Below, in pieces: positions 1 to 64,000 of a stretch of 64,000 nucleotides of DNA. This DNA comes from Pedobacter westerhofensis (GTDB taxonomy: Bacteria; Bacteroidota; Bacteroidia; Sphingobacteriales; Sphingobacteriaceae): contig NZ_FXTN01000001.1 in NCBI RefSeq assembly GCF_900182595.1, positions 248,001 to 312,000 on the forward strand. Direction: 5' to 3'. A program made the translations under genes and the position numbers. The notes beneath the pieces were generated by a model. That model was not told the origin of the DNA. It ran no database searches and worked only from the letters and a program-made list of their open reading frames with translations. How positions within the stretch are numbered: position 1 is the stretch's first letter; each line of letters starts with the position of its first letter.

Positions 1-1516
1 CACGCATAAAGGCGATCAGTTGTTTCTGCCCGATGCTGAGGCTGTCTCCTCCGGACAGCACCGCGGTTTCCAGCCCCTGATCAAAAGTTGCGAGCAGCCC
101 CTCCAGTTTTGAATCCAGTAATACCTTGAGAAACTGTTCATTCGTAAATTTATGATATCTGGAATTGCTGTAAAGTATATTTTCGCGAACCGTTCCTGTA
201 AACAAAAAGGGTTCCTGCAGGATAAAGCCAATCTTCTCCGCACGTTCTTCGTCAGTATAACTGCGGATGTCCCTTCCCCTGAGCAAAACTGTCCCTTCAA
301 GGGGATCGTATAAGCGTGCCATGATCGAAGCTGTAGTGGTTTTACCGCCACCTGTAGGCCCTACAAGCGCGTAAGTCTTGCCCTGTTCCATTGAGAAACT
401 GATGTTGTGCAGGATCTCAAATCCTCCCTGGTATCCAAAATGAACATTTCTGAATTCCAGTAATGCAGCACTCTTTTCTTCCGTTGAATGATCAAAAACT
501 GTCACCAGGTTACTGCTCAGGGACAGGATTTGTGAAATCCTGTCCCAGCCCGCCAATGCTACCTGAAAACTTGTCCACAGTGATGCCAGCTGGCGCAATG
601 GGTTATAAAAATTGGTGGCGTAAGAAAGATAACTCACCAGCAAGCCGATACTGAAATGTCCCTGGATAATGAGATAAATACCAAATGACAGGACGGTTAA
701 CTGCGCGATGGATGAAAAAAGGCCAAAGACCGGCATGAACATATTATTTGCCAGCCCTGCTGCTATAGCCGTACGATAATTTTCGCGGTTTGCGGTATCA
801 AATCTTTTCTTGAAATAGTCGCGGCGGTTAAAAGCAATAATGACCTTAAAATTATTGAGGCTTTCCTGTATTTCGGCGCTCATGCCGCCCGTACTTTTTA
901 AGTTGAGGGCATTCTTGTGTTTCACCCAGGGCGAAATCCCTCTGGTGAAAATTAAGATCAGCAGCGCCGGTACCAGCGTGGCCAAACCCAGCTCAAAATT
1001 AATGACCAGCAAAAATATACCCGCGCCGATCATGGTAACGATACTGCCAATGAACTGCATGAGCGACTGCGAAAAGAACTGACTGAGTTTATCCGTATCG
1101 TTATTTACTCTCGAAATCAGGTCACCTGCTTTATTTTCATTAAAAAACGCAACCGGCAGTTGCTGGATCTTGTTAAAGATGCTGTTCCGCAGCTCGAAAA
1201 TGATCCGCTGGCCTACCCCGCCCATCAGGTTGGTTTGGAAATAACTGCTTACAAAAGCCACGATGTACATGGTAAAGAGGATGCCGGCAAATACCAGTAC
1301 CCCATGGTATTGTCTGGTCTGGATGTATTTATCGATGGTATGCCCAATGAGGTATGGCCCGAGCAAGTTGAGAGACGAATTCAGTAAAATTGCACAAACG
1401 GCCAGCACAATCTTTTTCTTTTCCTGTTCTACCAGCTTTAAAAGGCTCTTTAATCCAACCCATGTAGAATTTTTCAGGTCACTTGCAGGCAGGCTGTTTA
1501 AATTATAGTTCATCAT
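1..1516 (-). CDS. ABC exporter half-transporter, subunit 1 (partial, 3' end outside window)
   Basis: Membrane-domain plus ATP-binding-domain protein of the ABC exporter (MsbA/LmrA-like) type. The gene runs off the left edge, so the Walker B and H-loop are not visible. About 505 residues are present: a six-helix transmembrane domain, then Walker A GPTGGGKTT. The ABC signature reads LSIGQKQ instead of LSGGQ, close to the edge. Two adjacent ATGs lie at 1516 and 1513. The gene starts 13 bases after the stop of the next half-transporter, so the two form an operon and probably a heterodimer. The altered signature fits the degenerate ATP site expected in such a pair. The substrate cannot be read from the sequence. 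Confidence 0.9.
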   Translation of the reverse strand, partial: MMNYNLNSLPASDLKNSTWVGLKSLLKLVEQEKKKIVLAVCAILLNSSLNLLGPYLIGHTIDKYIQTRQYHGVLVFAGILFTMYIVAFVSSYFQTNLMGGVGQRIIFELRNSIFNKIQQLPVAFFNENKAGDLISRVNNDTDKLSQFFSQSLMQFIGSIVTMIGAGIFLLVINFELGLATLVPALLILIFTRGISPWVKHKNALNLKSTGGMSAEIQESLNNFKVIIAFNRRDYFKKRFDTANRENYRTAIAAGLANNMFMPVFGLFSSIAQLTVLSFGIYLIIQGHFSIGLLVSYLSYATNFYNPLRQLASLWTSFQVALAGWDRISQILSLSSNLVTVFDHSTEEKSAALLEFRNVHFGYQGGFEILHNISFSMEQGKTYALVGPTGGGKTTTASIMARLYDPLEGTVLLRGRDIRSYTDEERAEKIGFILQEPFLFTGTVRENILYSNSRYHKFTNEQFLKVLLDSKLEGLLATFDQGLETAVLSGGDSLSIGQKQLIAFMR

Positions 1517-1529
1517 TATTGCCGGTCAT

Positions 1530-3269
1530 TTATAATTCGTAATTGCTTGTACTCTGCTGAGAGTTAAAAATCTGTACATATTCAGGGCTGCTGCCCATTA
1601 GCTCTGCATGCGTGCCCGCGGCCAGCATTTCGCCGTGCATCAGCAGGATAATCTGCTCATAGTGCTCTACGGCAGCGATCTTTTGCGTTACCGAGATCAG
1701 TGTTAAACCAGGATAGTTACTGGTAATATTTCCCAGTATCCTGGATTCTGTCTGCGGGTCTACCCTTGCCGTAAAATCATCCAGCAGCAGGATTTTTGGG
1801 TCTACGGCAAGCGCACGCGCCAGCATGATCCGCTGTTTTTGTCCGCCTGAAAGGCTGAGCCCCCTCTCTGATATTTTTGTGTTTAAACCTTGCGGAAGTG
1901 AATCAACAAAATCTTTGAGCTCTGCCGTTGCAATCGCCTTTTGGAGCGACTGGTCTGTTACGGTATCGCTGAATGCTATATTCTCCCTTATGCTCATGTT
2001 AAACATAATACTGTCCTGGAACACAAAACCTACCTGGCTGTGGAAGGTTTCGGACTGATAGGCTGAGATAGGTTGCCCATCGTACAAAATCTCACCTGAA
2101 GTAGCCGGAATAAGTCCGGTAAGCAGGTACAGTAACTGCGTCTTGCCCGCAGCCGTAGGCCCGATCACAGCGATTTTAGCCCCCGGCTCTACACGAAAAG
2201 AAAGATCTTTTAATAAGATTTTTTCCCCATAGCTGATATTGATATTCCTGACTTCAACCTCACCACTGAGCCTACCGGTTAGGATACCCGTTTCCGGCAG
2301 CTCTGCAGCATCCAGCACCTGGCTGATCCTTGCAAAGGAAGCTGTGGCCTGCGCAATCACATTGCTCATGAAACCGATCACCAGTATCGGGAAAATCAGT
2401 AAAGCCAGATAGCTGTTAAAGGCCGCAAAATCGCCGATAGTCATTCTGCCATTGATTACATAATGCCCGCCCAGTACGAGTATTGTTAATCCGGCCATAT
2501 TCGCGGTAAAAACAATGATGGGGATGAGCCATGCAAAAAGCCTTAAAATATTCAATCCGATATCTTTAGCCCGGTTGCTGGCATCAAAAAACTTATCATA
2601 TTCCAGCTGCTGGGAATTGATCACACGGATCAGTGCAGAGCCCAGGATACTTTCGTTGATCACCTTGTTGAGCCAGTCGATCACTTCCCTGCTTTTTTTA
2701 AACAGCGATTTCACCCTGCGCAGCACGATATAAAATGCACCTCCAATGATCGGGATAATTGCGATAGTAGTTAAGCCCAGCTTCCAGTTGATACCCAGGA
2801 GCAGGATACTGGCTCCGATGATGATAAATATTGAAGAAACGATAGATGCAATTGCCTGGGCCACAAAAAGCTTGATGGAATCTACATCCGAAGTAAGGTT
2901 AGTGAGTAGTTTGGAGGGACTGGTCTTTTCAATGAAAGCAAAACTCTGGCCCGAGATTTTCAGCGCAATGCGCGTCCTCATGTCCCTGGCCACTCTTTCT
3001 GAGGTATAGGTTTGCACAATGCCCTGCAGGTAGCTGAATATAAAGATCACAAAAGAAACTCCGGTAAATTTAATCAGCAGTGGCTTGTAGGCAAAATTGC
3101 CGGTATTGAAGGCATCAATCCCCTGCCCGATAAGTTTAGGCAGCCACAAATTTAGTCCGTTGCTGATTAAAGCGAAAAGGACGAGCAGCATGACCATCAA
3201 TGAATACGGCTTTAGCAGGCTAAAGACGCGCGGAATTTTTTTATTTGGAACGCTAACTTGTGGCTTCAT
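1530..3269 (-). CDS. ABC exporter half-transporter, subunit 2
   Basis: Full-length ABC exporter half-transporter of 579 residues: six transmembrane helices followed by a nucleotide-binding domain with Walker A GPTAAGKT and a normal signature LSGGQKQR. Walker B reads LLLDDF, with Asp where the catalytic Glu normally sits, and the H-loop reads SVTQK, with Gln replacing the His. These changes mark a non-hydrolysing ATP site. Together with the altered signature of the neighbouring subunit, they fit a heterodimeric exporter with one catalytic and one degenerate site, as in TM287/288. I chose the ATG at 3269. An in-frame TTG 21 bases upstream would add seven residues. The cargo (drug, lipid or peptide) is unknown. 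Confidence 0.93.
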   Translation of the reverse strand: MKPQVSVPNKKIPRVFSLLKPYSLMVMLLVLFALISNGLNLWLPKLIGQGIDAFNTGNFAYKPLLIKFTGVSFVIFIFSYLQGIVQTYTSERVARDMRTRIALKISGQSFAFIEKTSPSKLLTNLTSDVDSIKLFVAQAIASIVSSIFIIIGASILLLGINWKLGLTTIAIIPIIGGAFYIVLRRVKSLFKKSREVIDWLNKVINESILGSALIRVINSQQLEYDKFFDASNRAKDIGLNILRLFAWLIPIIVFTANMAGLTILVLGGHYVINGRMTIGDFAAFNSYLALLIFPILVIGFMSNVIAQATASFARISQVLDAAELPETGILTGRLSGEVEVRNINISYGEKILLKDLSFRVEPGAKIAVIGPTAAGKTQLLYLLTGLIPATSGEILYDGQPISAYQSETFHSQVGFVFQDSIMFNMSIRENIAFSDTVTDQSLQKAIATAELKDFVDSLPQGLNTKISERGLSLSGGQKQRIMLARALAVDPKILLLDDFTARVDPQTESRILGNITSNYPGLTLISVTQKIAAVEHYEQIILLMHGEMLAAGTHAELMGSSPEYVQIFNSQQSTSNYEL

Positions 3270-3407
3270 TTTATAATTTTTACCCCTCAATCATTAAAGA
3301 CGTCCGGGCCGCCAAATTATTTTAAATTAAATTGGCTGATATCATCATCAACATATAAATATTGGGTGTACAGCTAAGCTGATGAAGTTATAAAATTTTT
3401 TTCTGAT

Positions 3408-3695
3408 TTAAGCGCCCTGATAATTATCAATCGCCTGGCCGATCAACTGTGCATGATCTCCCTGCAGGATAATGCGCACATCATCAATAGAACCATCATA
3501 TTCATACATGGGCATCTCCAGATCAGGATCAAGATCTTTTACAGATACGGCTCTCCAGGAGCCCTTACCAGTTCTGATAATTTCACCTACTAGTCCTCCG
3601 TGATAAAGTATTTTAAATACTTCTGATTCCTGTGGATGTATATTGAGATCAAATTTCTGGCTGTCGAGATTAACAATGATATTAAATGGATCCAT
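3408..3695 (-). CDS. Hypothetical protein, 95 aa
   Basis: A 95-residue acidic protein without signal peptide or membrane segment. The sequence alternates short predicted strands and ends with a helix-like stretch (DDVRIILQGDHAQLIGQAI). I do not recognise a family. It stands alone on the minus strand between the ABC exporter genes and the glycosylase gene, with about 110-140 bases free on either side. Its composition matches its neighbours and no other frame is better, so it is probably a real gene. Confidence 0.65.
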   Translation of the reverse strand: MDPFNIIVNLDSQKFDLNIHPQESEVFKILYHGGLVGEIIRTGKGSWRAVSVKDLDPDLEMPMYEYDGSIDDVRIILQGDHAQLIGQAIDNYQGA

Positions 3696-3808
3696 TTGTT
3701 TTTTTTAGATTAAACAAAGGATTAATCATATTGTTCGGGCATAAAGAATTATTGATCAGCTGACCCTCTTAAGGGATGAGAAGGGTACACCTGACCGCTG
3801 TTTAAAGT

Positions 3809-4588
3809 TTATTTATAAGTTTCCTGTTCGTCTGTGTAATAGGTTTTTCTGGCACCGGTTTTTTTCATCAAAATAGGAACACCTGAAGGGCTATGTGTTT
3901 TTTTAGGGTGATGGATCTTTAGGAAGTCGCGCATTTCTCCACTGATGAGGCCGGGCCTGCTGCTACTAATCTGCTTCACCGCATTGTCAAGCACATGGCG
4001 TACGGCTTTGGCAAGCGATTTTAATTTTGGAACAGGAATTTTATTTGCAGCTGAGAATGGCGAAATACCTGCTTCCCAGAGGATCTCATCTGCATAGGCG
4101 TTACCGATACCACGGATAACATGCTGGTCCAGCAGTATATTTTTTATGGCCCCCTTTTTACTTGCCAGCGTAGTTTCAAAAAAATGGGCATCCACAATTC
4201 GGGAAAGTGCGTCGGGCGTGTCATCTGCTTCGGGATTCAGCGTTGCATGGGCAAGCCCTCTGAAATCTGTCAGCGTCAGTATATTCCCTCCTTTAAATAT
4301 CAGTCTGAGTATTGCATACTTTGGTGTTTCTTCGTCTTTAGAGAGATGAAGCTCACCATTCAGCATCATATGCATACTCAGTACCGTTTTATTCTCAAAT
4401 TCAAAGTATAGTTCTTTACCGTCACGGTAAATTTTCACAATCTTTTGTCCCACAATAGCTTTCTGCAATTCTTCAGCAGAAACGTTGAGTTTTTTGGTGC
4501 TGCCAACCAAAACTTCTTTTACCTGTTTGTTTTTCAGCTTTGTACTTAGGTTACGACTAAAAACTTCCAGATCTGGTAATTCGGGCAT
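3809..4588 (-). CDS. Fpg/Nei-family DNA glycosylase with a zinc-less finger
   Basis: A 259-residue base-excision repair glycosylase/AP lyase of the Fpg/Nei superfamily. The start at 4588 gives the diagnostic N-terminus MPELPDLEVF; an in-frame upstream ATG would add four residues and bury the catalytic Pro2, so it is rejected. The helix-two-turns-helix region is present (DQHVIRGIGNAYADEILW). The C-terminal finger keeps its shape and its arginine (SPSGVPI ... TGARKTYYT), but all four zinc-binding cysteines are replaced (His, Ser, Thr, Gln at the aligned positions). This resembles the zincless finger of NEIL1 and mimivirus Nei1. The exact lesion preference cannot be deduced. Confidence 0.88.
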   Translation of the reverse strand: MPELPDLEVFSRNLSTKLKNKQVKEVLVGSTKKLNVSAEELQKAIVGQKIVKIYRDGKELYFEFENKTVLSMHMMLNGELHLSKDEETPKYAILRLIFKGGNILTLTDFRGLAHATLNPEADDTPDALSRIVDAHFFETTLASKKGAIKNILLDQHVIRGIGNAYADEILWEAGISPFSAANKIPVPKLKSLAKAVRHVLDNAVKQISSSRPGLISGEMRDFLKIHHPKKTHSPSGVPILMKKTGARKTYYTDEQETYK

Positions 4589-4918
4589 ATCGAATATCAA
4601 TTAATACAATGTTAACCTAAAATACACATTTAAGTTTTGAAGACTCCTCATGAAGTGTATATTTTATCTTCAGCTTACATTACATAATTTCAACAGCAAC
4701 ACTTACCAACAGTAATCCACAGTGTTATCCACATGAAATGTTAATAACATTAGCCAGCGATCCCGTGGCCATGAGCTAAAGATAGAACCAATAGACATCA
4801 ATCGTGGTTGCATTTTAAATGCATACCATTGTTAAAGATTGTTAAATACTTTATCAATGGAGTCCAACTCTTTAACTTGGGGTCAATTAACGATCATTAT
4901 TACCTGGTAACCAGCGAT
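4589..4918. other. Divergent intergenic region with DnaA-box-like motifs
   Basis: 330 bases between the glycosylase start and the receptor start, so it should hold promoters for both. The middle holds a perfect DnaA box, TTATCCACA, at 4725-4733. A one-mismatch copy, TAATCCACA, lies 12 bases upstream at 4713-4721, and a weaker copy, TTACCAACA, at 4703-4711, all in the same direction. A 15-base dyad, AATGTTAATAACATT (4737-4751), follows directly. The right-hand part is AT-rich. This could be a DnaA-responsive regulatory site or part of an origin; the box count is low for a full oriC. Confidence 0.5.
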
Positions 4919-7378
4919 ATGCAAAAGCAATTTATTTATTTAACCTCTTTCATTCTCATTCCAGTTTTCAGTATCTCCAATACCTACGGACAAAAAAAAC
5001 ATCCAGTCGCCTCTATAAGAGGAATTGTAACAAATGAACACAAGGTTGCGGCTGCATACGCCACTGTCAGCCTTTACAATTCTTCAGACTCTGTACTGTT
5101 GAAAAGTACCCCGGCTACGGCGAGTGGAGAGTTCATTTTTGAAGAGCTGATTTCAGGGATTTATATCATCTCTGCAGAATGGATTGGCTACAAAAAATCA
5201 TTTTCTGGCCCCTTTGTTCTTCAAAATGATCAGCATTTGATTGTAAAGGATAGTATCCGGCTTTTTCCAGATAGTAAACAGTTAAATACGGTGAATATTA
5301 CCAGCAAAAAACCTTTGGTAGAAACTAAAAATGGCATGGTGGTACTTAATGTTGCCAACAGCATCCTGGCAGCCGGCAATTCCGCAATGGAAATACTGGC
5401 GAAGGCACCGGGGGTTAGCATAGACCATGATGGGAGGATCAGTCTAAGAGGGAAAATTGGCCTGAGCATCATGATTAATGGAAAGCTTAGTAACCTGTCG
5501 GAAGAACAGCTGGCCACCATGCTCAGATCTACCAATGGTAATAGTATAGAACGCATAGAAATGATGAGCCAGCCTGGTTCAAAATACGATGCAGCAGGAA
5601 GTGGCGGAGTTATCAATATCATCCTCAAAAAAAACAGTAGTTATGGAACAAATGGTAATGTGACCGCGGGTTTCGGATATGGCCGTTTTCACAAGAGCAG
5701 CAGTGGTATCAGTTTAAACCACCGCAGCGGCCACTTGAATATCTTCGGAAATTACGATTACGTAAACAATAAGGACTATCAGGATTTGAAAGTCGCCCGC
5801 AGCAACATTTCTTCCCAAGAGCGTACCTATTTCGATCAGCAGGCAAGGGAAGAAACCACCCGGAAAAACAACAGCTACAAAGCGGGAATCGATTATTTCA
5901 TCAATGGTCACAATACCCTTGGGATCATGTTCAATGGTTATGCAAATCAACATACTGGCTCAACGGGTAACAGAACCGTCATCGGCAGTCAGCCAACAAT
6001 TAACGATTCTACGGTTCTTGCACTCAATCCCAGTCAAAGTCGCTTTAACAACCAATCTTATAACCTTAATTACAAATATGTTCCAGATACATCTGGCCGC
6101 GAACTCAGCGCTGATCTTGACTATTCACTTTTCCGCACAAATAATAAAACTGTTTACAACAACTACTTCTACAACGATGCAGGATATCCTTTAAAAGATC
6201 CCCTGATTTTCCGGAACGCAACACCTTCCAGAGTAAAAATATGGACAGGAAAAATTGATTATCTATATCCGTTTAGTAACAGAACAAAAATAGAAACAGG
6301 CCTCAAAAGCAGCAGCGTAAGTACTGATAATGATTTTCAGTTTGAAAAACTACAGGATACTAATTGGGTCAATGATGCTTCACGCAGTAATAAGTTTATA
6401 TACAACGAAAAAATCAATGCCGCTTACGCCAATATCATTACAGATTTTGAATCTATCACTATTCAGCTGGGATTACGCGCTGAACTTACCCATTCAGAAA
6501 GCAATTCACCTACAACAATGACAAACGTAACCAGGAATTATTTTAACCTCTTCCCAAATATTTCGTTGGGCCGGGAGTTATCGGAACGGCACGATATTGG
6601 GTTTTCTTACAGCAAAAGAATTGACCGTCCCGATTATCAGTCACTCAATCCATTTCTCTATTTTTCTGACCTTTATACCTATAATCAGGGAAATCCACAG
6701 CTCGGCCCACAATATACAAATGCATTTGAGTTTACTTACGCTTATCAGAAAACACTGAATCTCACATTGGGGTACAGCCATACAGCTAATGTGATCACAA
6801 CCACATTGATTACCGATACAGTTGCAAAAACACTGATCATCAAAGACCAGAATCTAGCGGATCAAAAAACCTACAATCTCAATGTAAGTATGCCATTTGC
6901 GATCAGAAAATGGTGGAATACTACAAACAACGCTACGATTTACTATACGAGTTTCAATTCTCCTGAATTGCTGGGAGCCCCATTTCACAGCGGGAAAACG
7001 ACCTACCTCCTCAATACCATACATAATTTTGCCGTCTCACCGCTGATCGGGGCAGAGCTTTCAGGCAGCTATCAATCCGCCCAGGTTTATGGAACATACG
7101 ATGTGAAGCCTATCTACAGTATCGATCTTGGCATCAGCAAATCATTTGCACAACAGCGGGCTCATATAAAAATCTCTGCGAGTGATGTATTTAACACTGC
7201 AAAAGCACGCGTAAGCAGCGCCATCCCCAGCCAGGATTACCAGCTTTATCAGAAACAGGAAAGCAGAATATTTAGGTTATCCTTCAGTTATAACTTTGGA
7301 AGTAACCTTATTAAAGCCGTCAGGATTCGTACTACCGGAGCAGATACAGAACAAAAAAGGATAAAATCCAACAATTGA
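4919..7378 (+). CDS. Outer membrane beta-barrel / TonB-dependent receptor-like protein
   Basis: An 819-residue outer membrane protein. The ATG at 4919 is chosen because it gives a clean signal peptide (residues 1-24, ending NTYG), whereas the longer frame from 4808 starts with an unlikely leader. After the signal comes a carboxypeptidase-regulatory-like domain (about 30-115), then a plug-like domain with the KPLVETKNGMVVLNV and LMINGK-type motifs (about 125-240), then a long barrel of alternating strands ending in ...FSYNFGS. This matches the OMP_b-brl_3 family (often annotated TonB-dependent receptor). No SusD-like partner is adjacent, so the ligand is unknown. It is transcribed alone, and a terminator-like hairpin lies about 100 bases downstream. 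Confidence 0.88.
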   Translation: MQKQFIYLTSFILIPVFSISNTYGQKKHPVASIRGIVTNEHKVAAAYATVSLYNSSDSVLLKSTPATASGEFIFEELISGIYIISAEWIGYKKSFSGPFVLQNDQHLIVKDSIRLFPDSKQLNTVNITSKKPLVETKNGMVVLNVANSILAAGNSAMEILAKAPGVSIDHDGRISLRGKIGLSIMINGKLSNLSEEQLATMLRSTNGNSIERIEMMSQPGSKYDAAGSGGVINIILKKNSSYGTNGNVTAGFGYGRFHKSSSGISLNHRSGHLNIFGNYDYVNNKDYQDLKVARSNISSQERTYFDQQAREETTRKNNSYKAGIDYFINGHNTLGIMFNGYANQHTGSTGNRTVIGSQPTINDSTVLALNPSQSRFNNQSYNLNYKYVPDTSGRELSADLDYSLFRTNNKTVYNNYFYNDAGYPLKDPLIFRNATPSRVKIWTGKIDYLYPFSNRTKIETGLKSSSVSTDNDFQFEKLQDTNWVNDASRSNKFIYNEKINAAYANIITDFESITIQLGLRAELTHSESNSPTTMTNVTRNYFNLFPNISLGRELSERHDIGFSYSKRIDRPDYQSLNPFLYFSDLYTYNQGNPQLGPQYTNAFEFTYAYQKTLNLTLGYSHTANVITTTLITDTVAKTLIIKDQNLADQKTYNLNVSMPFAIRKWWNTTNNATIYYTSFNSPELLGAPFHSGKTTYLLNTIHNFAVSPLIGAELSGSYQSAQVYGTYDVKPIYSIDLGISKSFAQQRAHIKISASDVFNTAKARVSSAIPSQDYQLYQKQESRIFRLSFSYNFGSNLIKAVRIRTTGADTEQKRIKSNN

Positions 7379-7482
7379 AAGCAATGAAAAATCAGATCTT
7401 AAATAAATTTTTAAATAATTGGCTCTTGATACAATATAATGTGATTTTGAACGCTTATGTATATGAGAGCGTTAATTAGATG

Positions 7483-7514
7483 ACGGGGATTATTCAAATT
7501 TGAATGATCCCCGT
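7483..7514 (+). terminator. Terminator-like inverted repeat after the receptor gene
   Basis: Two 16-base arms (7483-7498 and 7499-7514) pair with a single U-G wobble and no spacer, so the real loop is formed by the central AAATTT. The stem carries ACGGGG/CCCCGT at its base and is followed by TTTCTTATTT. It lies 105 bases after the receptor stop and is the likely 3' end of that transcript. Confidence 0.7.
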
Positions 7515-8062
7515 TTCTTATTTAAACATGTTCTCTTTGCAAAAAAAAGATCACTACACTTTGTTTATCGGCAAGTTATGAATCTAGTTATAAACTTGTG
7601 GAGCAATCGATAAAATTCCAGCTTTGGCTTTGCTGTTTATTATTTGATGCAAGAGGGCTACAAGACCTGAATAAGCCTACTGCTTCACAATTTTATACTA
7701 TACATTGAAATGAATACATTCGCAATGCGCATGATATTTTTCATCTTCTTTAGTTTCCTTCCTCTATACTATCTTTTATCGAATCATCCCGCCAGATTAC
7801 TGAAGGTATGTGGAAGTTGCCATATTTATGCCTGTTTTTGGCTTACTTCCTGTGTATCCATGTAATAGAAGTGTAGTCGTTCAGTACTCCTGCACGCTGT
7901 CAGCACGTTTGCTGCACCCTTGCTGCACCCCAGGGGTGGACTAAGGGTGCAGCAAGGGTGCAGCAAACGTGCCGGAGTGATGGTCCAGGACATAACCAAT
8001 ACATATAAAGGACTGCGTAAAGCATAATGCAGGATATACTCTGGGGATAATTAAGGAGGGTA
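7515..8062. other. Gene-poor intergenic region
   Basis: About 550 bases between the receptor terminator and the permease stop. The only strong structure is the 28-bp inverted repeat at 7903-7972, listed separately. A 51-codon frame at 7710-7865 (+) would encode a hydrophobic N-terminus followed by a Cys-rich tail, but there is nothing else to support it as a gene. No tRNA or clear promoter was seen. Confidence 0.6.
7903..7972. repeat. 28-bp perfect inverted repeat with internal direct repeats (REP-like)
   Basis: Left arm 7903-7930 and right arm 7945-7972 are perfect reverse complements over 28 bases, separated by 14 bases. Each arm itself holds two tandem copies of a GCTGCACCCT-type decamer. 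There is no T-run after the hairpin, it lies more than 350 bases from the previous gene, and the GC content is well above the surroundings. It therefore does not look like a simple terminator. A palindromic intergenic element (REP/RAYT type) is the best guess. Only one copy is present in this window. Confidence 0.75.
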
Positions 8063-9361
8063 TTATCTCCAATAGTTTAAAATCAATACGCCTGCCAATC
8101 CTAGAACCGAGATCAGGCTTTCCATGACCGTCCAGGTTTTAAAGGTTTCTTTAAGGCTCAGATTAAAGTATTCCTTAAACATCCAGAATCCCGTATCGTT
8201 TACATGGGATAACATCAGGCTTCCTGCTCCTACTGCCAAAACCATAAGTTCTGCCGGGGCCCCTACTCCAATCAGGGGAATTACCATTCCCGATGCCGTT
8301 AGTGCGGCCACAGTTGCTGAACCCAGCGTGATCCGCAGCAGAGCGGCAATCAGCCATCCGAGCAACAAAGGCGAGACCGGCAAATTTGCCGTTAAAACCT
8401 TTACCTGTTCCCCGATACCACTGTCAACCAGAATCTGTTTAAATGCACCTCCGGCAGCAATGATCAGGATAATCATCGCAATACTTTTTACGCCCTCTGC
8501 ACAGGAATCCATAGCTTTTTGCATCGGGATCTGCTGTATTAGCAGTGTAATTACAATGGCAAAAAGCAGGGCTACAGTGGGATCGGCAAGAAATGCAAAG
8601 ATATTTTTAGCCATAGGCTGAGTACTTACAGCACCTCCAATGGTACCCAGCGCAATAAAAAATATCGGGGAAAGTGCCGTCACCAAACTTTTGAATGCCG
8701 AAGGCAATGCGGCGTCTTCTTTAAGTGTATCAGGCTTTATCACAGGGCCGTCAGATGGTAAAGGCAGCTTAATAATTGACCGCGGAAAGAATATTCCTGC
8801 GATCACTGCTATCGGCAGGCTAAGTTCAAGTCCGTAAATTAACGTTTTACCAATATCTGCATGAAAGATACTGGCCAGTGCCACAGGCCCCGGATGCGGC
8901 GGCAAAAACCCGTGTGTAACAGACAGGGCGGCAGCCATAGGAATCCCTACATACAGCTTTGGGAGCCGGGCTGCTGATGCAATGCTAAAGACCAGCGGGA
9001 TCAGCACTACAAAGCCTGCATTATAAAACAAAGGAATACCCACCAAAATGCCCGTCAGCAACACCGCCCATTGTATATTACCTATTCCAAATACCCTGAT
9101 CAGTACGTATACAATTTTCCTTGCGGCGCCGCTGTCTTCGGCCAGCTTACCTACCATTGCGCCCAGCGCAAGTACCATGACCATTCCGCCCAGTGTACTG
9201 CCTATACCATTGGTGATGGATGTCATTACTTTTTGCACAGGGAGCCCCAGCATCAGTCCCGTTATTACTGATACGATCAGCAGGGACAGCATGGGATTTA
9301 CTTTTTTGAGAATAAGAATGAGCAGAATGACAATACCGGCAAGTACGAACAGTAAATCCAT
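8063..9361 (-). CDS. Gluconate:H+ symporter family permease (GntP type)
   Basis: A 432-residue polytopic membrane protein with about 12-14 hydrophobic helices, full length for the GntP/GntT family. Recognisable segments include the glycine-rich GSTLGGMVMVLALGAMVGKL near residue 50, the FLPPHPGPVAL motif around 153-163 and SHVNDTGFWMFKEYF near the C-terminus, all typical of gluconate/aldonate permeases. It would import a sugar acid with protons across the inner membrane. No gluconate kinase or dehydratase lies next to it, so the exact substrate is open. It is transcribed alone, with the cys operon terminator upstream of its start. Confidence 0.9.
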   Translation of the reverse strand: MDLLFVLAGIVILLILILKKVNPMLSLLIVSVITGLMLGLPVQKVMTSITNGIGSTLGGMVMVLALGAMVGKLAEDSGAARKIVYVLIRVFGIGNIQWAVLLTGILVGIPLFYNAGFVVLIPLVFSIASAARLPKLYVGIPMAAALSVTHGFLPPHPGPVALASIFHADIGKTLIYGLELSLPIAVIAGIFFPRSIIKLPLPSDGPVIKPDTLKEDAALPSAFKSLVTALSPIFFIALGTIGGAVSTQPMAKNIFAFLADPTVALLFAIVITLLIQQIPMQKAMDSCAEGVKSIAMIILIIAAGGAFKQILVDSGIGEQVKVLTANLPVSPLLLGWLIAALLRITLGSATVAALTASGMVIPLIGVGAPAELMVLAVGAGSLMLSHVNDTGFWMFKEYFNLSLKETFKTWTVMESLISVLGLAGVLILNYWR

Positions 9362-9414
9362 TGAATCAATATTTGGTTATTTCTTTTCAAGATATGATAA
9401 AATCTTTAAAATAA

Positions 9415-9488
9415 AAAAAAGAGTATCCTGTCTCGATGCGTTCTGGCGCTTTAGCGGCAGACAGCATTGAAACAGGATACTCTTTTTT
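9415..9488 (-). terminator. Terminator of the sulfate assimilation operon
   Basis: Arms 9415-9431 and 9472-9488 are perfect 17-base complements (core GAGTATCCTGT/ACAGGATACTC) around a 40-base loop. Read on the minus strand it lies about 50 bases after the cysN stop and is followed by a T-rich run. Because A/T runs flank both sides it could work in both directions. Confidence 0.75.
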
Positions 9489-9537
9489 ATTGGAGCGGAA
9501 AAAACTTCAGAGCCTGCCAACAGGCCGTCCGGACGCT

Positions 9538-10791
9538 TTAGCCAGCAACAGCCCTGAACATCAGCGCACCAACCGTAAGGTTAGTCCTGCTGTCAATCAG
9601 TATTGCCGATCCGTTTGCTTTGTTCTCTGAATACAGATCATAAGCCAGTTCATCGGCTGTTTTAATGATCACGCGGCCAATATCATTCAGCTTAAACTCA
9701 TGTGCATCTTCCTTTTCCAGGGTGTTGATATTCACCTTGTATAAAATCTCACGTACCTTACATTTTGTCAGCTTGCTGTTATGCTGTAAAAAATAAGTAA
9801 TGGAATCATCCATCGGCTTGTTGTCCATCCAGCAAAGGTCAGCTTCTATCAGCTGAGAACTCTGCGGCAGGGAAGCCGAATTTACCAGGACATCGCCCCT
9901 GCTGATATCGATATTATCCTTCAGGTGCAAAGTGACCGACATACCCGCGGTTACTTCTTCAGGTGCCTTATCAAAGACCTCAATTTTATCAATTACAGAA
10001 CTGCTGCCTGAGGGCAAAACAGTTACTTTATCATTTATCTTAAACGTTCCGCTCAGGATCCTTCCTGCATAACCTCTGTAATCATGCAGTTCTTCAGTTT
10101 GCGGGCGGATCACCCATTGTACCGGCATCCTGGCATAGTCTGAGGTCTGGTTGCCCGTTACTTCAACGGTTTCAAGAAAATCCAGCAGGCTGGTACCTTT
10201 ATACCAAGGCATGTTCTCAGAAAGGTTCACAATGTTATCACCTTTTAAAGCACTTACCGGAATGAAAGTTACATCATTCAGTTTGAGGTTAGAAGCAAGT
10301 AGATTTTTGTAGGTTTCTGTGATATTGTTGTATACCTCTTCACTATAACCTTCCATATCCATTTTATTGATACAGATCACCACATGGCTGACGCCCAGGA
10401 GCGATACCAGGTAAGAGTGGCGGATAGTTTGCTCTACCACACCATTTCTTGCGTCAATCAGGATGATCGCCAGATTTGCCGTAGAGGCGCCGGTAACCAT
10501 ATTCCGGGTGTATTGAATATGCCCCGGGGTATCAGCAATGATAAACTTGCGCTTGTCCGTCTGGAAATATTTATAGGCAACGTCAATCGTAATCCCCTGC
10601 TCCCTCTCGGCACGCAGCCCGTCGGTTAAAATGGCAAGGTCGATAGACCCATCGTCATTTTTGCGGTTAGAGGTTTGTAAAGCTTCCAGCTGGTCGGCAA
10701 GGATAGAACCCGTATCGTATAATAAGCGCCCGATAAGGGTGCTTTTTCCGTCGTCAACACTTCCTGCAGTAAAAAATTTCAGTATGTTCAT
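9538..10791 (-). CDS. cysN: Sulfate adenylyltransferase, GTPase subunit 1
   Basis: A 417-residue GTPase that drives ATP sulfurylase (CysD) to make adenylylsulfate (APS) from sulfate. The G-domain motifs are all present: P-loop GSVDDGKS (10-17), GITID switch I, DTPGH (87-91) and NKMD (142-145), followed by elongation-factor-like beta-barrel domains. There is no fused APS kinase, which agrees with a pathway that reduces APS directly. Its ATG overlaps the cysD stop codon (TAATG), so the two are translationally coupled. It is the last gene of the operon, and a strong terminator follows. Confidence 0.96.
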   Translation of the reverse strand: MNILKFFTAGSVDDGKSTLIGRLLYDTGSILADQLEALQTSNRKNDDGSIDLAILTDGLRAEREQGITIDVAYKYFQTDKRKFIIADTPGHIQYTRNMVTGASTANLAIILIDARNGVVEQTIRHSYLVSLLGVSHVVICINKMDMEGYSEEVYNNITETYKNLLASNLKLNDVTFIPVSALKGDNIVNLSENMPWYKGTSLLDFLETVEVTGNQTSDYARMPVQWVIRPQTEELHDYRGYAGRILSGTFKINDKVTVLPSGSSSVIDKIEVFDKAPEEVTAGMSVTLHLKDNIDISRGDVLVNSASLPQSSQLIEADLCWMDNKPMDDSITYFLQHNSKLTKCKVREILYKVNINTLEKEDAHEFKLNDIGRVIIKTADELAYDLYSENKANGSAILIDSRTNLTVGALMFRAVAG

Positions 10792-11696
10792 TAAAAGTAT
10801 CCTCCTTTTTTGCGGTCTTCCATAGCTGCTTCCGATACTTTATCGTCAAGGCGGGCACCACGTTCACTTATTTTTGAAGCGCTGATCTCTTCGATAATAT
10901 CGTCAATCTGATCAGCTTCAGATTCAACAGCTGCAGTACAGGTCATGTCGCCCACCGTGCGGAACCTTACCGTACGGTTAGTTACCACATCAGCTTCGTC
11001 CATATTCAGGAAGGGAGATGCAGCCATCAGCTGTCCGTTTCTGGTAATGGTATCCCTTTTATGGGCAAAATAGATTGAAGGAAGATCCATTTTCTCCCTG
11101 CGGATATAGTTCCATACATCGAGCTCAGTCCAGTTACTAATCGGAAAAACCCTCACGTTTTCACCTTTGTGGATCTTGCCATTATAGATATTCCAAAGCT
11201 CAGGCCGCTGGCGTTTAGGGTCCCACTGTCCAAACTCATCCCTTACAGAGAAAATCCGTTCTTTGGCCCTTGCTTTTTCTTCATCTCTTCTGGCACCGCC
11301 GATACAGGCGTCAAAGCCGTGTTTTGCAATGGTATCCAGCAATGTAACGGTTTGCAGGGAGTTCCGGCTTGCATTTTTTCCTTTCTGCTCGATGACCTTG
11401 CCCTCGTCGATCGACTCCTGTACATACCCTACGATCAGTTTCTCGCCAAGGCGTTCAACCATCTGGTCCCTGTAAGTAATCGTTTCTTCAAAGTTGTGAC
11501 CGGTATCGATATGTACCAGCGGGAAAGGGAACTTGCCGGGGCGGAATGCTTTTTCGGCAAGCCTCACCAGGGTAATGGAATCCTTACCGCCAGAAAACAA
11601 CAGCGCCGGCTTCTCAAACTGCCCGGCTACCTCACGCAGAATATGAATTGCTTCTGCTTCTAATTCGTCTAAATAATCTAAGTTATATTTACTCAT
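10791..11696 (-). CDS. cysD: Sulfate adenylyltransferase, subunit 2
   Basis: The catalytic ATP-pyrophosphatase subunit of ATP sulfurylase, 301 residues, usual length. The PP-loop SGGKDS sits at residues 35-40, followed by FPFPLVHIDTGHNF. The ATG at 11696 gives the family's normal N-terminus (MSKYNLDYLDELE). A 39-residue upstream extension is open but overlaps cysH in another frame and is rejected. The gene starts 10 bases after the cysH stop and overlaps cysN by one base. It works with CysN in cytoplasmic sulfate activation. Confidence 0.96.
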   Translation of the reverse strand: MSKYNLDYLDELEAEAIHILREVAGQFEKPALLFSGGKDSITLVRLAEKAFRPGKFPFPLVHIDTGHNFEETITYRDQMVERLGEKLIVGYVQESIDEGKVIEQKGKNASRNSLQTVTLLDTIAKHGFDACIGGARRDEEKARAKERIFSVRDEFGQWDPKRQRPELWNIYNGKIHKGENVRVFPISNWTELDVWNYIRREKMDLPSIYFAHKRDTITRNGQLMAASPFLNMDEADVVTNRTVRFRTVGDMTCTAAVESEADQIDDIIEEISASKISERGARLDDKVSEAAMEDRKKGGYF

Positions 11697-11706
11697 GTGC
11701 TTTACA

Positions 11707-12411
11707 TTATTGTGTGGCATGCAAACCACATTCTTTCTTCGACTGATCTTCCCACCACCATCTGCCTGCCCTGAAATCCTCGCCCGGCTGTACCGCCCTG
11801 GTACATGGCGCACATCCTATGCTTGGAAATCCACGATCATGAAGCGTATTATATACAATATTATTCTTTTTTATATAGGCTTTAACATCCTCCAGCGTCC
11901 ATTCAAATATCGGATGGAATTTAACCAGCTGGTTGCCTTCGTCCCATTCCAGGTTAGACATATCGTGCCGGTTTAGCGACTGATCTGCGCGAATCCCTGT
12001 AACCCATAACTTATTACCGCTGAGCGCCCTTTTTAAAGGAACAATCTTACGGATATGACAGCACTCCTTCCTGTTCTCTACCGATTCATAAAAACTGCTT
12101 GGCCCTTTTTTGGACACCATTGCTTCCAGTGCTTCCACATCCGGGTAATACGCATGGATAGGCTTGTTGTAGTTTTCCAGCGTCCTGTTCCAAACATAGT
12201 AAGTTTCAGGAAATAAGCGGCCTGTTTCCAGCGTAAAAACTTTTACGGAAAGGTCGTTGGCAAATATCATATCAGTGATCACCTGGTCTTCCCAGCCAAA
12301 GCTTGTAGAAAAAGTGATTTGTCCGGGAAATTTCTGCGCAAGGAAACCTATGGCCTCAACAGGGCCCATATCCTTGATCTGCACAGCGATTTCGTCCAGG
12401 TATTCCTTCAT
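11707..12411 (-). CDS. cysH: APS/PAPS reductase (thioredoxin-dependent)
   Basis: A 234-residue cytoplasmic reductase that converts activated sulfate to sulfite. It keeps the PP-loop-like STSFGWED and the C-terminal catalytic ECGLH (227-231). The paired cysteines CC at 117-118 and CAPC at 200-203 are the ligands of a [4Fe-4S] cluster, the hallmark of reductases that use APS. This fits the lack of an APS kinase in the operon, so APS is the likely substrate. Its ATG shares bases with the stop of the upstream fusion gene (TAATG). Confidence 0.94.
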   Translation of the reverse strand: MKEYLDEIAVQIKDMGPVEAIGFLAQKFPGQITFSTSFGWEDQVITDMIFANDLSVKVFTLETGRLFPETYYVWNRTLENYNKPIHAYYPDVEALEAMVSKKGPSSFYESVENRKECCHIRKIVPLKRALSGNKLWVTGIRADQSLNRHDMSNLEWDEGNQLVKFHPIFEWTLEDVKAYIKKNNIVYNTLHDRGFPSIGCAPCTRAVQPGEDFRAGRWWWEDQSKKECGLHATQ

Positions 12412-13910
12412 TATATAACTTTTAAAATAAATAAAACAATGCTTCTGAGGCTCACAAGGATCACGATAATCCCTACAGATACCATAATACTCTTTGCAGA
12501 GATGCGGTTAGAAACCTTAGCTGCAATGGGTGCCGCCAGTGCACTGCCGATCACCAGTCCGGCAACTGCTTCCCAGTGTGCCGATTTTAACATCGTAACA
12601 AAAGTCAGTGAGCTCAGAAGGGCGATAAAAAAGCGTGTAAGTTTCACTGTACCCAGTGAGAACCTCGCATTTCTTCCACCGGCGATCAGGCTCGACAATA
12701 CGATTGAACCCCATCCGCCGCCACCTACAGCATCGATAAAACCACCGCCAAGTCCTAACAATCCAATCTTTTTAATCTTTCCGTCCTTGTGCAGCGGTAC
12801 TGTGCTGAACGCTTTCTTCAGGATCACCCAACCCAGGATCAGCGTGTAAAGCGAAACAAAAGGTTTGGTATAAGAGCTGTAATGTTCCAGTGAGGATAAA
12901 AGATAAGCACCCGAAACGGCACCGATAATTCCCGGAATGATCAGCAGTTTAAAAAGCTTCCAGTTGATGTTTCCCATGCGGTAATGCATCCAGCCGGCGA
13001 TACCGCAGCTCAGCACTTCCGAAAGATGGACGCCCATACTTGCAGAAGCCGGCGGTATGCCCATTGACAAAGAAAATGCCGTAGAGGTTACACCATAAGA
13101 CATGCCTATGGCGCCATCGATCATTGCAAATACAAATCCTCCGAACAGGAACCAGTAGAATATCGGGTTGATCTCAGCAACATAAGCCTGAAACTGAGGC
13201 TCCCTGTTCCAAAAAACGGCAATCAGAATGGCCAGTGAAACCACGATAGTCAGCCAGATCAGCAACCTGAACTTAGGGTACGAGGGCTTGCTGATTTTGG
13301 TTATGGCTTTTGGCGCGGCAGACTGATCTGATTCTACCAGTACAGCGCTTACCTCATTAAGTTTTTTAACCTTCGCACTAAAATCTCCTTCTAAAGTATT
13401 GCGGAATTGACTCATTTGCTGCAGTGTAATATCCAATTCTGCCGGCAGTGCATCATTGAACAGTTCTTTTAATCTTTTAGCAATCGTTGGTGATTTACCG
13501 TTGGTAGAGATTGCAATCTTAAGGTCGCCCTTCTTTACCACTGATCCCAGGTAAAAGTCGCACAGCTCGGGCTTGTCGGCCACGTTTACCAGCAACTTTA
13601 AAGCATGGGCGTCACGTTTGATATCTTCATTTAATATATTATTATTTGTAGCAGCGATCACCAGGTCGGCATGGACAAGGTCTGCGGCTTCATAACTCTT
13701 TTTATTCAGGGTAATGTGGTTCAAGCGTGCTGCCAGTTCGGTCACCCCGTCACATACGACTTCGGCAATGATCGTGATCCTTGCCTGCTCGCTCTGGGCC
13801 AGAACAGCGGTCAGCTTTTCAAGCCCTACCGGGCCGGCACCAATAATTACCGTGTGTAACTGGTTCAGCTTTAAAAAAACAGGAAATAACTGGTTGCCTT
13901 CTGATTCCAC
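12411..13910 (-). CDS. Siroheme synthase (precorrin-2 dehydrogenase-like) fused to a TauE/SafE (TSUP) permease
   Basis: A 499-residue two-part protein. Residues 1-190 are a CysG-N-type NAD-dependent precorrin-2 dehydrogenase/ferrochelatase domain: GAGPVG at 24-29, DLVIAATNN, and the family signature ISTNGKSPTIAKRL around 134-147. A short linker and a first helix (about 215-234) lead into an eight-helix TSUP domain (about 245-499) of the type that exports sulfite or moves sulfur compounds. The frame opens with GTG at 13910, since a stop lies just upstream and no early ATG exists. It sits between SUMT and cysH. The first half would finish siroheme for the sulfite reductase; the second may import sulfate or export excess sulfite. 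Confidence 0.92.
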   Translation of the reverse strand: MESEGNQLFPVFLKLNQLHTVIIGAGPVGLEKLTAVLAQSEQARITIIAEVVCDGVTELAARLNHITLNKKSYEAADLVHADLVIAATNNNILNEDIKRDAHALKLLVNVADKPELCDFYLGSVVKKGDLKIAISTNGKSPTIAKRLKELFNDALPAELDITLQQMSQFRNTLEGDFSAKVKKLNEVSAVLVESDQSAAPKAITKISKPSYPKFRLLIWLTIVVSLAILIAVFWNREPQFQAYVAEINPIFYWFLFGGFVFAMIDGAIGMSYGVTSTAFSLSMGIPPASASMGVHLSEVLSCGIAGWMHYRMGNINWKLFKLLIIPGIIGAVSGAYLLSSLEHYSSYTKPFVSLYTLILGWVILKKAFSTVPLHKDGKIKKIGLLGLGGGFIDAVGGGGWGSIVLSSLIAGGRNARFSLGTVKLTRFFIALLSSLTFVTMLKSAHWEAVAGLVIGSALAAPIAAKVSNRISAKSIMVSVGIIVILVSLRSIVLFILKVI

Positions 13911-13919
13911 GTTCCTAAG

Positions 13920-14711
13920 CTATAACTCTTCTTTAATTGCTGCAAAAAAATCCCTGATGGGCTGAAACTGCGGATGAAGTGAAACTACTTCACCAAATAC
14001 AAGTACTGCAGGAGCAGTGATTTTTTTCTCTTCTACCACTTCAACAATGGTATCTACAATACCTATTGCCAGCTGCTCATGATCTGTAGACCCGCTTTGT
14101 ATCACAGCGACCGGAAGGTTATTTTTATGTTCTGTCTGGTACAGTTTTACAATTTCCTTCAGCTTGCCCAGCCCCATCAGTACTACTACTGTTGCTTTTG
14201 TACGCACAGCTTCATAAAGATCGTTGGAGATTGCCCCGGAGGTGGTAGTACCTGTCACTACCCAGAAGCTTTCACTCAGTCCGCGATGCGTTACCGGGAT
14301 CTGCTGTAAGCCCGGTACGGAGATCGAACTTGATAATCCTGGGATTACCTGCGCGGGAATACTGTAGCTGGCCGCAAAATTCAGCTCCTCATATCCACGC
14401 CCGAACACAAAAGGGTCGCCCCCTTTTAAACGGACCACATGCCCATAGTGAAGGGCATAATCTACCATCAGCTTATTGATTTCTTCCTGCGTTGAAGAAT
14501 GCGCACCGGAACGTTTCCCTACAAATACTTTAATAGATTCCGGAGAAGCATACTCAAGTACCTTTTCGTTGACAAGCGCGTCGTATAAAACCACATCAGC
14601 ATCTTTCAGTGCGTTGGCACCTTTCATCGTAATGAGTTCAGGATCACCCGGACCAGCGCCAACGAGCGTGATCCTGGGTTCTCTTGTCTTTATTTTTGAT
14701 GGCTGTATCAT
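13920..14711 (-). CDS. cobA: Uroporphyrinogen-III C-methyltransferase (SUMT)
   Basis: A 263-residue SAM-dependent methyltransferase that methylates uroporphyrinogen III twice to precorrin-2, the precursor of siroheme. The SAM-binding VGAGPGDPELIT motif is at 17-28 and RLKGGDPFVFGRG at 94-106, both canonical. The start overlaps the sulfite reductase stop by four bases (ATGA). The next gene supplies the dehydrogenase/chelatase half of siroheme synthesis, so the operon makes the cofactor of its own sulfite reductase. A role in B12 synthesis is less likely, as no cob genes are near. Confidence 0.95.
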   Translation of the reverse strand: MIQPSKIKTREPRITLVGAGPGDPELITMKGANALKDADVVLYDALVNEKVLEYASPESIKVFVGKRSGAHSSTQEEINKLMVDYALHYGHVVRLKGGDPFVFGRGYEELNFAASYSIPAQVIPGLSSSISVPGLQQIPVTHRGLSESFWVVTGTTTSGAISNDLYEAVRTKATVVVLMGLGKLKEIVKLYQTEHKNNLPVAVIQSGSTDHEQLAIGIVDTIVEVVEEKKITAPAVLVFGEVVSLHPQFQPIRDFFAAIKEEL

Positions 14712-16801
14712 GAGTTTACCTCAGCGCCCCTTTTCGCTGCCATTGCTTTATAGAATTCAGTTGCCTGGTTCAGATAAGTGATTGCAAAATCCTGCGTTGG
14801 TTCGTTTTTATTGATTTTCAGTACAAATTCATTAAAGGTTTCCGGCAATACTACCTCGCCTGTTTCTACAAAATGGGCATCGAATTCTCTGATGATACCG
14901 ATCTGGGTACTGCTGTTCACACCTTTGTCCAGTAATAAAGCTTTCGCAGTATTTACCATGACACTGTAAGAATGGTAGATTGCATCAGACCATGCACCTC
15001 TTTCGAAAGCTTCTCCCGCCCATTGCAGTTTCTCCTCACCTTCAAGTAAAAGGGTAGCCACAAGGTCGATCACTACACCGGCACATTCACCAACACCGAT
15101 CGCAGTTTCAAAAGTTTCCTCATGTCCCCAGTCAACGTATTCAAAATCCTGTAAGGTCGTAAGGTCTGCAATAGGTTTCAGCATCTGGTAGAAATAATCT
15201 TTTCCTTTCTCATCATAATAATGGTGGAAGCTTTCTTCTTCTGCAGAGTTCGTATTGAAATCGTCAAGGATTGTACGTAAAACAGCGGGCGCGCGTTTTG
15301 TAGGTGTTTTAATCACACGCTCTGCTACCCTGCCTTCGCCATTACCAACTGTTCCGCCACCCAGCATTACCTGCACAGCAGGAACAACCTTGCCATTCGC
15401 TTTCACAGAACTTCCGTGGAAACCGATATGGGCCAATCCATGCTGGCCGCATGAGTTCATACATCCGCTGATCTTGATTTTGATATCCTTATCATAAATC
15501 AGGTCAGGATATTCATCATAAATTACATTTTCGAGCACTACGGCAAGCGACATACTGTTGGAAATACCCAGGTTACAGGTATCTGTTCCAGGGCAGGTGG
15601 TGACATCTGCAATACTGTCAAATCCGGGCACCGCGTAGTTCAGTTCATTCAAATTTGTATACAGCGGAAGCAATGCTTCCTTACGTACAAACTTTAATAA
15701 CAATCCCTGGTTTTGCGTAATACGGATCTCATCAGCTACATACGGGCGGATCGCTTCTACCAGTACCCTGGCGTGATCAGTTCTGATATCGCCTTTCGGG
15801 ATTTTGATGTAGACACCATAAAAACCACTTTGTTTTTGTTCAAAAACATTGGTATCCAGCCATTGCTGATAGTGGTTTGCATCTGCAGGCTGGTTATCGG
15901 TAGCAGCAACAGGAGCCGGGAATTCCGGCAAAGGCACTGTACCTGTATCAATTTTAAACACTTTTGATTTATTGGCAATAACTTCCTCTGCAATCAGTGT
16001 TTTTACTTCTTCCAGTCCCAGTTTTTGTACCAGGTATTTCATTCTCGCCTTATTCCTGTTGGTTCTCTCGCCATGGCGGTCGAACACACGGAGTACGGAC
16101 TCTGTATATGGAATAATCAGGTCTTCGTGAAGAAACTCGTGGGCAACACTGGCCAGGAAAGGCTGTGCACCCAGACCTCCGGCAAACATCACCTTAAAGC
16201 CACGTTCACCCGCTTCGTTGATCTTTGGAATAAAACCAAGATCGTGGATATAGCTGAATGCAGTATCTCTGTCAGTTGAAGAAAAGGAGATCTTGATCTT
16301 CCTCCCCATCTCCTGGCAGATCGGGTTACGCAGGAAATATTTGAATACAGCCTGTGCATATGCCGAGACATCAAAAGGTTCGTCAGGGTTGATTCCCGAG
16401 TCAGGTGATGAGGTTACATTCCTAACGGTATTTCCGCAGGCTTCGCGAAGCGTGATATCGTCACGTTCAAGTTCTGCCCAGAGTTGCGGTGTGCGGTCTA
16501 AACTCACGTAGTGAATCTGGATATCCTGTCTGGTGGTTAAATGCAGGTTTCCACTACCGTATTCGTCAGATACATCTGCAATACGCAGCAACTGCTGAAA
16601 AGTAACTTTTCCAAAGGGCAGTTTAATACGCACCATCTGTACTCCGGGCTGACGCTGGCCATAAACGCCACGCGCAAGCCTTAGGCTACGGAACTTTTCA
16701 TCGTGTATTTTTCCCTCACGAAAGGCACGGATCTTTTGCTCAAGATCTATAATATCTTTTTCTACTATCGGATTTTCAAACTCCGTTCTAAAACTCTGCA
16801 T
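14708..16801 (-). CDS. Sulfite reductase with C-terminal HEPN-like domain
   Basis: A 697-residue siroheme/[4Fe-4S] enzyme that reduces sulfite to sulfide, longer than the usual 550-600 residues. Two ferredoxin-like half-domains and two siroheme-binding domains are recognisable, with LTTRQDIQIH around 88-97. The metal-cluster cysteines follow the C-x5-C / C-x3-C pattern at 403, 409, 447 and 451. The last 150 residues (about 540-690) form a helical HEPN-like tail known from Bacteroidota nitrite/sulfite reductases; its role is unclear. No flavoprotein partner is nearby, so ferredoxin is the likely donor. Nitrite reductase is an alternative by family, but the cys genes argue for sulfite. It is the first gene of the operon. 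Confidence 0.93.
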   Translation of the reverse strand: MQSFRTEFENPIVEKDIIDLEQKIRAFREGKIHDEKFRSLRLARGVYGQRQPGVQMVRIKLPFGKVTFQQLLRIADVSDEYGSGNLHLTTRQDIQIHYVSLDRTPQLWAELERDDITLREACGNTVRNVTSSPDSGINPDEPFDVSAYAQAVFKYFLRNPICQEMGRKIKISFSSTDRDTAFSYIHDLGFIPKINEAGERGFKVMFAGGLGAQPFLASVAHEFLHEDLIIPYTESVLRVFDRHGERTNRNKARMKYLVQKLGLEEVKTLIAEEVIANKSKVFKIDTGTVPLPEFPAPVAATDNQPADANHYQQWLDTNVFEQKQSGFYGVYIKIPKGDIRTDHARVLVEAIRPYVADEIRITQNQGLLLKFVRKEALLPLYTNLNELNYAVPGFDSIADVTTCPGTDTCNLGISNSMSLAVVLENVIYDEYPDLIYDKDIKIKISGCMNSCGQHGLAHIGFHGSSVKANGKVVPAVQVMLGGGTVGNGEGRVAERVIKTPTKRAPAVLRTILDDFNTNSAEEESFHHYYDEKGKDYFYQMLKPIADLTTLQDFEYVDWGHEETFETAIGVGECAGVVIDLVATLLLEGEEKLQWAGEAFERGAWSDAIYHSYSVMVNTAKALLLDKGVNSSTQIGIIREFDAHFVETGEVVLPETFNEFVLKINKNEPTQDFAITYLNQATEFYKAMAAKRGAEVNS

Positions 16802-16834
16802 TTCAATAAATCTTGGTTAGGAAATGTTTTGCTT

Positions 16835-16884
16835 AGAGATGTTGTGACGTCTCTATAGTCCAAATATATACATTCTATATAGAA
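16835..16884 (-). promoter_or_regulatory. Promoter and palindromic candidate operators of the sulfate assimilation operon
   Basis: On the minus strand TATATTTG (16868-16861) matches the Bacteroidota -7 box TAnnTTTG. A perfect 12-base palindrome, TTCTATATAGAA (16873-16884), lies immediately upstream, in the -7/-33 spacer. An imperfect 20-base dyad with arms AGAGATGT and ACGTCTCT (16835-16854, one mismatch) covers the expected transcription start. I saw no good -33 box, which would fit dependence on an activator. No regulator gene for this operon is visible nearby. Confidence 0.55.
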
Positions 16885-17164
16885 ATGGTAGTTATTAGAC
16901 GTAAAAAATGACAAATTTGTTAGATGAAATGTGACAATTGGGTATGTAAAAGGGGCGGTTTTGATAGTGTAGAGGCATTAATTTAGAATTAATCTTGCTA
17001 AGACCACCTGGAAGATGGCTGGAGGATCAACGCAAAAAACCCGGACATCCATCCGGGTTTTTTATATCAACTAAACCTTAACAAGGAAATACTAACCAAA
17101 TATTTACTTGTCACAAAAGTAGATCTGCCATGTTAAGGACAAATTACCACGGTATTATTAAAAA
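16885..17164. other. Intergenic region upstream of the sulfate operon
   Basis: About 280 bases between the operon promoter and the L,D-transpeptidase stop. Apart from the terminator at 17034-17063 I see no gene. The stretch 16950-17033 has some GC-rich structure and ends in that terminator, so a small RNA read rightwards cannot be ruled out, but no matching promoter was recognised. Confidence 0.4.
17034..17063. terminator. Bidirectional terminator hairpin
   Basis: Arms 17034-17045 and 17052-17063 pair perfectly over 12 bases (CCCGGA/TCCGGG core with A/T flanks) around a six-base loop. A-run and T-run on the two sides let it act in both directions. It is about 100 bases downstream of the L,D-transpeptidase gene on the minus strand. 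Confidence 0.75.
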
Positions 17165-17965
17165 TTAAATTTTTGCAGTGACCAGTGAGTCCTTTACATG
17201 CAGGACACTATCCGTATTTACCAGCGCAATATTAGCTGCCAGATGTGCATCAAGATATTTCGACGCATACTTCTGATCATTTCCATTGATAAAAATCACC
17301 GTCTTGCCTTCGATGGTATTGATCACCAGATCTGCAAGCTCCTGGGCAACGGCAGGACAACCCTGGCTGCGGCCCAGTCTTCCCAGCTGGTTGATTGTAC
17401 CCTGGCTCACATACGGCGCACCATGAACAACGATGGATCTTTTACGTGCATTGGCATTGTAGCCTTCGTCCATACCGTCGAGACGTAAGGAACGGCCATG
17501 TTTGCCCCTGTAAACTTCGGCAGTAACATAAAAGCCAAGACTGCTTTCATTAGAATCGTTTACATCAGAAAAACGCGTAGCAAGATCATCGCCACTATGT
17601 GATCCGTGGGCTACCCAGGTATTGAGCAATAACGAGTCACTATTCAGATCAATAATCCAAAGACGTTTCTTTGTACTGTTCTGATCCATGTCTGCAATCG
17701 TAAGAATCGATTTATCAGCAGAGATCTTTCCACTGTTCTTCAGATTATAAAACCCTGTTAAAGCTTTTTCAAAAACTTCAGGTCTCAGCCCCGCCTGTTC
17801 AAGGTGTGCGCCAGTGTATATCCTGCTTACGTGCATGGTGTACAATGAATCTTCGGTAACGATTTTAGCTGGTGCAATAGTATGGTCAGATGGAACCCAG
17901 CTAATGATGGTCAGTGCAAGTGTGCTAAGAATGATCCCTGCTCCGCCTAAAAGGTATTTTCTCAT
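17165..17965 (-). CDS. YkuD-like L,D-transpeptidase family protein
   Basis: A 266-residue exported protein with an N-terminal hydrophobic signal/anchor (about 1-25). The body matches the murein L,D-transpeptidase catalytic-domain family (YkuD_2 type): the histidine-bearing VVHGAPYV stretch is followed by the LGRSQGCPAV motif, whose Cys would be the nucleophile. Such proteins cross-link or modify peptidoglycan in the periplasm. It stands alone; a terminator follows. A second, unrelated-looking L,D-transpeptidase lies at 50413-51957. Confidence 0.85.
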   Translation of the reverse strand: MRKYLLGGAGIILSTLALTIISWVPSDHTIAPAKIVTEDSLYTMHVSRIYTGAHLEQAGLRPEVFEKALTGFYNLKNSGKISADKSILTIADMDQNSTKKRLWIIDLNSDSLLLNTWVAHGSHSGDDLATRFSDVNDSNESSLGFYVTAEVYRGKHGRSLRLDGMDEGYNANARKRSIVVHGAPYVSQGTINQLGRLGRSQGCPAVAQELADLVINTIEGKTVIFINGNDQKYASKYLDAHLAANIALVNTDSVLHVKDSLVTAKI

Positions 17966-18169
17966 AGAATTTGGTTTAAGTGCTATGTTTTGATACGATT
18001 AATTAGGTAGTTTTTTACTTCAGATAAGGTAGTGTTTTGGTCAGGGTTTTTAGATTTTTGTTAAACAAATATACAATAATGTTACAAACAAAAAAAATGT
18101 AATCAATATAATTACGCGAAGATGACGCTGATAAATCCTGTAAATTCAGCTTGAAAAAAGGATTTTGCT

Positions 18170-18177
18170 TAATTTTG
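18170..18177 (+). promoter_or_regulatory. Candidate -7 box for the START-domain gene
   Basis: TAATTTTG matches TAnnTTTG, 38 bases upstream of the ATG at 18216. A TTGA at 18151 could serve as part of a -33 box, with slightly short spacing. Confidence 0.45.
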
Positions 18178-18215
18178 TTGCCCAATTAGATCAATTCTGA
18201 TTCTGTATAAAAATT

Positions 18216-18878
18216 ATGTGTCGTTCAGCTTTTGTTTACTCTTTATTTATAAGTATAGCGTTTTCTCTTTCATATATCCCTGCTGCTTTAGCTCAGGACA
18301 ACTGGACATTGTCTGCACAGCATGAGGGAATTAATGTGTATACCAGACCGGCTTCCAATCCTAAATTGAAGGCGATAAAAGTAGTGAGCAATATGCCGGC
18401 TACAAACTCTCAGCTCCTGGCTGCGATCATGGATATAGAAACCTGCAGCGAATGGGTATACCATAGCAGGAAAAACGTCATGATTAAGCAGATATCAGCT
18501 CTGGATCTTATCTACTATTCTGAATTGGATGTACCCTGGCCCTGTGAGAACAGGGATTTTGTAGTTCATATTCAGGTTTCGCAGAACCCACAGAGCAGGG
18601 TGATCACGGTGAATTCTCCCTGTATCCCGGGCTATGTACCGCAAAAGGACAAAATCGTAAGAATCCCTCATTCTGTTGGCAACTGGACCATCACACCAAT
18701 AGGCAAAAATCAGGTGCGGGCAGAATATGTACTGGAAGTAGATCCGATGGGCACAATCCCTGCCTGGCTCATCAATCTGTTTGCCACAAAAGGGCCGCTG
18801 GAAACATTTAAAGAGTTAAAAACCCATGTACAGCAGGACAAATATAGAAACACGCACTACCCCCAAATCCTGGATTAG
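18216..18878 (+). CDS. START domain-containing exported protein
   Basis: A 220-residue protein with a signal peptide (1-27, ending AALAQ). The rest resembles the START/SRPBCC lipid-binding fold: WTLSAQHEGINVYTRP near the start, then DIETCSEWVYHSRKNVMIKQ, DVPWPCENRDFV and WLINLFATKGPLETFKELK. This order is typical of bacterial START proteins that resemble the StAR/PCTP domain. It probably binds a lipid or other hydrophobic ligand in the periplasm; the ligand is unknown. It is a single gene on the plus strand, convergent with the MutS-like gene whose stop is 30 bases away. Confidence 0.82.
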   Translation: MCRSAFVYSLFISIAFSLSYIPAALAQDNWTLSAQHEGINVYTRPASNPKLKAIKVVSNMPATNSQLLAAIMDIETCSEWVYHSRKNVMIKQISALDLIYYSELDVPWPCENRDFVVHIQVSQNPQSRVITVNSPCIPGYVPQKDKIVRIPHSVGNWTITPIGKNQVRAEYVLEVDPMGTIPAWLINLFATKGPLETFKELKTHVQQDKYRNTHYPQILD

Positions 18879-18907
18879 CTTTACAACTGGTTGGCATTTT
18901 GCCGGTA

Positions 18908-20566
18908 TCAGCCCTGCATCAAAAGATCTACAGTAGCATTGGCATCTGTAATAATGGAGTCGGGATAATCGTTGATTTCCAGGATTTTGATTGCATTCCG
19001 CGTTTTTAAAGGGCCCTTTTTTATCGTATGATCAAAAATCAGTTCCTGTTCGGCAACGGCCTCAGTAAAGTGGTAAAGATCATATTCTGTTTGCAGAAGT
19101 TCATTCAGTTCTGTATCGTGTGTTGAAACGAATACCAGATTATTGTTTTTTGCAAGGTACGAAAGGATCGCCTTGCCTGCCGAAACCCTTTCAATGGTAT
19201 TGGTACCTTTAAAAATCTCGTCGAGGATAAAAAAGCAGGGTGAGCCCTTGCCCGATTCCTGTATAAACTCTTTGATGATCCTCATCTCTTCAAAATAATA
19301 ACTCTTCTCCTCCAGCAAACTGTCAGATATGGTGATCGATGAGAATATCTTTGAATAGGGCATCACAAATTTATCTGCCAGGCAGGTAAGCAGTGTCTGG
19401 CCCAAAATCATATTGATACCTACAGAACGTATAAAGGTGGTTTTGCCCGACATATTGGAGCCGGTCAGTAACAGGTTTTTTTGTTCCAGCTGAAGATCAT
19501 TGGGCACACAGTTTTCAATCAGAGGATGTTTTACTCCTTCTACTTCCAAGCCGCTGGTACTGCTAAAAACTGGCTTGCAGTAAGTATCAAGTGAGGATCT
19601 GAATGCAGCAATGGATATAGCAGTGTCTACAGTACCAATAAATATAAACAGCTCCTTCAGTTTTTCTCTTTTTTCCCTCAACGAATCAATTATAGAATAA
19701 AAGGAGATAATCTCGATATTAAAAGCGATTTTTAACAGTTCAAAAACCAGGAAGCCTACCACCGCGGCATCGCCTTCGGCCATGTTGTCGAGTTTTACGC
19801 CGATCATTTTTCGCTTCAGTGGAGTAAGTTCTCTGATCAGTTCTGCCGTATCAGGAAAATTTGATCTGATCCTGTCATCAGCATCCAGTTTTTTCGCCGT
19901 GTCAAATGCTTTCAGAAATTCACCGAGCGACGACGTATGTACACTTACATTGTTTTTATTCCAGTAATGAATACCGGAATTAATAATGAATATCCCTCCA
20001 AATACCAGAAAGGCTGCCGGATAAAAGAAACCCGCAAAAAGACAGCCCAGGTTGAGCAGTGTTAGCAGGTAGATCAGGGGCATAAATTCCGGCCTGTCGA
20101 TCTTCTTTGCATATACCAGGTCCTGGAAATAATAAGAATCGTTTTTCTCCAGTTTTTGCAGTGTTACCTGCGTATCCAGCCTGAGCCCCTCATCCCCTGC
20201 AATCAGTTCAGCAAATGAATCCTGGATGTGCAGCGCCTCCGGATTTTTGTCCAGGGTGCGCAGCCTCGCATACAAAAACTGCTGTCCTACGCGGGATACT
20301 GTCCGGTCTACCAGCTTAAACACGTCGTTCAGATAAAGATCAGCAGCTACCTTGTCAGAGATCAGCTGAAGTTTCTCGTGCGACTCCGAAATTGTATTCA
20401 GGAAATAATTCTCTACGGAATCCAGATCAATATACCTGCTGTTTTTGGGTTGGCCCCAATCCTGCCTGAGGCGTTCGCGGTTCGTTTTTTCGGAGAGCTT
20501 TTTGAAAAAATAAACAAGCACATAAATCAGCACTAAGGCAAGAACGATATAAAATACAATCAGCAT
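18908..20566 (-). CDS. Membrane-anchored MutS-like ATPase
   Basis: A 552-residue protein with a MutS-type ATPase domain: P-loop GSNMSGKTT (369-377), Walker B FFILDE (445-450) and STHD (481-484), plus a lever-helix-like region before it. The N-terminal mismatch-recognition domains of MutS are absent. Instead there is a membrane helix at 1-20 and a hydrophobic pair around 163-196. The ATG at 20566 was chosen over one 60 bases upstream. It belongs to the MutS-related ATPase group common in Bacteroidota whose role is not established; standard mismatch repair is unlikely. The gene is not in an obvious operon. Confidence 0.85.
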   Translation of the reverse strand: MLIVFYIVLALVLIYVLVYFFKKLSEKTNRERLRQDWGQPKNSRYIDLDSVENYFLNTISESHEKLQLISDKVAADLYLNDVFKLVDRTVSRVGQQFLYARLRTLDKNPEALHIQDSFAELIAGDEGLRLDTQVTLQKLEKNDSYYFQDLVYAKKIDRPEFMPLIYLLTLLNLGCLFAGFFYPAAFLVFGGIFIINSGIHYWNKNNVSVHTSSLGEFLKAFDTAKKLDADDRIRSNFPDTAELIRELTPLKRKMIGVKLDNMAEGDAAVVGFLVFELLKIAFNIEIISFYSIIDSLREKREKLKELFIFIGTVDTAISIAAFRSSLDTYCKPVFSSTSGLEVEGVKHPLIENCVPNDLQLEQKNLLLTGSNMSGKTTFIRSVGINMILGQTLLTCLADKFVMPYSKIFSSITISDSLLEEKSYYFEEMRIIKEFIQESGKGSPCFFILDEIFKGTNTIERVSAGKAILSYLAKNNNLVFVSTHDTELNELLQTEYDLYHFTEAVAEQELIFDHTIKKGPLKTRNAIKILEINDYPDSIITDANATVDLLMQG

Positions 20567-20627
20567 GATAACAGGATAATATGAAAAGATGCGAAATTTA
20601 AAGAAAAAATAGCTAACGGCTATCAAT

Positions 20628-20663
20628 AAAAAACGTGAATATCATCGGATATTCACGTTTTTT
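20628..20663. terminator. Strong bidirectional terminator hairpin
   Basis: 16-base perfect arms (20628-20643 and 20648-20663) with a four-base loop; the stem ends in A6/T6. It follows the GH114-like gene on the minus strand by about 95 bases and also precedes the MutS-like gene. Confidence 0.85.
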
Positions 20664-20756
20664 ACCGCATTACGTGCACGCTTATATTCTGTCAAAGCTG
20701 TGCACATCAATTAACATTGCTTTACAGGAAAAGACCCCATACTGCTCGGATGTATC

Positions 20757-21599
20757 TTATTGACAGTTAAAGCTCCATTTTTCTAAAGACCTCCGCTTCA
20801 GCAGGGCAAAATATCCCAGGGATTTTGCCTTTGGACAAATTGTTGACGAAAAACTACTCTGAGAGGTGCGATCTGTATATTCTACTGCAACTACAGGCTT
20901 GTTAAGACTAATGTAAGACTTCAGATCATCCTGGAACTTATCTGCAAAAGCATCTTCTGTTAATACCCAGTCGAACTGCTTGCTGTAAGTATCTGCCAGT
21001 TCCGGCACATTCTTCTGCCCTATTCCAAGTCCGTTTTGATGAGCAAGCGCTATCAGATAGTCGCAATATCTTTTTGTATCATCAAGAGAAATATCAAATC
21101 CGCTATCGTTGTCGTAACTATCTATATTATCGGGTTCAACAGCATCAAAGCCTTTTGAAAGGATCATATTGATCCTGGACTTTAGCCAGGGCTGTAATTT
21201 TTCGGGCTTTCTGATATCCAGCCATTTTTCATGGGGCCATTCATCATATATCTTACCAATTACTTCAGCAGGCAATAAATTAGCATCCGGCCTGTCGTCT
21301 TCTATCGTTCCCACAGAAAGATAAGCGATCACTTTTTTGCCTTGTTTATGCAGTGCAGCAACCTGTGCTGCTGTAGTGGTAAATGCATCCACATCAACAA
21401 CCTCGGCAGTAAATGTATCACTGGCTTTCAAATCATCCAGGCACCAGTCAAAAGTGACGCCCGCTTTGGGCTGCCACCAGCTCAGCAGAGGAGCATTTAC
21501 CTGGTTTTCATCTGTTGGATCAGCAGAGACATTTTCATTTTCTTTCCTGCAACCCCATAACAGGGATGCCGCAAACAGCAGCAGAATTACATTTTTCAT
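20757..21599 (-). CDS. Endo-alpha-1,4-polygalactosaminidase-like lipoprotein (GH114 type)
   Basis: A 280-residue predicted lipoprotein: signal peptide with lipobox LLWGC (acylated Cys17). The body is a TIM-barrel of the GH114/spherulin-4-like group: WWQPKAGVTFDWCLDD, KKVIAYLSVGTIEDDRPD and the acidic FDAVEPDNIDSYDNDSGF, which holds likely catalytic acids. Related enzymes cut galactosaminogalactan-type polymers. The substrate here is not proven. It would sit on the outer or periplasmic membrane face. The gene is about 85 bases downstream of the start-side of the radical SAM block but not clearly co-transcribed. Confidence 0.83.
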   Translation of the reverse strand: MKNVILLLFAASLLWGCRKENENVSADPTDENQVNAPLLSWWQPKAGVTFDWCLDDLKASDTFTAEVVDVDAFTTTAAQVAALHKQGKKVIAYLSVGTIEDDRPDANLLPAEVIGKIYDEWPHEKWLDIRKPEKLQPWLKSRINMILSKGFDAVEPDNIDSYDNDSGFDISLDDTKRYCDYLIALAHQNGLGIGQKNVPELADTYSKQFDWVLTEDAFADKFQDDLKSYISLNKPVVAVEYTDRTSQSSFSSTICPKAKSLGYFALLKRRSLEKWSFNCQ

Positions 21600-21684
21600 A
21601 GTGGTAGGATTTATATTCCAAAATTTGTTTTCTCAAATTTGTCGATAATATAAATCCAGTTACATCCCCTAATGTGGGGAGATA

Positions 21685-23916
21685 TTACAATACTAACAGG
21701 CCAAAATCTCTCAATGTATAAACCGGCTGAGAATACCAGAACAGTTCAAAATATTCCATTGAATTTTCATAATCGGCTTTAAGATCCTGATAAGTATAAA
21801 CTTGTGTGCCAGAAACCGACACTTTCTGTAAAATTGAAGAAAGCCACTCCCCCTCCTTTTTGCTGGTCTGGATCGTAAAGCTTTCCTTCTTGTCATGAAA
21901 GGTGAGGATCAGCATCTCCAGGGAATTTCCTTTTTTATATTTGACAAAGCTTTCTGCTTCGGGCTTCCCTCCAAGCCAAACTACCTTGGCAGTGGGTTTA
22001 GTATCAAACTTCCCCTCTTCCCTTAAAGCCTTGTCAATAAAATCCGGAGGGATGGTCACTTTCGGGATCTTAAAGTCAAACCAGTCCTGCAGTTTATAAT
22101 CCAGGCAAATGCCATGCATAAAGTTGAAAAGCGACTTTTTGAGGCCAAAACTAAATTTACCATGGTCTATTCCGGTCTGATCGATGTAGTTGATATCATT
22201 GTTGGCAAACGTTCCGATAGCTTCTGTTTCCTTTACTACCCCAAATCTTTCCGGGTACAGGCCTACCGGGCTGTGTGCAGTCATTGCAAACTGATGCCAG
22301 AATCCCGATTGCAGCACACCCGCATCAAACAATTGCCTCACCATCTCAAGGCTGTCTATGGTTTCCTGGATGGTTTGTGTAGGGTAACCATACATCAGGT
22401 AAGCATGAACCAGCACTCCTGCTTCTGTAAAATTGCGCGTAACCTGAGCTACCTGTTCAACCGATACGCCTTTGTCAATGAGTTTTAACAATCTGTCGGA
22501 CGCTACCTCCAGTCCACCGGATACGGCAATGCAGCCCGAGGCCTTTAATAAAATACATAAATCCCTGGTAAAGCTTTTTTCAAAGCGGATATTGGTCCAC
22601 CAGCTTACAGAAAGCTTTCTGCGTAGGATTTCCAGTGCCACCTCGCGCATCAGTGCCGGTGGCGCGGCCTCGTCCACAAAATGAAAGCCGCTCTGACCAG
22701 TTTTTTCGGTCAGTTCTTCAATCCGGTCTACAATCAGTTTAGCGGCAACAGGTTCATATATCTTAATATAATCCAAAGAGATATCGCAAAACGTACATTT
22801 TCCCCAGTAACAACCATGTGCCATGGTTAGTTTGTTCCAGCGGCCATCACTCCACATCCGGTGCATAGGGTTTACGATCTCGATGACAGATATATACTGG
22901 TCCAGCTGCAGGTCGCTGTAATCAGGTGTACCGACATCAGCCTGTTTATAATCGCTGCGCAAAGCATCATTTTTATAAACTACCTCCCCATTCTCCAGCA
23001 AAAAAGTTCTTTTGTACAAATTCAGTGGCAGATTGCCCATGATCGCGCTGCAGATCAGTTCAACAGGCAGCTCTCCGTCATCCAGTGAGATAAAATCAAA
23101 AAATTCAAATACCCGTTTATCAGAAACAGAGCGCAGTTCTGTATTGGCAAAACCGCCTCCCATAGATATTTTAATGTCGGGATAATTGCGTTTCACATAT
23201 TGTGCACAGCGGAAAGCTGCGTATAAATTCCCTGGAAAGGGAACAGAAATCAGGAACAGCTTAGGTTTTATCGAAGCAAGTTTTTCTTCCAAAATCTGAA
23301 TCAGGATTTTATCCATGTAGGTATACTCCTGATTGAGGGTTTCATACAGCTCATCAAAGGAGTTTGCGCTCCTGCCCAGCCTTTCGGCATAACGGCTGAA
23401 ACCAAAATTCCGATCCACACATTCGATGATAAAATCCGAAATATCCTCAAGGTACAGCGTAGCCAGATGTTTGCCTTTATCCTGTGTTCCCATGGTACCA
23501 AATGCCCAGTCGAGCTCTTCCAGCTGCGCAAATCGGGATGCTTCGGGCAGAAAATCTTCCTGACAGATCTGTAAAGCAAGGGTTGGGTTTTTACCCTGCA
23601 AAAATGAAATAACAGCGCCGATCGTTTTAATATACTCATCTTTCAGCGACAGGATACGCTTTGCATTCGCAGTTTTTGGCTGATGATGGAAGTCCTCTGC
23701 ATACATAAAAAGCTGTTCCAGGCCCTTACGGGAAAACAAAGCCAGAATCACTTCGATACCCAGATCGGCCTGTGTTGATGATATATTTTTAGTGTTCAAA
23801 AAACCTTTAATATATGCAGTTGCAGGATACGGGGTATTCAGCTGAGTGAAGGGCGGTGTGACAAGGAAAAGATCTGTTTTCAAATTGCAATAGTATTTCG
23901 CTGCAAAAATATCCAT
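21685..23916 (-). CDS. B12-binding-type radical SAM protein
   Basis: A 743-residue protein. The N-terminal half has the layout of a cobalamin-binding Rossmann domain (KPKLFLISVPFPGNLYAAF, IKISMGGGFANTEL, ISLDDGELP around 218-285). The radical SAM barrel follows, with cysteines at 369, 374 and 377. The spacing is C-x4-C-x2-C (GCYWGKCTFCD) rather than the classic C-x3-C-x2-C. FHFVDEAAPP and GLEVASDRLL are later barrel motifs. The last 130 residues are a separate, unassigned domain. The reaction is unknown; the neighbours give no hint. It is convergent with nothing and transcribed alone. Confidence 0.85.
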   Translation of the reverse strand: MDIFAAKYYCNLKTDLFLVTPPFTQLNTPYPATAYIKGFLNTKNISSTQADLGIEVILALFSRKGLEQLFMYAEDFHHQPKTANAKRILSLKDEYIKTIGAVISFLQGKNPTLALQICQEDFLPEASRFAQLEELDWAFGTMGTQDKGKHLATLYLEDISDFIIECVDRNFGFSRYAERLGRSANSFDELYETLNQEYTYMDKILIQILEEKLASIKPKLFLISVPFPGNLYAAFRCAQYVKRNYPDIKISMGGGFANTELRSVSDKRVFEFFDFISLDDGELPVELICSAIMGNLPLNLYKRTFLLENGEVVYKNDALRSDYKQADVGTPDYSDLQLDQYISVIEIVNPMHRMWSDGRWNKLTMAHGCYWGKCTFCDISLDYIKIYEPVAAKLIVDRIEELTEKTGQSGFHFVDEAAPPALMREVALEILRRKLSVSWWTNIRFEKSFTRDLCILLKASGCIAVSGGLEVASDRLLKLIDKGVSVEQVAQVTRNFTEAGVLVHAYLMYGYPTQTIQETIDSLEMVRQLFDAGVLQSGFWHQFAMTAHSPVGLYPERFGVVKETEAIGTFANNDINYIDQTGIDHGKFSFGLKKSLFNFMHGICLDYKLQDWFDFKIPKVTIPPDFIDKALREEGKFDTKPTAKVVWLGGKPEAESFVKYKKGNSLEMLILTFHDKKESFTIQTSKKEGEWLSSILQKVSVSGTQVYTYQDLKADYENSMEYFELFWYSQPVYTLRDFGLLVL

Positions 23917-24022
23917 AATTATTTTAGTATCCGGTCATATCAAACGATAAAGATTTCAGAAGAATGGTACACCTCAGTGTGTGAAAGTTGCCCTCCGGGA
24001 TATATAATGTATTTTTAAGTTG

Positions 24023-24044
24023 TATAACTGCAAAATAAGTTATA
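24023..24044 (+). promoter_or_regulatory. Candidate BlaI operator dyad
   Basis: TATAACT (24023-24029) and AGTTATA (24038-24044) form a perfect dyad with an eight-base spacer. It ends ten bases before the blaI-type ATG, where a repressor would block transcription or be part of autoregulation. The sequence differs from the classic TACAnnTGTA boxes of BlaI/MecI. Confidence 0.5.
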
Positions 24045-24054
24045 GGTTAGCCGA

Positions 24055-24423
24055 ATGGAAGAGTTAACAAAATCAGAGGAGCGTATCATGCAGATTATCT
24101 GGAAATTAGAAACCTGTTTTGTGAAAGATATCATTGAGGAAATGCCTGATGAGCCCAAGCCTCCCTACAATACCATCTCATCCATCGTAAGGATCCTCGC
24201 AAAGAAAGGTTACCTGGCCTACAAAGCGTATGGAAAGACCTATGAGTATTTTCCGGCGATCAGCAAGGAAGACTATACCAAAACTACATTTTCGAAAATT
24301 CTAAGCGGCTACTTTGATAATTCAGCCATCAGCCTGCTGTCTTTTATGGTAAAAGAACAAAAACTGAGTGATAAAGACATTGACGAATTGAATATCTTAA
24401 TCAATAAAAAATGGGGCAAATAG
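24055..24423 (+). CDS. BlaI/MecI/CopY family repressor
   Basis: A 122-residue winged-helix regulator, full family length: LTKSEERIMQIIWKLETCFV at the N-terminus, recognition-helix region PPYNTISSIVRILAKKGYLAYKAYGKTYEYFP, and a C-terminal dimerisation helix region (ILSGYFDNSAISLLSFMVKE). Proteins of this family bind DNA as dimers and are removed when a partner M56 protease is activated. The next gene encodes exactly such a protease and overlaps this one by 13 bases, so the pair is surely functionally linked. Autoregulation through the dyad just upstream is likely. Confidence 0.95.
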   Translation: MEELTKSEERIMQIIWKLETCFVKDIIEEMPDEPKPPYNTISSIVRILAKKGYLAYKAYGKTYEYFPAISKEDYTKTTFSKILSGYFDNSAISLLSFMVKEQKLSDKDIDELNILINKKWGK

Positions 24424-25871
24424 ATTTTTTGATTTATCTGGCCGGGGTGAGCCTCAGTTCATTCGCATTTTTCATTTTATACGTCCTGATTTTAAAGCAC
24501 CTTACCTTTTTTAAGATCAACAGAATATACCTGCTCTCGGCCCTGCTGTTCAGCTTCGCAATTCCATGCATCAAAATTGACACAGATCACAGGGTCATTG
24601 ATGTGCACAATGATCCTGAAATTTATCATCAGATAGAACATCTCAGCACCCTGTCCTCACAACCGTTCATTGGCAATGACCAGACATCCCTTAGCCTGGC
24701 CGGCATTATCATATATATCTACATTTTCATTACCGCAGCTCTCTTTTGTAAAGGCGTTCATGGTCTGTTTCAAATCGTAAAACACACCAAAAAGAAGGCA
24801 GTAGAAGTGAGAGGGCTAAAAGTTATTTATAAACACAGCGGATTTGTGAACTGCTCATTCTTTAATTACGTGTTTATTAACCCGGCAAGCTTCAACGTGG
24901 AGGAAATAAAAATGCTGCTGCAGCATGAGCATGTCCACGCAAAACAGTGGCACTCCGCAGATAAGATCTTCCTGCTGTTCTGTAAAACAATATTATGGTT
25001 TAACCCCCTGATTTACTGGTATGATACCGCGCTGGAACAGGCGCACGAATTCGAGGCAGATGCGATCACTTCAAAAACAGAAGATCCTGAAAGCTATGCC
25101 AGGCTGTTGATCAGAATGGGCAGCGATAAAAAATCCCATATATTGACCCATCATTTTGGGAAACATCCTGTTAAAGCACGCATTTTGATGCTCTTCGCAG
25201 CCAGGTCAAAAGCTGTGTCAGCTACGGTCTATCTGTTGGCAATTCCTGTTTTTATTGGCCTGATCTTAGTTTTTTCGGTAAAACTTGCGGCTGCCTACCC
25301 ATCTTCGGGCCCTGTATTTACGCTGATCCTTGATGCCGGACATGGCGGCAGCGATGAAGGTGCCGCTGCAGGAGATATTACCGAGAAAGAGCTGAGCCTC
25401 GGGTTAGTTAAACAAATTCAGTCCCTTGCGGAGGCCAAAGGCATCAGCGTCATCAGTACCAGAAATGATGATTCAAACCTAAGCCTCAAAAACCGCGGGC
25501 TTGCCAGAGGAGATATCATGCTCTCGGTACATTATAATACTTCAGATAACCGGAATAAAAGTGGAATTGAAATCCTGTCCGGTATTTCAGCGAATTCATC
25601 AAGGCGCTCTGTCATCAAAAACCTGAGCCTTGCGCTTTATCAGCAGCTGAGCCTGCTTGATGGTATAGCTACAGAGAACCTTTCCAGGGAAGTTACAGGC
25701 AGCTACCTGCTTGACAAAAGTGTTAGTCCGGCTATTATGCTGGAACTCGGGTACCTGAGCAATACAAATGATCGGCAATTCATCACCAGTCCTGCACACC
25801 AGAATGAACTGTCAGAAGCTATTGTAAACTCGGTTTTAGCTTACAGGGAGGCACAAATACAGCACAAATAA
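24411..25871 (+). CDS. BlaR1-like M56 membrane protease fused to an N-acetylmuramoyl-L-alanine amidase
   Basis: A 486-residue fusion. Residues 1-295 are a BlaR1/MecR1-type membrane part: helices near 8-30, 38-53, 95-115 and a last helix near 268-292, with zinc motif HEHVH (172-176) and EFEAD (213-217) of M56 peptidases. Where BlaR1 has a penicillin-binding sensor, this protein has an Amidase_3 domain (about 302-480): LDAGHGG (His311), a Glu near 325, SVHYN (His374) and the catalytic-type MLELGY (Glu445). All key residues of both enzymes are visible. By BlaR1 topology the amidase lies in the periplasm. It probably senses or trims peptidoglycan and signals by cleaving the BlaI-type repressor. 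Its stop overlaps the next start (TAATG). Confidence 0.92.
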   Translation: MGQIDFLIYLAGVSLSSFAFFILYVLILKHLTFFKINRIYLLSALLFSFAIPCIKIDTDHRVIDVHNDPEIYHQIEHLSTLSSQPFIGNDQTSLSLAGIIIYIYIFITAALFCKGVHGLFQIVKHTKKKAVEVRGLKVIYKHSGFVNCSFFNYVFINPASFNVEEIKMLLQHEHVHAKQWHSADKIFLLFCKTILWFNPLIYWYDTALEQAHEFEADAITSKTEDPESYARLLIRMGSDKKSHILTHHFGKHPVKARILMLFAARSKAVSATVYLLAIPVFIGLILVFSVKLAAAYPSSGPVFTLILDAGHGGSDEGAAAGDITEKELSLGLVKQIQSLAEAKGISVISTRNDDSNLSLKNRGLARGDIMLSVHYNTSDNRNKSGIEILSGISANSSRRSVIKNLSLALYQQLSLLDGIATENLSREVTGSYLLDKSVSPAIMLELGYLSNTNDRQFITSPAHQNELSEAIVNSVLAYREAQIQHK

Positions 25872-28069
25872 TGATGTGCCCGAAATCAATGCTTCTATTT
25901 ATTTTGATTTCCCCGCTGGCGGCAGATGGCCAGATCAGTATTCCCGCCACTGTTCAGGACACGCTGAATAAATCTCTTTCAGGCCGCACAGCCCGGGAGT
26001 TAAAAGAAATCCGGATTACTTCAAAAAAACAGCTTATAGAAAAACAGATCGACAGAACTGTTTTTACTATTGAAAATACCATTGCAGGAACCGGCAGTGA
26101 TGCCCTGGAAGTGCTCGGAAAGATTCCGGGGCTTAGGGCCGATGATCACTCGGTATCCCTCGCAGGTAAAGGAAGCCTCAGCGTGATGATCAACGACCGG
26201 CTGATCAATTTATCAGCAGAGGATCTTTCAAATTATCTCAAATCGATATCTTCAGATAACATTTCAAAAGTAGAAGTAATCACTAGCCCACCGGCAAAGT
26301 ATGACGCCCAGGGCAATAACGGGCTGATCAATATCATCTTAAAAAAACAGAAGGACGAAGGTTTACAGGGCAGCATTACCGGAAGTTACAGTAAAGCCAG
26401 CTATTTCGCAGTTACAGGCAGCGGCGATATCAGCTACAGGAACAGAAAGTTCAGTGTTTCTTCGGGTTTTAGTATCCGAGACGGCTCTGTATACCCACAG
26501 GAAAGCAGCAGTATTTTCTATCCTAAACAAACCTGGGATATACTCAACAGGTTCCGCAATTTCAGGAAGATCACAAGCGGCCAGCTGGCGATCGATTACC
26601 AGCTTTCAAAAAAACTTTTAATAGGGGCGCTGTACAATGGCAGCCATACGGATTTTCATTCAGATGAAGAAGTCCGCTCCCGTATCTATAATCCCGCAGG
26701 AAATCAGGATTCATTGCTCCTATCGCAGGCAAATGCAAAAATCAGTTCCGGCTTTAGCTCTGCAGGTCTTTTTTTTAAACAAAAGATAGACACCAGCGGT
26801 ACGCAGCTGCTGATCAATGCGGATTGGTTTGGCAATAGAAACGACAGCCAGCGGCAGTTTGACAATCATACCTATATCAATGGGAATCAACTGCGCGAAG
26901 GCTCATTTGCCCAGTATTTATCTTCAAGTGCACAGCTCGTAGATGTGTATACGCTAAAAGCTGATATGGATATCCCCTTCCAGTTTTATCAATTATCTTT
27001 TGGCAGCAAGCTCAGTTTCATCCGCAATGCGAGCGATATTGCATTCTACCAAAAATTCAATGATCAGTATATGATTGATCAGGCACAGTCCAACATCTTT
27101 AATTACACTGAAAACACGCAGGCACTCTATCTTAACCTGAACAGGAAATATAATAAATGGAGTTTGCAAACCGGTTTGCGCGGAGAGTACACACAGACAA
27201 GAGGTATCTCCATCATAAGCAGTCAGACAACTGTCAACCGCTATCTGCGGCTGTTCCCCACGGCATTCCTGCATTATCGCCCGGATCTTTTTCATACGTT
27301 ATCCTTCAGTTATAGCAAAAGGATCAACCGTCCGCCCTACAGGTATTTAAATCCTTTCAGATGGTACAGTAATCAGTACGTTTATGCCGAAGGCAACCCC
27401 TTTTTGAAGCCATCGTACAATAATAATTTTGAGTTATCACATTTGTATAGAAACTTAATTACAACTACCTTGTCGTATAGTCATACGAATAATGGATACA
27501 GTAATGTTAATTTTACAGATACACTTTCAAACCAGCAGGTATCAAAACCGGTTAATTTTATGACAGGTAACAACTATCAGCTCAGTAATTCATTATCAGT
27601 TACCCAAATCAGCTGGCTCCAGAGCAACAATGAAATTGATATCAGCTACAACAGATCTGCATCCACTATCCGGGGAACCGCTCCAGGATTGGCCCGGTTG
27701 AGTTATTATCTCTCTACAAGCAATCAGTTTTACTTTGTAAAGGATAAAACATTTTCAGGCGAACTCACTTTTTGGTACCAGTTTAAAAATATTGATGCAT
27801 TACAAGTCAGGGAGGCGCAGTATAACTTAAATGCCGGGGCAAAAATGCTGGTGTTAAAAAAGCATGTGATGCTGACGGCTAGCATAACCGATTTGCTTAA
27901 ATCCAATATCTACCGGTATAGCACAGTCGTGAACGGCATTGAGCAAAGGTATGACAATTATTACGATACCAGGCAATTGAGGCTAAGCCTGAGATACACT
28001 TTTGGAAATGAAAAGCTGAGGCAACAAAACCGGCAGCCGGGAAATACAGACGAAACGAAAAGAAATTAA
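25871..28069 (+). CDS. Outer membrane beta-barrel / TonB-dependent receptor-like protein
   Basis: A 732-residue outer membrane protein with a signal peptide (about 1-22, ending ADGQ). Unlike the other two barrel receptors in the window it lacks the carboxypeptidase-like N-terminal domain and begins almost directly with a plug domain (LKEIRITSKKQLIEKQIDRT, LSVMINDRL, VEVITSPPAKYDAQGNNG). A long barrel of OMP_b-brl_3 type follows, with SFSYSKRINRPPYRYLNPF, and ends ...LRYTFGN before a short hydrophilic tail. Its start overlaps the amidase-fusion stop by one base, so expression is tied to the BlaI/M56 pair. The ligand is unknown; a muropeptide or wall fragment would fit the context but is only a guess. 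Confidence 0.88.
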   Translation: MMCPKSMLLFILISPLAADGQISIPATVQDTLNKSLSGRTARELKEIRITSKKQLIEKQIDRTVFTIENTIAGTGSDALEVLGKIPGLRADDHSVSLAGKGSLSVMINDRLINLSAEDLSNYLKSISSDNISKVEVITSPPAKYDAQGNNGLINIILKKQKDEGLQGSITGSYSKASYFAVTGSGDISYRNRKFSVSSGFSIRDGSVYPQESSSIFYPKQTWDILNRFRNFRKITSGQLAIDYQLSKKLLIGALYNGSHTDFHSDEEVRSRIYNPAGNQDSLLLSQANAKISSGFSSAGLFFKQKIDTSGTQLLINADWFGNRNDSQRQFDNHTYINGNQLREGSFAQYLSSSAQLVDVYTLKADMDIPFQFYQLSFGSKLSFIRNASDIAFYQKFNDQYMIDQAQSNIFNYTENTQALYLNLNRKYNKWSLQTGLRGEYTQTRGISIISSQTTVNRYLRLFPTAFLHYRPDLFHTLSFSYSKRINRPPYRYLNPFRWYSNQYVYAEGNPFLKPSYNNNFELSHLYRNLITTTLSYSHTNNGYSNVNFTDTLSNQQVSKPVNFMTGNNYQLSNSLSVTQISWLQSNNEIDISYNRSASTIRGTAPGLARLSYYLSTSNQFYFVKDKTFSGELTFWYQFKNIDALQVREAQYNLNAGAKMLVLKKHVMLTASITDLLKSNIYRYSTVVNGIEQRYDNYYDTRQLRLSLRYTFGNEKLRQQNRQPGNTDETKRN

Positions 28070-28087
28070 TTACACTAAGAACAGCTT

Positions 28088-30529
28088 ATGATCAACCCCA
28101 CATTCAAGCAACCTTATTTATTCATTATCCTGCTCACCTGCTTTTTCTCCAGGGGATTTTCGCAAAGTAAACCCGCCATCACAATCAAGGGGATCATTAA
28201 AAATTCGAATAATGAAGCCATTGACGGTGCAACTGTATTTTTAAAAGATGGCACCAGCGGTCAGGTTCTTAATCAGAGATTAAGCGGCGGGGACGGAACT
28301 TTTTCTTTTACTGCCGCTGCTGGAACTTACGTTCTTTCTATCAGTTATTTAGGCACACTGGCGTACCAGAGCGACCTGCTCAAATCTGGCAGTGCAGATC
28401 TGGGAACAATCAAAATCGTGACTGCAGCCCGCAGTTTAAAGGAGGTGGTGATACAAAGCTCGGCCACCAGGCCACTGATTAAAATCGAAGGGCGCAAAAT
28501 GATTTATGATGTTGCGAAAAGTATAACTGCCCAGGGCAGCACAGCATTGGAAGCCTTAAAGAAAACACCCGGGGTGATCGTTAACCAGGATAACACCGTC
28601 ACCTTAAACGGAGCCAGCGGTGCTTTGATCATGATCAACGGCAGGCAAACCTATTTACAGGCCGAAGAGCTGGCAACGTTACTAAAGTCCCTGCCCGCTT
28701 CTGATTTAAAATCGATTGAAATCATCAAAAACCCATCTGCAGAATATGATGCCGCAGGAACCGGCGGGATCATTAACCTGGTGCTGCAAAAAGCATTGGC
28801 CGAAGGTTTTAACGGCAGTATTAATAACGGCATTACCTATGGTAAAACCATTAAGCAGAACACCAATCTGAACCTCAATTACCGCCAGGGAAAAGTAAAC
28901 CTTTTTGGAACATACAACCACAGGTATGGACATTACGCTATGGATTACGACAATGACCGGACAACAAACGGCAAGGTGTATTTAAATGCAAATCATGATA
29001 TCGACAAACAGCACAATACGGGATCAACCCTGGGAGCAGATTATGCAATAGATACCACAAAAACGATTGGAATTGTGATGAATGGTAATGTATCAAGCGG
29101 CGGCGGCGTGATTACACCTTTTACGAGTATCTTTGATCAGTCGTCCGGACAGCTTTTACAGACGCTGAGAAGTGAAAGCACCTATCCCGAACAGATCGCT
29201 AAGCGTTATAACGCCAACCTCAATTACAGGTACAAAGGCAGCAATCAGACTACGCTGGATATTGACGCGGACTATGGGATTTTTGATGCTTCTACAGATA
29301 ACCTGAGCACCAATACGTACTACTCGCCTGCCGGGCAATTCCTGTCGTCCAACAACTTCCTCGTATCCAATAGCAGGAATATTAAGCTTTATGCCCTTAA
29401 AGCAGATTATGGTTTTCCACTTGGAAAAGGAAAAATGACAACTGGTGCAAAGTACTCTGATGTAAACGCGAAAAATGTTTTTAACCAGTATGATGTTAAC
29501 GGAGACACTAAAATTCTTGATATCGACCTTTCAAATACCTTCAGCTATCAGGAACAGATCAGCGCGGGGTATATAAAATATGAAAGTCCCCTGGGGGAAA
29601 AACTGAGCATGGATGTTGGGATCAGGATGGAAAATACCCACTCGAACGGTGATTTGCAGCCGCGGGAAGGCAGCAGCCAGCAGGCTACATCGGTAGTGAG
29701 GAATTATCTGAACTTCTTCCCCACTACGGCAATCACCTATAAAACCAGTGAATCCGGCACTTACAACTTGAGCTTTGCCCGCCGCATCGACAGGCCTGCG
29801 TATAACAACCTGAACCCCTTTTCATATCCCGCTGACGAACTTTCCTACTGGAAAGGAAATCCGTTTTTACAGCCGCAGTACGCCAATACGCTGGCACTGC
29901 AGTACAGCTACAAAAGTACCACCATCGCCACCAGTTATACCCATACCACTGACCTGAGCCGCCCGATAACGGAAGTAGCAGAAGGAGACCTGATCTATTC
30001 TGTTCCCAGGAACATCGGGACCCAGAATAACCTTAACCTGACGGTAACGCAACAGCTGAGGGCTGCGAAATGGTGGAATATAAGCCTTACAGGCATAGGT
30101 TACCGGCTGGAGAACAATGTGGGAACGGCGGACTTTGGATATTACAACCGAAGCCGTTTTGCAGGTACGATCAATGTTCAGCAAACATTTAATTTACCGG
30201 GGAAGATCACGGCTGAAGCCGCAGGAGTGGTTAATTCCAAAAACATCAGCGGGATCAATACCTATGTAAAAGGTAATTCGCAAGTCGATCTCGGGCTCCA
30301 AAAGAACTTAATCAAAGATAAAGCTACATTAAGGCTCGCTGTTACAGATCTGTTCAGAGAAAACAGGATCAACACAGATACACAGCTGAATAATCTGCTG
30401 CAGCACACTACATACAGGGGCGAGACACGGCAGGTAAGGATAAATTTCACTTACCGCTTTGGTAACAATAAGATCAGGAGCAAGGACAGCCGTGAGACCG
30501 GCCTGCAAAATGAATCTGAGCGATTATAA
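28088..30529 (+). CDS. Outer membrane beta-barrel / TonB-dependent receptor-like protein
   Basis: An 813-residue outer membrane protein. A signal peptide (about 1-26, ending RGFSQ) is followed by a carboxypeptidase-regulatory-like domain (about 30-110), a plug with VVIQSSATRPLIKIEGRKMI and LIMINGRQTY, and a barrel with SFARRIDRPAYNNLNPF, ending ...NFTYRFGNN. It starts 18 bases after the previous receptor and closes the BlaI-M56/amidase-receptor-receptor operon. The two receptors share general layout but differ much in sequence, so they are probably not a recent duplication. A GC-rich hairpin follows directly after the stop. Confidence 0.88.
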   Translation: MINPTFKQPYLFIILLTCFFSRGFSQSKPAITIKGIIKNSNNEAIDGATVFLKDGTSGQVLNQRLSGGDGTFSFTAAAGTYVLSISYLGTLAYQSDLLKSGSADLGTIKIVTAARSLKEVVIQSSATRPLIKIEGRKMIYDVAKSITAQGSTALEALKKTPGVIVNQDNTVTLNGASGALIMINGRQTYLQAEELATLLKSLPASDLKSIEIIKNPSAEYDAAGTGGIINLVLQKALAEGFNGSINNGITYGKTIKQNTNLNLNYRQGKVNLFGTYNHRYGHYAMDYDNDRTTNGKVYLNANHDIDKQHNTGSTLGADYAIDTTKTIGIVMNGNVSSGGGVITPFTSIFDQSSGQLLQTLRSESTYPEQIAKRYNANLNYRYKGSNQTTLDIDADYGIFDASTDNLSTNTYYSPAGQFLSSNNFLVSNSRNIKLYALKADYGFPLGKGKMTTGAKYSDVNAKNVFNQYDVNGDTKILDIDLSNTFSYQEQISAGYIKYESPLGEKLSMDVGIRMENTHSNGDLQPREGSSQQATSVVRNYLNFFPTTAITYKTSESGTYNLSFARRIDRPAYNNLNPFSYPADELSYWKGNPFLQPQYANTLALQYSYKSTTIATSYTHTTDLSRPITEVAEGDLIYSVPRNIGTQNNLNLTVTQQLRAAKWWNISLTGIGYRLENNVGTADFGYYNRSRFAGTINVQQTFNLPGKITAEAAGVVNSKNISGINTYVKGNSQVDLGLQKNLIKDKATLRLAVTDLFRENRINTDTQLNNLLQHTTYRGETRQVRINFTYRFGNNKIRSKDSRETGLQNESERL

Positions 30530-30533
30530 TCAT

Positions 30534-30569
30534 CGGGAGCTGCAGGCTTTAAGCAAGCCGCAGCTCCCG
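30534..30569 (+). terminator. Hairpin after the BlaI-operon receptors
   Basis: CGGGAGCTGC (30534-30543) pairs with GCAGCTCCCG (30560-30569), extended by GGCTT/AAGCC with one bulged base and a five-base loop. It starts five bases after the stop. No T-run follows, so it may be a weak terminator or an RNA-stabilising hairpin. Confidence 0.6.
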
Positions 30570-30594
30570 AAGAACTGTTTGCGCTATAATAAAT

Positions 30595-30795
30595 TTATTT
30601 GATATCGTCCAGCATGACCGCTTTTTCAGTGCTGTTATCTATCACTACCACATGTTTATAATTCTCCGCTGAGGCAGCATTGATCTTACTGACCAGTCCT
30701 GTAGACTGTCCCATGTATTTCCCCATGGCATCTGTGGTAAAACTGTTGATGATGTAGTCAGCAGCTATACGAAACAGGCAGCTTTTATAAAATGC
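30595..30795 (-). pseudogene. Possible gene remnant (C-terminal fragment)
   Basis: An open minus-strand frame runs from about 30795 to a stop at 30595-30597, with protein-like content (ADYIINSFTTDAMGKYM... VVVIDNSTEKAVMLDDIK) but no early start codon. The first ATG, at 30726, leaves only 43 residues. It could be the tail of a decayed gene or a short real gene. I do not recognise the family. The 410-base gap around it (30530-30939) holds nothing else besides the hairpin at 30534-30569. Confidence 0.35.
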
Positions 30796-30939
30796 TTATA
30801 GATTATCATTTTGTTTTTATTTTAAATAACAGTTGAGATCTCGTGTTTATAAATGACGTAAACTATCGCAAATAGCCCAATTCGGCAATTAGGGGGCTGA
30901 GCCTGACAATCTGAAGGATGAACCAACGGGGCGTGATGA

Positions 30940-32832
30940 TTATAAAGCCGATTTAGTGTCCCAATGATTGTTAGCAGGATTGATATCCAGATCAAAAGCA
31001 CCTCCGAGATCAATGCGGGCAATTGATTTTGACTGTTTTAAGAAGATAATAACTTCTTTATTTCCCTTTTTCCAGCAGCTCACATTTTTAGATACAGTTG
31101 CACTGCTTCCGTCAGCATAATATACTGACAGATGAATCGGAACGGCCAGTGTTCCGGGGCTCGAAATCGTAATCACATAACCTGCACCGCTATGTACCAC
31201 TTTTGATATTGCCAGATCAGGAACATTTTTTTCAAAATACCAGTTTTTCCAGAACCACTGCAGACCGGCCCCGGTACTGCTTTCCATACTATTAAAGAAA
31301 TCATAAGGCGTAGGATGTTTGCCTGCCCAGGTCCGGATATAATGTTGTACAGCTTTTACAAATAGCTCGTGCCCCAGCAACTCTCTTAAGTAAAGATTTG
31401 CCAGGGCGGGTTTCAAATCCTTATCAGCGTAACGGGCTTTACCATAAAGCTGGGGAGTTGGAGTAATTAATGGCATATCCTCGGCGGTACCTGCGCTATT
31501 ATTTGCGTCACTTATACTATATTCCAGCGGTACTGCAGGATCAATCATTGGAGAAAGATAAAATTCTGAAAATGTAGCCCATCCTTCGTCCATAAAGGAA
31601 TACTTCGTTTCGTTTGTGCCCACATAAAAGGGGAATATACTATGGAACACTTCATGCGTGGTGAGTTCCAGCAGTTCGTTCTGATCTTTAAAAGGCAGGT
31701 TATTGACCATCATGGGATATTCCATTGCATCAAGCCCATCAAAGATTGTCTGATGCGGATAAGGAAAAGGAATTTTTGGAAAGTGGTTACTGATCAGTGC
31801 AACAGTTTTTGCAGCATAACCAGCCACTTTATAATAAGAAGAATGGGAAGGATTAAATACCGCATCAATTCTGCTGCGTCTTCTGGTTAGGGTATCTGTC
31901 AACACGCTGCCCGCCTGCCATACATAATGATCACTGAGGCCGAAGGCAAAATCTGTAACGTTGAGGGCCTCAAATTTCCAGGTATTGAATTTGTTTTTTT
32001 GATTGACATTCCCATTTTTGTGATCAGCGGGTGTGATGATATCTATAATTCCGTCTCCTTTTTCAGCCTGGCTGATCCTGTCCCTGATAACCGGCTGGAA
32101 TACACTTTCAGGGTTTTTAAGGTCGCCTGTGGCCCACACCTGGTAATTTCCCGGAACAGTAAGGGATACCTGAAAGTTACCGTAGTCGTTGTAAAATTCT
32201 TCCTTGCCCATATACGGATATTCATTCCATCCATCGATATCATCGTACACGGTAATCCTTGGAAAAAAATAGGCGATAAAAAAGCTACCGGAATCTACCT
32301 GCCCGGTTCTAACAAAAGAACCCTTGTTGATCCGATAGCCATAGTCAATATCAACCTTCACCTGCTTTCCGGGCAACACTGTTACTCCCGGAAGATACAT
32401 GTTGGTGCCCCGGATTTTACGCCTGGTTCCATCATACTGCTTCCCGTCAATCATAATTGTGCGGACAGCCACTCCTTCTCCCAGATCATCCGGGGATACG
32501 GGCATATTACGCATCGCATCACTTTTATAGAAATTAGGATATAACTTAAATACCAGTGACTTTAGTGTATCAGGACTGTTATTGGTATATAAAATATGGA
32601 CTTTGCCTTGCAGGTTCCCCGTAGAAGGATCAAAATCCACCGCAATGGCATAATCAGCACAATTTTGCCAGTAATTTATACCTGGTGTACCGGTTTTATT
32701 GCGCGTATGGTTTTGATTGGCTTTTGCAACAGTACGTATTACCGGAATTTCCTGGCCATATAATATGGGCAATGTTAAGTTTACAAATACCAAAAAAGAA
32801 AATGTGAATTTCAGGTTATGAATTTTTTTCAT
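30940..32832 (-). CDS. M1-family metallopeptidase (aminopeptidase)
   Basis: A 630-residue secreted zinc peptidase with signal peptide (about 1-27). The N-terminal beta-domain is followed by the gluzincin core: DAMEYPMMVNN in place of the GAMEN exopeptidase motif, then HEVFH (zinc ligands and catalytic Glu) and the downstream DEGWATFSEF, whose Glu is the third ligand. Such proteins remove N-terminal residues from peptides, here probably in the periplasm or at the surface. The start is the ATG at 32832, since the two codons before it begin with a TTG. It is divergent from a LytS/LytTR pair, which may or may not control it. Confidence 0.88.
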   Translation of the reverse strand: MKKIHNLKFTFSFLVFVNLTLPILYGQEIPVIRTVAKANQNHTRNKTGTPGINYWQNCADYAIAVDFDPSTGNLQGKVHILYTNNSPDTLKSLVFKLYPNFYKSDAMRNMPVSPDDLGEGVAVRTIMIDGKQYDGTRRKIRGTNMYLPGVTVLPGKQVKVDIDYGYRINKGSFVRTGQVDSGSFFIAYFFPRITVYDDIDGWNEYPYMGKEEFYNDYGNFQVSLTVPGNYQVWATGDLKNPESVFQPVIRDRISQAEKGDGIIDIITPADHKNGNVNQKNKFNTWKFEALNVTDFAFGLSDHYVWQAGSVLTDTLTRRRSRIDAVFNPSHSSYYKVAGYAAKTVALISNHFPKIPFPYPHQTIFDGLDAMEYPMMVNNLPFKDQNELLELTTHEVFHSIFPFYVGTNETKYSFMDEGWATFSEFYLSPMIDPAVPLEYSISDANNSAGTAEDMPLITPTPQLYGKARYADKDLKPALANLYLRELLGHELFVKAVQHYIRTWAGKHPTPYDFFNSMESSTGAGLQWFWKNWYFEKNVPDLAISKVVHSGAGYVITISSPGTLAVPIHLSVYYADGSSATVSKNVSCWKKGNKEVIIFLKQSKSIARIDLGGAFDLDINPANNHWDTKSAL

Positions 32833-32983
32833 ACACAAATAGAGAAATATCTTTCGGTTTTTTTTCTCATTTTAGACTAAGGGTATATTTCCATCCTTCA
32901 ACGGTACACTCATACTATAACCGTTAATATCGCATACGGCTCCTGCCGCCGGAGGATCATAAACCGTCATTCGTCGAAAAATT

Positions 32984-33013
32984 GTTGGAAATCTTCGTTA
33001 TTCTTCATCTTTG
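32984..33013 (+). promoter_or_regulatory. Candidate promoter of the LytS/LytTR pair (leaderless)
   Basis: GTTG at 32984-32987 and CATCTTTG at 33006-33013 approach the Bacteroidota TTTG-N19-TAnnTTTG consensus, with an 18-base spacer. The expected transcription start would fall almost on the ATG at 33018, giving a leaderless or nearly leaderless mRNA and supporting that start codon. Confidence 0.45.
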
Positions 33014-33017
33014 CAGG

Positions 33018-34055
33018 ATGAGAGAAAGTGAAAGCGTCAGTGTTACCGGAAAACATCTGATTTTCTGGTTACTCTATATCTCGTACATCATTGTAACAGA
33101 AGGCTGGACTGAGAGCGATAACTGGACATTTCGCATTGCCCCACAGGCGATTGTCAATTTACTGACAGGCATCATATTGGTATATGTTAACCTTAACCTG
33201 CTGATGCCTGCATTTTACACAAGAGGCCGTTATCTGAGCTATGCTGCTTCTTTGTTTACCCTGCTGCTAGCCGGGGGCCTGTTTATCCGCTTTATCTCAT
33301 ACTCCCTGTTTATTCCTATGGAGCATTCACGTAATCCGCTTAGCTGGCAGCCAACCAATTTCTGGATCACTGCACGGATTTTCAAAGACGTGCTTGAAGT
33401 TATTCCTGTAGTCACTATTACCATGGTGCTCAAACTGATGAGGGACAGCCATCAAAGAGAGATCAGGCTCAGGGCAACTGAGAATGAAAAATATAACGCG
33501 GAAATTAACATGTTAAAGGGACAGATGAATCCTCATTTCTTTTTCAATACCCTGAACAGCCTGTACTCATTGAGCCTTAACGCGTCTCCAGACTCACCAA
33601 AAATGATCATGAACTTATCCAACCTGATGAGATACATACTTTACGAGGCCGCAAATGATAAAGTCCCTTTGATTAAGGATCTTAATCATATCAGCAACTA
33701 TCTTGAAATAGAAAACATGCGCTTTGGCGACCGTCTTGAATTGTCCGCACAATCTTCAGGAGATATAGGGGGACAATGGATTGCCCCCCTGCTTTTACTT
33801 CCTTTTATTGAAAACGCATTTAAACATGGTATCGAAGATGGAAGCGGATGGATCACCATTGACGTAAAAGTTGCCGGAAAGCGCCTGTATTTAAGGGTTG
33901 AAAACAGCTTCCCTCAAATTCTGCATACAAAACAATCGGGGATCGGGTTAAAAAATGTAAGAAGGCGGCTTGATCTGCTCTACCCGCTCCGTCATACACT
34001 CCTCGTCTCACAGCAAAAAGATTCTTACAAAGTAGACTTGAAAATTGATTTATGA
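33018..34055 (+). CDS. LytS-family sensor histidine kinase
   Basis: A 345-residue membrane kinase. Four hydrophobic helices fill the first 140 residues and carry no recognised extracellular sensor domain. The cytoplasmic part has the His_kinase (PF06580) signature QMNPHFFFNTLNSLYSL, whose His is the phosphorylation site, and the ATP-binding PFIENAFKHG and GIGLKNVRRRLDLLY motifs. The ATG at 33018 is preferred over 32982 because a promoter-like element ends at 33013. Its stop overlaps the regulator start by four bases (ATGA), so the two form a two-component system. The signal and target genes are unknown. Confidence 0.92.
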   Translation: MRESESVSVTGKHLIFWLLYISYIIVTEGWTESDNWTFRIAPQAIVNLLTGIILVYVNLNLLMPAFYTRGRYLSYAASLFTLLLAGGLFIRFISYSLFIPMEHSRNPLSWQPTNFWITARIFKDVLEVIPVVTITMVLKLMRDSHQREIRLRATENEKYNAEINMLKGQMNPHFFFNTLNSLYSLSLNASPDSPKMIMNLSNLMRYILYEAANDKVPLIKDLNHISNYLEIENMRFGDRLELSAQSSGDIGGQWIAPLLLLPFIENAFKHGIEDGSGWITIDVKVAGKRLYLRVENSFPQILHTKQSGIGLKNVRRRLDLLYPLRHTLLVSQQKDSYKVDLKIDL

Positions 34056-34777
34056 AAGAAATAAGATGTCTGATTGCAGATGATGAACTGCTGGCAAGAA
34101 ACGTGATTAAAAGTCATATTGAACTGATTGGAAACCTGCAGGTAGTAGCGGAATGTAAAACCGGTACAGAGGTTTATCATACGATTTCTGACCATCAGAC
34201 AGATCTTGTTTTTCTTGATATCAAAATGCCGGGTATTAGTGGGATAGAACTTTTGCGAACATTAAAAAATCCTCCCGGCGTCATTATTACTACAGCTTAC
34301 AGTGAGTTTGCAGTTGAAGGTTATGAATTAAATGTTATCGATTATTTATTAAAGCCGATATCATTTGAGCGTTTCCTGAAAGCCGTTAATAAATTTCGGC
34401 TTTTGACAAATACACTGGTACTGCAGCAGGAAAAAAATCTACTCTCTGGAACTTTGAATGAATTACAGCCATTTATATACGTAAAAACAGAAAGGAAAAT
34501 GGTGAAAATTTTATTCAGTGATATTTTATATATAGAAGGACTTAAAGACTATGTGAAAATTGAAACAACTGACCAGCAACACATTACCTATAGTACTTTA
34601 ACTTATTTCCAGGATCGTTTACCCGATAACCGCTTTATCAGGATACACAGGTCTTTTATCGTAAACCTGGCCTGTATAAGTTCATTTTCCGGCGGAGTGG
34701 TCATGATCAATACCGTACCAATCTCAATTGGCAGAACGTACCTGAAAAAGGTTAAAACGATCCTGAGTAAACTCTGA
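34052..34777 (+). CDS. LytTR-family response regulator
   Basis: A 241-residue two-component regulator. The receiver domain (1-120) has the acidic pair at 10-11, phospho-accepting Asp56 in VFLDIKMPG and the LLKPISFERF loop. A LytTR DNA-binding domain follows (about 140-241; FIYVKTERKMVKILFSDIL, FIRIHRSFIVNL). Partner of the overlapping sensor kinase. LytTR proteins bind pairs of short direct repeats about two helical turns apart; I did not find an obvious pair next to this gene. Its stop lies one base from the stop of the convergent small membrane gene. Confidence 0.94.
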   Translation: MKEIRCLIADDELLARNVIKSHIELIGNLQVVAECKTGTEVYHTISDHQTDLVFLDIKMPGISGIELLRTLKNPPGVIITTAYSEFAVEGYELNVIDYLLKPISFERFLKAVNKFRLLTNTLVLQQEKNLLSGTLNELQPFIYVKTERKMVKILFSDILYIEGLKDYVKIETTDQQHITYSTLTYFQDRLPDNRFIRIHRSFIVNLACISSFSGGVVMINTVPISIGRTYLKKVKTILSKL

Positions 34778-34778
34778 T

Positions 34779-35105
34779 TTAAAGATGACCATCCTCCTGA
34801 TTCCTGCGTAACAAGGGTAAGATCAGCAAGCTGACGATCAGATGAGCCACCACTGAAAGTGCCACCGTAAACACCAGGATCATCGCCTTTTTAGTTGCAG
34901 TGTCAAAATAATCAAGAAAAGAAGAGCGGCCCGAACCGCTGTACAGGACCGCGAGCGAAAAAACCAGGATACCCGTGATCCATAATGTTAAATGCGAATA
35001 GAAATAACGGGCACGGGCGAGTTTTGACTGAGGAAAAGCCGCGAGCAATAAGGCCACATGTGCAATAAAAAAGATAAATGTGGCAAAAATCAAAATGTAG
35101 AACAT
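34779..35105 (-). CDS. Small membrane protein, 108 aa
   Basis: A 108-residue protein with three hydrophobic helices (about 1-25, 40-58 and 75-98) and a short charged tail. I do not recognise the family. It is convergent with the LytTR regulator (a one-base gap) and divergent from the MocR regulator, with the 57-bp tandem repeat array lying upstream of its start. Frame, composition and start are plausible, so I regard it as real. Confidence 0.7.
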   Translation of the reverse strand: MFYILIFATFIFFIAHVALLLAAFPQSKLARARYFYSHLTLWITGILVFSLAVLYSGSGRSSFLDYFDTATKKAMILVFTVALSVVAHLIVSLLILPLLRRNQEDGHL

Positions 35106-35254
35106 AACAGTAATCTTTTAAATACAGAGATATTTACTCCTTTTAGCGCTAATGTAAATAGGTTAAAGATCAAATCCAAGTAAATGTTTTTGCTGCTGCA
35201 GTGATCAAAACCAATTTAATCTACTCATAATAAACATAAAACAATTTAGCCGGC
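35106..35254. other. Intergenic region left of the tandem repeat
   Basis: 149 AT-rich bases between the small membrane gene start and the 57-bp repeat array; together with the array it makes up most of a 421-base divergent region. It should hold the promoter of the small membrane gene, but no clear -7 box was recognised. Confidence 0.4.
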
Positions 35255-35481
35255 ACAAAACCCGTCCCGCAGAACGGACACTCCATTTGGAAAAAAAATG
35301 AAAGCATCGATACAAAATCCGTCCCGCAGAATGGACACTCCGTTTGGAAAAAAAATGAAAGCATCGATACAAAATCCGTCCCGCAGAACGGACACTCCGT
35401 TTGGAAAAAAAATGAAAGCATCGATACAAAATCCGTCCCGCAGAACGGACACTCCGTTTGGAAAAAAATGAGAGCATGGAT
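35255..35481. repeat. Four tandem copies of a 57-bp repeat
   Basis: Copies at 35255-35311, 35312-35368, 35369-35425 and 35426-35481 (the last lacks one A). They differ at only a few positions. Each unit carries a TCCCGCAGAACGGACACTCC-like core that can fold as a small hairpin (ACGGA/TCCGT), an A-run, and a GCATCGATACAAAAT end. Because 57 is divisible by three, false reading frames with repeated CPFCG motifs stay open on the minus strand. The last copy's end (CATGGATACAAA) is one of the proposed MocR half-sites, so the array may have grown from an operator region. Confidence 0.9.
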
Positions 35482-35516
35482 ACAAATCTGATTTTTGTAA
35501 ATTTACGGGGTACAGA
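35475..35516 (+). promoter_or_regulatory. Candidate MocR autoregulatory operator (30-bp-spaced direct repeat)
   Basis: CATGGATACAAA (35475-35486) and ACGGGGTACAGA (35505-35516) share the core GGnTACArA and start exactly 30 bases apart. The same pair in opposite orientation precedes the aminotransferase gene at 36943-36984. A possible -7 box, GATTTTTG, lies between them at 35490-35497, so occupancy would cover the promoter. Confidence 0.6.
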
Positions 35517-35526
35517 AATCCGGCAG

Positions 35527-36942
35527 ATGAGAAAAGAAGCATTATACCTTAAAATTTCAAGAATTATTGAAGAGCAGATCCTCAGCGAAACTTTAAAAAT
35601 TGGCGATAAACTTCAGTCGATACGCAGTGTACAAAAGATCTATAACGTTAGCCTTAATACCGTTAAACAAGCTTTTTTAGAGCTTGAAAGCAAATCATTG
35701 ATAGAGTCGCGGCCAAAATCAGGCTATTATGTCAGCAAGATCTCACAACGCAGGTTTTCTTTGCCCTCTTTCTCTACACTGAAATCCTCAGATAAGGAAA
35801 ATCACCCCGAAGACCTGATCAGCAAAGTATTTAATACACTGACAGATAAAAACATCACTCAGTTTTCACTGGGAGTGCCCCACCAAAACCTGTTGCCCAT
35901 TGCAAAACTCAACAAGAGCCTGGTAAAAACATTGAGTACCCTCAGTGATGGCGGTACCAGCTACGAACCTGTAGCGGGCAACATCAATTTACGGCGAAGC
36001 ATTGCCAAGTGGTCAACGGTCTGGGAAGGAAAGCTTAACGAAGATGATATTGTGACTACCTCTGGTACAATGAATGCAATTTTCAATTGTTTGATGGCAG
36101 TGACCCAACCAGGGGATACTGTTGCCATTGAGAGCCCCGTTTATTTTGGGATTATCCAGATCATAAAATCCCTGGGACTGAAGGCAATTGAAATCCCTAC
36201 CCATCCCGTTACAGGAATAGACCTGGATTCTTTGAAAACGGAATTACCCAATATTAATGCCTGCTGCATCATCAGTAATTTCAGTAACCCACTGGGCTGT
36301 CTGATGCCTGATGAAAATAAAAAAGAACTGGTGAGGATGCTCAGCGAATACGATATTCCCCTGATTGAAGACGATCTCTATGGAAATCTTTATTTTGGCA
36401 GCAGCAGTCCTAAACCCTGTAAAGCATATGACGAAGCCGGCATTGTCATGTGGTGCAGCTCTGTGTCTAAAACACTGGCACCTGGATACCGGGTAGGCTG
36501 GGTGGCGCCGGGAAAGTATAAAGAAAAGTTAATCAGGCAAAAATTCCTGCAGACGATTTCTACTCCCACTTTGTACCAGGAGGTTGTGGCCGATTTTATG
36601 GAACACGGCCGGTATGATCACCATCTGCGCAATTTCAGGAAAAGCCTGTATGCAAACTGCCTGCAGTATCAGCGTGCAATCGAAGACTATTTCCCTGACA
36701 ATACCAGCATCTCCCAGCCGCAGGGCGGTTTTATGCTGTGGCTGGAACTGGATAAAAGAGTGGATACAGCCAAATTGTTTGATACCGCCCTCCGTCAGAA
36801 TATAAGTTTTGCACCTGGAAGGATGTTTACACAACATAACCAGTATGATAATTGCATGCGCCTGAATTTTGCACTGGAATGGAATGACAAACTGGATAAA
36901 GACCTGCAGCGCCTGGGGGCTATGGTAAAGAATTACAAATAA
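35527..36942 (+). CDS. MocR-type regulator (GntR HTH plus aminotransferase-like domain)
   Basis: A 471-residue regulator. The N-terminal 70 residues are a GntR winged helix (YLKISRIIEEQILSETLKIG, SLNTVKQAFLELESKSLIE), followed by a class-I aminotransferase-like domain (about 110-471) with the PLP-lysine region WCSSVSKTLAPGYRVGW and FSNPLGCLMP. MocR proteins use bound PLP and an amine ligand to control nearby genes. The ATG at 35527 gives the normal family N-terminus; the open frame extends 23 codons further into the repeat array but starts with TTG. The branched-chain aminotransferase just downstream carries the same half-sites and is the likely target. Confidence 0.9.
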   Translation: MRKEALYLKISRIIEEQILSETLKIGDKLQSIRSVQKIYNVSLNTVKQAFLELESKSLIESRPKSGYYVSKISQRRFSLPSFSTLKSSDKENHPEDLISKVFNTLTDKNITQFSLGVPHQNLLPIAKLNKSLVKTLSTLSDGGTSYEPVAGNINLRRSIAKWSTVWEGKLNEDDIVTTSGTMNAIFNCLMAVTQPGDTVAIESPVYFGIIQIIKSLGLKAIEIPTHPVTGIDLDSLKTELPNINACCIISNFSNPLGCLMPDENKKELVRMLSEYDIPLIEDDLYGNLYFGSSSPKPCKAYDEAGIVMWCSSVSKTLAPGYRVGWVAPGKYKEKLIRQKFLQTISTPTLYQEVVADFMEHGRYDHHLRNFRKSLYANCLQYQRAIEDYFPDNTSISQPQGGFMLWLELDKRVDTAKLFDTALRQNISFAPGRMFTQHNQYDNCMRLNFALEWNDKLDKDLQRLGAMVKNYK

Positions 36943-37005
36943 TCTGTACCCATTCAAAAACACCTAACTGTATCTGTAACCATTGTTCTCAATTCCCTAA
37001 TTTTA
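36943..37005 (+). promoter_or_regulatory. Promoter with candidate MocR operator of the aminotransferase gene
   Basis: TCTGTACCCATT (36943-36954) and TCTGTAACCATT (36973-36984) differ at one base and start 30 bases apart, three helical turns. A -7-like TAATTTTA lies at 36998-37005; the second half-site covers the expected -33 position. The reverse complements match the pair in front of the MocR gene. Confidence 0.65.
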
Positions 37006-37033
37006 CAGAAAAGCACCCTGTAAAATTTTATTT

Positions 37034-38077
37034 ATGATAGCAACAGAAAGCAGCACAGCAACCAAACCCACAACTACCTTCGGAACCCAGTTATCACCGC
37101 ACATGTTTATAGGCCGCTATAGCGGCGGACAATGGCAAACACCCGAAATTATGCCTTATCAAAATATAAACATTGCACCTACCAACCTGGCATTGCATTA
37201 TGGACAAAGCGTTTTTGAAGGGATGAAGGCGTTTCGCATGAAAGATGGAAATGTATCTGTGTTCCGCATGAAGAAACACCATGAAAGGTTTAACCGTACT
37301 ATGGAAAGAATGTGTATTCCACCGCTTTCCTACGACTATTTTGCAAATGGAATCAAAGAACTGGTAGCACTTGATGAATCAAGCGTCCCCGCTGAAAACG
37401 GATCTTCTTTATACATCAGGCCTTTTGTGTTTGCTACGGATGAATCTTTTGGGGTTAAGGTATCAGATACCTACGCTTTTATTATTTTCACCGGCCCCGT
37501 GGCCGCACTTTACGGCAAACCGGTAAAAGTAAAGGTCGAGACCGAATATACCCGTGCAGCTGAGGGTGGTACAGGGGCTGTAAAATGTGCAGGTAATTAC
37601 GCTGCAGCCTTGTACCCCACCTTTCTTGCAAAACAAGATGGGTATGACCAGCTACTGTGGACAGACAGTAAAAATCATGAGTTTATAGAAGAATCCGGAA
37701 CCATGAATGTCATGTTTGTGATCAATGATACCCTGGTAACTCCTGCCCTGTCAGGAACAATACTGGATGGGGTAACCCGCAGTTCATTGATTCAAGTAGC
37801 GCAGGATTTAGGGTATCGCGTTCAGCAGCGAAAAATCAGCTTTCATGAACTGATTGCCGCGTCAGCAGACGGGAGCCTGACAGAAGCATTTGGCGCAGGT
37901 ACCGCCGCTGTGATCAGCAGCATTTCTGTAATCAATATACTGGGAAAGGATTATACACTGCCTGCTACAGATGAAAACAGCCTGAGCATAAAGTTAAGGG
38001 ATCAATTGGAAGCCATTCGCAGGGGCGATATTGCGGATCAGCACAACTGGAATACCATTGTTCCAGCCAACCGTTAA
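37034..38077 (+). CDS. ilvE: Branched-chain amino acid aminotransferase
   Basis: A 347-residue class-IV PLP aminotransferase of the type-II (about 350-residue) BCAT group, which exchanges amino groups between glutamate and the 2-oxoacids of Leu, Ile and Val. Visible motifs: LHYGQSVFEGMKAFR, YIRPFVFATDESFGV, GAVKCAGNYAAAL with the PLP-binding Lys, and EESGTMNVMFV. The gene starts 91 bases after the MocR stop, behind its own promoter with a paired 30-bp-spaced motif, so it is probably the regulator's target. A link to branched-chain amino acid level is likely but not shown. Confidence 0.95.
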   Translation: MIATESSTATKPTTTFGTQLSPHMFIGRYSGGQWQTPEIMPYQNINIAPTNLALHYGQSVFEGMKAFRMKDGNVSVFRMKKHHERFNRTMERMCIPPLSYDYFANGIKELVALDESSVPAENGSSLYIRPFVFATDESFGVKVSDTYAFIIFTGPVAALYGKPVKVKVETEYTRAAEGGTGAVKCAGNYAAALYPTFLAKQDGYDQLLWTDSKNHEFIEESGTMNVMFVINDTLVTPALSGTILDGVTRSSLIQVAQDLGYRVQQRKISFHELIAASADGSLTEAFGAGTAAVISSISVINILGKDYTLPATDENSLSIKLRDQLEAIRRGDIADQHNWNTIVPANR

Positions 38078-38130
38078 CAAACTGCCGTCCTTGACATCAG
38101 ATACCGGAAGGCTTACAGGAAAGCTGAGCG

Positions 38131-38487
38131 TTAACTTCTCCCTGTAATTTCCTTTCGGTGTTCTAAACCCCAGTCCGTCAGATTATGAATGATGGTCTGC
38201 AGGGTCCTGCCATGTTTCGTAAGCTCATAATGAACGGTCACGGGATGTGTATCCAACACTGTGCGCTCAATTAGTTTGTTGATTTCCAGCTCTTTTAATT
38301 CTTTGCTCAACATTTTGTTGGATATACCTGGTACATCATTCAGAATATCGGAGAATCTCCTTCTGTTGTAATGGCACACGGATGAAATAATATAAATTTT
38401 CCATTTCCCGTTCAGTACGTCCATCGCGTCGTGGACCGCCATCATTTCTTTTTTGCGGTCTATTTCAAAATTCGGTTTGCACTCCAT
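38131..38487 (-). CDS. HxlR-family transcriptional regulator
   Basis: A 118-residue winged-helix regulator, typical HxlR size: AMDVLNGKWKIYIISSVCH, RRFSDILNDVPGISNKMLSKELKELE, and VHYELTKHGRTLQTIIHNLTDWG. Some family members sense aldehydes or redox stress. Here only one Cys besides an N-terminal one is visible. It is divergent from an SDR dehydrogenase gene, and an array of five GTTACT boxes fills the region between, starting three bases from its ATG. It probably represses itself and the SDR. Confidence 0.92.
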   Translation of the reverse strand: MECKPNFEIDRKKEMMAVHDAMDVLNGKWKIYIISSVCHYNRRRFSDILNDVPGISNKMLSKELKELEINKLIERTVLDTHPVTVHYELTKHGRTLQTIIHNLTDWGLEHRKEITGRS

Positions 38488-38489
38488 AT

Positions 38490-38564
38490 GTTACTTCGTT
38501 ACTTCAAGGTTACTGTTACTTTTCGAAACAAAGTTACTAAAATATCTTTTTGTATCTAACTTTA
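38490..38564 (+). promoter_or_regulatory. Array of five GTTACT boxes and SDR promoter
   Basis: GTTACT hexamers start at 38490, 38498, 38509, 38515 and 38533, all in the same direction, between the divergent HxlR and SDR genes. A -7-like TAACTTTA is at 38557-38564, and the last hexamer lies at the expected -33 position. This is the natural binding region for the HxlR regulator. Confidence 0.6.
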
Positions 38565-38589
38565 CTGCCCATACAAAGACAATAAAAAG

Positions 38590-39585
38590 ATGGCACAAAA
38601 TAATTATGAAGGAGCGTTGCAGCAACCAATTGGTTCGGGGTTCAGCGCAGCATCTACCACAAGTGATGTAATCAAAGGAATTGACCTTACCGGAAAGATA
38701 GCGATCGTTACCGGTGGCAGCACAGGCATCGGGCAAGAAACTGTAAAAACACTATCTCAGGCAGGAGCCACAGTTATCGTACCTGCACGGGATACAGATA
38801 AAGCCAGGAAAAACCTGAAAGATATCGCCCGCGTTGAAATAGAGGAACTGGACCTGATCGATCCCCTTTCAATTGACAGCTTTGCAGAAAAATTTTTGGC
38901 GTCGGGGCGGCCATTACATCTGCTGATTGACAATGCAGGAATTATGTTCGTGCCATTACGCCGTGATGCGAGAGGGAACGAATCGCAACTTGCAACCAAT
39001 TATCTGGCAGTGTTCAGGCTTACAGCCAGATTATGGGAACCCTTAAAAAAAGCGAATGGCGCAAGAGTGGTCAATGTTTCTTCCATGGGGCACCACTTCG
39101 CGCCTTTCAATTTTGAGGATCCAAATTTCACAAATCATGAGTATCAAACATTAGCAGCATATGGGCAATCAAAAACAGCTTTGAATTTGTTTTCTCTTGA
39201 ACTGGACAACCGTGCTAAAGCCTTCGGCGTACGGGCATTTTCATTACATCCGGGAAATATCTGGGGAACAGAGCTCACCAGGGAGGCACCCCTGGAAATA
39301 TTACAGCGCTTTGGCTTTTATGATGAAAAGGGAGACTTGGTCCAGGATGTGATTGATTCACTTAAGACTATTCCGCAGGGTGCAGCTACAACAATCTGGG
39401 CGGCTACAAGTGCTGCATTAAATGATTTGGGCGGCGTTTATCTTGAAGATGTGGATATCGCTAAATTAGCGGAAGATGAATCAGCATCCGATGGCGTCAA
39501 CCCCTATGCCCTGAAAGAAGCCAGCGCAAAGAAATTGTGGCAGCTGACCGAAGAGCTAACAGGAATTACCTTTAATATAGCGTAA
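38590..39585 (+). CDS. Short-chain dehydrogenase/reductase (SDR)
   Basis: A 331-residue NAD(P)-dependent oxidoreductase with the Rossmann motif TGGSTGIGQ (about 38-46), DNAGIM, and the catalytic YGQSK. It is larger than the 250-residue classical SDRs and resembles the WWOX/retinol-dehydrogenase-like group. Its substrate is unknown. It is divergent from an HxlR regulator and probably controlled by it, a common arrangement for detoxifying oxidoreductases. A terminator shared with the convergent SDR follows. Confidence 0.9.
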   Translation: MAQNNYEGALQQPIGSGFSAASTTSDVIKGIDLTGKIAIVTGGSTGIGQETVKTLSQAGATVIVPARDTDKARKNLKDIARVEIEELDLIDPLSIDSFAEKFLASGRPLHLLIDNAGIMFVPLRRDARGNESQLATNYLAVFRLTARLWEPLKKANGARVVNVSSMGHHFAPFNFEDPNFTNHEYQTLAAYGQSKTALNLFSLELDNRAKAFGVRAFSLHPGNIWGTELTREAPLEILQRFGFYDEKGDLVQDVIDSLKTIPQGAATTIWAATSAALNDLGGVYLEDVDIAKLAEDESASDGVNPYALKEASAKKLWQLTEELTGITFNIA

Positions 39586-39603
39586 TATCTGCAGACCATA
39601 TGT

Positions 39604-39641
39604 AAACAGGGGCCAGCTCTATCGAGTACAGGCCCCTGTTT
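39604..39641. terminator. Shared terminator between two convergent SDR genes
   Basis: 11-base perfect arms (39604-39614, 39631-39641; AAACAGGGGCC and its complement) around a 16-base loop, between the stops of two converging genes. Confidence 0.8.
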
Positions 39642-39689
39642 TAAACGTAATCTACAAAGCGGATGATATCACCGCGTGATCAGTTCAGC

Positions 39690-40520
39690 TTAAAAATCAG
39701 TGGAACAGGAGATTTCTTTCCAGGCATCCATCTCCCCCTGTAATTGCCCGATTTTAGTTTCTCCACGTTCAAATGCATCACTGCCCATAAACAGGTTAAC
39801 AGCAGGGTTTGCGCTCTCCACTAATTTCAGGAATACATCTGCAATCTTGTCCGGATCACCCAGTTGTGCACCGTCCATATTATTCATCTTTTGATGAGAT
39901 TCCCTTAAATAGGCATAGTCCTCTATTTGATTCTGGTTATACGCGATAGAATCTGCTTTGGCGAAACTGGTCCTGAACCATCCCGGTATCACGTTGGTGA
40001 CAGATATGCCCAATGGTTTAAGATCATTGGCCAGTGCTTCGCTCAGACCGCTCAGTGCAAATTTTGCCGCGCAGTACATTGGCCATCCCATACCGGGCGC
40101 AAAACCAGCGATCGAAGAAATATTGATGATATGCCCTGAACGTGCCGGTCTCATATAGGGTAAAGCCTGCTGGATCACCCGTACGGCTGAGAAGAAGTTA
40201 ACCTGAAAATTTTCATCAATTTCCGCTGTGGTCAATTCTTCCAATGCCCCGCCCAATCCATAACCTGCATTATTGACAACAACGTCGAGACGTCCGAATT
40301 TCTCTATTGTTTTTTGGATAGATGCAGCAACAGACTGCTCGCTTTTCAGATCTACTTCCAATGGCAGGAACCTGTCGCTAATCGCTTTAAACTCTTCAAA
40401 GGCATTTACAGATCTCGACGTTGCTGCAACACTGTGGCCCTTTGCCAGCAGTTGTTTTACAAGTGACAAGCCCATCCCTTTGGATGCACCTGTGATATAC
40501 CAAATTTTTGTATTGCTCAT
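39690..40520 (-). CDS. Short-chain dehydrogenase/reductase (classical-type SDR)
   Basis: A 276-residue oxidoreductase with ITGASKGMGLSLV near the N-terminus, NNAGYGLGG, the Ser of NISSIAG and the catalytic YCAAK. The length and motifs fit the classical SDR group. The substrate cannot be told. It is followed upstream by an AraC-type regulator gene in the same direction with 81 bases between, a pairing often seen for inducible oxidoreductases, so regulation by that protein is plausible. Confidence 0.9.
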   Translation of the reverse strand: MSNTKIWYITGASKGMGLSLVKQLLAKGHSVAATSRSVNAFEEFKAISDRFLPLEVDLKSEQSVAASIQKTIEKFGRLDVVVNNAGYGLGGALEELTTAEIDENFQVNFFSAVRVIQQALPYMRPARSGHIINISSIAGFAPGMGWPMYCAAKFALSGLSEALANDLKPLGISVTNVIPGWFRTSFAKADSIAYNQNQIEDYAYLRESHQKMNNMDGAQLGDPDKIADVFLKLVESANPAVNLFMGSDAFERGETKIGQLQGEMDAWKEISCSTDF

Positions 40521-40601
40521 AACTTTATCTTTGAAACAAAATTACGGTAAAGGCACACGCTATTTTTGTTGCATACAAACCATTATTTGCAAAATTCAAA
40601 C

Positions 40602-41501
40602 CTATCTGAATACTGAAGGGCTCATGCTGGTTTGCTTCTTAAAAAAGTTATTGAAATGCGCCTGATCGTCGAAGCCCAGGGCATAGCTGATTTCTGCGAT
40701 GTTCCAGTCTGTATGCTTTAACAATGCCTTTGCTTCTGAAGTCAGCCGCTCAAAAATCAAATCAGTGGTAGTACGTCCGGTAGTTTTCTTTATTGCACGG
40801 TTAAGGTAATTGACATGGATGGAGAGCTTGTCTGCCATAACTTTGGGAGAACGCATCTCAAAACGCTGCGAGGCCGATTCTATCGGGAACTGACGTTCAA
40901 GTAATTCTGTAAAAACAGAAGTGATCCTTAAGGCCGCATCCGGATGTTTATATGTACTGCTGACAGGCTGGATTTTCAGGGCCAGATAAATCATTTCGCT
41001 GATGTAATTCCTGATCAGCTCATACTTATAGATGTAATCTGTATTAAATTCCCGGATGACTTTTTCAAAGAGGCTCCGCACTTCCAGCGTATTGGTTTCA
41101 TCCAGCCCAAATACAGGCTGCGAGCCCGCCGCAAACAAGGGAAGGTCATATAGGTTTAAACGCAGGTTTTCTTTAAAAAACTCATCCTTGAACACACAGA
41201 AATAACCTGTGGTACCAGCAGTCAGCGGATCGTAGGTATATGGCACCTGCGGATTAAAGAACAGCAGTGTATTGCCATTTACAGGGATACTTTTGTCGCC
41301 GTAATGGAATACATTTTCTCCCTGAAAAAGCATGATCTTAAAGAAATCCCTGCGAATAAAGGTTGCTGAAGTGCTGCCTGTACGAATACGGTCTTCAATC
41401 CTGAAAACATTAAATTGTCCGGTGCCATTTTGCAAATCTTCTGATGAGCTGCCATATTTCTCCCTGTAAAACTGTTCCAGTGATTCTGTTGTCTTTGCCA
41501 T
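40602..41501 (-). CDS. AraC-family transcriptional regulator
   Basis: A 299-residue regulator. The C-terminal 100 residues form the double helix-turn-helix (MADKLSIHVNYLNRAIKKTTG, WNIAEISYALGFDDQAHFNNFFKKQTSMSPSVFR). The N-terminal part is a cupin-like sensor (about 30-130, with FFKIMLFQGENVFHYG and NTLLFFNPQVPYTYD). The ATG at 41501 was chosen; the frame is open 13 codons further but that extension looks unlike the family. The effector is unknown. The gene precedes a classical SDR in the same direction. Confidence 0.9.
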   Translation of the reverse strand: MAKTTESLEQFYREKYGSSSEDLQNGTGQFNVFRIEDRIRTGSTSATFIRRDFFKIMLFQGENVFHYGDKSIPVNGNTLLFFNPQVPYTYDPLTAGTTGYFCVFKDEFFKENLRLNLYDLPLFAAGSQPVFGLDETNTLEVRSLFEKVIREFNTDYIYKYELIRNYISEMIYLALKIQPVSSTYKHPDAALRITSVFTELLERQFPIESASQRFEMRSPKVMADKLSIHVNYLNRAIKKTTGRTTTDLIFERLTSEAKALLKHTDWNIAEISYALGFDDQAHFNNFFKKQTSMSPSVFR

Positions 41502-41584
41502 AGCGCGATGTGATTTGCAAAATTGAAACTTTTTGCTCAAACATCCAACGATTTTCTCAGCAATTCTATCTGAGCAGTGCCAGC

Positions 41585-42352
41585 CTACCTGTTAAGCCAG
41601 TGCTTAAACTGATTGGCCCGGTTTTTACTCACGATCACACCTCCCGGAACATCCGGCTCCACATATACCTTCAGCTTGCCGTTAAAGTAATTATGAACCG
41701 ATCTTACAGCCGAAAAAGATGTAATATACTGCCGGTTTAAACGGAAGAACACTTCAGGATCAAGCATTTTATCCAGTTCGTCCAGGGTATAATCCAGCAT
41801 ATAGCGCTTGTTGGCAAAGGAATTCAGGAAGGAAAGTTTATCCTCAAAACTGAAATGGGCAGCATCTGCGACAGATACGGGGATGAATTTATCACCCTGG
41901 CGGATCAGGAACCGGTTTCGGTATTGCGGCTTTACTACCGGGCCCCTGCCTGAAATCAGCAGTGATTCCATAATTGCCCTGAAGTTATCGGGTGCAGGCG
42001 CCATGGACTGAAATTTCCGCAGTGCCCCCTCCAGCAGTTGCGGTTCAACAGGTTTGAGCAGGTAATCAATGCTGTTCACTTTAAAAGCCTGTATGGCAAA
42101 TTCGTCAAATGCAGTCGTAAATATCACCGGTGCCCTGAGTTCTACGTGTTCAAATATTTCGAAAGACTGGCCATCTGCCAGCATGATATCCATAAAAATC
42201 AGGTCGGGCGCAGTATTTTCCTTAAACCAGAAAACCGCATCCTCCACGCTGTCAATCGTATCCAGGATAGTCATTGCCGGATCGTAATCCAGCAGCAAAT
42301 TTGTAAGTCTTTTAGCAGCAAGCGCTTCGTCTTCGATGATCAGTATTTTCAT
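41585..42352 (-). CDS. LytTR-family response regulator
   Basis: A 255-residue response regulator. The receiver domain has the acidic pair at 7-8, Asp55 in LIFMDIMLADG and the LLKPVEPQLL loop. The LytTR DNA-binding domain occupies about 150-255 (FFRLNRQYITSFSAV). It begins one base after the stop of the sensor kinase gene. The pair is divergent from the RND efflux operon, and the region before that operon has a direct repeat with 21-base spacing, the known geometry of LytTR binding sites. It is thus the likely activator of the efflux operon. Confidence 0.94.
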   Translation of the reverse strand: MKILIIEDEALAAKRLTNLLLDYDPAMTILDTIDSVEDAVFWFKENTAPDLIFMDIMLADGQSFEIFEHVELRAPVIFTTAFDEFAIQAFKVNSIDYLLKPVEPQLLEGALRKFQSMAPAPDNFRAIMESLLISGRGPVVKPQYRNRFLIRQGDKFIPVSVADAAHFSFEDKLSFLNSFANKRYMLDYTLDELDKMLDPEVFFRLNRQYITSFSAVRSVHNYFNGKLKVYVEPDVPGGVIVSKNRANQFKHWLNR

Positions 42353-42353
42353 T

Positions 42354-43403
42354 TTATTCCTGGCTGATAATTAGGGGAAGTGAAACAGTAAATTCAGTTG
42401 ATGTGGCCAGTATATTCACAATTTTATTGGTGAGCAGTTCGTATCTGGTGACGATATTCCTGAGCCCTGTGTTGGTAGATTCTACCCCTGAGGTTTTCCG
42501 CTGCAGGTTGTTGCTTACAATAATAAAATTTTTGGTTACCCTGATATCGATGGCCAGGGGCTTTCTTTTAGAGATGATGTTATGCTTGATTGCATTTTCT
42601 ACCAGCATCTGCAGGGTAAAGGGAATCACCTGCAGATGGTCCAGTTTTTCGGGCAGATGATAACTGATCATCAGGTTTTCGCCAAAGCGCATCTGATGAA
42701 GGAAAATATAATCATCCAAGAAATTTTTCTCGGTTTCAAGGCTGATCACGTTCTTCCCATTGTAGTTTAGCACATGCCGGTAAACATTGGAAAGCCGCTG
42801 GATAAACAAAACGGAAAGCTGAGGGTCTTCCGGAACAAGAGTAATCAGTGCATTGAGACTGTTGAACAGGAAATGCGGACTGATCTGATTTCTAAGCAGC
42901 TCCAGTTGTGAAATGAGCGATTCTTTTTTTAACCGTTCAGATTCATACAGGCTTTGTTCGTATAAACCAAAGTAATAGGCACATTCATAGATAACCGTCA
43001 CCAGCCCCAGAATCAGTACACTTCTCAGCACCATATCTTTATATTCAGAAAGAAAGGGATCACGGTTGGTTTGAGGAAGATTGACATTGATAACTGTGAT
43101 CAGGAAACCCGCAACAAGTACGAAGACCACAAAAACCACGATGTGCATAGCGATACGTTTGCTGGTATCTTTCAGATCGGGATACTTGCTGCGCATGTAA
43201 AGAACGATCATCCTGTTGCTTTCCCAGTAACAAAACACATAAAAGATATTTCTGAAAATTTTATATATCAGCATTTTGGGCGAAATGACCACGGGTATGA
43301 TATCGCTCGACATGAGGAGCAGGATGGCAACAAGGGGGATGCCAATCCTCCTTACCCATTTATCATTCAATCCTTTGTTGTTCGCCTTCAAAACTGTTGC
43401 CAT
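42354..43403 (-). CDS. LytS-family sensor histidine kinase
   Basis: A 349-residue membrane kinase: four hydrophobic helices in the first 150 residues, then the His_kinase motif QISPHFLFNSLNALITLVP (His is the phosphosite), and the ATPase part with QMLVENAIKHN and NTGLRNIVTRYELL. It has no separate extracellular sensor domain, so it probably senses through its membrane part. The regulator gene follows after one base. The transcript is divergent from the efflux operon, 310 bases away, and likely controls it. Confidence 0.93.
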   Translation of the reverse strand: MATVLKANNKGLNDKWVRRIGIPLVAILLLMSSDIIPVVISPKMLIYKIFRNIFYVFCYWESNRMIVLYMRSKYPDLKDTSKRIAMHIVVFVVFVLVAGFLITVINVNLPQTNRDPFLSEYKDMVLRSVLILGLVTVIYECAYYFGLYEQSLYESERLKKESLISQLELLRNQISPHFLFNSLNALITLVPEDPQLSVLFIQRLSNVYRHVLNYNGKNVISLETEKNFLDDYIFLHQMRFGENLMISYHLPEKLDHLQVIPFTLQMLVENAIKHNIISKRKPLAIDIRVTKNFIIVSNNLQRKTSGVESTNTGLRNIVTRYELLTNKIVNILATSTEFTVSLPLIISQE

Positions 43404-43631
43404 ACCTCTAAATTTACAGGGAATCCTTTACCCTAACAAGCGATAAAACTATATCCTGCCTGTCTAGTGTAAACATCGTCAATAATTAACGTCAAAATCA
43501 GGATTAAACGATAAGACCGCCTTCACATATGATGAAGCGTCTAAACCTGGGGTTAAAGCAACCTCTGCTGTAAAAATAATGCTTCCCGGCTCTTAAAGCC
43601 GCCCTTCTCCGGGCAATCCGTTCATCACAAC
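43404..43631. other. Divergent intergenic region, kinase side
   Basis: About 230 bases upstream of the kinase gene; no clear structural element apart from scattered AT-rich stretches. With the sites listed next it makes up the 310-base divergent region. Confidence 0.4.
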
Positions 43632-43666
43632 ATTCAGTTGTTTCAACCAGATATTCAGTGCTTTCA
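43632..43666 (+). promoter_or_regulatory. Candidate LytTR binding site (21-bp-spaced direct repeat)
   Basis: ATTCAGTTGTTTCA (43632-43645) and ATTCAGTGCTTTCA (43653-43666) match at 12 of 14 positions and start 21 bases apart, two helical turns. They lie just upstream of the efflux operon promoter, where an activator would bind. Confidence 0.6.
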
Positions 43667-43678
43667 TGTGCATATCCA

Positions 43679-43709
43679 TTTCTGCGGAGATCAGGCGCGG
43701 CTAAGTTTG
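43679..43709 (+). promoter_or_regulatory. Promoter of the first RND efflux operon
   Basis: TTTC at 43679-43682, 19 bases, then TAAGTTTG at 43702-43709: a near-perfect TTTG-N19-TAnnTTTG Bacteroidota promoter. The ATG at 43714 is only four bases after it, so the mRNA should be leaderless or nearly so. Confidence 0.7.
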
Positions 43710-43713
43710 CACC

Positions 43714-45072
43714 ATGATGATCAAGTCCTATTTTATCAAATTCACCCTGCTGCTTGTTCTTTCAGTAAGTACCATTCCCGGACGTGCGCAGCAGATCCTG
43801 AACAGCTATGCCGAACAGGGGTTAAAAAGCAATGCCAATATCGACAAACTAAATTTCGACTACCAGGCTTCAGTGTGGGCGCTCAAAGAAAGTAAAAAAA
43901 TGTTTGGCCCGTCGGTAGATATAACCGGGGGCTATACCCGTAATTTCAGACAGCCCATAGACCTGGGAAGCGGCTCGGGCAATACATCCAGCCTGCTGGA
44001 ACAACTGTTAATGAGCAGCTCCAAAAATGGAAAACTCTACTATCCTGGTATCAATCATTTTAGCTCGGCGCTCCAGATCACTCAAAATATTTATAACAGG
44101 CAACTGGTTTACAGCAGGGATATTAAAGAGGAAAACAGCAGGTCGTCGGCAAGCCAGCTGGCAGACTTCAGGATTGAACTGGAAGCCGAGATCAGAACTG
44201 CCTATTTCCAGTATCTCCAGGCGGTTTCGCTAAAAGAAGCGGTAGAACGGGGCGTAAAAAATGCCCGGCAAAACCTGGCCGGCATACAAAGCCTGCTTAA
44301 CCAGCAAAGGCTCACTAAAGAATCATTGTATAAGTCGAGAGCAAACCTGAGCAGCGTGGAAGCGCAGCTCAGTGATATGGAAAACAGCCGTATTAAAGCT
44401 CAGTTTTACTTTAACTTCCTGATCAACAAGCTGCCCGGGGATACAATACTGACAGACCAGTTTTATCTGTTTGATCCTGCCAGGACCTACAGGATCGCAA
44501 CAGACAGGGATACCGCCATCAGCGGGTATCATCTTACTGCTATTGAAAGCGCAGCAAAATCTGCCACACTACAGAAAAAACAGGTCAATGCCCAAAGCTT
44601 ACCTGTACTGCAGTTTACCGGCACCGGCGGCATCAGTGGAAACAGTATCGATTTCAGCAACCGGAGACTTCCTTATGGCGCCCTGGAGGTATCATTTAAA
44701 TGGAACATTTTTAATTCCGGAGCTTCACAGGCACGGTCCCGGCAGGCACTGTTCCAGGAACGAAGCCTTAACGCCCAGTATCAGAATACCAGGAACCAGC
44801 TGCGCACCGATGAGCTTTCTGCATTTCATGATGTAGCTGCCCAGCTTGCCAATTACGGCGCTGTCAGCAGCGGATACAAAAATGCTTCCGTGTATTACGA
44901 AGCGGTACGCAGCAAATTTATGGCCGGTTTAGCTACCCTGCTGGAACTGCTCGACGCGGAATATAGCCTGCAGCAGGCAGACATGGACCGCCTCAAATGG
45001 TATTACACCCTGCAAATCAAGATCAGCACTTATCAAAAACAAACCGGAAAAACTCTTAAACTGATTCCCTAA
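43714..45072 (+). CDS. TolC-family outer membrane efflux protein
   Basis: A 452-residue outer membrane factor of the TolC family, first gene of a tripartite efflux operon. Signal peptide about 1-25 (ending GRAQ); the two OEP repeats with long alpha-hairpins follow (KEAVERGVKNARQNL, ARSRQALFQERSLNAQYQN, AGLATLLELLDAEYSLQQAD). It would form the exit duct for the RND pump encoded two genes on. The gene overlaps the adaptor by one base (TAATG). The substrate is unknown; the nearby two-component system suggests induction by an envelope signal. Confidence 0.93.
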   Translation: MMIKSYFIKFTLLLVLSVSTIPGRAQQILNSYAEQGLKSNANIDKLNFDYQASVWALKESKKMFGPSVDITGGYTRNFRQPIDLGSGSGNTSSLLEQLLMSSSKNGKLYYPGINHFSSALQITQNIYNRQLVYSRDIKEENSRSSASQLADFRIELEAEIRTAYFQYLQAVSLKEAVERGVKNARQNLAGIQSLLNQQRLTKESLYKSRANLSSVEAQLSDMENSRIKAQFYFNFLINKLPGDTILTDQFYLFDPARTYRIATDRDTAISGYHLTAIESAAKSATLQKKQVNAQSLPVLQFTGTGGISGNSIDFSNRRLPYGALEVSFKWNIFNSGASQARSRQALFQERSLNAQYQNTRNQLRTDELSAFHDVAAQLANYGAVSSGYKNASVYYEAVRSKFMAGLATLLELLDAEYSLQQADMDRLKWYYTLQIKISTYQKQTGKTLKLIP

Positions 45073-46121
45073 TGAAGATGATCACCATCATAGCACTGCT
45101 CGCCGCGCTGGCTGAGCTCAGCTCCTGTAAACGCAAAAATAATGATTCCAATATCCAGGCGATACCTCTGGTACGCATCGTACATCCCACGGTAAGCAAA
45201 CTGAACGACACCCTTGCTGCCAGTGGTATGATCACTACCGTAGATCAGTCAGAACTGTCATTCCAAACCGGAGGAACGGTAGAACAGGTTTATGTTTCTG
45301 AAGGCGATTTTGTGCGGAAGGGACAATTATTAGCGCGGCTGAATACGGCTGAGCTCACTGCCCAGCTGCAGCAGTCAGACCTTAAGATTGCCCAGTATAA
45401 ACGTGATATCGGCAGGTTTAAGGCATTGATCAGCGACAGCCTGGTCACCCAGGAACAACTACAAAATACACAAACTGCCTTGGCTACATCGCAGGCACAG
45501 CGCAATGCAATTGCCTACAGCCTCAGTCAGGCCTCTATATATACCAGTTCTTCGGGCATCATCCTTAAAAAAATGGTGAGCCCCGGAGAGTATAAATCGT
45601 CGGGTGCGGTAGTATTCACACTGGGATCAAATGACGAAGGCCAGCACTGGGTCTTTAAAATTAATGTAACGGATAAAGACCGCATCAAACTAAAGCTGAA
45701 GCAGCAAACCGAAATAGGGCTGGATGCCCTGCCGGGCAGGACTTTCAAAGGAACGGTTTATCGTATGGCAGATGTGCCGGATCTTACTACCCTCACCTAC
45801 GATTGCTTTATTTCCTTTGATCCCGGAAATGAACCTGTAGTATATGGTTTGTCAGGCAAAGTTGTCCTCCCCCAGACAAGTGCTGCAAGTTATACTACGC
45901 TGCCGCTGGAAGCCCTCTCCGGGATCAGGGCAGGTTCGGGGACAATATACCTGGTGTCCGGCAGGTCTACAGTAAGAAAACAGCGGATAGGTTTCTCACA
46001 AATCAACCAGGACAAGGTGGTACTGAACACTGCTTTACCCGCAGGCAGTTCTGTAATCATCGCGGGGAAGAACAAAGTTGAACCCGGTCAGAAAGTTAAT
46101 ATTTATAACCCAGCATTGTAA
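45072..46121 (+). CDS. RND efflux periplasmic adaptor subunit (membrane fusion protein)
   Basis: A 349-residue adaptor, a predicted lipoprotein (signal with lipobox LSSC, Cys19). It shows the lipoyl-type halves around GGTVEQVYVSEGDFVRKGQ and SSSGIILKKMVSPGEYKS and an alpha-hairpin of only about 45 residues between them, shorter than in AcrA. Beta-barrel and membrane-proximal domains follow. It links the TolC-like duct and the RND pump. Both neighbours overlap it by one base, so the three proteins should be made in balance. Confidence 0.92.
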   Translation: MKMITIIALLAALAELSSCKRKNNDSNIQAIPLVRIVHPTVSKLNDTLAASGMITTVDQSELSFQTGGTVEQVYVSEGDFVRKGQLLARLNTAELTAQLQQSDLKIAQYKRDIGRFKALISDSLVTQEQLQNTQTALATSQAQRNAIAYSLSQASIYTSSSGIILKKMVSPGEYKSSGAVVFTLGSNDEGQHWVFKINVTDKDRIKLKLKQQTEIGLDALPGRTFKGTVYRMADVPDLTTLTYDCFISFDPGNEPVVYGLSGKVVLPQTSAASYTTLPLEALSGIRAGSGTIYLVSGRSTVRKQRIGFSQINQDKVVLNTALPAGSSVIIAGKNKVEPGQKVNIYNPAL

Positions 46122-49100
46122 TGAACATTCCACAGTTTTTTATCCGGAACAAGCAATTTACCATCTGTATTTTTCTGCTGATCGCGTTCTGGGGAGTACA
46201 GTCTTTTCAGCAAATGCCCAAAACGGAAGATCCTATTTTTCCCCTGCCACAGTATACCATCACCTGCATCTATCCTGGCGCAACACCTTCGGATATTGAA
46301 CAACTGGTGGTAAACCCGCTGGAATTACAGCTGGGCACACTGGAGGATATAGAATATATCAGGACGCAGATCAATGATGGCTCGGCTGCGATCAGGGTAA
46401 AGTTCCTGCAAAAAGTTGATGTCGACAAAAAGTTTGATGAAGTGCAGCGGGAAGTAAACAAAGTAAAGCCAGACCTTCCTGCAGGAATTAAAAGTATAGA
46501 AGTTGAGCAGGGCTCTACCAGCACTGTAAATATATTGCAGTATGCAATTGTCAGCAACGATAAACCTTATGCCGAAATGCAGCTGATGGCAGAAAATATG
46601 CAGATCGCCATTCAGAAAGTAAAAGGCATACGGGATGTGGTGATCGACGCCTACCCTCAGCAGCAGATTACAGTTGATATCGACCTGCCTAAAATGGCCG
46701 TGAACAATATTACACTGCCGGATATCAACAATGCGATCAAGAGTGAATCGATCAACCTGCCCGGAGGGTATATCGACGTTGCGGCCAACCGCTATAACAT
46801 CAGGCTGGGAGGCGATTACAAAAACGTAGAACAGGTAAAAAACACGATTATCAAAGCAACAAATGGTAAAATTGTGTTTTTGAAGAATATAGCTGTTGTG
46901 ACTTCGGGCTATGAACAAAACAACTACTTTGCCCGATATAATGGAGACAGGGCAATATTCGTATCGGCTACGCAGCAGGACGACTCCAATATATTTACCA
47001 CCACTGAACGGGTAGAGCAGGAACTCAAACCATTTTATCAGCACAAGTCTATCCGGGTAGAGAAAATTTTTGATCAGAGTTTAAGTGTATCACACCGCCT
47101 CAATAATTTATACCGTGATTTTATCATCGCCATCCTGCTGGTACTCATTACGCTGCTTCCACTAGGATTAAGAGCTTCTTACGTAGTGATGTTTACTATT
47201 CCCACATCGATATTTATAGGGATCGGGCTTTTATATGTGACTGGATATTCATTAAACCAATTCTCGATTGTGGGACTGGTGATTGCCTTGGGATTATTGG
47301 TAGACGATTCTATTATTGTGGTGGAGAACATTGTAACGAGGCTGCGCAAGGGAGAAAGCAGTGAGGCAGCTGCTGTAAACGGGACCAATCAGCTCATCAG
47401 GGCAATCATTACCGTCACCGTGTGCATTCTGCTGTCTTTTATGCCACTGGTAACGTTGCAGGGTTCTACAGGGGATTTTATCCGCAGTATGCCGCTGGCA
47501 GTAATTTACACCATGGCAGGATCGCTGCTGGTTTCGGTAACGCTTACTCCGCTGTTGTCAAAATGGTTGCTGCAGGAAAAAATCGGTGATAACGTCTTCT
47601 ACCGTTCCATCATGAAGTTTAACGAGGGACCTTTCATGCGCATGCTTACTTTCTGTATGAAATGGCCGAAATCTACACTCGCAGTAGCTTTCGCTATGGT
47701 AGCAGCCGGCTTTTTACTGATCAGGGTTGTTGGTGTAAGCTTTTTTCCAGGTTCTGAGAAGCCGCAGTTCCTGATCGATATAGCGATGCCGGTAGAAAGC
47801 AATATCGGCCAAACCAATAAGGTTTGCCTGTGGATTGAGGAGAAGCTGAAGAAAAAGGATTTTATCAGGTCTTACGCTACCAATGTTGGAAAAGGAAATC
47901 CAAGGGTCTATTATAATGTTTCACAGTCGGGACAGAAGGCCAATACTGCAGAGATCCTCTGCTTTACCAGGGGCGAATATGATAAAGACCGTATGCCTGC
48001 CTTTCTGGACAGCCTGCGGACAGAGTTTAGCCGGTATCCGGGGGCAGATATACAGGTCCATGAGTTTATGCAGGGCCCCGGAGTGGGCACGCCCATAGAG
48101 ATTAGGCTTTTTGGGGACGATATTCCCAAACTAAAATCCATCGCTTCAACTGTTGAAAATATGCTGAAGCATACCCCGGGAACCATAGATATCAATAATC
48201 CACTGAGCCAGGAAAAGGCAGAAATCAAAATCAGTATCAATCATGAAAAAGCGCTGTCGCTGGGGGTATCTATAGCAGAAGTTACCAAAACAATCCGGAC
48301 AACTTTTGCAGGCATCTCTGCATCGGAGTTCACAGATGATCTTGGTAACAATTTCAGTATTGTATTAACGATCAGCAATGAAGCCAAAAACAATTTTAAT
48401 GTTTTTAAACAGATCTATGTGAGCTCCGCCGCAGGCAGGCTGATACCCCTGCTGCAGGTGGCGAATTTCGAGCTGCAGAATGCGCCTTCATCACTGCAGC
48501 ATTACGATAAACGGCGCAGTGTCACGATTACAGGATATATCAAAACCGGCTTTTTAACCAGCAAGGTAACTGCCATGGCTGTAGATCAGGTAAATAAAAT
48601 CAGTTTCCCGCCCGGGTTCAGCTATCAGGCAGGAGGCGAGGCAGAGAAAAGAAATGAATCCTTTGGGGGCTTAAGCTCGGCGCTTACGGTAGCCATATTC
48701 GGCATCATTGCGGTGCTCATCCTTGCATTTAAGGGCCTGCGGGGCACGCTGATTGTAGCATCTGCCATCCCCCTGGGCGTACTGGGAGCCATCATTGCGT
48801 TGTATTTGGGCGGTTATTCCTTTTCGTTTACCGCTTTTGTGGGTATCATCACACTGATCGGACTGGAGGTAAAAAACACAATCATTATTGTTGATTTCAC
48901 CAATCAGATGCGGGCAGCCGGACATGATAAGGACGAGGCGATCAGACTGGCAACGGAAGAGCGGTTTACTCCGATTTTCTTAACAACGATGACGGCAGTA
49001 TTTGCCCTTGTCCCGCTGGTGATCGAACGGTCGGACTTTTTCTCTCCGCTGGCATTGGTGATGATCGGCGGCCTGCTCAGCTCGCTTTTGCTTACCCGCT

Positions 49101-49138
49101 TCGTTGAACCTGTACTCTACAAACTAATCATGAAATAA
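46121..49138 (+). CDS. RND efflux permease subunit
   Basis: A 1005-residue inner membrane pump of the AcrB/hydrophobe-amphiphile efflux type with 12 predicted helices and two large periplasmic loops (about 35-330 and 550-845). The proton relay pair is visible in LGLLVDDSIIVVEN and matched by GLEVKNTIIIVDF in the second half. It starts with MNIPQFFIRNKQFTICIF, an atypical N-terminus found in a subgroup of Bacteroidota pumps. Substrates are unknown (drugs, detergents, metabolites). It is the third gene of the operon. Confidence 0.94.
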   Translation: MNIPQFFIRNKQFTICIFLLIAFWGVQSFQQMPKTEDPIFPLPQYTITCIYPGATPSDIEQLVVNPLELQLGTLEDIEYIRTQINDGSAAIRVKFLQKVDVDKKFDEVQREVNKVKPDLPAGIKSIEVEQGSTSTVNILQYAIVSNDKPYAEMQLMAENMQIAIQKVKGIRDVVIDAYPQQQITVDIDLPKMAVNNITLPDINNAIKSESINLPGGYIDVAANRYNIRLGGDYKNVEQVKNTIIKATNGKIVFLKNIAVVTSGYEQNNYFARYNGDRAIFVSATQQDDSNIFTTTERVEQELKPFYQHKSIRVEKIFDQSLSVSHRLNNLYRDFIIAILLVLITLLPLGLRASYVVMFTIPTSIFIGIGLLYVTGYSLNQFSIVGLVIALGLLVDDSIIVVENIVTRLRKGESSEAAAVNGTNQLIRAIITVTVCILLSFMPLVTLQGSTGDFIRSMPLAVIYTMAGSLLVSVTLTPLLSKWLLQEKIGDNVFYRSIMKFNEGPFMRMLTFCMKWPKSTLAVAFAMVAAGFLLIRVVGVSFFPGSEKPQFLIDIAMPVESNIGQTNKVCLWIEEKLKKKDFIRSYATNVGKGNPRVYYNVSQSGQKANTAEILCFTRGEYDKDRMPAFLDSLRTEFSRYPGADIQVHEFMQGPGVGTPIEIRLFGDDIPKLKSIASTVENMLKHTPGTIDINNPLSQEKAEIKISINHEKALSLGVSIAEVTKTIRTTFAGISASEFTDDLGNNFSIVLTISNEAKNNFNVFKQIYVSSAAGRLIPLLQVANFELQNAPSSLQHYDKRRSVTITGYIKTGFLTSKVTAMAVDQVNKISFPPGFSYQAGGEAEKRNESFGGLSSALTVAIFGIIAVLILAFKGLRGTLIVASAIPLGVLGAIIALYLGGYSFSFTAFVGIITLIGLEVKNTIIIVDFTNQMRAAGHDKDEAIRLATEERFTPIFLTTMTAVFALVPLVIERSDFFSPLALVMIGGLLSSLLLTRFVEPVLYKLIMK

Positions 49139-49160
49139 TTCACATCATTAAATCAATAAT

Positions 49161-50081
49161 ATGAAAATCCCAACCCTGGCCCTGCCCTTTCTAATACTGC
49201 TGCCTGCCCTTTCGATTGCACAGTCTCACAAATCAATTGGAGATATACATTACGATTATATTCCCGTAAAACTGGGCGATACTTCGGCAAGCGCAAAAAT
49301 TTTTAATGCAGACATCTCATTTCCTATTTTCAAAAAGCAAACGTCGAGCCTCTCAGGAAAAGCAGAAATTGGCAGCATCAAATTCAGCAATTTCCCCGGA
49401 GATGCCAATTCTTCGCTGTACAGCATTTCCTTTCAGGCAGCCTATACCCACAAGCTCGACAGCTCAAAATCCTTAAGCATTTTTGGTAAACTGGGCGTAT
49501 ATTCTGATTTTGAAGATATCAGTATTGAAGATTTTCGGGGAACAGTTGGCTTCCAGTACAGGATCCGGAAAAATGCAAGGTACCTGTACGGACTTGGGGT
49601 AGCTTACTCCAACCAGTTCTTTGGCCACCAGATCAATCCTTATATCACGATAGATTATCATCCATCAAAAAACTGGTATCTATACGGCCAGATACCCAGC
49701 GATTTCAGGATTGAGTATTCTCTTTCCGACAAAGATTTCCTGGCCTTTGGCATCAAAGGGCAAACCAACAGCTACAGGCTTTCAGACAAAACCGGACTTG
49801 GCCGTTACAACAACAGCAGCTTTATACAAACCTCCCAGTGGAGCGGCAAATTGTATTATGAAAGATTTATCTTCAAAAACTGGTCGGTAAATGTGAGTGC
49901 AGGTTATGCCTTTTCGCAAAACTTCAGGCAGTATAACAATATTGGCGGCTCCATGCTGGATTCCTGGACAATCCTGACCATCCCGGTAGGAAAGAAACGG
50001 CCTGATCCGGCAGTAGAGATCAAAAAACCCGGAGTGCTGTATTCAGCTGGGATCAGGTACAGCATCTTCAGTAAAAAATAA
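49161..50081 (+). CDS. Outer membrane beta-barrel-like protein of unknown function (DUF6268-like)
   Basis: A 306-residue exported protein with signal peptide (1-20, ending SIAQ). Many short amphipathic strands and an aromatic end (GIRYSIFSKK) indicate a small outer membrane barrel. It resembles the DUF6268 group; no function is known. It begins 22 bases after the pump gene and is in the same direction, so it is probably the fourth gene of the efflux operon and may help export across the outer membrane, though this is only inference. Confidence 0.75.
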   Translation: MKIPTLALPFLILLPALSIAQSHKSIGDIHYDYIPVKLGDTSASAKIFNADISFPIFKKQTSSLSGKAEIGSIKFSNFPGDANSSLYSISFQAAYTHKLDSSKSLSIFGKLGVYSDFEDISIEDFRGTVGFQYRIRKNARYLYGLGVAYSNQFFGHQINPYITIDYHPSKNWYLYGQIPSDFRIEYSLSDKDFLAFGIKGQTNSYRLSDKTGLGRYNNSSFIQTSQWSGKLYYERFIFKNWSVNVSAGYAFSQNFRQYNNIGGSMLDSWTILTIPVGKKRPDPAVEIKKPGVLYSAGIRYSIFSKK

Positions 50082-50262
50082 ATCAGTTAAGACCATGTGG
50101 TATTATTACCGGACTTTAAAAAACAGGATAGACCAGCTCTATGCGCTAAGTTCCGCACCGCGATGTTCCCTGATGACGGGACTGCTTTGCTATGAAATTT
50201 CCTGCGAACTGAAGAAAAATGAAATTTGGTTCGAACAGCAGCCTGGGCTTTGGAAAAGCAGT

Positions 50263-50290
50263 GTTTACGGGCGCAATTGCGCCCGTAAAC
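50263..50290. repeat. 28-base perfect palindrome
   Basis: Fully self-complementary 28 bases with centre GGGCGCAATTGCGCCC, 180 bases downstream of the efflux operon. No T-run follows. It could fold as a 12-13 bp hairpin or form a protein-binding site. Confidence 0.8.
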
Positions 50291-50336
50291 TATATAAGGC
50301 AAGGCGCGCAGTGACAGCGGTGGAGTGCCAGTTATT

Positions 50337-50379
50337 ATGGCGCATGCTATTTTTCTAATGATAATGGCGCATGCTATTT
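50337..50379. repeat. Direct repeat of 16 bases with 27-base period
   Basis: ATGGCGCATGCTATTT occurs at 50337-50352 and again at 50364-50379, identical. Each copy contains the palindrome GCATGC. The repeat probably belongs to the same repetitive element as the 28-base palindrome nearby. Confidence 0.75.
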
Positions 50380-50412
50380 CTCCAGACTGCCCATTGTATC
50401 GCAAAGACGATC

Positions 50413-51957
50413 TTATATCGCTCCTGTTTTTTGCAGATAGGTAAACAAAACGATATCCAGTCCGTATACATCTTTTCGCATTTGCACACTGCCCGATGGA
50501 TCAACCCATGAAGTAACATAAGTAAGGTACACGGGCACCTTTGCCGGCAACGAGATATTTGTGGCTACAGCCACCGTATCAGACATCTGTTTTTTGATCT
50601 GCTCAAACTTGGCGCCGTCACCAAACAAGGCATGTGCAAAGTCGAGCGGCTTCTCTAAACGCACACAGCCGTGGCTAACCGCGCGCATAGATTGGTTGAA
50701 GGCAGCCTTTGCAGGGGTATCATGCAGATATACTGCACTTTGGTTATTAAACAGGAATTTGATCTTTCCCAAAGAATTGTCTTCGCCCGGGCGTTGTTTA
50801 AACTGGTATTTTTTACCCACATCCGCGGCCGACCAGTCGATTGTTTCAGGGTCTTCTACAATCTTTCCTTTTTCAAAAACATCAATATTATGGTTGGAAA
50901 GATAGAATTTATCCTCTGATGCTGATTTGGAAATCTCCTTGGTGGCAATGCTTTCCGGGATGTTCCATACTGGGTTTACCTGCACACTGTGGATCATACT
51001 GTTGAGCTGGGGTGTTTCCCTTGAAAAAGGCCTGTCTTTTTTAAGGTCGTTTTCATCATATTCCTGTATGTTATCGCTAAAGTCTTTATTTCTGCCCTCT
51101 CCTACGCAAACTTTCATATTTAATACAGATTTCCCTTTCTCCATTACATCCAGCCTGTAATCTGCAATGTTTACGATCACATATTTATCGTCTTCCGGCT
51201 TATTCTTCCACCTTAATCTTTCCAGGTTTACTTTCAGGATTTTCTGTGTTTCAGCAGCACTCATTCCAGGTGCTGCAGTGCCTTCTTTCAGGACTTTCTG
51301 CAGGGCCACATATTGTTCGGTTTTCGGCTGGATGCTGTCCAGGTAAACTTTCAGGTCTTTGATTGCGAACACGCGGTTTACAGCAATGCTGTCCGGTCTT
51401 TTGGTATCGGTATAATAATTCGCATAAATACGCTTCGGGCTTACTACACCGTATTGCAGTGCATTGCTGTACCTGATCAGTGAATTGGCCGCCAGCAATT
51501 CAAGCCGGGCTATTTCCTGGTAGGCTTCATCGGTAGTTTTAACTTTCGTTTTATCGTACAGCTGATCGGTCAGCTCTTTATATTCCTTGGCTTTGAAAAG
51601 CTCTGGTGTTAAACCATGATCGGCAGCTTTATCAAAATAGCTGAGCAGCACCTGCAGCTCTTTGCCTTTTACATGCTGAAGAATAAGGGCGGGCTCGTAA
51701 CCGTTTTTTTCATAAAACGCATTGATCAGTTTCGGATAGGCAAAACCGGACTGCTGTTCTTTGAGTGTCTTTTTAAAAACTTCGGCAAATGCATCGTTTT
51801 CTACGTTTTTGAACACTTTGTTCCCTGTTTCAGTGTACAGGATTGTGCCAAGATCTGAACGGCTTTTCTTGCAGGATTGCAGGATACATGTAAGGGTGAA
51901 AGCGAGTATGAGAGCAACTGTTACCCTTGGCTTTCGGCTTAGGATTTGTTTAAACAT
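50413..51957 (-). CDS. Lipoprotein L,D-transpeptidase (YcbB/ErfK-like, with scaffold domain)
   Basis: A 514-residue protein with a lipobox (LQSC, Cys about 29). The first 300 residues form the scaffold region typical of YcbB-like L,D-transpeptidases, with a short peptidoglycan-binding-like segment around AETQKILKVNLERLRW. The YkuD catalytic domain follows (about 300-490), with DTPAKAAFNQSMRAVSHGCVRLE holding the catalytic His and Cys. It makes 3-3 cross-links or tethers proteins to peptidoglycan. The start MFKQIL at 51957 was chosen over an ATG 18 bases upstream. It stands alone. Confidence 0.88.
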   Translation of the reverse strand: MFKQILSRKPRVTVALILAFTLTCILQSCKKSRSDLGTILYTETGNKVFKNVENDAFAEVFKKTLKEQQSGFAYPKLINAFYEKNGYEPALILQHVKGKELQVLLSYFDKAADHGLTPELFKAKEYKELTDQLYDKTKVKTTDEAYQEIARLELLAANSLIRYSNALQYGVVSPKRIYANYYTDTKRPDSIAVNRVFAIKDLKVYLDSIQPKTEQYVALQKVLKEGTAAPGMSAAETQKILKVNLERLRWKNKPEDDKYVIVNIADYRLDVMEKGKSVLNMKVCVGEGRNKDFSDNIQEYDENDLKKDRPFSRETPQLNSMIHSVQVNPVWNIPESIATKEISKSASEDKFYLSNHNIDVFEKGKIVEDPETIDWSAADVGKKYQFKQRPGEDNSLGKIKFLFNNQSAVYLHDTPAKAAFNQSMRAVSHGCVRLEKPLDFAHALFGDGAKFEQIKKQMSDTVAVATNISLPAKVPVYLTYVTSWVDPSGSVQMRKDVYGLDIVLFTYLQKTGAI

Positions 51958-52104
51958 ATGCCCTATCAACATCATTTGAGCATAATTGTTTAACTATTTG
52001 TCCCCTTCGTTTTATACAGAAAGAGAAATTGAGTATTTGATTTTAATGTTGAAACATTAAATTGGTTTATTTGTAGGATAGCTACTATTACACTAAATAA
52101 TTGA

Positions 52105-53151
52105 ATGATGACATCAGCAAAATCCTATGCTGCACAAAGTGCAGAATCACCATTGGCACCGTATGCCCTCGACCGTCGCGAGCCGGGAGCAGAAGATGTA
52201 GAAATTAAAATCCTGTATTGTGGCGTATGCCACTCTGATATCCATACTGCACGCAATGAGTGGGGCGCAACGATGTACCCTGTTGTTCCGGGACATGAGA
52301 TTGTGGGAAAGGTTACCCGCGTAGGCGAAAATGTAAGTAAGTTTAAGATAGGCGATACTGTAGGTGTAGGTTGTTTCGTGGACTCCTGCGGACACTGTGA
52401 AAGCTGTAAAGATGACCAGGAGCAATATTGCGAAAATGGACATACCCAAACTTATAATGCGTTAGAACAGGATAAAAAAACCATTACTTATGGTGGCTAC
52501 TCAAGCTCCATCGTGGTTACACAGGATTTCGTCCTTTCGGTATCTGATAAATTACCGCTGGAAAAGGTAGCACCGCTGCTGTGCGCAGGAATTACTACTT
52601 ATTCTCCGTTGCGCCATTGGGGCGTAAAAGAGGGCCATAAACTGGCGGTTGTTGGTTTAGGCGGACTTGGGCACATGGCAGTTAAACTGGCCTCTTCTAT
52701 GGGCGCAGAAGTAACGATGTTAAGCCGCTCTCCAAAGAAAGAAAAGGATGCACAGGAATTGGGAGCCCACCACTTTAAGCTGACTACTGAAAAAGAGACA
52801 ATGAAAGAGCTTGCCAATACTTTCGATTTTATTATAGATACAGTTTCTGCTGAACATGACTATGATGAGTACCTGAGACTGTTAAAAACAAACGGAGTAA
52901 TGGTATTATTGGGCGTTCCGCCGGTACCGGCTTCGGTAAGTCCGGGTGGTTTGATCTTTGGCCGACGCAGCCTGGTTGGCTCGCTGGTAGGTGGGATTAA
53001 GGAAACACAGGAGATGCTGGATTACTGTGCTGAGCACAATATCACTTCTGATGTGGAGATGATCAATATCAATCAGATCAATGAAGCGTATGAAAGGACG
53101 CTTGCAGGTGATGTACATTACAGGTTTGTAATAGATATGTCTACGTTGTAA
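52105..53151 (+). CDS. Zinc-dependent alcohol dehydrogenase (CAD/YahK-like)
   Basis: A 348-residue zinc alcohol dehydrogenase of the MDR superfamily, closest to the cinnamyl-alcohol-dehydrogenase/YahK group. Visible: catalytic-zinc Cys in CGVCHSDIH, GHEIVGKVTRVG, the four structural-zinc cysteines around DSCGHCESCKDDQEQYC, and the NADP-binding GLGGLGHMAVKLA. It reduces aldehydes or oxidises alcohols in the cytoplasm with NADP(H). Two ATGs at 52105 and 52108 give nearly the same product. A very long terminator follows. Confidence 0.95.
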   Translation: MMTSAKSYAAQSAESPLAPYALDRREPGAEDVEIKILYCGVCHSDIHTARNEWGATMYPVVPGHEIVGKVTRVGENVSKFKIGDTVGVGCFVDSCGHCESCKDDQEQYCENGHTQTYNALEQDKKTITYGGYSSSIVVTQDFVLSVSDKLPLEKVAPLLCAGITTYSPLRHWGVKEGHKLAVVGLGGLGHMAVKLASSMGAEVTMLSRSPKKEKDAQELGAHHFKLTTEKETMKELANTFDFIIDTVSAEHDYDEYLRLLKTNGVMVLLGVPPVPASVSPGGLIFGRRSLVGSLVGGIKETQEMLDYCAEHNITSDVEMININQINEAYERTLAGDVHYRFVIDMSTL

Positions 53152-53164
53152 GAGGGTCTAAAGG

Positions 53165-53246
53165 TTAAAAAAGTAATGGTTAAAATTGAGGCTGCCTGCT
53201 GCTGAAACGCAGCAGAAGGCCTCAATTTTAACCATTACTTTTTTAA
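53165..53246 (+). terminator. Exceptionally long terminator hairpin after the alcohol dehydrogenase
   Basis: 28-base perfect arms (53165-53192 and 53219-53246), with a second 7-bp stem (CTGCTGC/GCAGCAG) inside the loop. It starts 14 bases after the stop codon and ends in a T-run. The arms are AT-rich (GTAATGGTTAAAATTGAGGC). It should work in both directions and be very stable. Confidence 0.9.
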
Positions 53247-53265
53247 TTCATTAGTTTATCCTGAA

Positions 53266-53500
53266 CCACTCACTGCTTAAAAACCCACCGCTTAAAAACC
53301 CAATGCTTAAAAAAACCCAGTGCTAAAAAAAACCACTGCTAAATACCCCACTGCTTAAAAAACCCACCGCTAAAAAAAACCAGTGCTAAAAAACCCAGCG
53401 TTTAAAAACCCACTGTTTTAAAAAAAACACCGGTTAAAAAACCCAGTGCTTAATAAAAACCACTGCTTAAAAAACCAAGGCTTAAAAAAAAACTACCGCT
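53266..53500. repeat. Irregular tandem repeat array, unit about 16 bases
   Basis: About fifteen imperfect copies of a unit like ACCCACTGCTTAAAAA, 13-19 bases each, the A-run varying from 3 to 8 and the GC part drifting (CACCGC, CAGTGC, CCAATGC). The last copy overlaps the sbcC stop codon (TTA at 53500-53502). On the minus strand each unit reads TAAGC...TTTTT, as if the 3' end of sbcC had been copied again and again. No gene is seen in it. Confidence 0.85.
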
Positions 53501-56500
53501 TACACGATCTTTTGTCCGTAACTGAACAGTGAGATCTTGCTGGTGCCGCCGGGTTCTTTGCTGAGCTGGATCTGTGTGCCAATCCTTTCCTTGAGGGCTT
53601 CTACGTGGGAGATGATGCCGATGGTTTTGCCACTGGCCTGAAGGTTCTCCAGTGCGGTGATGGCTACATCCAGGGTATCTGCATCCAGTGTACCAAAACC
53701 CTCATCAATGAACAGGGAGTTGATCTGGACCTTACGGCTGGCCAGGTCTGATAATCCCAGGGCGAGTGCAAGGCTCACCAGAAAGCTCTCACCGCCGGAG
53801 AGCGTAGACATCGGGCGCACTACATCTGCCTGATAACCATCGATAATCTGAAGGTCGAGATCTTTTTCAGGGCTTTTCAGGATGCTATATCTATCGCTCA
53901 GCCGCAGTAAATGGCGGTTGGCGAGTTCTGTTAATCTCGCGAGGGTGAGGCCCTGCGCAAAACGGCTGAATTTTTTTCCGTCGGCTGATCCGATCAGGGC
54001 TGATATTTTCTGGAAACGGTCAGATTCCTGCCGCTGCTTTTCAATCTGCTGTGCTACTTCTGTATGTTTGAGCTTTAAAAGATCATCATCAGAAATGATC
54101 TGGTTAAGCCTGCCTTTTTTCTGCTGCAACAGGGATAATATCTGGCCCTGCTCCTCCAGCAAGGGTACCAGGTTTTCCTTTGGTTCTTCCGTCAGGGCTC
54201 GCTGCATTTCTGCTGCAAGTTCTTTTTCCGTGGCCTTAAGCAGGCTCTTTGCCGAGGCAATGCGCTGGGCAGACTCCTGCTGTAATGCAGCCGCCTCGGT
54301 GGCCTCATCATCTGGCAGGAAAAGGTTTTTAAGTTCCTCCACTGAAGTCATACCCTCAGCGCTGAGCTTTTCCCTCAGCTTTTCAAGCTGTGCATTGAAC
54401 AGTTTCTTCGTAGAAAGAAATGAGGCGTTCAGGTTCATCTGGCGGTCTTCAACAATTTTAAGGCGCTCCTGTTTTTGCTGCAGTTGCTGCTGTAGTCCTT
54501 CAGTAAGCCTCCGGTATTTGCTGAACTCATTGCCCAGTTCAGTACGTTCTTCCAGAGGGTCTTTCGTACCAAAAAGCTCCAGCCTTTCCTGCTGTAATCG
54601 CTGTAGCGTGCTCTGGCTGTCCTGCAGCTGAACGTTGAGGAGCTCAAGGGCATCGTTTTTCTCGATGATCGTTTTTTCGAGATTTTTCAGTTCAGTCTCC
54701 TGTTGCCTGAGATCAAGCTCCAGGCGTTTTAATTCCTGCTCCGAAGCCTGGTACTGCTGGTACCGCTGATTCATTTCAGGGATCACCTCTTCAGACTGCC
54801 CGGCACTGAAAGTAATCCCGAAGGGCTCCAGTACTGCGGCCGATTGCCCCTCCAGTATTTTGATCTCATCTCTAACAGCGGCCAGCTGCTGTGCATTCAG
54901 CTTCAGTTGCTGTTCTGCGAAGTTAATTTCCAGTCCGGCCTGTTCTGCCTTACTGTTCTGCTGTGCCATCAGTTCCTTCTGCTCAACAATCCTGCTCTCC
55001 AGCTGGACTACCTGCTTCTGGATCAGTTTAACCTGGTCCATTTGTTGTTTTAGCGAAGCCTGCTGCAGCTTTTTCCTGCTGATCACGGCCGCAATGATTT
55101 CAGGTTTGGCAATATCCAGCGGCTTAGGCAATTGCTCATTGTTCAATTCAAAATCAGATGACATCTGAGCCAGGGAAGCGGCCGAAAGCTGTATGTTTTG
55201 ATCCCCCGTTTCTAACTGATAAGTAAGCGTATTGATCACAATCAGCTGTGCATCAAGCTGTGTTTTTAGCAGCTGCAATTTCACCTGCTGCTGATTCCGG
55301 CGTTCGGCTGCTTCATTGGTTCTGGAAACGTACTTCCCCTCCACAAAGGGATGGTGGATGGCGCCACAGAGCGGGCAAGGCTGCTCTTCCTGCAGCTCCA
55401 GCCTCGCAGCATCATATTTCTGAACTTTTACTTCTAGCTCCCAGATCTCCTGTAAATGCGCCAGAATTTCGGTCTCCCTTAAATTTTCCTGTTTAAGCTT
55501 CTCCAGTACGGTTTGGGCATCCTTTTCCTCGATCCGCAGTTGCGTTAACTTCTCCCGCTGCAGGGCCTGTTCCTTTACCAGTTCTCCATACGAGGAAGCC
55601 AGTTTAAGCTGCTGCTCAGCAGTGTGTATCAATACCGGAAATTCACTCAGTTCCTGTTCCAGTTCTTCCGTATTTTTACCTGCCAGTAACGATAACAGGG
55701 TTTGCTGCTGTTGCTGTATATTTTCGCGGGTTTCGGCTAAAGACCGTTCTGTCAGTGCAAGGTGCCGGGTAGTCTCAGTTAAAAGTGCCTGCCCCTGCTC
55801 CCGACGTCTGATATACCCGGATTGTTCTTCGGTGATGCCGCTGTCTTTCACTTTCAGGGCAGAAAGCTGCAGCAGCAATTGCTGCAGCACAAGCGCCTGC
55901 TTTTCCAGGGCTGCATCAGCTGCATGTTCAAGCATCCAGTGTGAAAGCGCAGCAATCCTCTCCCGGATTTTTTTTAGTGTTTCATCTTTGCTGAGCTGTA
56001 GATCCTGCGTCTGCTGAAGGCTGAGTGCTGCCGATTCAAAAGTCGCAACATTGCCTGCCAGCTGATTTGCAGCCTGGCCAATCAGTATATCTTTTTTACT
56101 CACAGCATCAAATACCGGCCCCATCTCAGTGAGGTCCTTTTCTTTCAGTTCGGCCTGCTGTTTAGCTGCAATCAGTTCAGCTCTGGTGCCCTGTTCCTCT
56201 TTGAGGACTTCCGGATGCTGTGATTCTGCCAGCCGCAGGTCGGTTTCGATCTGCTGATGCTGCACACCAATAGTATCAAGTGCGGCCAGTGCCGGGCGGT
56301 GTACCAGTGCCCGCAGGTGATTTTGCAGCTTTAAAAATCTTGGCTCATAGCCTGCATGCAGCAGTTCGGCCTCAGCCAATGACTGCATCAGGTCCTGTTT
56401 TTTCAGGCTGAGCTTTTCCAGCTGCAGCAGCCAGTCCAGTTTAATTCTTAATGCAGCTTCATCCTGTTTTGATAACTTTTCCTGTGCAGAGAGCTCTTCA

Positions 56501-57168
56501 AGTTCTGTTAAATGAGCTGTTCTTTCCTCCGCGCTCAGCAAGATTACATTTTCAAGCCTGCTGCGCAGCTGTTCCAGTTTAAGCCTTTCTTCGCGGGCCT
56601 TTTCATAGGCCGCAACAGAAATCTCGGAATAAATTCCGGTGTCTGTGATCTGCTCCAGCAACTCGCTGCGTTCATTTTCAGGAGCTTTAAGAAAACGCGT
56701 AAAATCACCCTGGGACAAGATGACCGAACGCAGAAATTGATTATAATCCAGGCCGCAAATTCTCACAATCTTTTCCCTTACTTCATTCAGGGGATGTGAG
56801 ATCAGAATTTTCCCGGTAAGGCTTTCTGCCAGTTCCATCTTCTGCTGCTGCAGCTGCCCGTCGGCCTTGCCATGGCTGCGCCGGACAGACCATTTGGCGC
56901 GGTAGGATTTCTCACCCACTTCAAATTCTACTTCTGCAAAGGATTCGGCAGTATGCCGGGTCATGATTTCGAAGACATCCCTACTGTGCCTGTGCACACG
57001 CCCGTAGAGCGCCGCAGTGATCGCATCCAGCAAAGTTGTTTTCCCGGCACCCGTAGGCCCGGTGATCGCAAAAATACCGCTTTCATCAAAGGGTGGCTGA
57101 TCAAAACGGATTTCATGCTGCCCCTTTAAAGAATTGAGGTTTAAAAACTTTATCCCTGTGATTTTCAT
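53500..57168 (-). CDS. sbcC: Exonuclease SbcC (AAA/SMC-like ATPase)
   Basis: A 1222-residue SMC-type ATPase, the partner of SbcD in the Mre11-Rad50-like nuclease complex that cuts hairpins and protein-blocked DNA ends. Walker A GPTGAGKTTLLDAI is at the N-terminus. Long coiled coils flank a zinc hook CPLCGA near the middle. The signature (STLSGGESFLVSLALALGLS) and Walker B (FIDEGFGTLD) are near the C-terminus. Its start overlaps the sbcD stop by four bases. The gene's 3' end merges into the repeat array at 53266-53500. Confidence 0.96.
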   Translation of the reverse strand: MKITGIKFLNLNSLKGQHEIRFDQPPFDESGIFAITGPTGAGKTTLLDAITAALYGRVHRHSRDVFEIMTRHTAESFAEVEFEVGEKSYRAKWSVRRSHGKADGQLQQQKMELAESLTGKILISHPLNEVREKIVRICGLDYNQFLRSVILSQGDFTRFLKAPENERSELLEQITDTGIYSEISVAAYEKAREERLKLEQLRSRLENVILLSAEERTAHLTELEELSAQEKLSKQDEAALRIKLDWLLQLEKLSLKKQDLMQSLAEAELLHAGYEPRFLKLQNHLRALVHRPALAALDTIGVQHQQIETDLRLAESQHPEVLKEEQGTRAELIAAKQQAELKEKDLTEMGPVFDAVSKKDILIGQAANQLAGNVATFESAALSLQQTQDLQLSKDETLKKIRERIAALSHWMLEHAADAALEKQALVLQQLLLQLSALKVKDSGITEEQSGYIRRREQGQALLTETTRHLALTERSLAETRENIQQQQQTLLSLLAGKNTEELEQELSEFPVLIHTAEQQLKLASSYGELVKEQALQREKLTQLRIEEKDAQTVLEKLKQENLRETEILAHLQEIWELEVKVQKYDAARLELQEEQPCPLCGAIHHPFVEGKYVSRTNEAAERRNQQQVKLQLLKTQLDAQLIVINTLTYQLETGDQNIQLSAASLAQMSSDFELNNEQLPKPLDIAKPEIIAAVISRKKLQQASLKQQMDQVKLIQKQVVQLESRIVEQKELMAQQNSKAEQAGLEINFAEQQLKLNAQQLAAVRDEIKILEGQSAAVLEPFGITFSAGQSEEVIPEMNQRYQQYQASEQELKRLELDLRQQETELKNLEKTIIEKNDALELLNVQLQDSQSTLQRLQQERLELFGTKDPLEERTELGNEFSKYRRLTEGLQQQLQQKQERLKIVEDRQMNLNASFLSTKKLFNAQLEKLREKLSAEGMTSVEELKNLFLPDDEATEAAALQQESAQRIASAKSLLKATEKELAAEMQRALTEEPKENLVPLLEEQGQILSLLQQKKGRLNQIISDDDLLKLKHTEVAQQIEKQRQESDRFQKISALIGSADGKKFSRFAQGLTLARLTELANRHLLRLSDRYSILKSPEKDLDLQIIDGYQADVVRPMSTLSGGESFLVSLALALGLSDLASRKVQINSLFIDEGFGTLDADTLDVAITALENLQASGKTIGIISHVEALKERIGTQIQLSKEPGGTSKISLFSYGQKIV

Positions 57169-58391
57169 GCTCCCTCCTCCTTTTGCGCCATATATTCCAG
57201 CACCTGGTTAAAAGTGAGCAAAAGATCGGTCTGATCTTCCTCAGGATATTCAGCCGCACATTTTTTAAGGAAAACAGCACGCGGGTCAAGGTCGGACAGC
57301 GCCATCACCTCTCGGCTCTGTTCATCCAGGTTTCTGGCAGCACGGGTTCTCCGCTGCCTTGGAAAAAGGCGTTCTATATATGGTTTATCTGCAATCAGCG
57401 TATTTAACTGCTCTTCCAGGTCAAAGATAAAGGTTTCAGTTTCTACCTGTACCTCTACCCAGGCAGGGTATATGGTCTGCGGATCTTCCAGCAGTACAAG
57501 TTTTGTTTTTACCTTCTCAAAATCTCCTTTAATCCTGATCAGCCTGCGGTAACAGGGTACTTCAAGCTCTTTGAGACTGATCATTGTGCCCTCCATAAAT
57601 TCCAGCACAATCACCTGCTTTTTATCATCAGTTTCAGAGAAGCTTAAAGGAATGGGTGATCCGGAATAGCGGATATGGTTCATTTTATTGATCAGCTGCG
57701 GACGGTGGATATGCCCCAGTGCCACATAGTCAAATGCAGAAGGAAACTGGTCGCCGCCAATCTGCCCAAGGTTGCCCACATGGATCTCCTTTTCACTGTC
57801 GGACGTCGCCGCACCTGCCGCAAAAAGATGCCCGGTAGCAATTACCGGGATCTGGTTTAATTTATAATCAGCGATATGTGTCAGGAAGCCCTGATAGTGA
57901 TCAGAGATCCCCTTCTTTAGACGGCTTTCACGTTCTTCCATGGTTTCCCCGGCAATGGAAAGCCTGATATCGCGGTCGCGCAAAAAAGGCACCGCGCATA
58001 CCACCAGTTCCAGCCGTCCTTCCCGATCTTTGATCTCGATGATCTGATCGGTAAACTCTGCCGGGACGCCGCCTACAATATGTACATTAAAATACTTTAA
58101 GAGCGATTGGGGGGCGTTCAGCGTACTGATGGAATCGTGGTTGCCACCGATGATCACCACCTCCCTGCAGCAGGTATTTTTCACCTGGCGCAGGAAATCG
58201 TAGTATTGCTCAAAAGCAGCATTGGAGGGGCTTCCCGTATCGAAAATATCCCCGGCCACAATTAAAACATCAATTTGTTCGGTCTGTAAAGTCTGTATCA
58301 GCCAGTGCAGAAAAGCCTGGTGCTCATCCGTACGCTCACTTTGCTCAAGTCGTTTACCAAGGTGCCAGTCGGCCGTGTGAAGGATTCTCAT
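57165..58391 (-). CDS. sbcD: Exonuclease SbcD (Mre11-like)
   Basis: A 408-residue metallophosphoesterase nuclease. The metal-binding motifs are complete: TADWHLG (8-10 region), VAGDIFDTG, GGNHDS, ATGHLF and ALGHIHRPQ. The C-terminal capping part is of ordinary length. It joins SbcC to process DNA ends and palindromes in the cytoplasm. It is the first gene of the two-gene sbcDC operon, coupled by a four-base overlap. Bacteria with sbcDC remove long palindromes, so the presence of several perfect inverted repeats in this window is notable. Confidence 0.96.
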   Translation of the reverse strand: MRILHTADWHLGKRLEQSERTDEHQAFLHWLIQTLQTEQIDVLIVAGDIFDTGSPSNAAFEQYYDFLRQVKNTCCREVVIIGGNHDSISTLNAPQSLLKYFNVHIVGGVPAEFTDQIIEIKDREGRLELVVCAVPFLRDRDIRLSIAGETMEERESRLKKGISDHYQGFLTHIADYKLNQIPVIATGHLFAAGAATSDSEKEIHVGNLGQIGGDQFPSAFDYVALGHIHRPQLINKMNHIRYSGSPIPLSFSETDDKKQVIVLEFMEGTMISLKELEVPCYRRLIRIKGDFEKVKTKLVLLEDPQTIYPAWVEVQVETETFIFDLEEQLNTLIADKPYIERLFPRQRRTRAARNLDEQSREVMALSDLDPRAVFLKKCAAEYPEEDQTDLLLTFNQVLEYMAQKEEGA

Positions 58392-58436
58392 TGTCGGATG
58401 CTAAATTAAGCAATTGCACAGACAATTGTAACCCGC

Positions 58437-58871
58437 TTACTGATTCAGCAGTTTCACAGCAGGCGTACTGCTTACTACACTGTCCACTACAAAAACACTA
58501 AAGCCTCTCCATGGCAGCGGGTGCAGGTATTCCCTGTAATGCAGTTCCACCAGTGAACCTGCGCTCTTATTGAGCTTGTCGGCCACTTTATCATCCTGTA
58601 CAGAAAAGATAAATTCATTGGACGCTACATTTCCGGGCGCCTGTGAGCGTATGCCTGTCTGGATCAGCCGGCCTTCATTGGTTTTGAACAAATAGCCCTT
58701 TTTAACAAAATAGTTTAGCTGACCGGCTTTTACACCTTCGCCAAAGACAAAGTAATACCTGTAATAGAGAAATCCTGCGAGAATCAATACCACAACCAGG
58801 CCGATGATTAAACCTATTTTACTTCCTGATTTAGCGGGTGATGAAGTGGTACCACTGTTATAATTTGCCAT
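58437..58871 (-). CDS. Small single-pass membrane protein, 144 aa
   Basis: A 144-residue protein. A Ser/Thr-rich N-terminus is followed by one membrane helix (about 19-39: IGLIIGLVVVLILAGFLYY) and a periplasmic domain of about 100 residues ending in FVVDSVV. I do not assign a function. Similar short membrane proteins are common in Bacteroidota. It lies 45 bases upstream of sbcD in the same direction, so it could be co-transcribed. Confidence 0.75.
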   Translation of the reverse strand: MANYNSGTTSSPAKSGSKIGLIIGLVVVLILAGFLYYRYYFVFGEGVKAGQLNYFVKKGYLFKTNEGRLIQTGIRSQAPGNVASNEFIFSVQDDKVADKLNKSAGSLVELHYREYLHPLPWRGFSVFVVDSVVSSTPAVKLLNQ

Positions 58872-58952
58872 TTGCTTTTATTTTAACAACTATTAATATA
58901 TAACAATTGTTCCAAAAAACGGCAAACAAATTTTGAGGAGAGCTTATGCCGT

Positions 58953-59285
58953 TCAGGACATCAGTTCACAGTGTTCAGCCTGATCTTCAAAAATGCTGAT
59001 GATTTTACTTTCAGCGCTTTTTGGGCAAACAACACGCAATACGTGGTCTACATCTTCAAGGTCGATCGTCCAGTTTTTTTCGCCTACCAGGGCATTAAGC
59101 CTGGAGGTAACCATCAATTGCTCAGTGATACCTGCAATAGATGTACTGAAAACCAGTACAGTTTTCTTTTCTATTTGTTCTCTGAAGTCCCAGGGAGTTA
59201 GTTCTTCCGCTGGTTGTGCAGAGGCCCTTACATAATTGATCACTCCGGACCAGAATGTAGGATTGAGTGCGGTTTGATTTTTCAT
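58953..59285 (-). CDS. Small protein with HMA-like fold, 110 aa
   Basis: A 110-residue cytoplasmic protein. The order VLVFSTSI - helix - NWTIDLEDVDHVLRVV - helix looks like the ferredoxin-like fold of heavy-metal-associated domains, but the metal-binding CxxC pair is missing. I chose the ATG at 59285; the longer frame overlaps the outer membrane factor gene. It follows the efflux operon by 74 bases, across a hairpin, and may be co-transcribed with it. Confidence 0.6.
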   Translation of the reverse strand: MKNQTALNPTFWSGVINYVRASAQPAEELTPWDFREQIEKKTVLVFSTSIAGITEQLMVTSRLNALVGEKNWTIDLEDVDHVLRVVCPKSAESKIISIFEDQAEHCELMS

Positions 59286-59311
59286 TTTTATAAGTTTGCT
59301 GATATTTTGCA

Positions 59312-59348
59312 GGAGCTGGCGCCGGGTAATTGTACCGGCATCAGCTCC
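59312..59348 (-). terminator. Hairpin between the efflux operon and the small HMA-like gene
   Basis: GGAGCTG (59312-59318) pairs with CAGCTCC (59342-59348), and inside it GCCGG (59321-59325) with CCGGC (59335-59339). No T-run follows on the minus strand, so it is more likely an attenuator or RNA-stabilising hairpin than a full terminator. Confidence 0.5.
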
Positions 59349-59359
59349 CGCATTTATCA

Positions 59360-60775
59360 TTATTTCCATCCGCCGCCCAGTGCTCTGTATAATTCTACAG
59401 AAGCATTCAGCTGATCGGTTTTAACAGTAGCCAGGTCGAGCTGGCTTTGCAGGGCATTTCCCTGCGCAGTAATTACCTCCAGGTAATTGGCCAGTCCGCT
59501 GGTAAACAGCAGATTTGCATTCTGCAATGAATTCTGTACTACCCTTACCCTGTTTTCGGCAATGGTATACTGCTGTTGCAGTTTCTCTATCTTAATCAAC
59601 TGGTCAGACACTTCGCCAACAGCAGTCAATACAGATTGCCTGAATTGTAAAACGCTTTTTTCGCGGTTCACCATTGCAATATCATACTGCGTTCTCAGCT
59701 GTCTGCGCTGGAAGATCGGCTGTGCGATCCCGCCACCAACAATACCGAATAAAGAACCCGGAATTTTAAACCAGTTATCGGCTTTAAAACTATTGAGGCC
59801 ACCGGATGCAGTAATTGATAAAGTAGGGTACAGACTTGCTTTGGTCACGCCTACATTGGCATTGGCCCTCAGCAGTTCAAGTTCCGCACTTTTCACATCT
59901 GGTCTGAGGCTCACCATCACCGATGGGATGCCTGTACCTACCTGGTCCTGAATTTTCATGTCTTTCAGTAAACCGGCACGGGCAATCGCTTTGGGGAAAG
60001 CACCGGTAAGGATGCTCAGGGCATTCTCTTCCAGGTTGATCCTTTGTTCCAGTTGCGGAACCAGACCTGCGGCTACCAGCTGCTGTGCTTCGGCCTGCTG
60101 AATCGCAAGGGAAGTTACCTGACCGGCATCAAACTGCATTTTGATAATCCTCAGTGTGCTGTCGTTCAGCGCGAGGTTTTTCTTTGCGATATCCAACTGT
60201 GTATCCAGCATGATCAGCCTGTAGAAGCTCTGTGCTACGTTTGATACCAGACGGGTCTGAATGGCTTTTCTTGCTTCTGCAGATTGCAGGTAAGCAGCAC
60301 CGGCTGCTCTTCTCTGGTTGGCAATCTTGCGCCAGATATCTGCTTCCCAACCTAATCCTGCAGAGACAGTATAATCTTCTACATGTGAGGAATTGGCAAA
60401 CTGCCCGAGCTGCAGGCCGTTCAGGCTGTTATCTGAAGGACGGTTCAGCTGTGAAGTAACATTCAGGTTCAGCGTAGGCACATTGCCCAGTTTAGACTGT
60501 CTGTATAATAGATTTGCAGCTTCGATGTTTTTCAAAGCAATCTGCATATCATAGTTATTTTTCACAGCCGTATCGATCAGGTCCCTGATCGCATCTTCCT
60601 TAAAAAACTCTTTATAGGGAAGGTTGGCGATACTTGAAGTATCAGCCGTAGCCACGCTGTTCCTGAATTGTTCAGGAGCAGCATTGGTTGGCGTGGGTAT
60701 ATCTTTAGATACTTTACAGGCACTTGCAACAAGTACGAGCAAAAGGGCGATATATATATTATTATGCAATTTCAT
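59360..60775 (-). CDS. Efflux outer membrane factor (NodT/OprM-like lipoprotein)
   Basis: A 471-residue TolC-family outer membrane factor with lipobox (VASAC, Cys20). Both OEP repeats are present, with helices such as ANLLYRQSKLGNVPTLNLNV, YLQSAEARKAIQTRLVSNVAQ, DVKSAELELLRANANVG and GLANYLEVITAQGNALQSQ. It serves as exit duct for the AcrB-like pump and overlaps its 3' end by 14 bases. This is the second complete RND efflux set in the window; it differs from the one at 43714-49138. Confidence 0.94.
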   Translation of the reverse strand: MKLHNNIYIALLLVLVASACKVSKDIPTPTNAAPEQFRNSVATADTSSIANLPYKEFFKEDAIRDLIDTAVKNNYDMQIALKNIEAANLLYRQSKLGNVPTLNLNVTSQLNRPSDNSLNGLQLGQFANSSHVEDYTVSAGLGWEADIWRKIANQRRAAGAAYLQSAEARKAIQTRLVSNVAQSFYRLIMLDTQLDIAKKNLALNDSTLRIIKMQFDAGQVTSLAIQQAEAQQLVAAGLVPQLEQRINLEENALSILTGAFPKAIARAGLLKDMKIQDQVGTGIPSVMVSLRPDVKSAELELLRANANVGVTKASLYPTLSITASGGLNSFKADNWFKIPGSLFGIVGGGIAQPIFQRRQLRTQYDIAMVNREKSVLQFRQSVLTAVGEVSDQLIKIEKLQQQYTIAENRVRVVQNSLQNANLLFTSGLANYLEVITAQGNALQSQLDLATVKTDQLNASVELYRALGGGWK

Positions 60776-63700
60776 TTTCGAATTGTAATTTGGTTTCTGG
60801 TGTAAGTTCCGGTTTTGGTGCTCCGGTTAATTTTTCCTGTAAAAACTGGAAGATCACAAACAGCACCGGGATAAGGAATAATCCCAGGATTACCCCTGTA
60901 AGCATACCACCCGCAGCTGCAATACTGATTGAATGGTTACCAAGCGCAGAAGGACCAACCGCTCTCATCATTGGCGCCATACCTACAATAAAGGCCAGGG
61001 AAGTCATGATGATCGGGCGCAGCCTTAACTGTGCAGCATGGATGGCAGCTTCTACCAGGCTCATCCCTGCCCTTCGGCGCTGTACGGCAAACTCGACGAT
61101 CAGAATGGCATTCTTGGCGAGGAGACCGATCAGCATGACCAGCGCAACCTGTACGTAAATGTTGTTTGAAATACCGGTCAGGCCGATTGCAGCAAACACA
61201 CCGAATACACCAGTTGGGATAGACAGGATAACGGCCATCGGCAGAATATAACTTTCATATTGTGCAGAGAGCAGGAAGTAAACGAATACCAGACACAGAG
61301 CGAAAACCACCACAGATTGTCCTCCGGATACGATTTCTTCTTTGGTCAGACCAGTGTACTCATGAGAGAATCCTGTTGGCAGTTGTGCTGCCGCCACTTC
61401 GTTTACAGCGTTGATCGCATCACCCGTACTGTATCCTGGTTTCGGGATCGCGTTGATCTCAATGGCGTTAAACAGGTTATAACGTGAAGCTGTTTCTGTA
61501 CCATAAACACGTTTCAATTTGATCAGCGTACTCACCGGAACGTTTTCTCCGTTTCTGTTTTTCACATAGATCTGATCCATAGCCGCAGGAGTTGCACGGT
61601 CGGCAATATCTGCCTGTACCACTACCCTGTAGTATTTACCAAACCTGTTGAAATCAGAGGCCTGGGCACTACCAAAATAACCCTGCATCGTAGCCAGTAA
61701 GGCTTGAGTTGACACACCCAGCTGCTCTATTTTAGCCTCATCCAGTTCCATCTGTAACTGCGGATAATCAGCCTTGAATGAAGTAAATGCAAATGAAATC
61801 TCCGGACGTTTCATCAGTTCACCAATAAATTTGTTGGCAATTCCACTGAATTTCAGCAAGTCGCCGGAGCCTGTTCTGTCCTGAAGGAAAAAGTCAAGAC
61901 CATCCACGTTATTGAAACCCGGTACCGTAGGGAAAGTAAAGACGAAGAAGTTTGCACCCTTAATTTCGCCCAGTTTTCCGCGGACAATATTCATGATTTC
62001 ATTAATATCCTGAACCTCGCCCCTTTCTTTGGTAGGTTTCAGCAGGATAAACATCGCACCTGCCGAAGGACTGCTTGATGAAGTCAGCAAGTTAAATCCA
62101 GACAGGTAGTTGAATATTTTTGTAAATGGCAGCGGACTAAGTTTTTTGGAAACCTCATGTTCGATCTCTGTAGTTCTTTCCAGTGAAGCACCTGCCGGCA
62201 GCGATGTTGAAATCGCGATGAAGCCCTGATCCTCTGAAGGTATAAAACCTGTAGGGGTTTTTTTCACCATCCATACTGTGGCCAATACAACTACTACCAA
62301 TCCTGCCATAGCAATCCATTTGGTACGGATCAGGAATTTCACACTACCCACATATCTATGGGTAAGGTTCTCAAAACCTCTGTTAAAGCCTTTAAAGAAA
62401 CGTTGTTTGAAAGTTGATTTTGTCTCATTGCCTTCATGATCATGGCCATGGTCAAGTTCTTTCAGGAACAGCGCACATAGGGCAGGGCTCAGCGTTAACG
62501 CGTTCACCGCAGAAATAACAATTGCAATTGCCAGTGTAAAGGCAAACTGCCTGTAGAACATCCCTGTGGAACCGTCCATAAAACCAACCGGAAGGAACAC
62601 CGCACTCATTACCAGGGTAATGGAAATAATCGCACCGGTAATCTCATGCATGGCTTCTGTTGTAGCCTCTTTGGGGCCGATCTTGTTGTGCTCCATCTTG
62701 GCATGCACGGCCTCGACGACCACAATCGCATCATCCACCACAATACCGATGGCGAGGACGAGCGCAAACAGTGTTAATAAGTTGATCGAGAAACCAAAAA
62801 CCTTCATGAACAGGAACGTTCCGATAATCGCTACCGGTACTGCAATCGCAGGGATCAGTGTAGAGCGGAAATCCTGCAGGAAGATAAATACTACGATAAA
62901 CACCAGGATAAAAGCTTCTACCAATGTATGAATTACCTGTTCGATAGACTGATCCAGAGAAACTTTGGTATTGTAAAGATTTACATAATGAAGACCCTTA
63001 GGGAAATCATTCTTTGCCTTTTCCATGAATTTTGTAATGGCAATCTGTATTTCATTGGCATTGGAACCGCTCAGCTGTTGTATCGCAATGTTCAGCGCCG
63101 GTTTACCAGACTCATCAACAAAACTATGGCTACCATAGGTATAAGAACCTAATTCCACTCTTGCCACATCTTTCAGTCTCAGGAATGAACCATCAGCATT
63201 TGCGCGGATAATGATATTGCTGTATTCTTCGGGCTTGGTCAGTTTACCTTTGTATTTCAGTACATACTCAAAGGGAGCATCACTGCTTTCTCCAAACATA
63301 CCCGGAGCAGCCTCAAGGTTTTTATCCTTTATCGCTGCAGTAACTTCTGCCGGCGTTAAGCCGTAGGTTGCCATCTGTGCCGGGTTTAACCAAACACGCA
63401 TTGAATAATCGCGGCTTCCGCCAAAAATAACCGCAGCTCCAACTCCCTGGATCCTTTTGATCTCCGGGATTAAATTGATCTGGGCATAGTTGGACATAAA
63501 GGTCTGATCATAATGTTTAGGATCATCCGATGACATCGTAAGTACCATGATCAAACTGTTCTGCTGTTTTGCCGTGGTAACTCCAGCCTGTATAACCTCT
63601 GCAGGAAGCTGACTGGTAGCTTGCGATACACGGTTCTGCACGTTTACTGCCGCAAGATCGGGATCTGTTCCCAGTTTAAAATAAACTGTAATTACCAGTG

Positions 63701-63959
63701 ATCCGTCATTACTCGCAGTAGACTGCATGTAACTCATGTTCTCTACCCCATTGATCTGCTCTTCCAGTGAGGGCGCAACCGAACGCAAAACGGTTTCGGC
63801 ATTTGCACCGGGATACAGTGCAGTAACCTGAACGGCCGGGGGCGCAATCTCAGGGAATTGTTGTAGGGGCAGCGTAGTTAGCCCCAGGATACCTAATATC
63901 ACCAACAGAATCGAAATTACTGTTGCCAATACCGGCCTTTCTATAAATTGCTTTAACAT
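60762..63959 (-). CDS. RND efflux permease, HAE1 family (AcrB-like)
   Basis: A 1065-residue inner membrane pump of the hydrophobe/amphiphile efflux-1 type, with 12 helices and two large periplasmic loops. Visible: MLKQFIERPVLATVISILLV at the start, proton relay pair in AIGIVVDDAIVVVEAVHAK, and the GLLAKNAILIVEFA motif in the second half. Such pumps export drugs, bile salts and other amphiphiles. The adaptor gene probably lies just upstream, and the outer membrane factor follows with a 14-base overlap. Confidence 0.96.
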   Translation of the reverse strand: MLKQFIERPVLATVISILLVILGILGLTTLPLQQFPEIAPPAVQVTALYPGANAETVLRSVAPSLEEQINGVENMSYMQSTASNDGSLVITVYFKLGTDPDLAAVNVQNRVSQATSQLPAEVIQAGVTTAKQQNSLIMVLTMSSDDPKHYDQTFMSNYAQINLIPEIKRIQGVGAAVIFGGSRDYSMRVWLNPAQMATYGLTPAEVTAAIKDKNLEAAPGMFGESSDAPFEYVLKYKGKLTKPEEYSNIIIRANADGSFLRLKDVARVELGSYTYGSHSFVDESGKPALNIAIQQLSGSNANEIQIAITKFMEKAKNDFPKGLHYVNLYNTKVSLDQSIEQVIHTLVEAFILVFIVVFIFLQDFRSTLIPAIAVPVAIIGTFLFMKVFGFSINLLTLFALVLAIGIVVDDAIVVVEAVHAKMEHNKIGPKEATTEAMHEITGAIISITLVMSAVFLPVGFMDGSTGMFYRQFAFTLAIAIVISAVNALTLSPALCALFLKELDHGHDHEGNETKSTFKQRFFKGFNRGFENLTHRYVGSVKFLIRTKWIAMAGLVVVVLATVWMVKKTPTGFIPSEDQGFIAISTSLPAGASLERTTEIEHEVSKKLSPLPFTKIFNYLSGFNLLTSSSSPSAGAMFILLKPTKERGEVQDINEIMNIVRGKLGEIKGANFFVFTFPTVPGFNNVDGLDFFLQDRTGSGDLLKFSGIANKFIGELMKRPEISFAFTSFKADYPQLQMELDEAKIEQLGVSTQALLATMQGYFGSAQASDFNRFGKYYRVVVQADIADRATPAAMDQIYVKNRNGENVPVSTLIKLKRVYGTETASRYNLFNAIEINAIPKPGYSTGDAINAVNEVAAAQLPTGFSHEYTGLTKEEIVSGGQSVVVFALCLVFVYFLLSAQYESYILPMAVILSIPTGVFGVFAAIGLTGISNNIYVQVALVMLIGLLAKNAILIVEFAVQRRRAGMSLVEAAIHAAQLRLRPIIMTSLAFIVGMAPMMRAVGPSALGNHSISIAAAGGMLTGVILGLFLIPVLFVIFQFLQEKLTGAPKPELTPETKLQFENEIA

Positions 63960-63971
63960 GATTGCTGTATA

Positions 63972-64000
63972 TTATCTTGATGCAGTTGTAATAGGTTCTT
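63972..64000 (-). CDS. C-terminal end of the probable RND adaptor (partial)
   Basis: The last nine codons before a TAA at 63972-63974 read EPITTASR-stop, a plausible ending for an RND periplasmic adaptor, and the stop lies 12 bases before the permease start. The rest of the gene is outside the window, so the call rests on position and the ending only. Confidence 0.4.

Follow-up and report, generated by a model that had tools for sequence, protein, structure and literature searches.

BlaR1 is a known sensor of antibiotics. In the BlaR1/MecR1-BlaI/MecI systems of S. aureus and B. licheniformis, a repressor gene lies beside the gene for a four-helix M56 protease with an HExxH motif and a downstream Glu, a Phe marks the self-cleavage position, a penicillin-binding domain occupies the C-terminal sensor position, a dyad lies at the promoter, and the gene controlled is a beta-lactamase or mecA. 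We analysed a window of 64,000 nucleotides, the whole stretch of Pedobacter westerhofensis DNA introduced above, and found in this Gram-negative member of the Bacteroidota a locus that shares the gene pairing, the motif, the Phe, a domain in the sensor position and the dyad. Unlike in BlaR1/MecR1, that domain is Amidase_3, and the window neighbours scanned (six flanking genes, Pfam) include neither a beta-lactamase nor mecA, the predicted output being the locus's own operon with its barrels. We estimate a probability of about 0.6 that this is a BlaR1-type protease switch in which a wall amidase is the sensor, and possibly an effector, controlling its own operon. The features are:

24020 to 24050, + strand: putative Bacteroidota-type promoter, TTG (24020-24022)-N20-TAGGTTAG (24043-24050), the spacer containing the candidate BlaI operator
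24023 to 24044, strandless: inverted repeat TATAACT-N8-AGTTATA, candidate BlaI operator, core AACT-N8-AGTT at 24026-24041
24055 to 24423, + strand: BlaI/MecI-type repressor, 122 aa (Pfam Penicillinase_R, 103.5 bits)
24411 to 25871, + strand: M56-Amidase_3 fusion, 486 aa (Pfam, predicted helices, model alignment)
24570 to 24695, + strand: loop between helices 2 and 3 (fusion residues 54-95), by position BlaR1 EL1 (residues 56-96)
24924 to 24938, + strand: HEHVH zinc-protease motif (fusion residues 172-176), with H212, E213 and D217 further conserved
25155 to 25157, + strand: F249, aligned to F284 of BlaR1, which is P1' in self-cleavage
25326 to 25835, + strand: Amidase_3 domain, fusion residues 306-475 (Pfam, 104.1 bits against a cut-off of 27; model Z 23.6)
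25871 to 28069, + strand: BB1, OMP_b-brl_3 outer-membrane barrel, a recurrent cassette member within the genus (Pfam, neighbour layouts)
28088 to 30529, + strand: BB2, TonB-dependent-receptor-type barrel, CarboxypepD_reg + Plug + OMP_b-brl_3 (Pfam, neighbour layouts)

The four genes form one same-strand run. Re-reading the sequence reproduced the open reading frames, coordinates and overlaps of a preliminary description of this DNA, with a 13-base overlap between BlaI and the fusion, a TAATG junction between the fusion and BB1, and an 18-base gap between BB1 and BB2; an operon-like run containing a receptor-type barrel is supported. Scans for sigma-70 promoters and terminators gave results no better than shuffled sequence, and none of the 55 records in a plasmid search contained 80% of the query at a single site.

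The fusion is BlaR1-like to about residue 295, with four predicted helices (3-28, 34-53, 96-126 and 267-295 in the structure model) and an M56 zinc protease (Peptidase_M56 at residues 150-261, 46.4 bits against a cut-off of 31). Three helices, protease, fourth helix and then an extracytoplasmic domain is the order of BlaR1, here as a predicted topology. Model residues 3-256 aligned with S. aureus BlaR1 at Z 14.7-17.5 over 211-227 residues (rmsd 3.4-4.2 A), and a profile of M56 parts matched BlaR1 8exp at E 7.6e-8 (sequence) and 1.4e-6 (domain), the composition bias being high. Pfam, helices and the BlaR1 alignment bear out the BlaR1 plan that had been read from the sequence. The gluzincin signature, HExxH with a downstream Glu, was present in all 64 fusions compared, where H172, E173, H176, E213 and D217 were invariant and H212 was kept in 62. 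Phe at the F249 position was kept in 62/64, as expected by sequence of a BlaR1-like self-cleavage loop with a P1' Phe.

This homology to BlaI/BlaR1 could also mean that the locus is an ordinary BlaR1 remnant, a degenerate sensor that answers beta-lactams, and a penicillin-acylase-family gene does adjoin two related loci (L035 and L042). We regard this as very improbable: the fusion has no penicillin-binding domain, Amidase_3 being the only Pfam domain after residue 295, and the six flanking window genes scanned include no penicillin-acylase-family gene and no beta-lactamase. Counting against the BlaR1-type switch reading itself, both window proteins fall far below the cut-offs of the BlaR1 and BlaI models, the fusion scoring 23.1 bits on the NCBIfam equivalog blaR1_generic (cut-off 400) and BlaI lying under the cut-off of the NCBIfam BlaI/MecI/CopY models.

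BlaI combines its Penicillinase_R domain with a palindromic candidate operator at its own promoter, both features of BlaI/MecI. Its S96-F97 (24340-24345, + strand) aligns with MecI N101-F102, the cleavage position being Asn-Phe in MecI and Ser-Phe here; Ser was kept in 57/58 and Phe in 55/58 fusion loci. The AACT-N8-AGTT dyad lies upstream of BlaI in 52 of 58 fusion loci, against 0.2 expected after shuffling that preserved base composition only, and inside a promoter-like spacer in 37/58. The window is not among these 37, because its -7-like box is one mismatch off what we take to be the Bacteroidota promoter consensus, on which the promoter assignment is based. A second, degenerate dyad begins at 24006. 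The conserved self-cleavage Phe, the Ser-Phe of BlaI and the dyad in the promoter region add support for proteolysis of BlaI. Loci without an amidase show the BlaI residues (Ser in 44/46, Phe in 41/46) and the dyad type (20/45) as well, so these features back the protease-repressor arm and not the amidase.

The candidate operator joined to a TAnnTTTG pattern (one mismatch allowed) matched once in this genome and six times in 61 family genomes, with no match in the control; among the matches listed, each of the six was followed, at a distance of about the length of BlaI, by an M56 match, and three were fusion loci. Scans for further BlaI targets did not establish any: the 22-base dyad with three mismatches found the BlaI site (no mismatches) and C7:217068 (two mismatches) in this genome, against five control matches. 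For the tandem dyad with two mismatches, nine genomes gave 2-9 forward matches versus 1-8 in the control, above control in some (G115, 9 vs 1; G061, 6 vs 2; G423, 4 vs 1) and below it in others. Exact tandem-dyad matches preceded fusion cassettes and one further BlaI-M56 locus (G121:C3); the single exception, G609:C23:111371, separates a pair of divergent genes located behind the barrel. Among the one-mismatch matches examined, G584:C17:108456 fell inside another BlaI-M56-barrel locus. TACTACA-type sites, found at distant loci, gave 1-2 matches per genome versus 0-4 in the control.

Full-length fusion matches (460 or more of the 489 profile positions) were found in at least 55 of 145 genus genomes, the window's own included, and at a minimum of 12 loci outside the genus, and the profile search also found the fusion in other families. 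This rules out an assembly artefact and a fusion unique to this genome, an outcome that the preliminary description had named as fatal to its proposal; the splitting in relatives that it had also named was seen only in that many relatives carry the M56 part with another tail. The G185 match covers model positions 2-320 only and is uncounted among the genus matches; at its locus, L052, the amidase and M56 pieces lie in separate frames, and it was entered as amidase-less in the amidase-barrel comparison. Neighbours were read in 52 of the genus genomes with a full-length match (G145, G188 and G191 were left out), L212 and L213 stand outside the 62-locus counts, and identical proteins or loci were entered once. 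Short loci (L001-L034 and L095-L126) had too little flank and were dropped from the layout, residue, dyad, M56-tree and amidase-barrel counts. Same-strand runs were broken at gaps above 120 bases for the 62-locus counts and above 150 for the amidase-barrel comparisons.

BlaI lies directly upstream in 59 of the 62 fusion loci and a barrel follows in 40, these being frequencies among fusion loci and not all M56 loci, since the loci were fetched by fusion-profile match. The coupling of BlaI to the fusion, seen here as an overlap, is supported. Whether BlaI and barrels always accompany the fusion had been posed as a check, and for the barrels the answer is no.

In the amidase half, the full set of catalytic residues claimed earlier is present in the window fusion (H311, E325, H374 and E445), of which we take H, E and H to be zinc ligands and the last Glu to be catalytic. 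Model residues of about 297-486 align with amidases, best with 4rn7 and LytH 7tj4 (Z 23.6 to each). The domain resembles the Amidase_3 wall amidases LytH, CwlV, CwlD and AmiA/B/C in fold (Z 21-24) and in its three zinc ligands and catalytic Glu; unlike them, it is fused behind an M56 protease. LytH-ActH of S. aureus likewise pairs an amidase, one of the nearest folds, with a membrane protein, but as two separate proteins; ActH is presumably a rhomboid-type membrane protein, and we take that pair to be without BlaI and its partner not to be M56.

The amidase tree held 35 fused and 23 standalone rows, the latter from ten genomes and including four duplicates from overlapping loci. Thirty of the 35 fused rows formed one group (support 87/86) apart from the standalone rows, which disfavours the idea that a housekeeping amidase was recently fused by chance; the other five had no resolved placement among the standalone rows. 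A single origin of all fused amidases is not established: of 200 bootstrap trees, 2% united them in one clade, though the AU test did not reject that clade (p 0.41). Shedding of the amidase through a signal-peptidase site after helix 4 was set aside, a loose A-x-A-like pattern occurring in 41/64 fusions at no single aligned place.

All four residues were retained in 60/64 fusions, the amidase and protease parts were equally conserved (0.61 each), and the run consisted of BlaI and the fusion alone at 12 of the 62 loci and lacked a barrel at 22. These results would suit an amidase that is simply a membrane-anchored wall enzyme, its amount set by BlaI and M56, with the signal sensed elsewhere (membrane, loop or BlaI itself); PMC3305447 describes direct binding of a peptidoglycan dipeptide by BlaI/MecI, the BlaI case being that of B. 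licheniformis. We nevertheless judge this rather unlikely, as the amidase takes the sensor position of BlaR1 and other M56 proteins hold domains not known as enzymes at the same place. The domain was also kept in four homologues after loss of catalytic residues (the catalytic Glu in two distant fusions, a zinc His and the catalytic Glu in two tandem second copies), which is odd for a pure enzyme and indicates that catalysis is not always needed. Within the sensor reading, the retention of the full set by most homologues and the fair number of runs of BlaI and fusion only make it probable that the amidase acts as effector in addition to sensor.

The preliminary description had coupled the fusion to two TonB-type receptors. 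OMP_b-brl_3 scored 293 bits in BB1 and 298.7 bits in BB2, and Plug was matched in BB2 and not in BB1 (Pfam, E 0.001). The first barrel is a recurrent neighbour, following the fusion in 40/52 loci inside the genus and 0/10 outside it; the second is local, none of the eight closest layouts (L140-L147) having a second barrel in the run. Uptake of wall fragments by the barrels was not supported as proposed. Amidase and barrel occurred together in 38/59 loci, against 2/41 where the M56 protein lacks an amidase, and TonB_C was found on 19 of the 59 M56 proteins scanned (a non-random sample in which two, L212 and L213, are fusions) and in the M56-Amidase_3-TonB_C fusions L130 and L213. Such data might suggest that the M56 protein reports TonB-dependent transport and that the amidase only docks it to the wall or trims the wall. 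PMC10470040 tabulates a P. gingivalis BlaI-family gene adjoining an M56 gene among those responsive to hemin supply, in line with such a role. The barrel-free loci outside the genus, however, together with the window fusion's lack of a TonB domain (Pfam), make this improbable. The amidase-barrel association, moreover, amounts to only two independent contrasts on well-supported branches, and independent co-evolution is not established.

Other BlaI-M56 pairs in the Bacteroidota share the repressor-protease core and differ from the window in their C-terminal domain and in the rarity of a downstream barrel. These amidase-less relatives are common, with tails including TonB_C, Plug, CarboxypepD_reg, LptA-like and M23, the last a second wall hydrolase fused to M56 in one relative, which means that signals of other kinds also use the protease arm (the M56 tree is a quick tree of 73 of 141 rows). 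In some relatives the fusion is accompanied by another M56 protein, M56-X, whose tail is LptA/LptD-like. The structure model of this partner is weak (pLDDT 59.8). Its matches to Lpt proteins go down to E 8e-7, yet these extend across several domains and about 200 columns at an rmsd close to 17 A; the best local match is LptA 8gaj (96 columns, rmsd 2.7 A, E 1.6e-3). Pfam LptD_N passed its cut-off in L042, with sub-threshold matches in L036 and L153.

In the sensor reading, the fusion would lie in the inner membrane with both termini outside, the M56 protease turned towards the cytoplasm and the amidase on the periplasmic side. The amidase cleft would be filled by peptidoglycan or one of its fragments, and occupancy would alter how the sensor packs onto the membrane and onto the helix 2-3 loop, as proposed for beta-lactam in BlaR1. 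The protease site, released from its own self-cleavage loop, would then cut BlaI, probably at S96-F97, and BlaI would leave the operator within its own promoter, allowing expression of BlaI, the fusion, BB1 and BB2. Such a self-limiting loop could tune wall trimming, with a receptor added within Pedobacter. More tentatively, and less likely than not, a working peptidoglycan hydrolase may serve as the sensor of a BlaR1-type receptor, its own substrate setting, through zinc protease and repressor, how much enzyme is made and in Pedobacter also the level of an outer-membrane receptor; a common M56 partner, equipped with OB-like and LptA/LptD-like domains, would make a single repressor responsive to the wall and to the outer-membrane/LPS side of the envelope alike.

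We found no described M56-amidase system in the open-licence literature searched, and the parts of PMC12578637 and PMC7254926 consulted contain nothing on BlaI-M56. The cassette of repressor, BlaR1-like amidase fusion and often an outer-membrane receptor, present in this Pedobacter and many relatives, points to a possible means of cell-wall self-monitoring. A membrane protease-repressor switch of the BlaR1 kind bears a wall enzyme in the sensor position here and TonB, LptA-like or M23 tails elsewhere in the Bacteroidota. If the reading is true, BlaR1 would be one specialised form within a wide family of envelope monitors, and the operon would offer a compact, testable system for wall sensing in a Gram-negative phylum.

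The M56-amidase fusion (486 residues, a BlaR1-like part followed by a wall amidase) is real, widespread in its genus and also present in other families. Full-length matches were those covering 460 or more of the 489 profile positions (genus listing at E up to 1e-85). By this measure, a profile search found the fusion in at least 55 of 145 genus genomes and in at least nine genomes of a class sample (n = 395, window genome counted in); a phylum sample (n = 395) added at least two (G871 and G1022). All full-length matches listed for the class and phylum samples fell within the window's own class or nearer, and Winogradskyella (locus L069) was a named carrier outside the window's family. The preliminary description had allowed that the fusion might be unique to this genome, which it is not. 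We found no description of the M56-amidase system in the open-licence papers searched.

In the window, the fusion lies in a four-gene run:
21685-23916, minus strand: radical-SAM gene, left flank of the run
24055-30529, plus strand: BlaI/MecI repressor, M56-Amidase_3 fusion and two OMP_b-brl_3 barrels (Pfam domains)
30940-32838, minus strand: M1-peptidase gene, right flank of the run

The joins first described between the four genes were all confirmed (the first pair overlaps by 13 bases, the second meets in TAATG, and 18 bases separate the third), and BlaI, the fusion and the barrels BB1 and BB2 probably form one transcription unit. Just downstream (32982-34777), a histidine kinase (PF06580) is paired with a LytTR response regulator.

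The predicted structure of the fusion (mean pLDDT 75.4, built with 22 sequences) runs from helices at residues 3-28, 34-53 and 96-126 through the protease and a helix at 267-295 to an alpha/beta domain. In structure comparisons of this model, residues 3-256 matched S. aureus BlaR1 cryo-EM chains (Z 14.7-17.5, 211-227 residues aligned) and residues ~297-486 matched wall amidases (Z up to 23.6); Foldseek returned the same two families. BlaR1 was the sole PDB match at E ≤ 0.001 to a profile of ten M56 parts (best E 7.6e-8; domain E 1.4e-6, with high composition bias). This profile aligned a conserved Phe, F249 in the window and present in 62 of 64 fusions, with BlaR1 F284. PMC9834060 places BlaR1 self-cleavage at Ser283/Phe284 and the cut in BlaI at Asn101/Phe102, and its authors propose that beta-lactam pushes the extracellular loop EL1 (56-96) out of the sensor cleft. 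The window fusion has a loop in the same place (54-95), whose counterparts in the 64 fusions are 40-52 residues long and less conserved than any other part. The window proteins score far under the cut-offs of the NCBIfam BlaR1 and BlaI models. Judged by its sequence, the fusion would work like BlaR1, but it does not qualify as a penicillin sensor, and we therefore regard it as a variant of the BlaR1 kind.

Across the 64 distinct fusion proteins, protease residues H172, E173, H176, E213 and D217 were invariant and H212 was kept in 62, while amidase residues H311 and E325 occurred in all 64, H374 in 62 and E445 in 60. By these counts, the set shows no protease-residue loss and rare amidase-residue loss, the four depleted amidases being second copies behind an intact fusion (L036, L153) or distant fusions (L038, L039).

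The question of whether BlaI and barrels always accompany the fusion received a divided answer. BlaI was immediately upstream at 59 of 62 distinct loci; at L149 and L152 it lay one M56 gene further upstream, and L038 was without it. A barrel shared a same-strand run with the fusion at 40 loci (40/52 in the genus, 0/10 outside), and at 12 of the 62 the run was BlaI and fusion alone. The genus figure is far above that of a random neighbour, since the window's 6.3-Mb genome holds just 42 OMP_b-brl_3 matches. In each of the eight closest layouts (L140-L147), a barrel that shares 28-55% identity with BB1 adjoins the fusion. Their runs all lack a second barrel, and the identity of BB2 with the barrels they do have is only 26-29%. 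On the BlaI tree, the amidase-barrel association gave only two independent contrasts on supported branches, and repeated co-gain of barrel and amidase is therefore not established.

A candidate BlaI operator, the dyad AACT-N8-AGTT, precedes BlaI at 52 of the 58 fusion loci, against 0.2 expected from base shuffling, with tandem dyads 20 bases apart at several. At 37 of the 58 it lies inside TTG-N18-22-TAnnTTTG, which we take to be the Bacteroidota promoter form. Amidase-less loci also have the dyad (20/45; with the promoter form, 10/45), and it is thus a property of the wider BlaI-M56 group. BlaI likewise carries Ser-Phe at the MecI cleavage position both at fusion loci (Ser 57/58, Phe 55/58) and at amidase-less loci (Ser 44/46, Phe 41/46). 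The joint operator and -7 box pattern matched six times in 61 genomes, once in each of six (control, 0). Compared with the places of M56 matches, each lay about one BlaI length upstream of one, three of the six at fusion loci; G001 is counted by its M56 match only. In the window genome, no site other than that of BlaI matched the full dyad pattern exactly; a looser tandem pattern gave extra matches, above control in some genomes. The operon itself is thus the only well-supported target of BlaI, and further targets may exist. At another BlaI-M56-barrel locus (L241, G584:C17:108456), a tandem operator-like dyad, possibly an internal operator, lies near the M56-barrel junction.

Many Pedobacter loci have the order BlaI, M56-amidase (~519 aa), second M56 protein (~730 aa), barrel. 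In a weak model, the tail of the second M56 protein resembles LptD, LptA, LptC and OB-type folds (Foldseek E values as low as 8e-7; locally, LptA matched best, with rmsd 2.7 A across 96 columns). M56 genes with such OB-like and LptA/LptD-like tails (e.g. L043:6998-9193, minus; L056:8001-10196, plus) sit, in Pedobacter, between the M56-amidase and barrel genes, and their products could possibly be LPS-side envelope sensors. Pfam LptD_N was over cut-off in L042. At L035, L036 and L153, M56-amidase comes with a tail of this type, with LptD_N under cut-off in the latter two and not reported for L035. Tails in 59 M56 proteins scanned were TonB_C (19), Plug (13), CarboxypepD_reg (7), LptD_N (3) and M23 (1). 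Composite proteins included:
L130:7451-9952, minus strand: M56-Amidase_3-TonB_C fusion
L213:101-2218, plus strand: M56-Amidase_3-TonB_C fusion
L131:7957-10146, plus strand: M56-Amidase_3-Plug protein

A second wall-hydrolase class appeared at L223:7382-8743 (minus), where M56 is fused to Peptidase_M23 (match confirmed) with BlaI adjoining. L222:5872-8025 (minus) has BlaI, M56 with C-terminal ankyrin repeats, then a barrel, and L052:6554-8991 is a decayed cassette with amidase and M56 pieces in separate frames. A penicillin-acylase-family gene (PF01804) is convergent with barrel-less BlaI-M56 loci at L035:9022-11193 (minus) and L042:4316-6487 (plus); several other such loci have a similar-sized gene in its position, known from size alone.

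The M56 tree required nine changes of amidase presence, six forced by starred branches. On the amidase tree, 30 of 35 fused rows clustered together; that every fused amidase descends from one fusion is neither established (2% of bootstrap trees) nor rejected (AU p 0.41). The simplest history is an old fusion followed by amidase loss or replacement, with repeated gain a possible alternative.

The protease-repressor arm of a BlaR1-like circuit has good support from sequence. Our reading is that the amidase probably reads the wall, because it takes the sensor's place in the BlaR1 plan and because L036, L153, L038 and L039 keep the domain despite lost catalytic residues. With no amidase residue missing from 60 of 64 fusions, and with the 12 loci of BlaI and fusion alone, the amidase probably also acts on the wall. 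As a possible alternative input, a wall dipeptide may bind BlaI directly, as PMC3305447 reports for B. licheniformis. A link of the system to TonB-dependent uptake is another rival reading; a table in PMC10470040 lists, among hemin-dependent changes in P. gingivalis, a gene of the BlaI family that neighbours an M56 gene.
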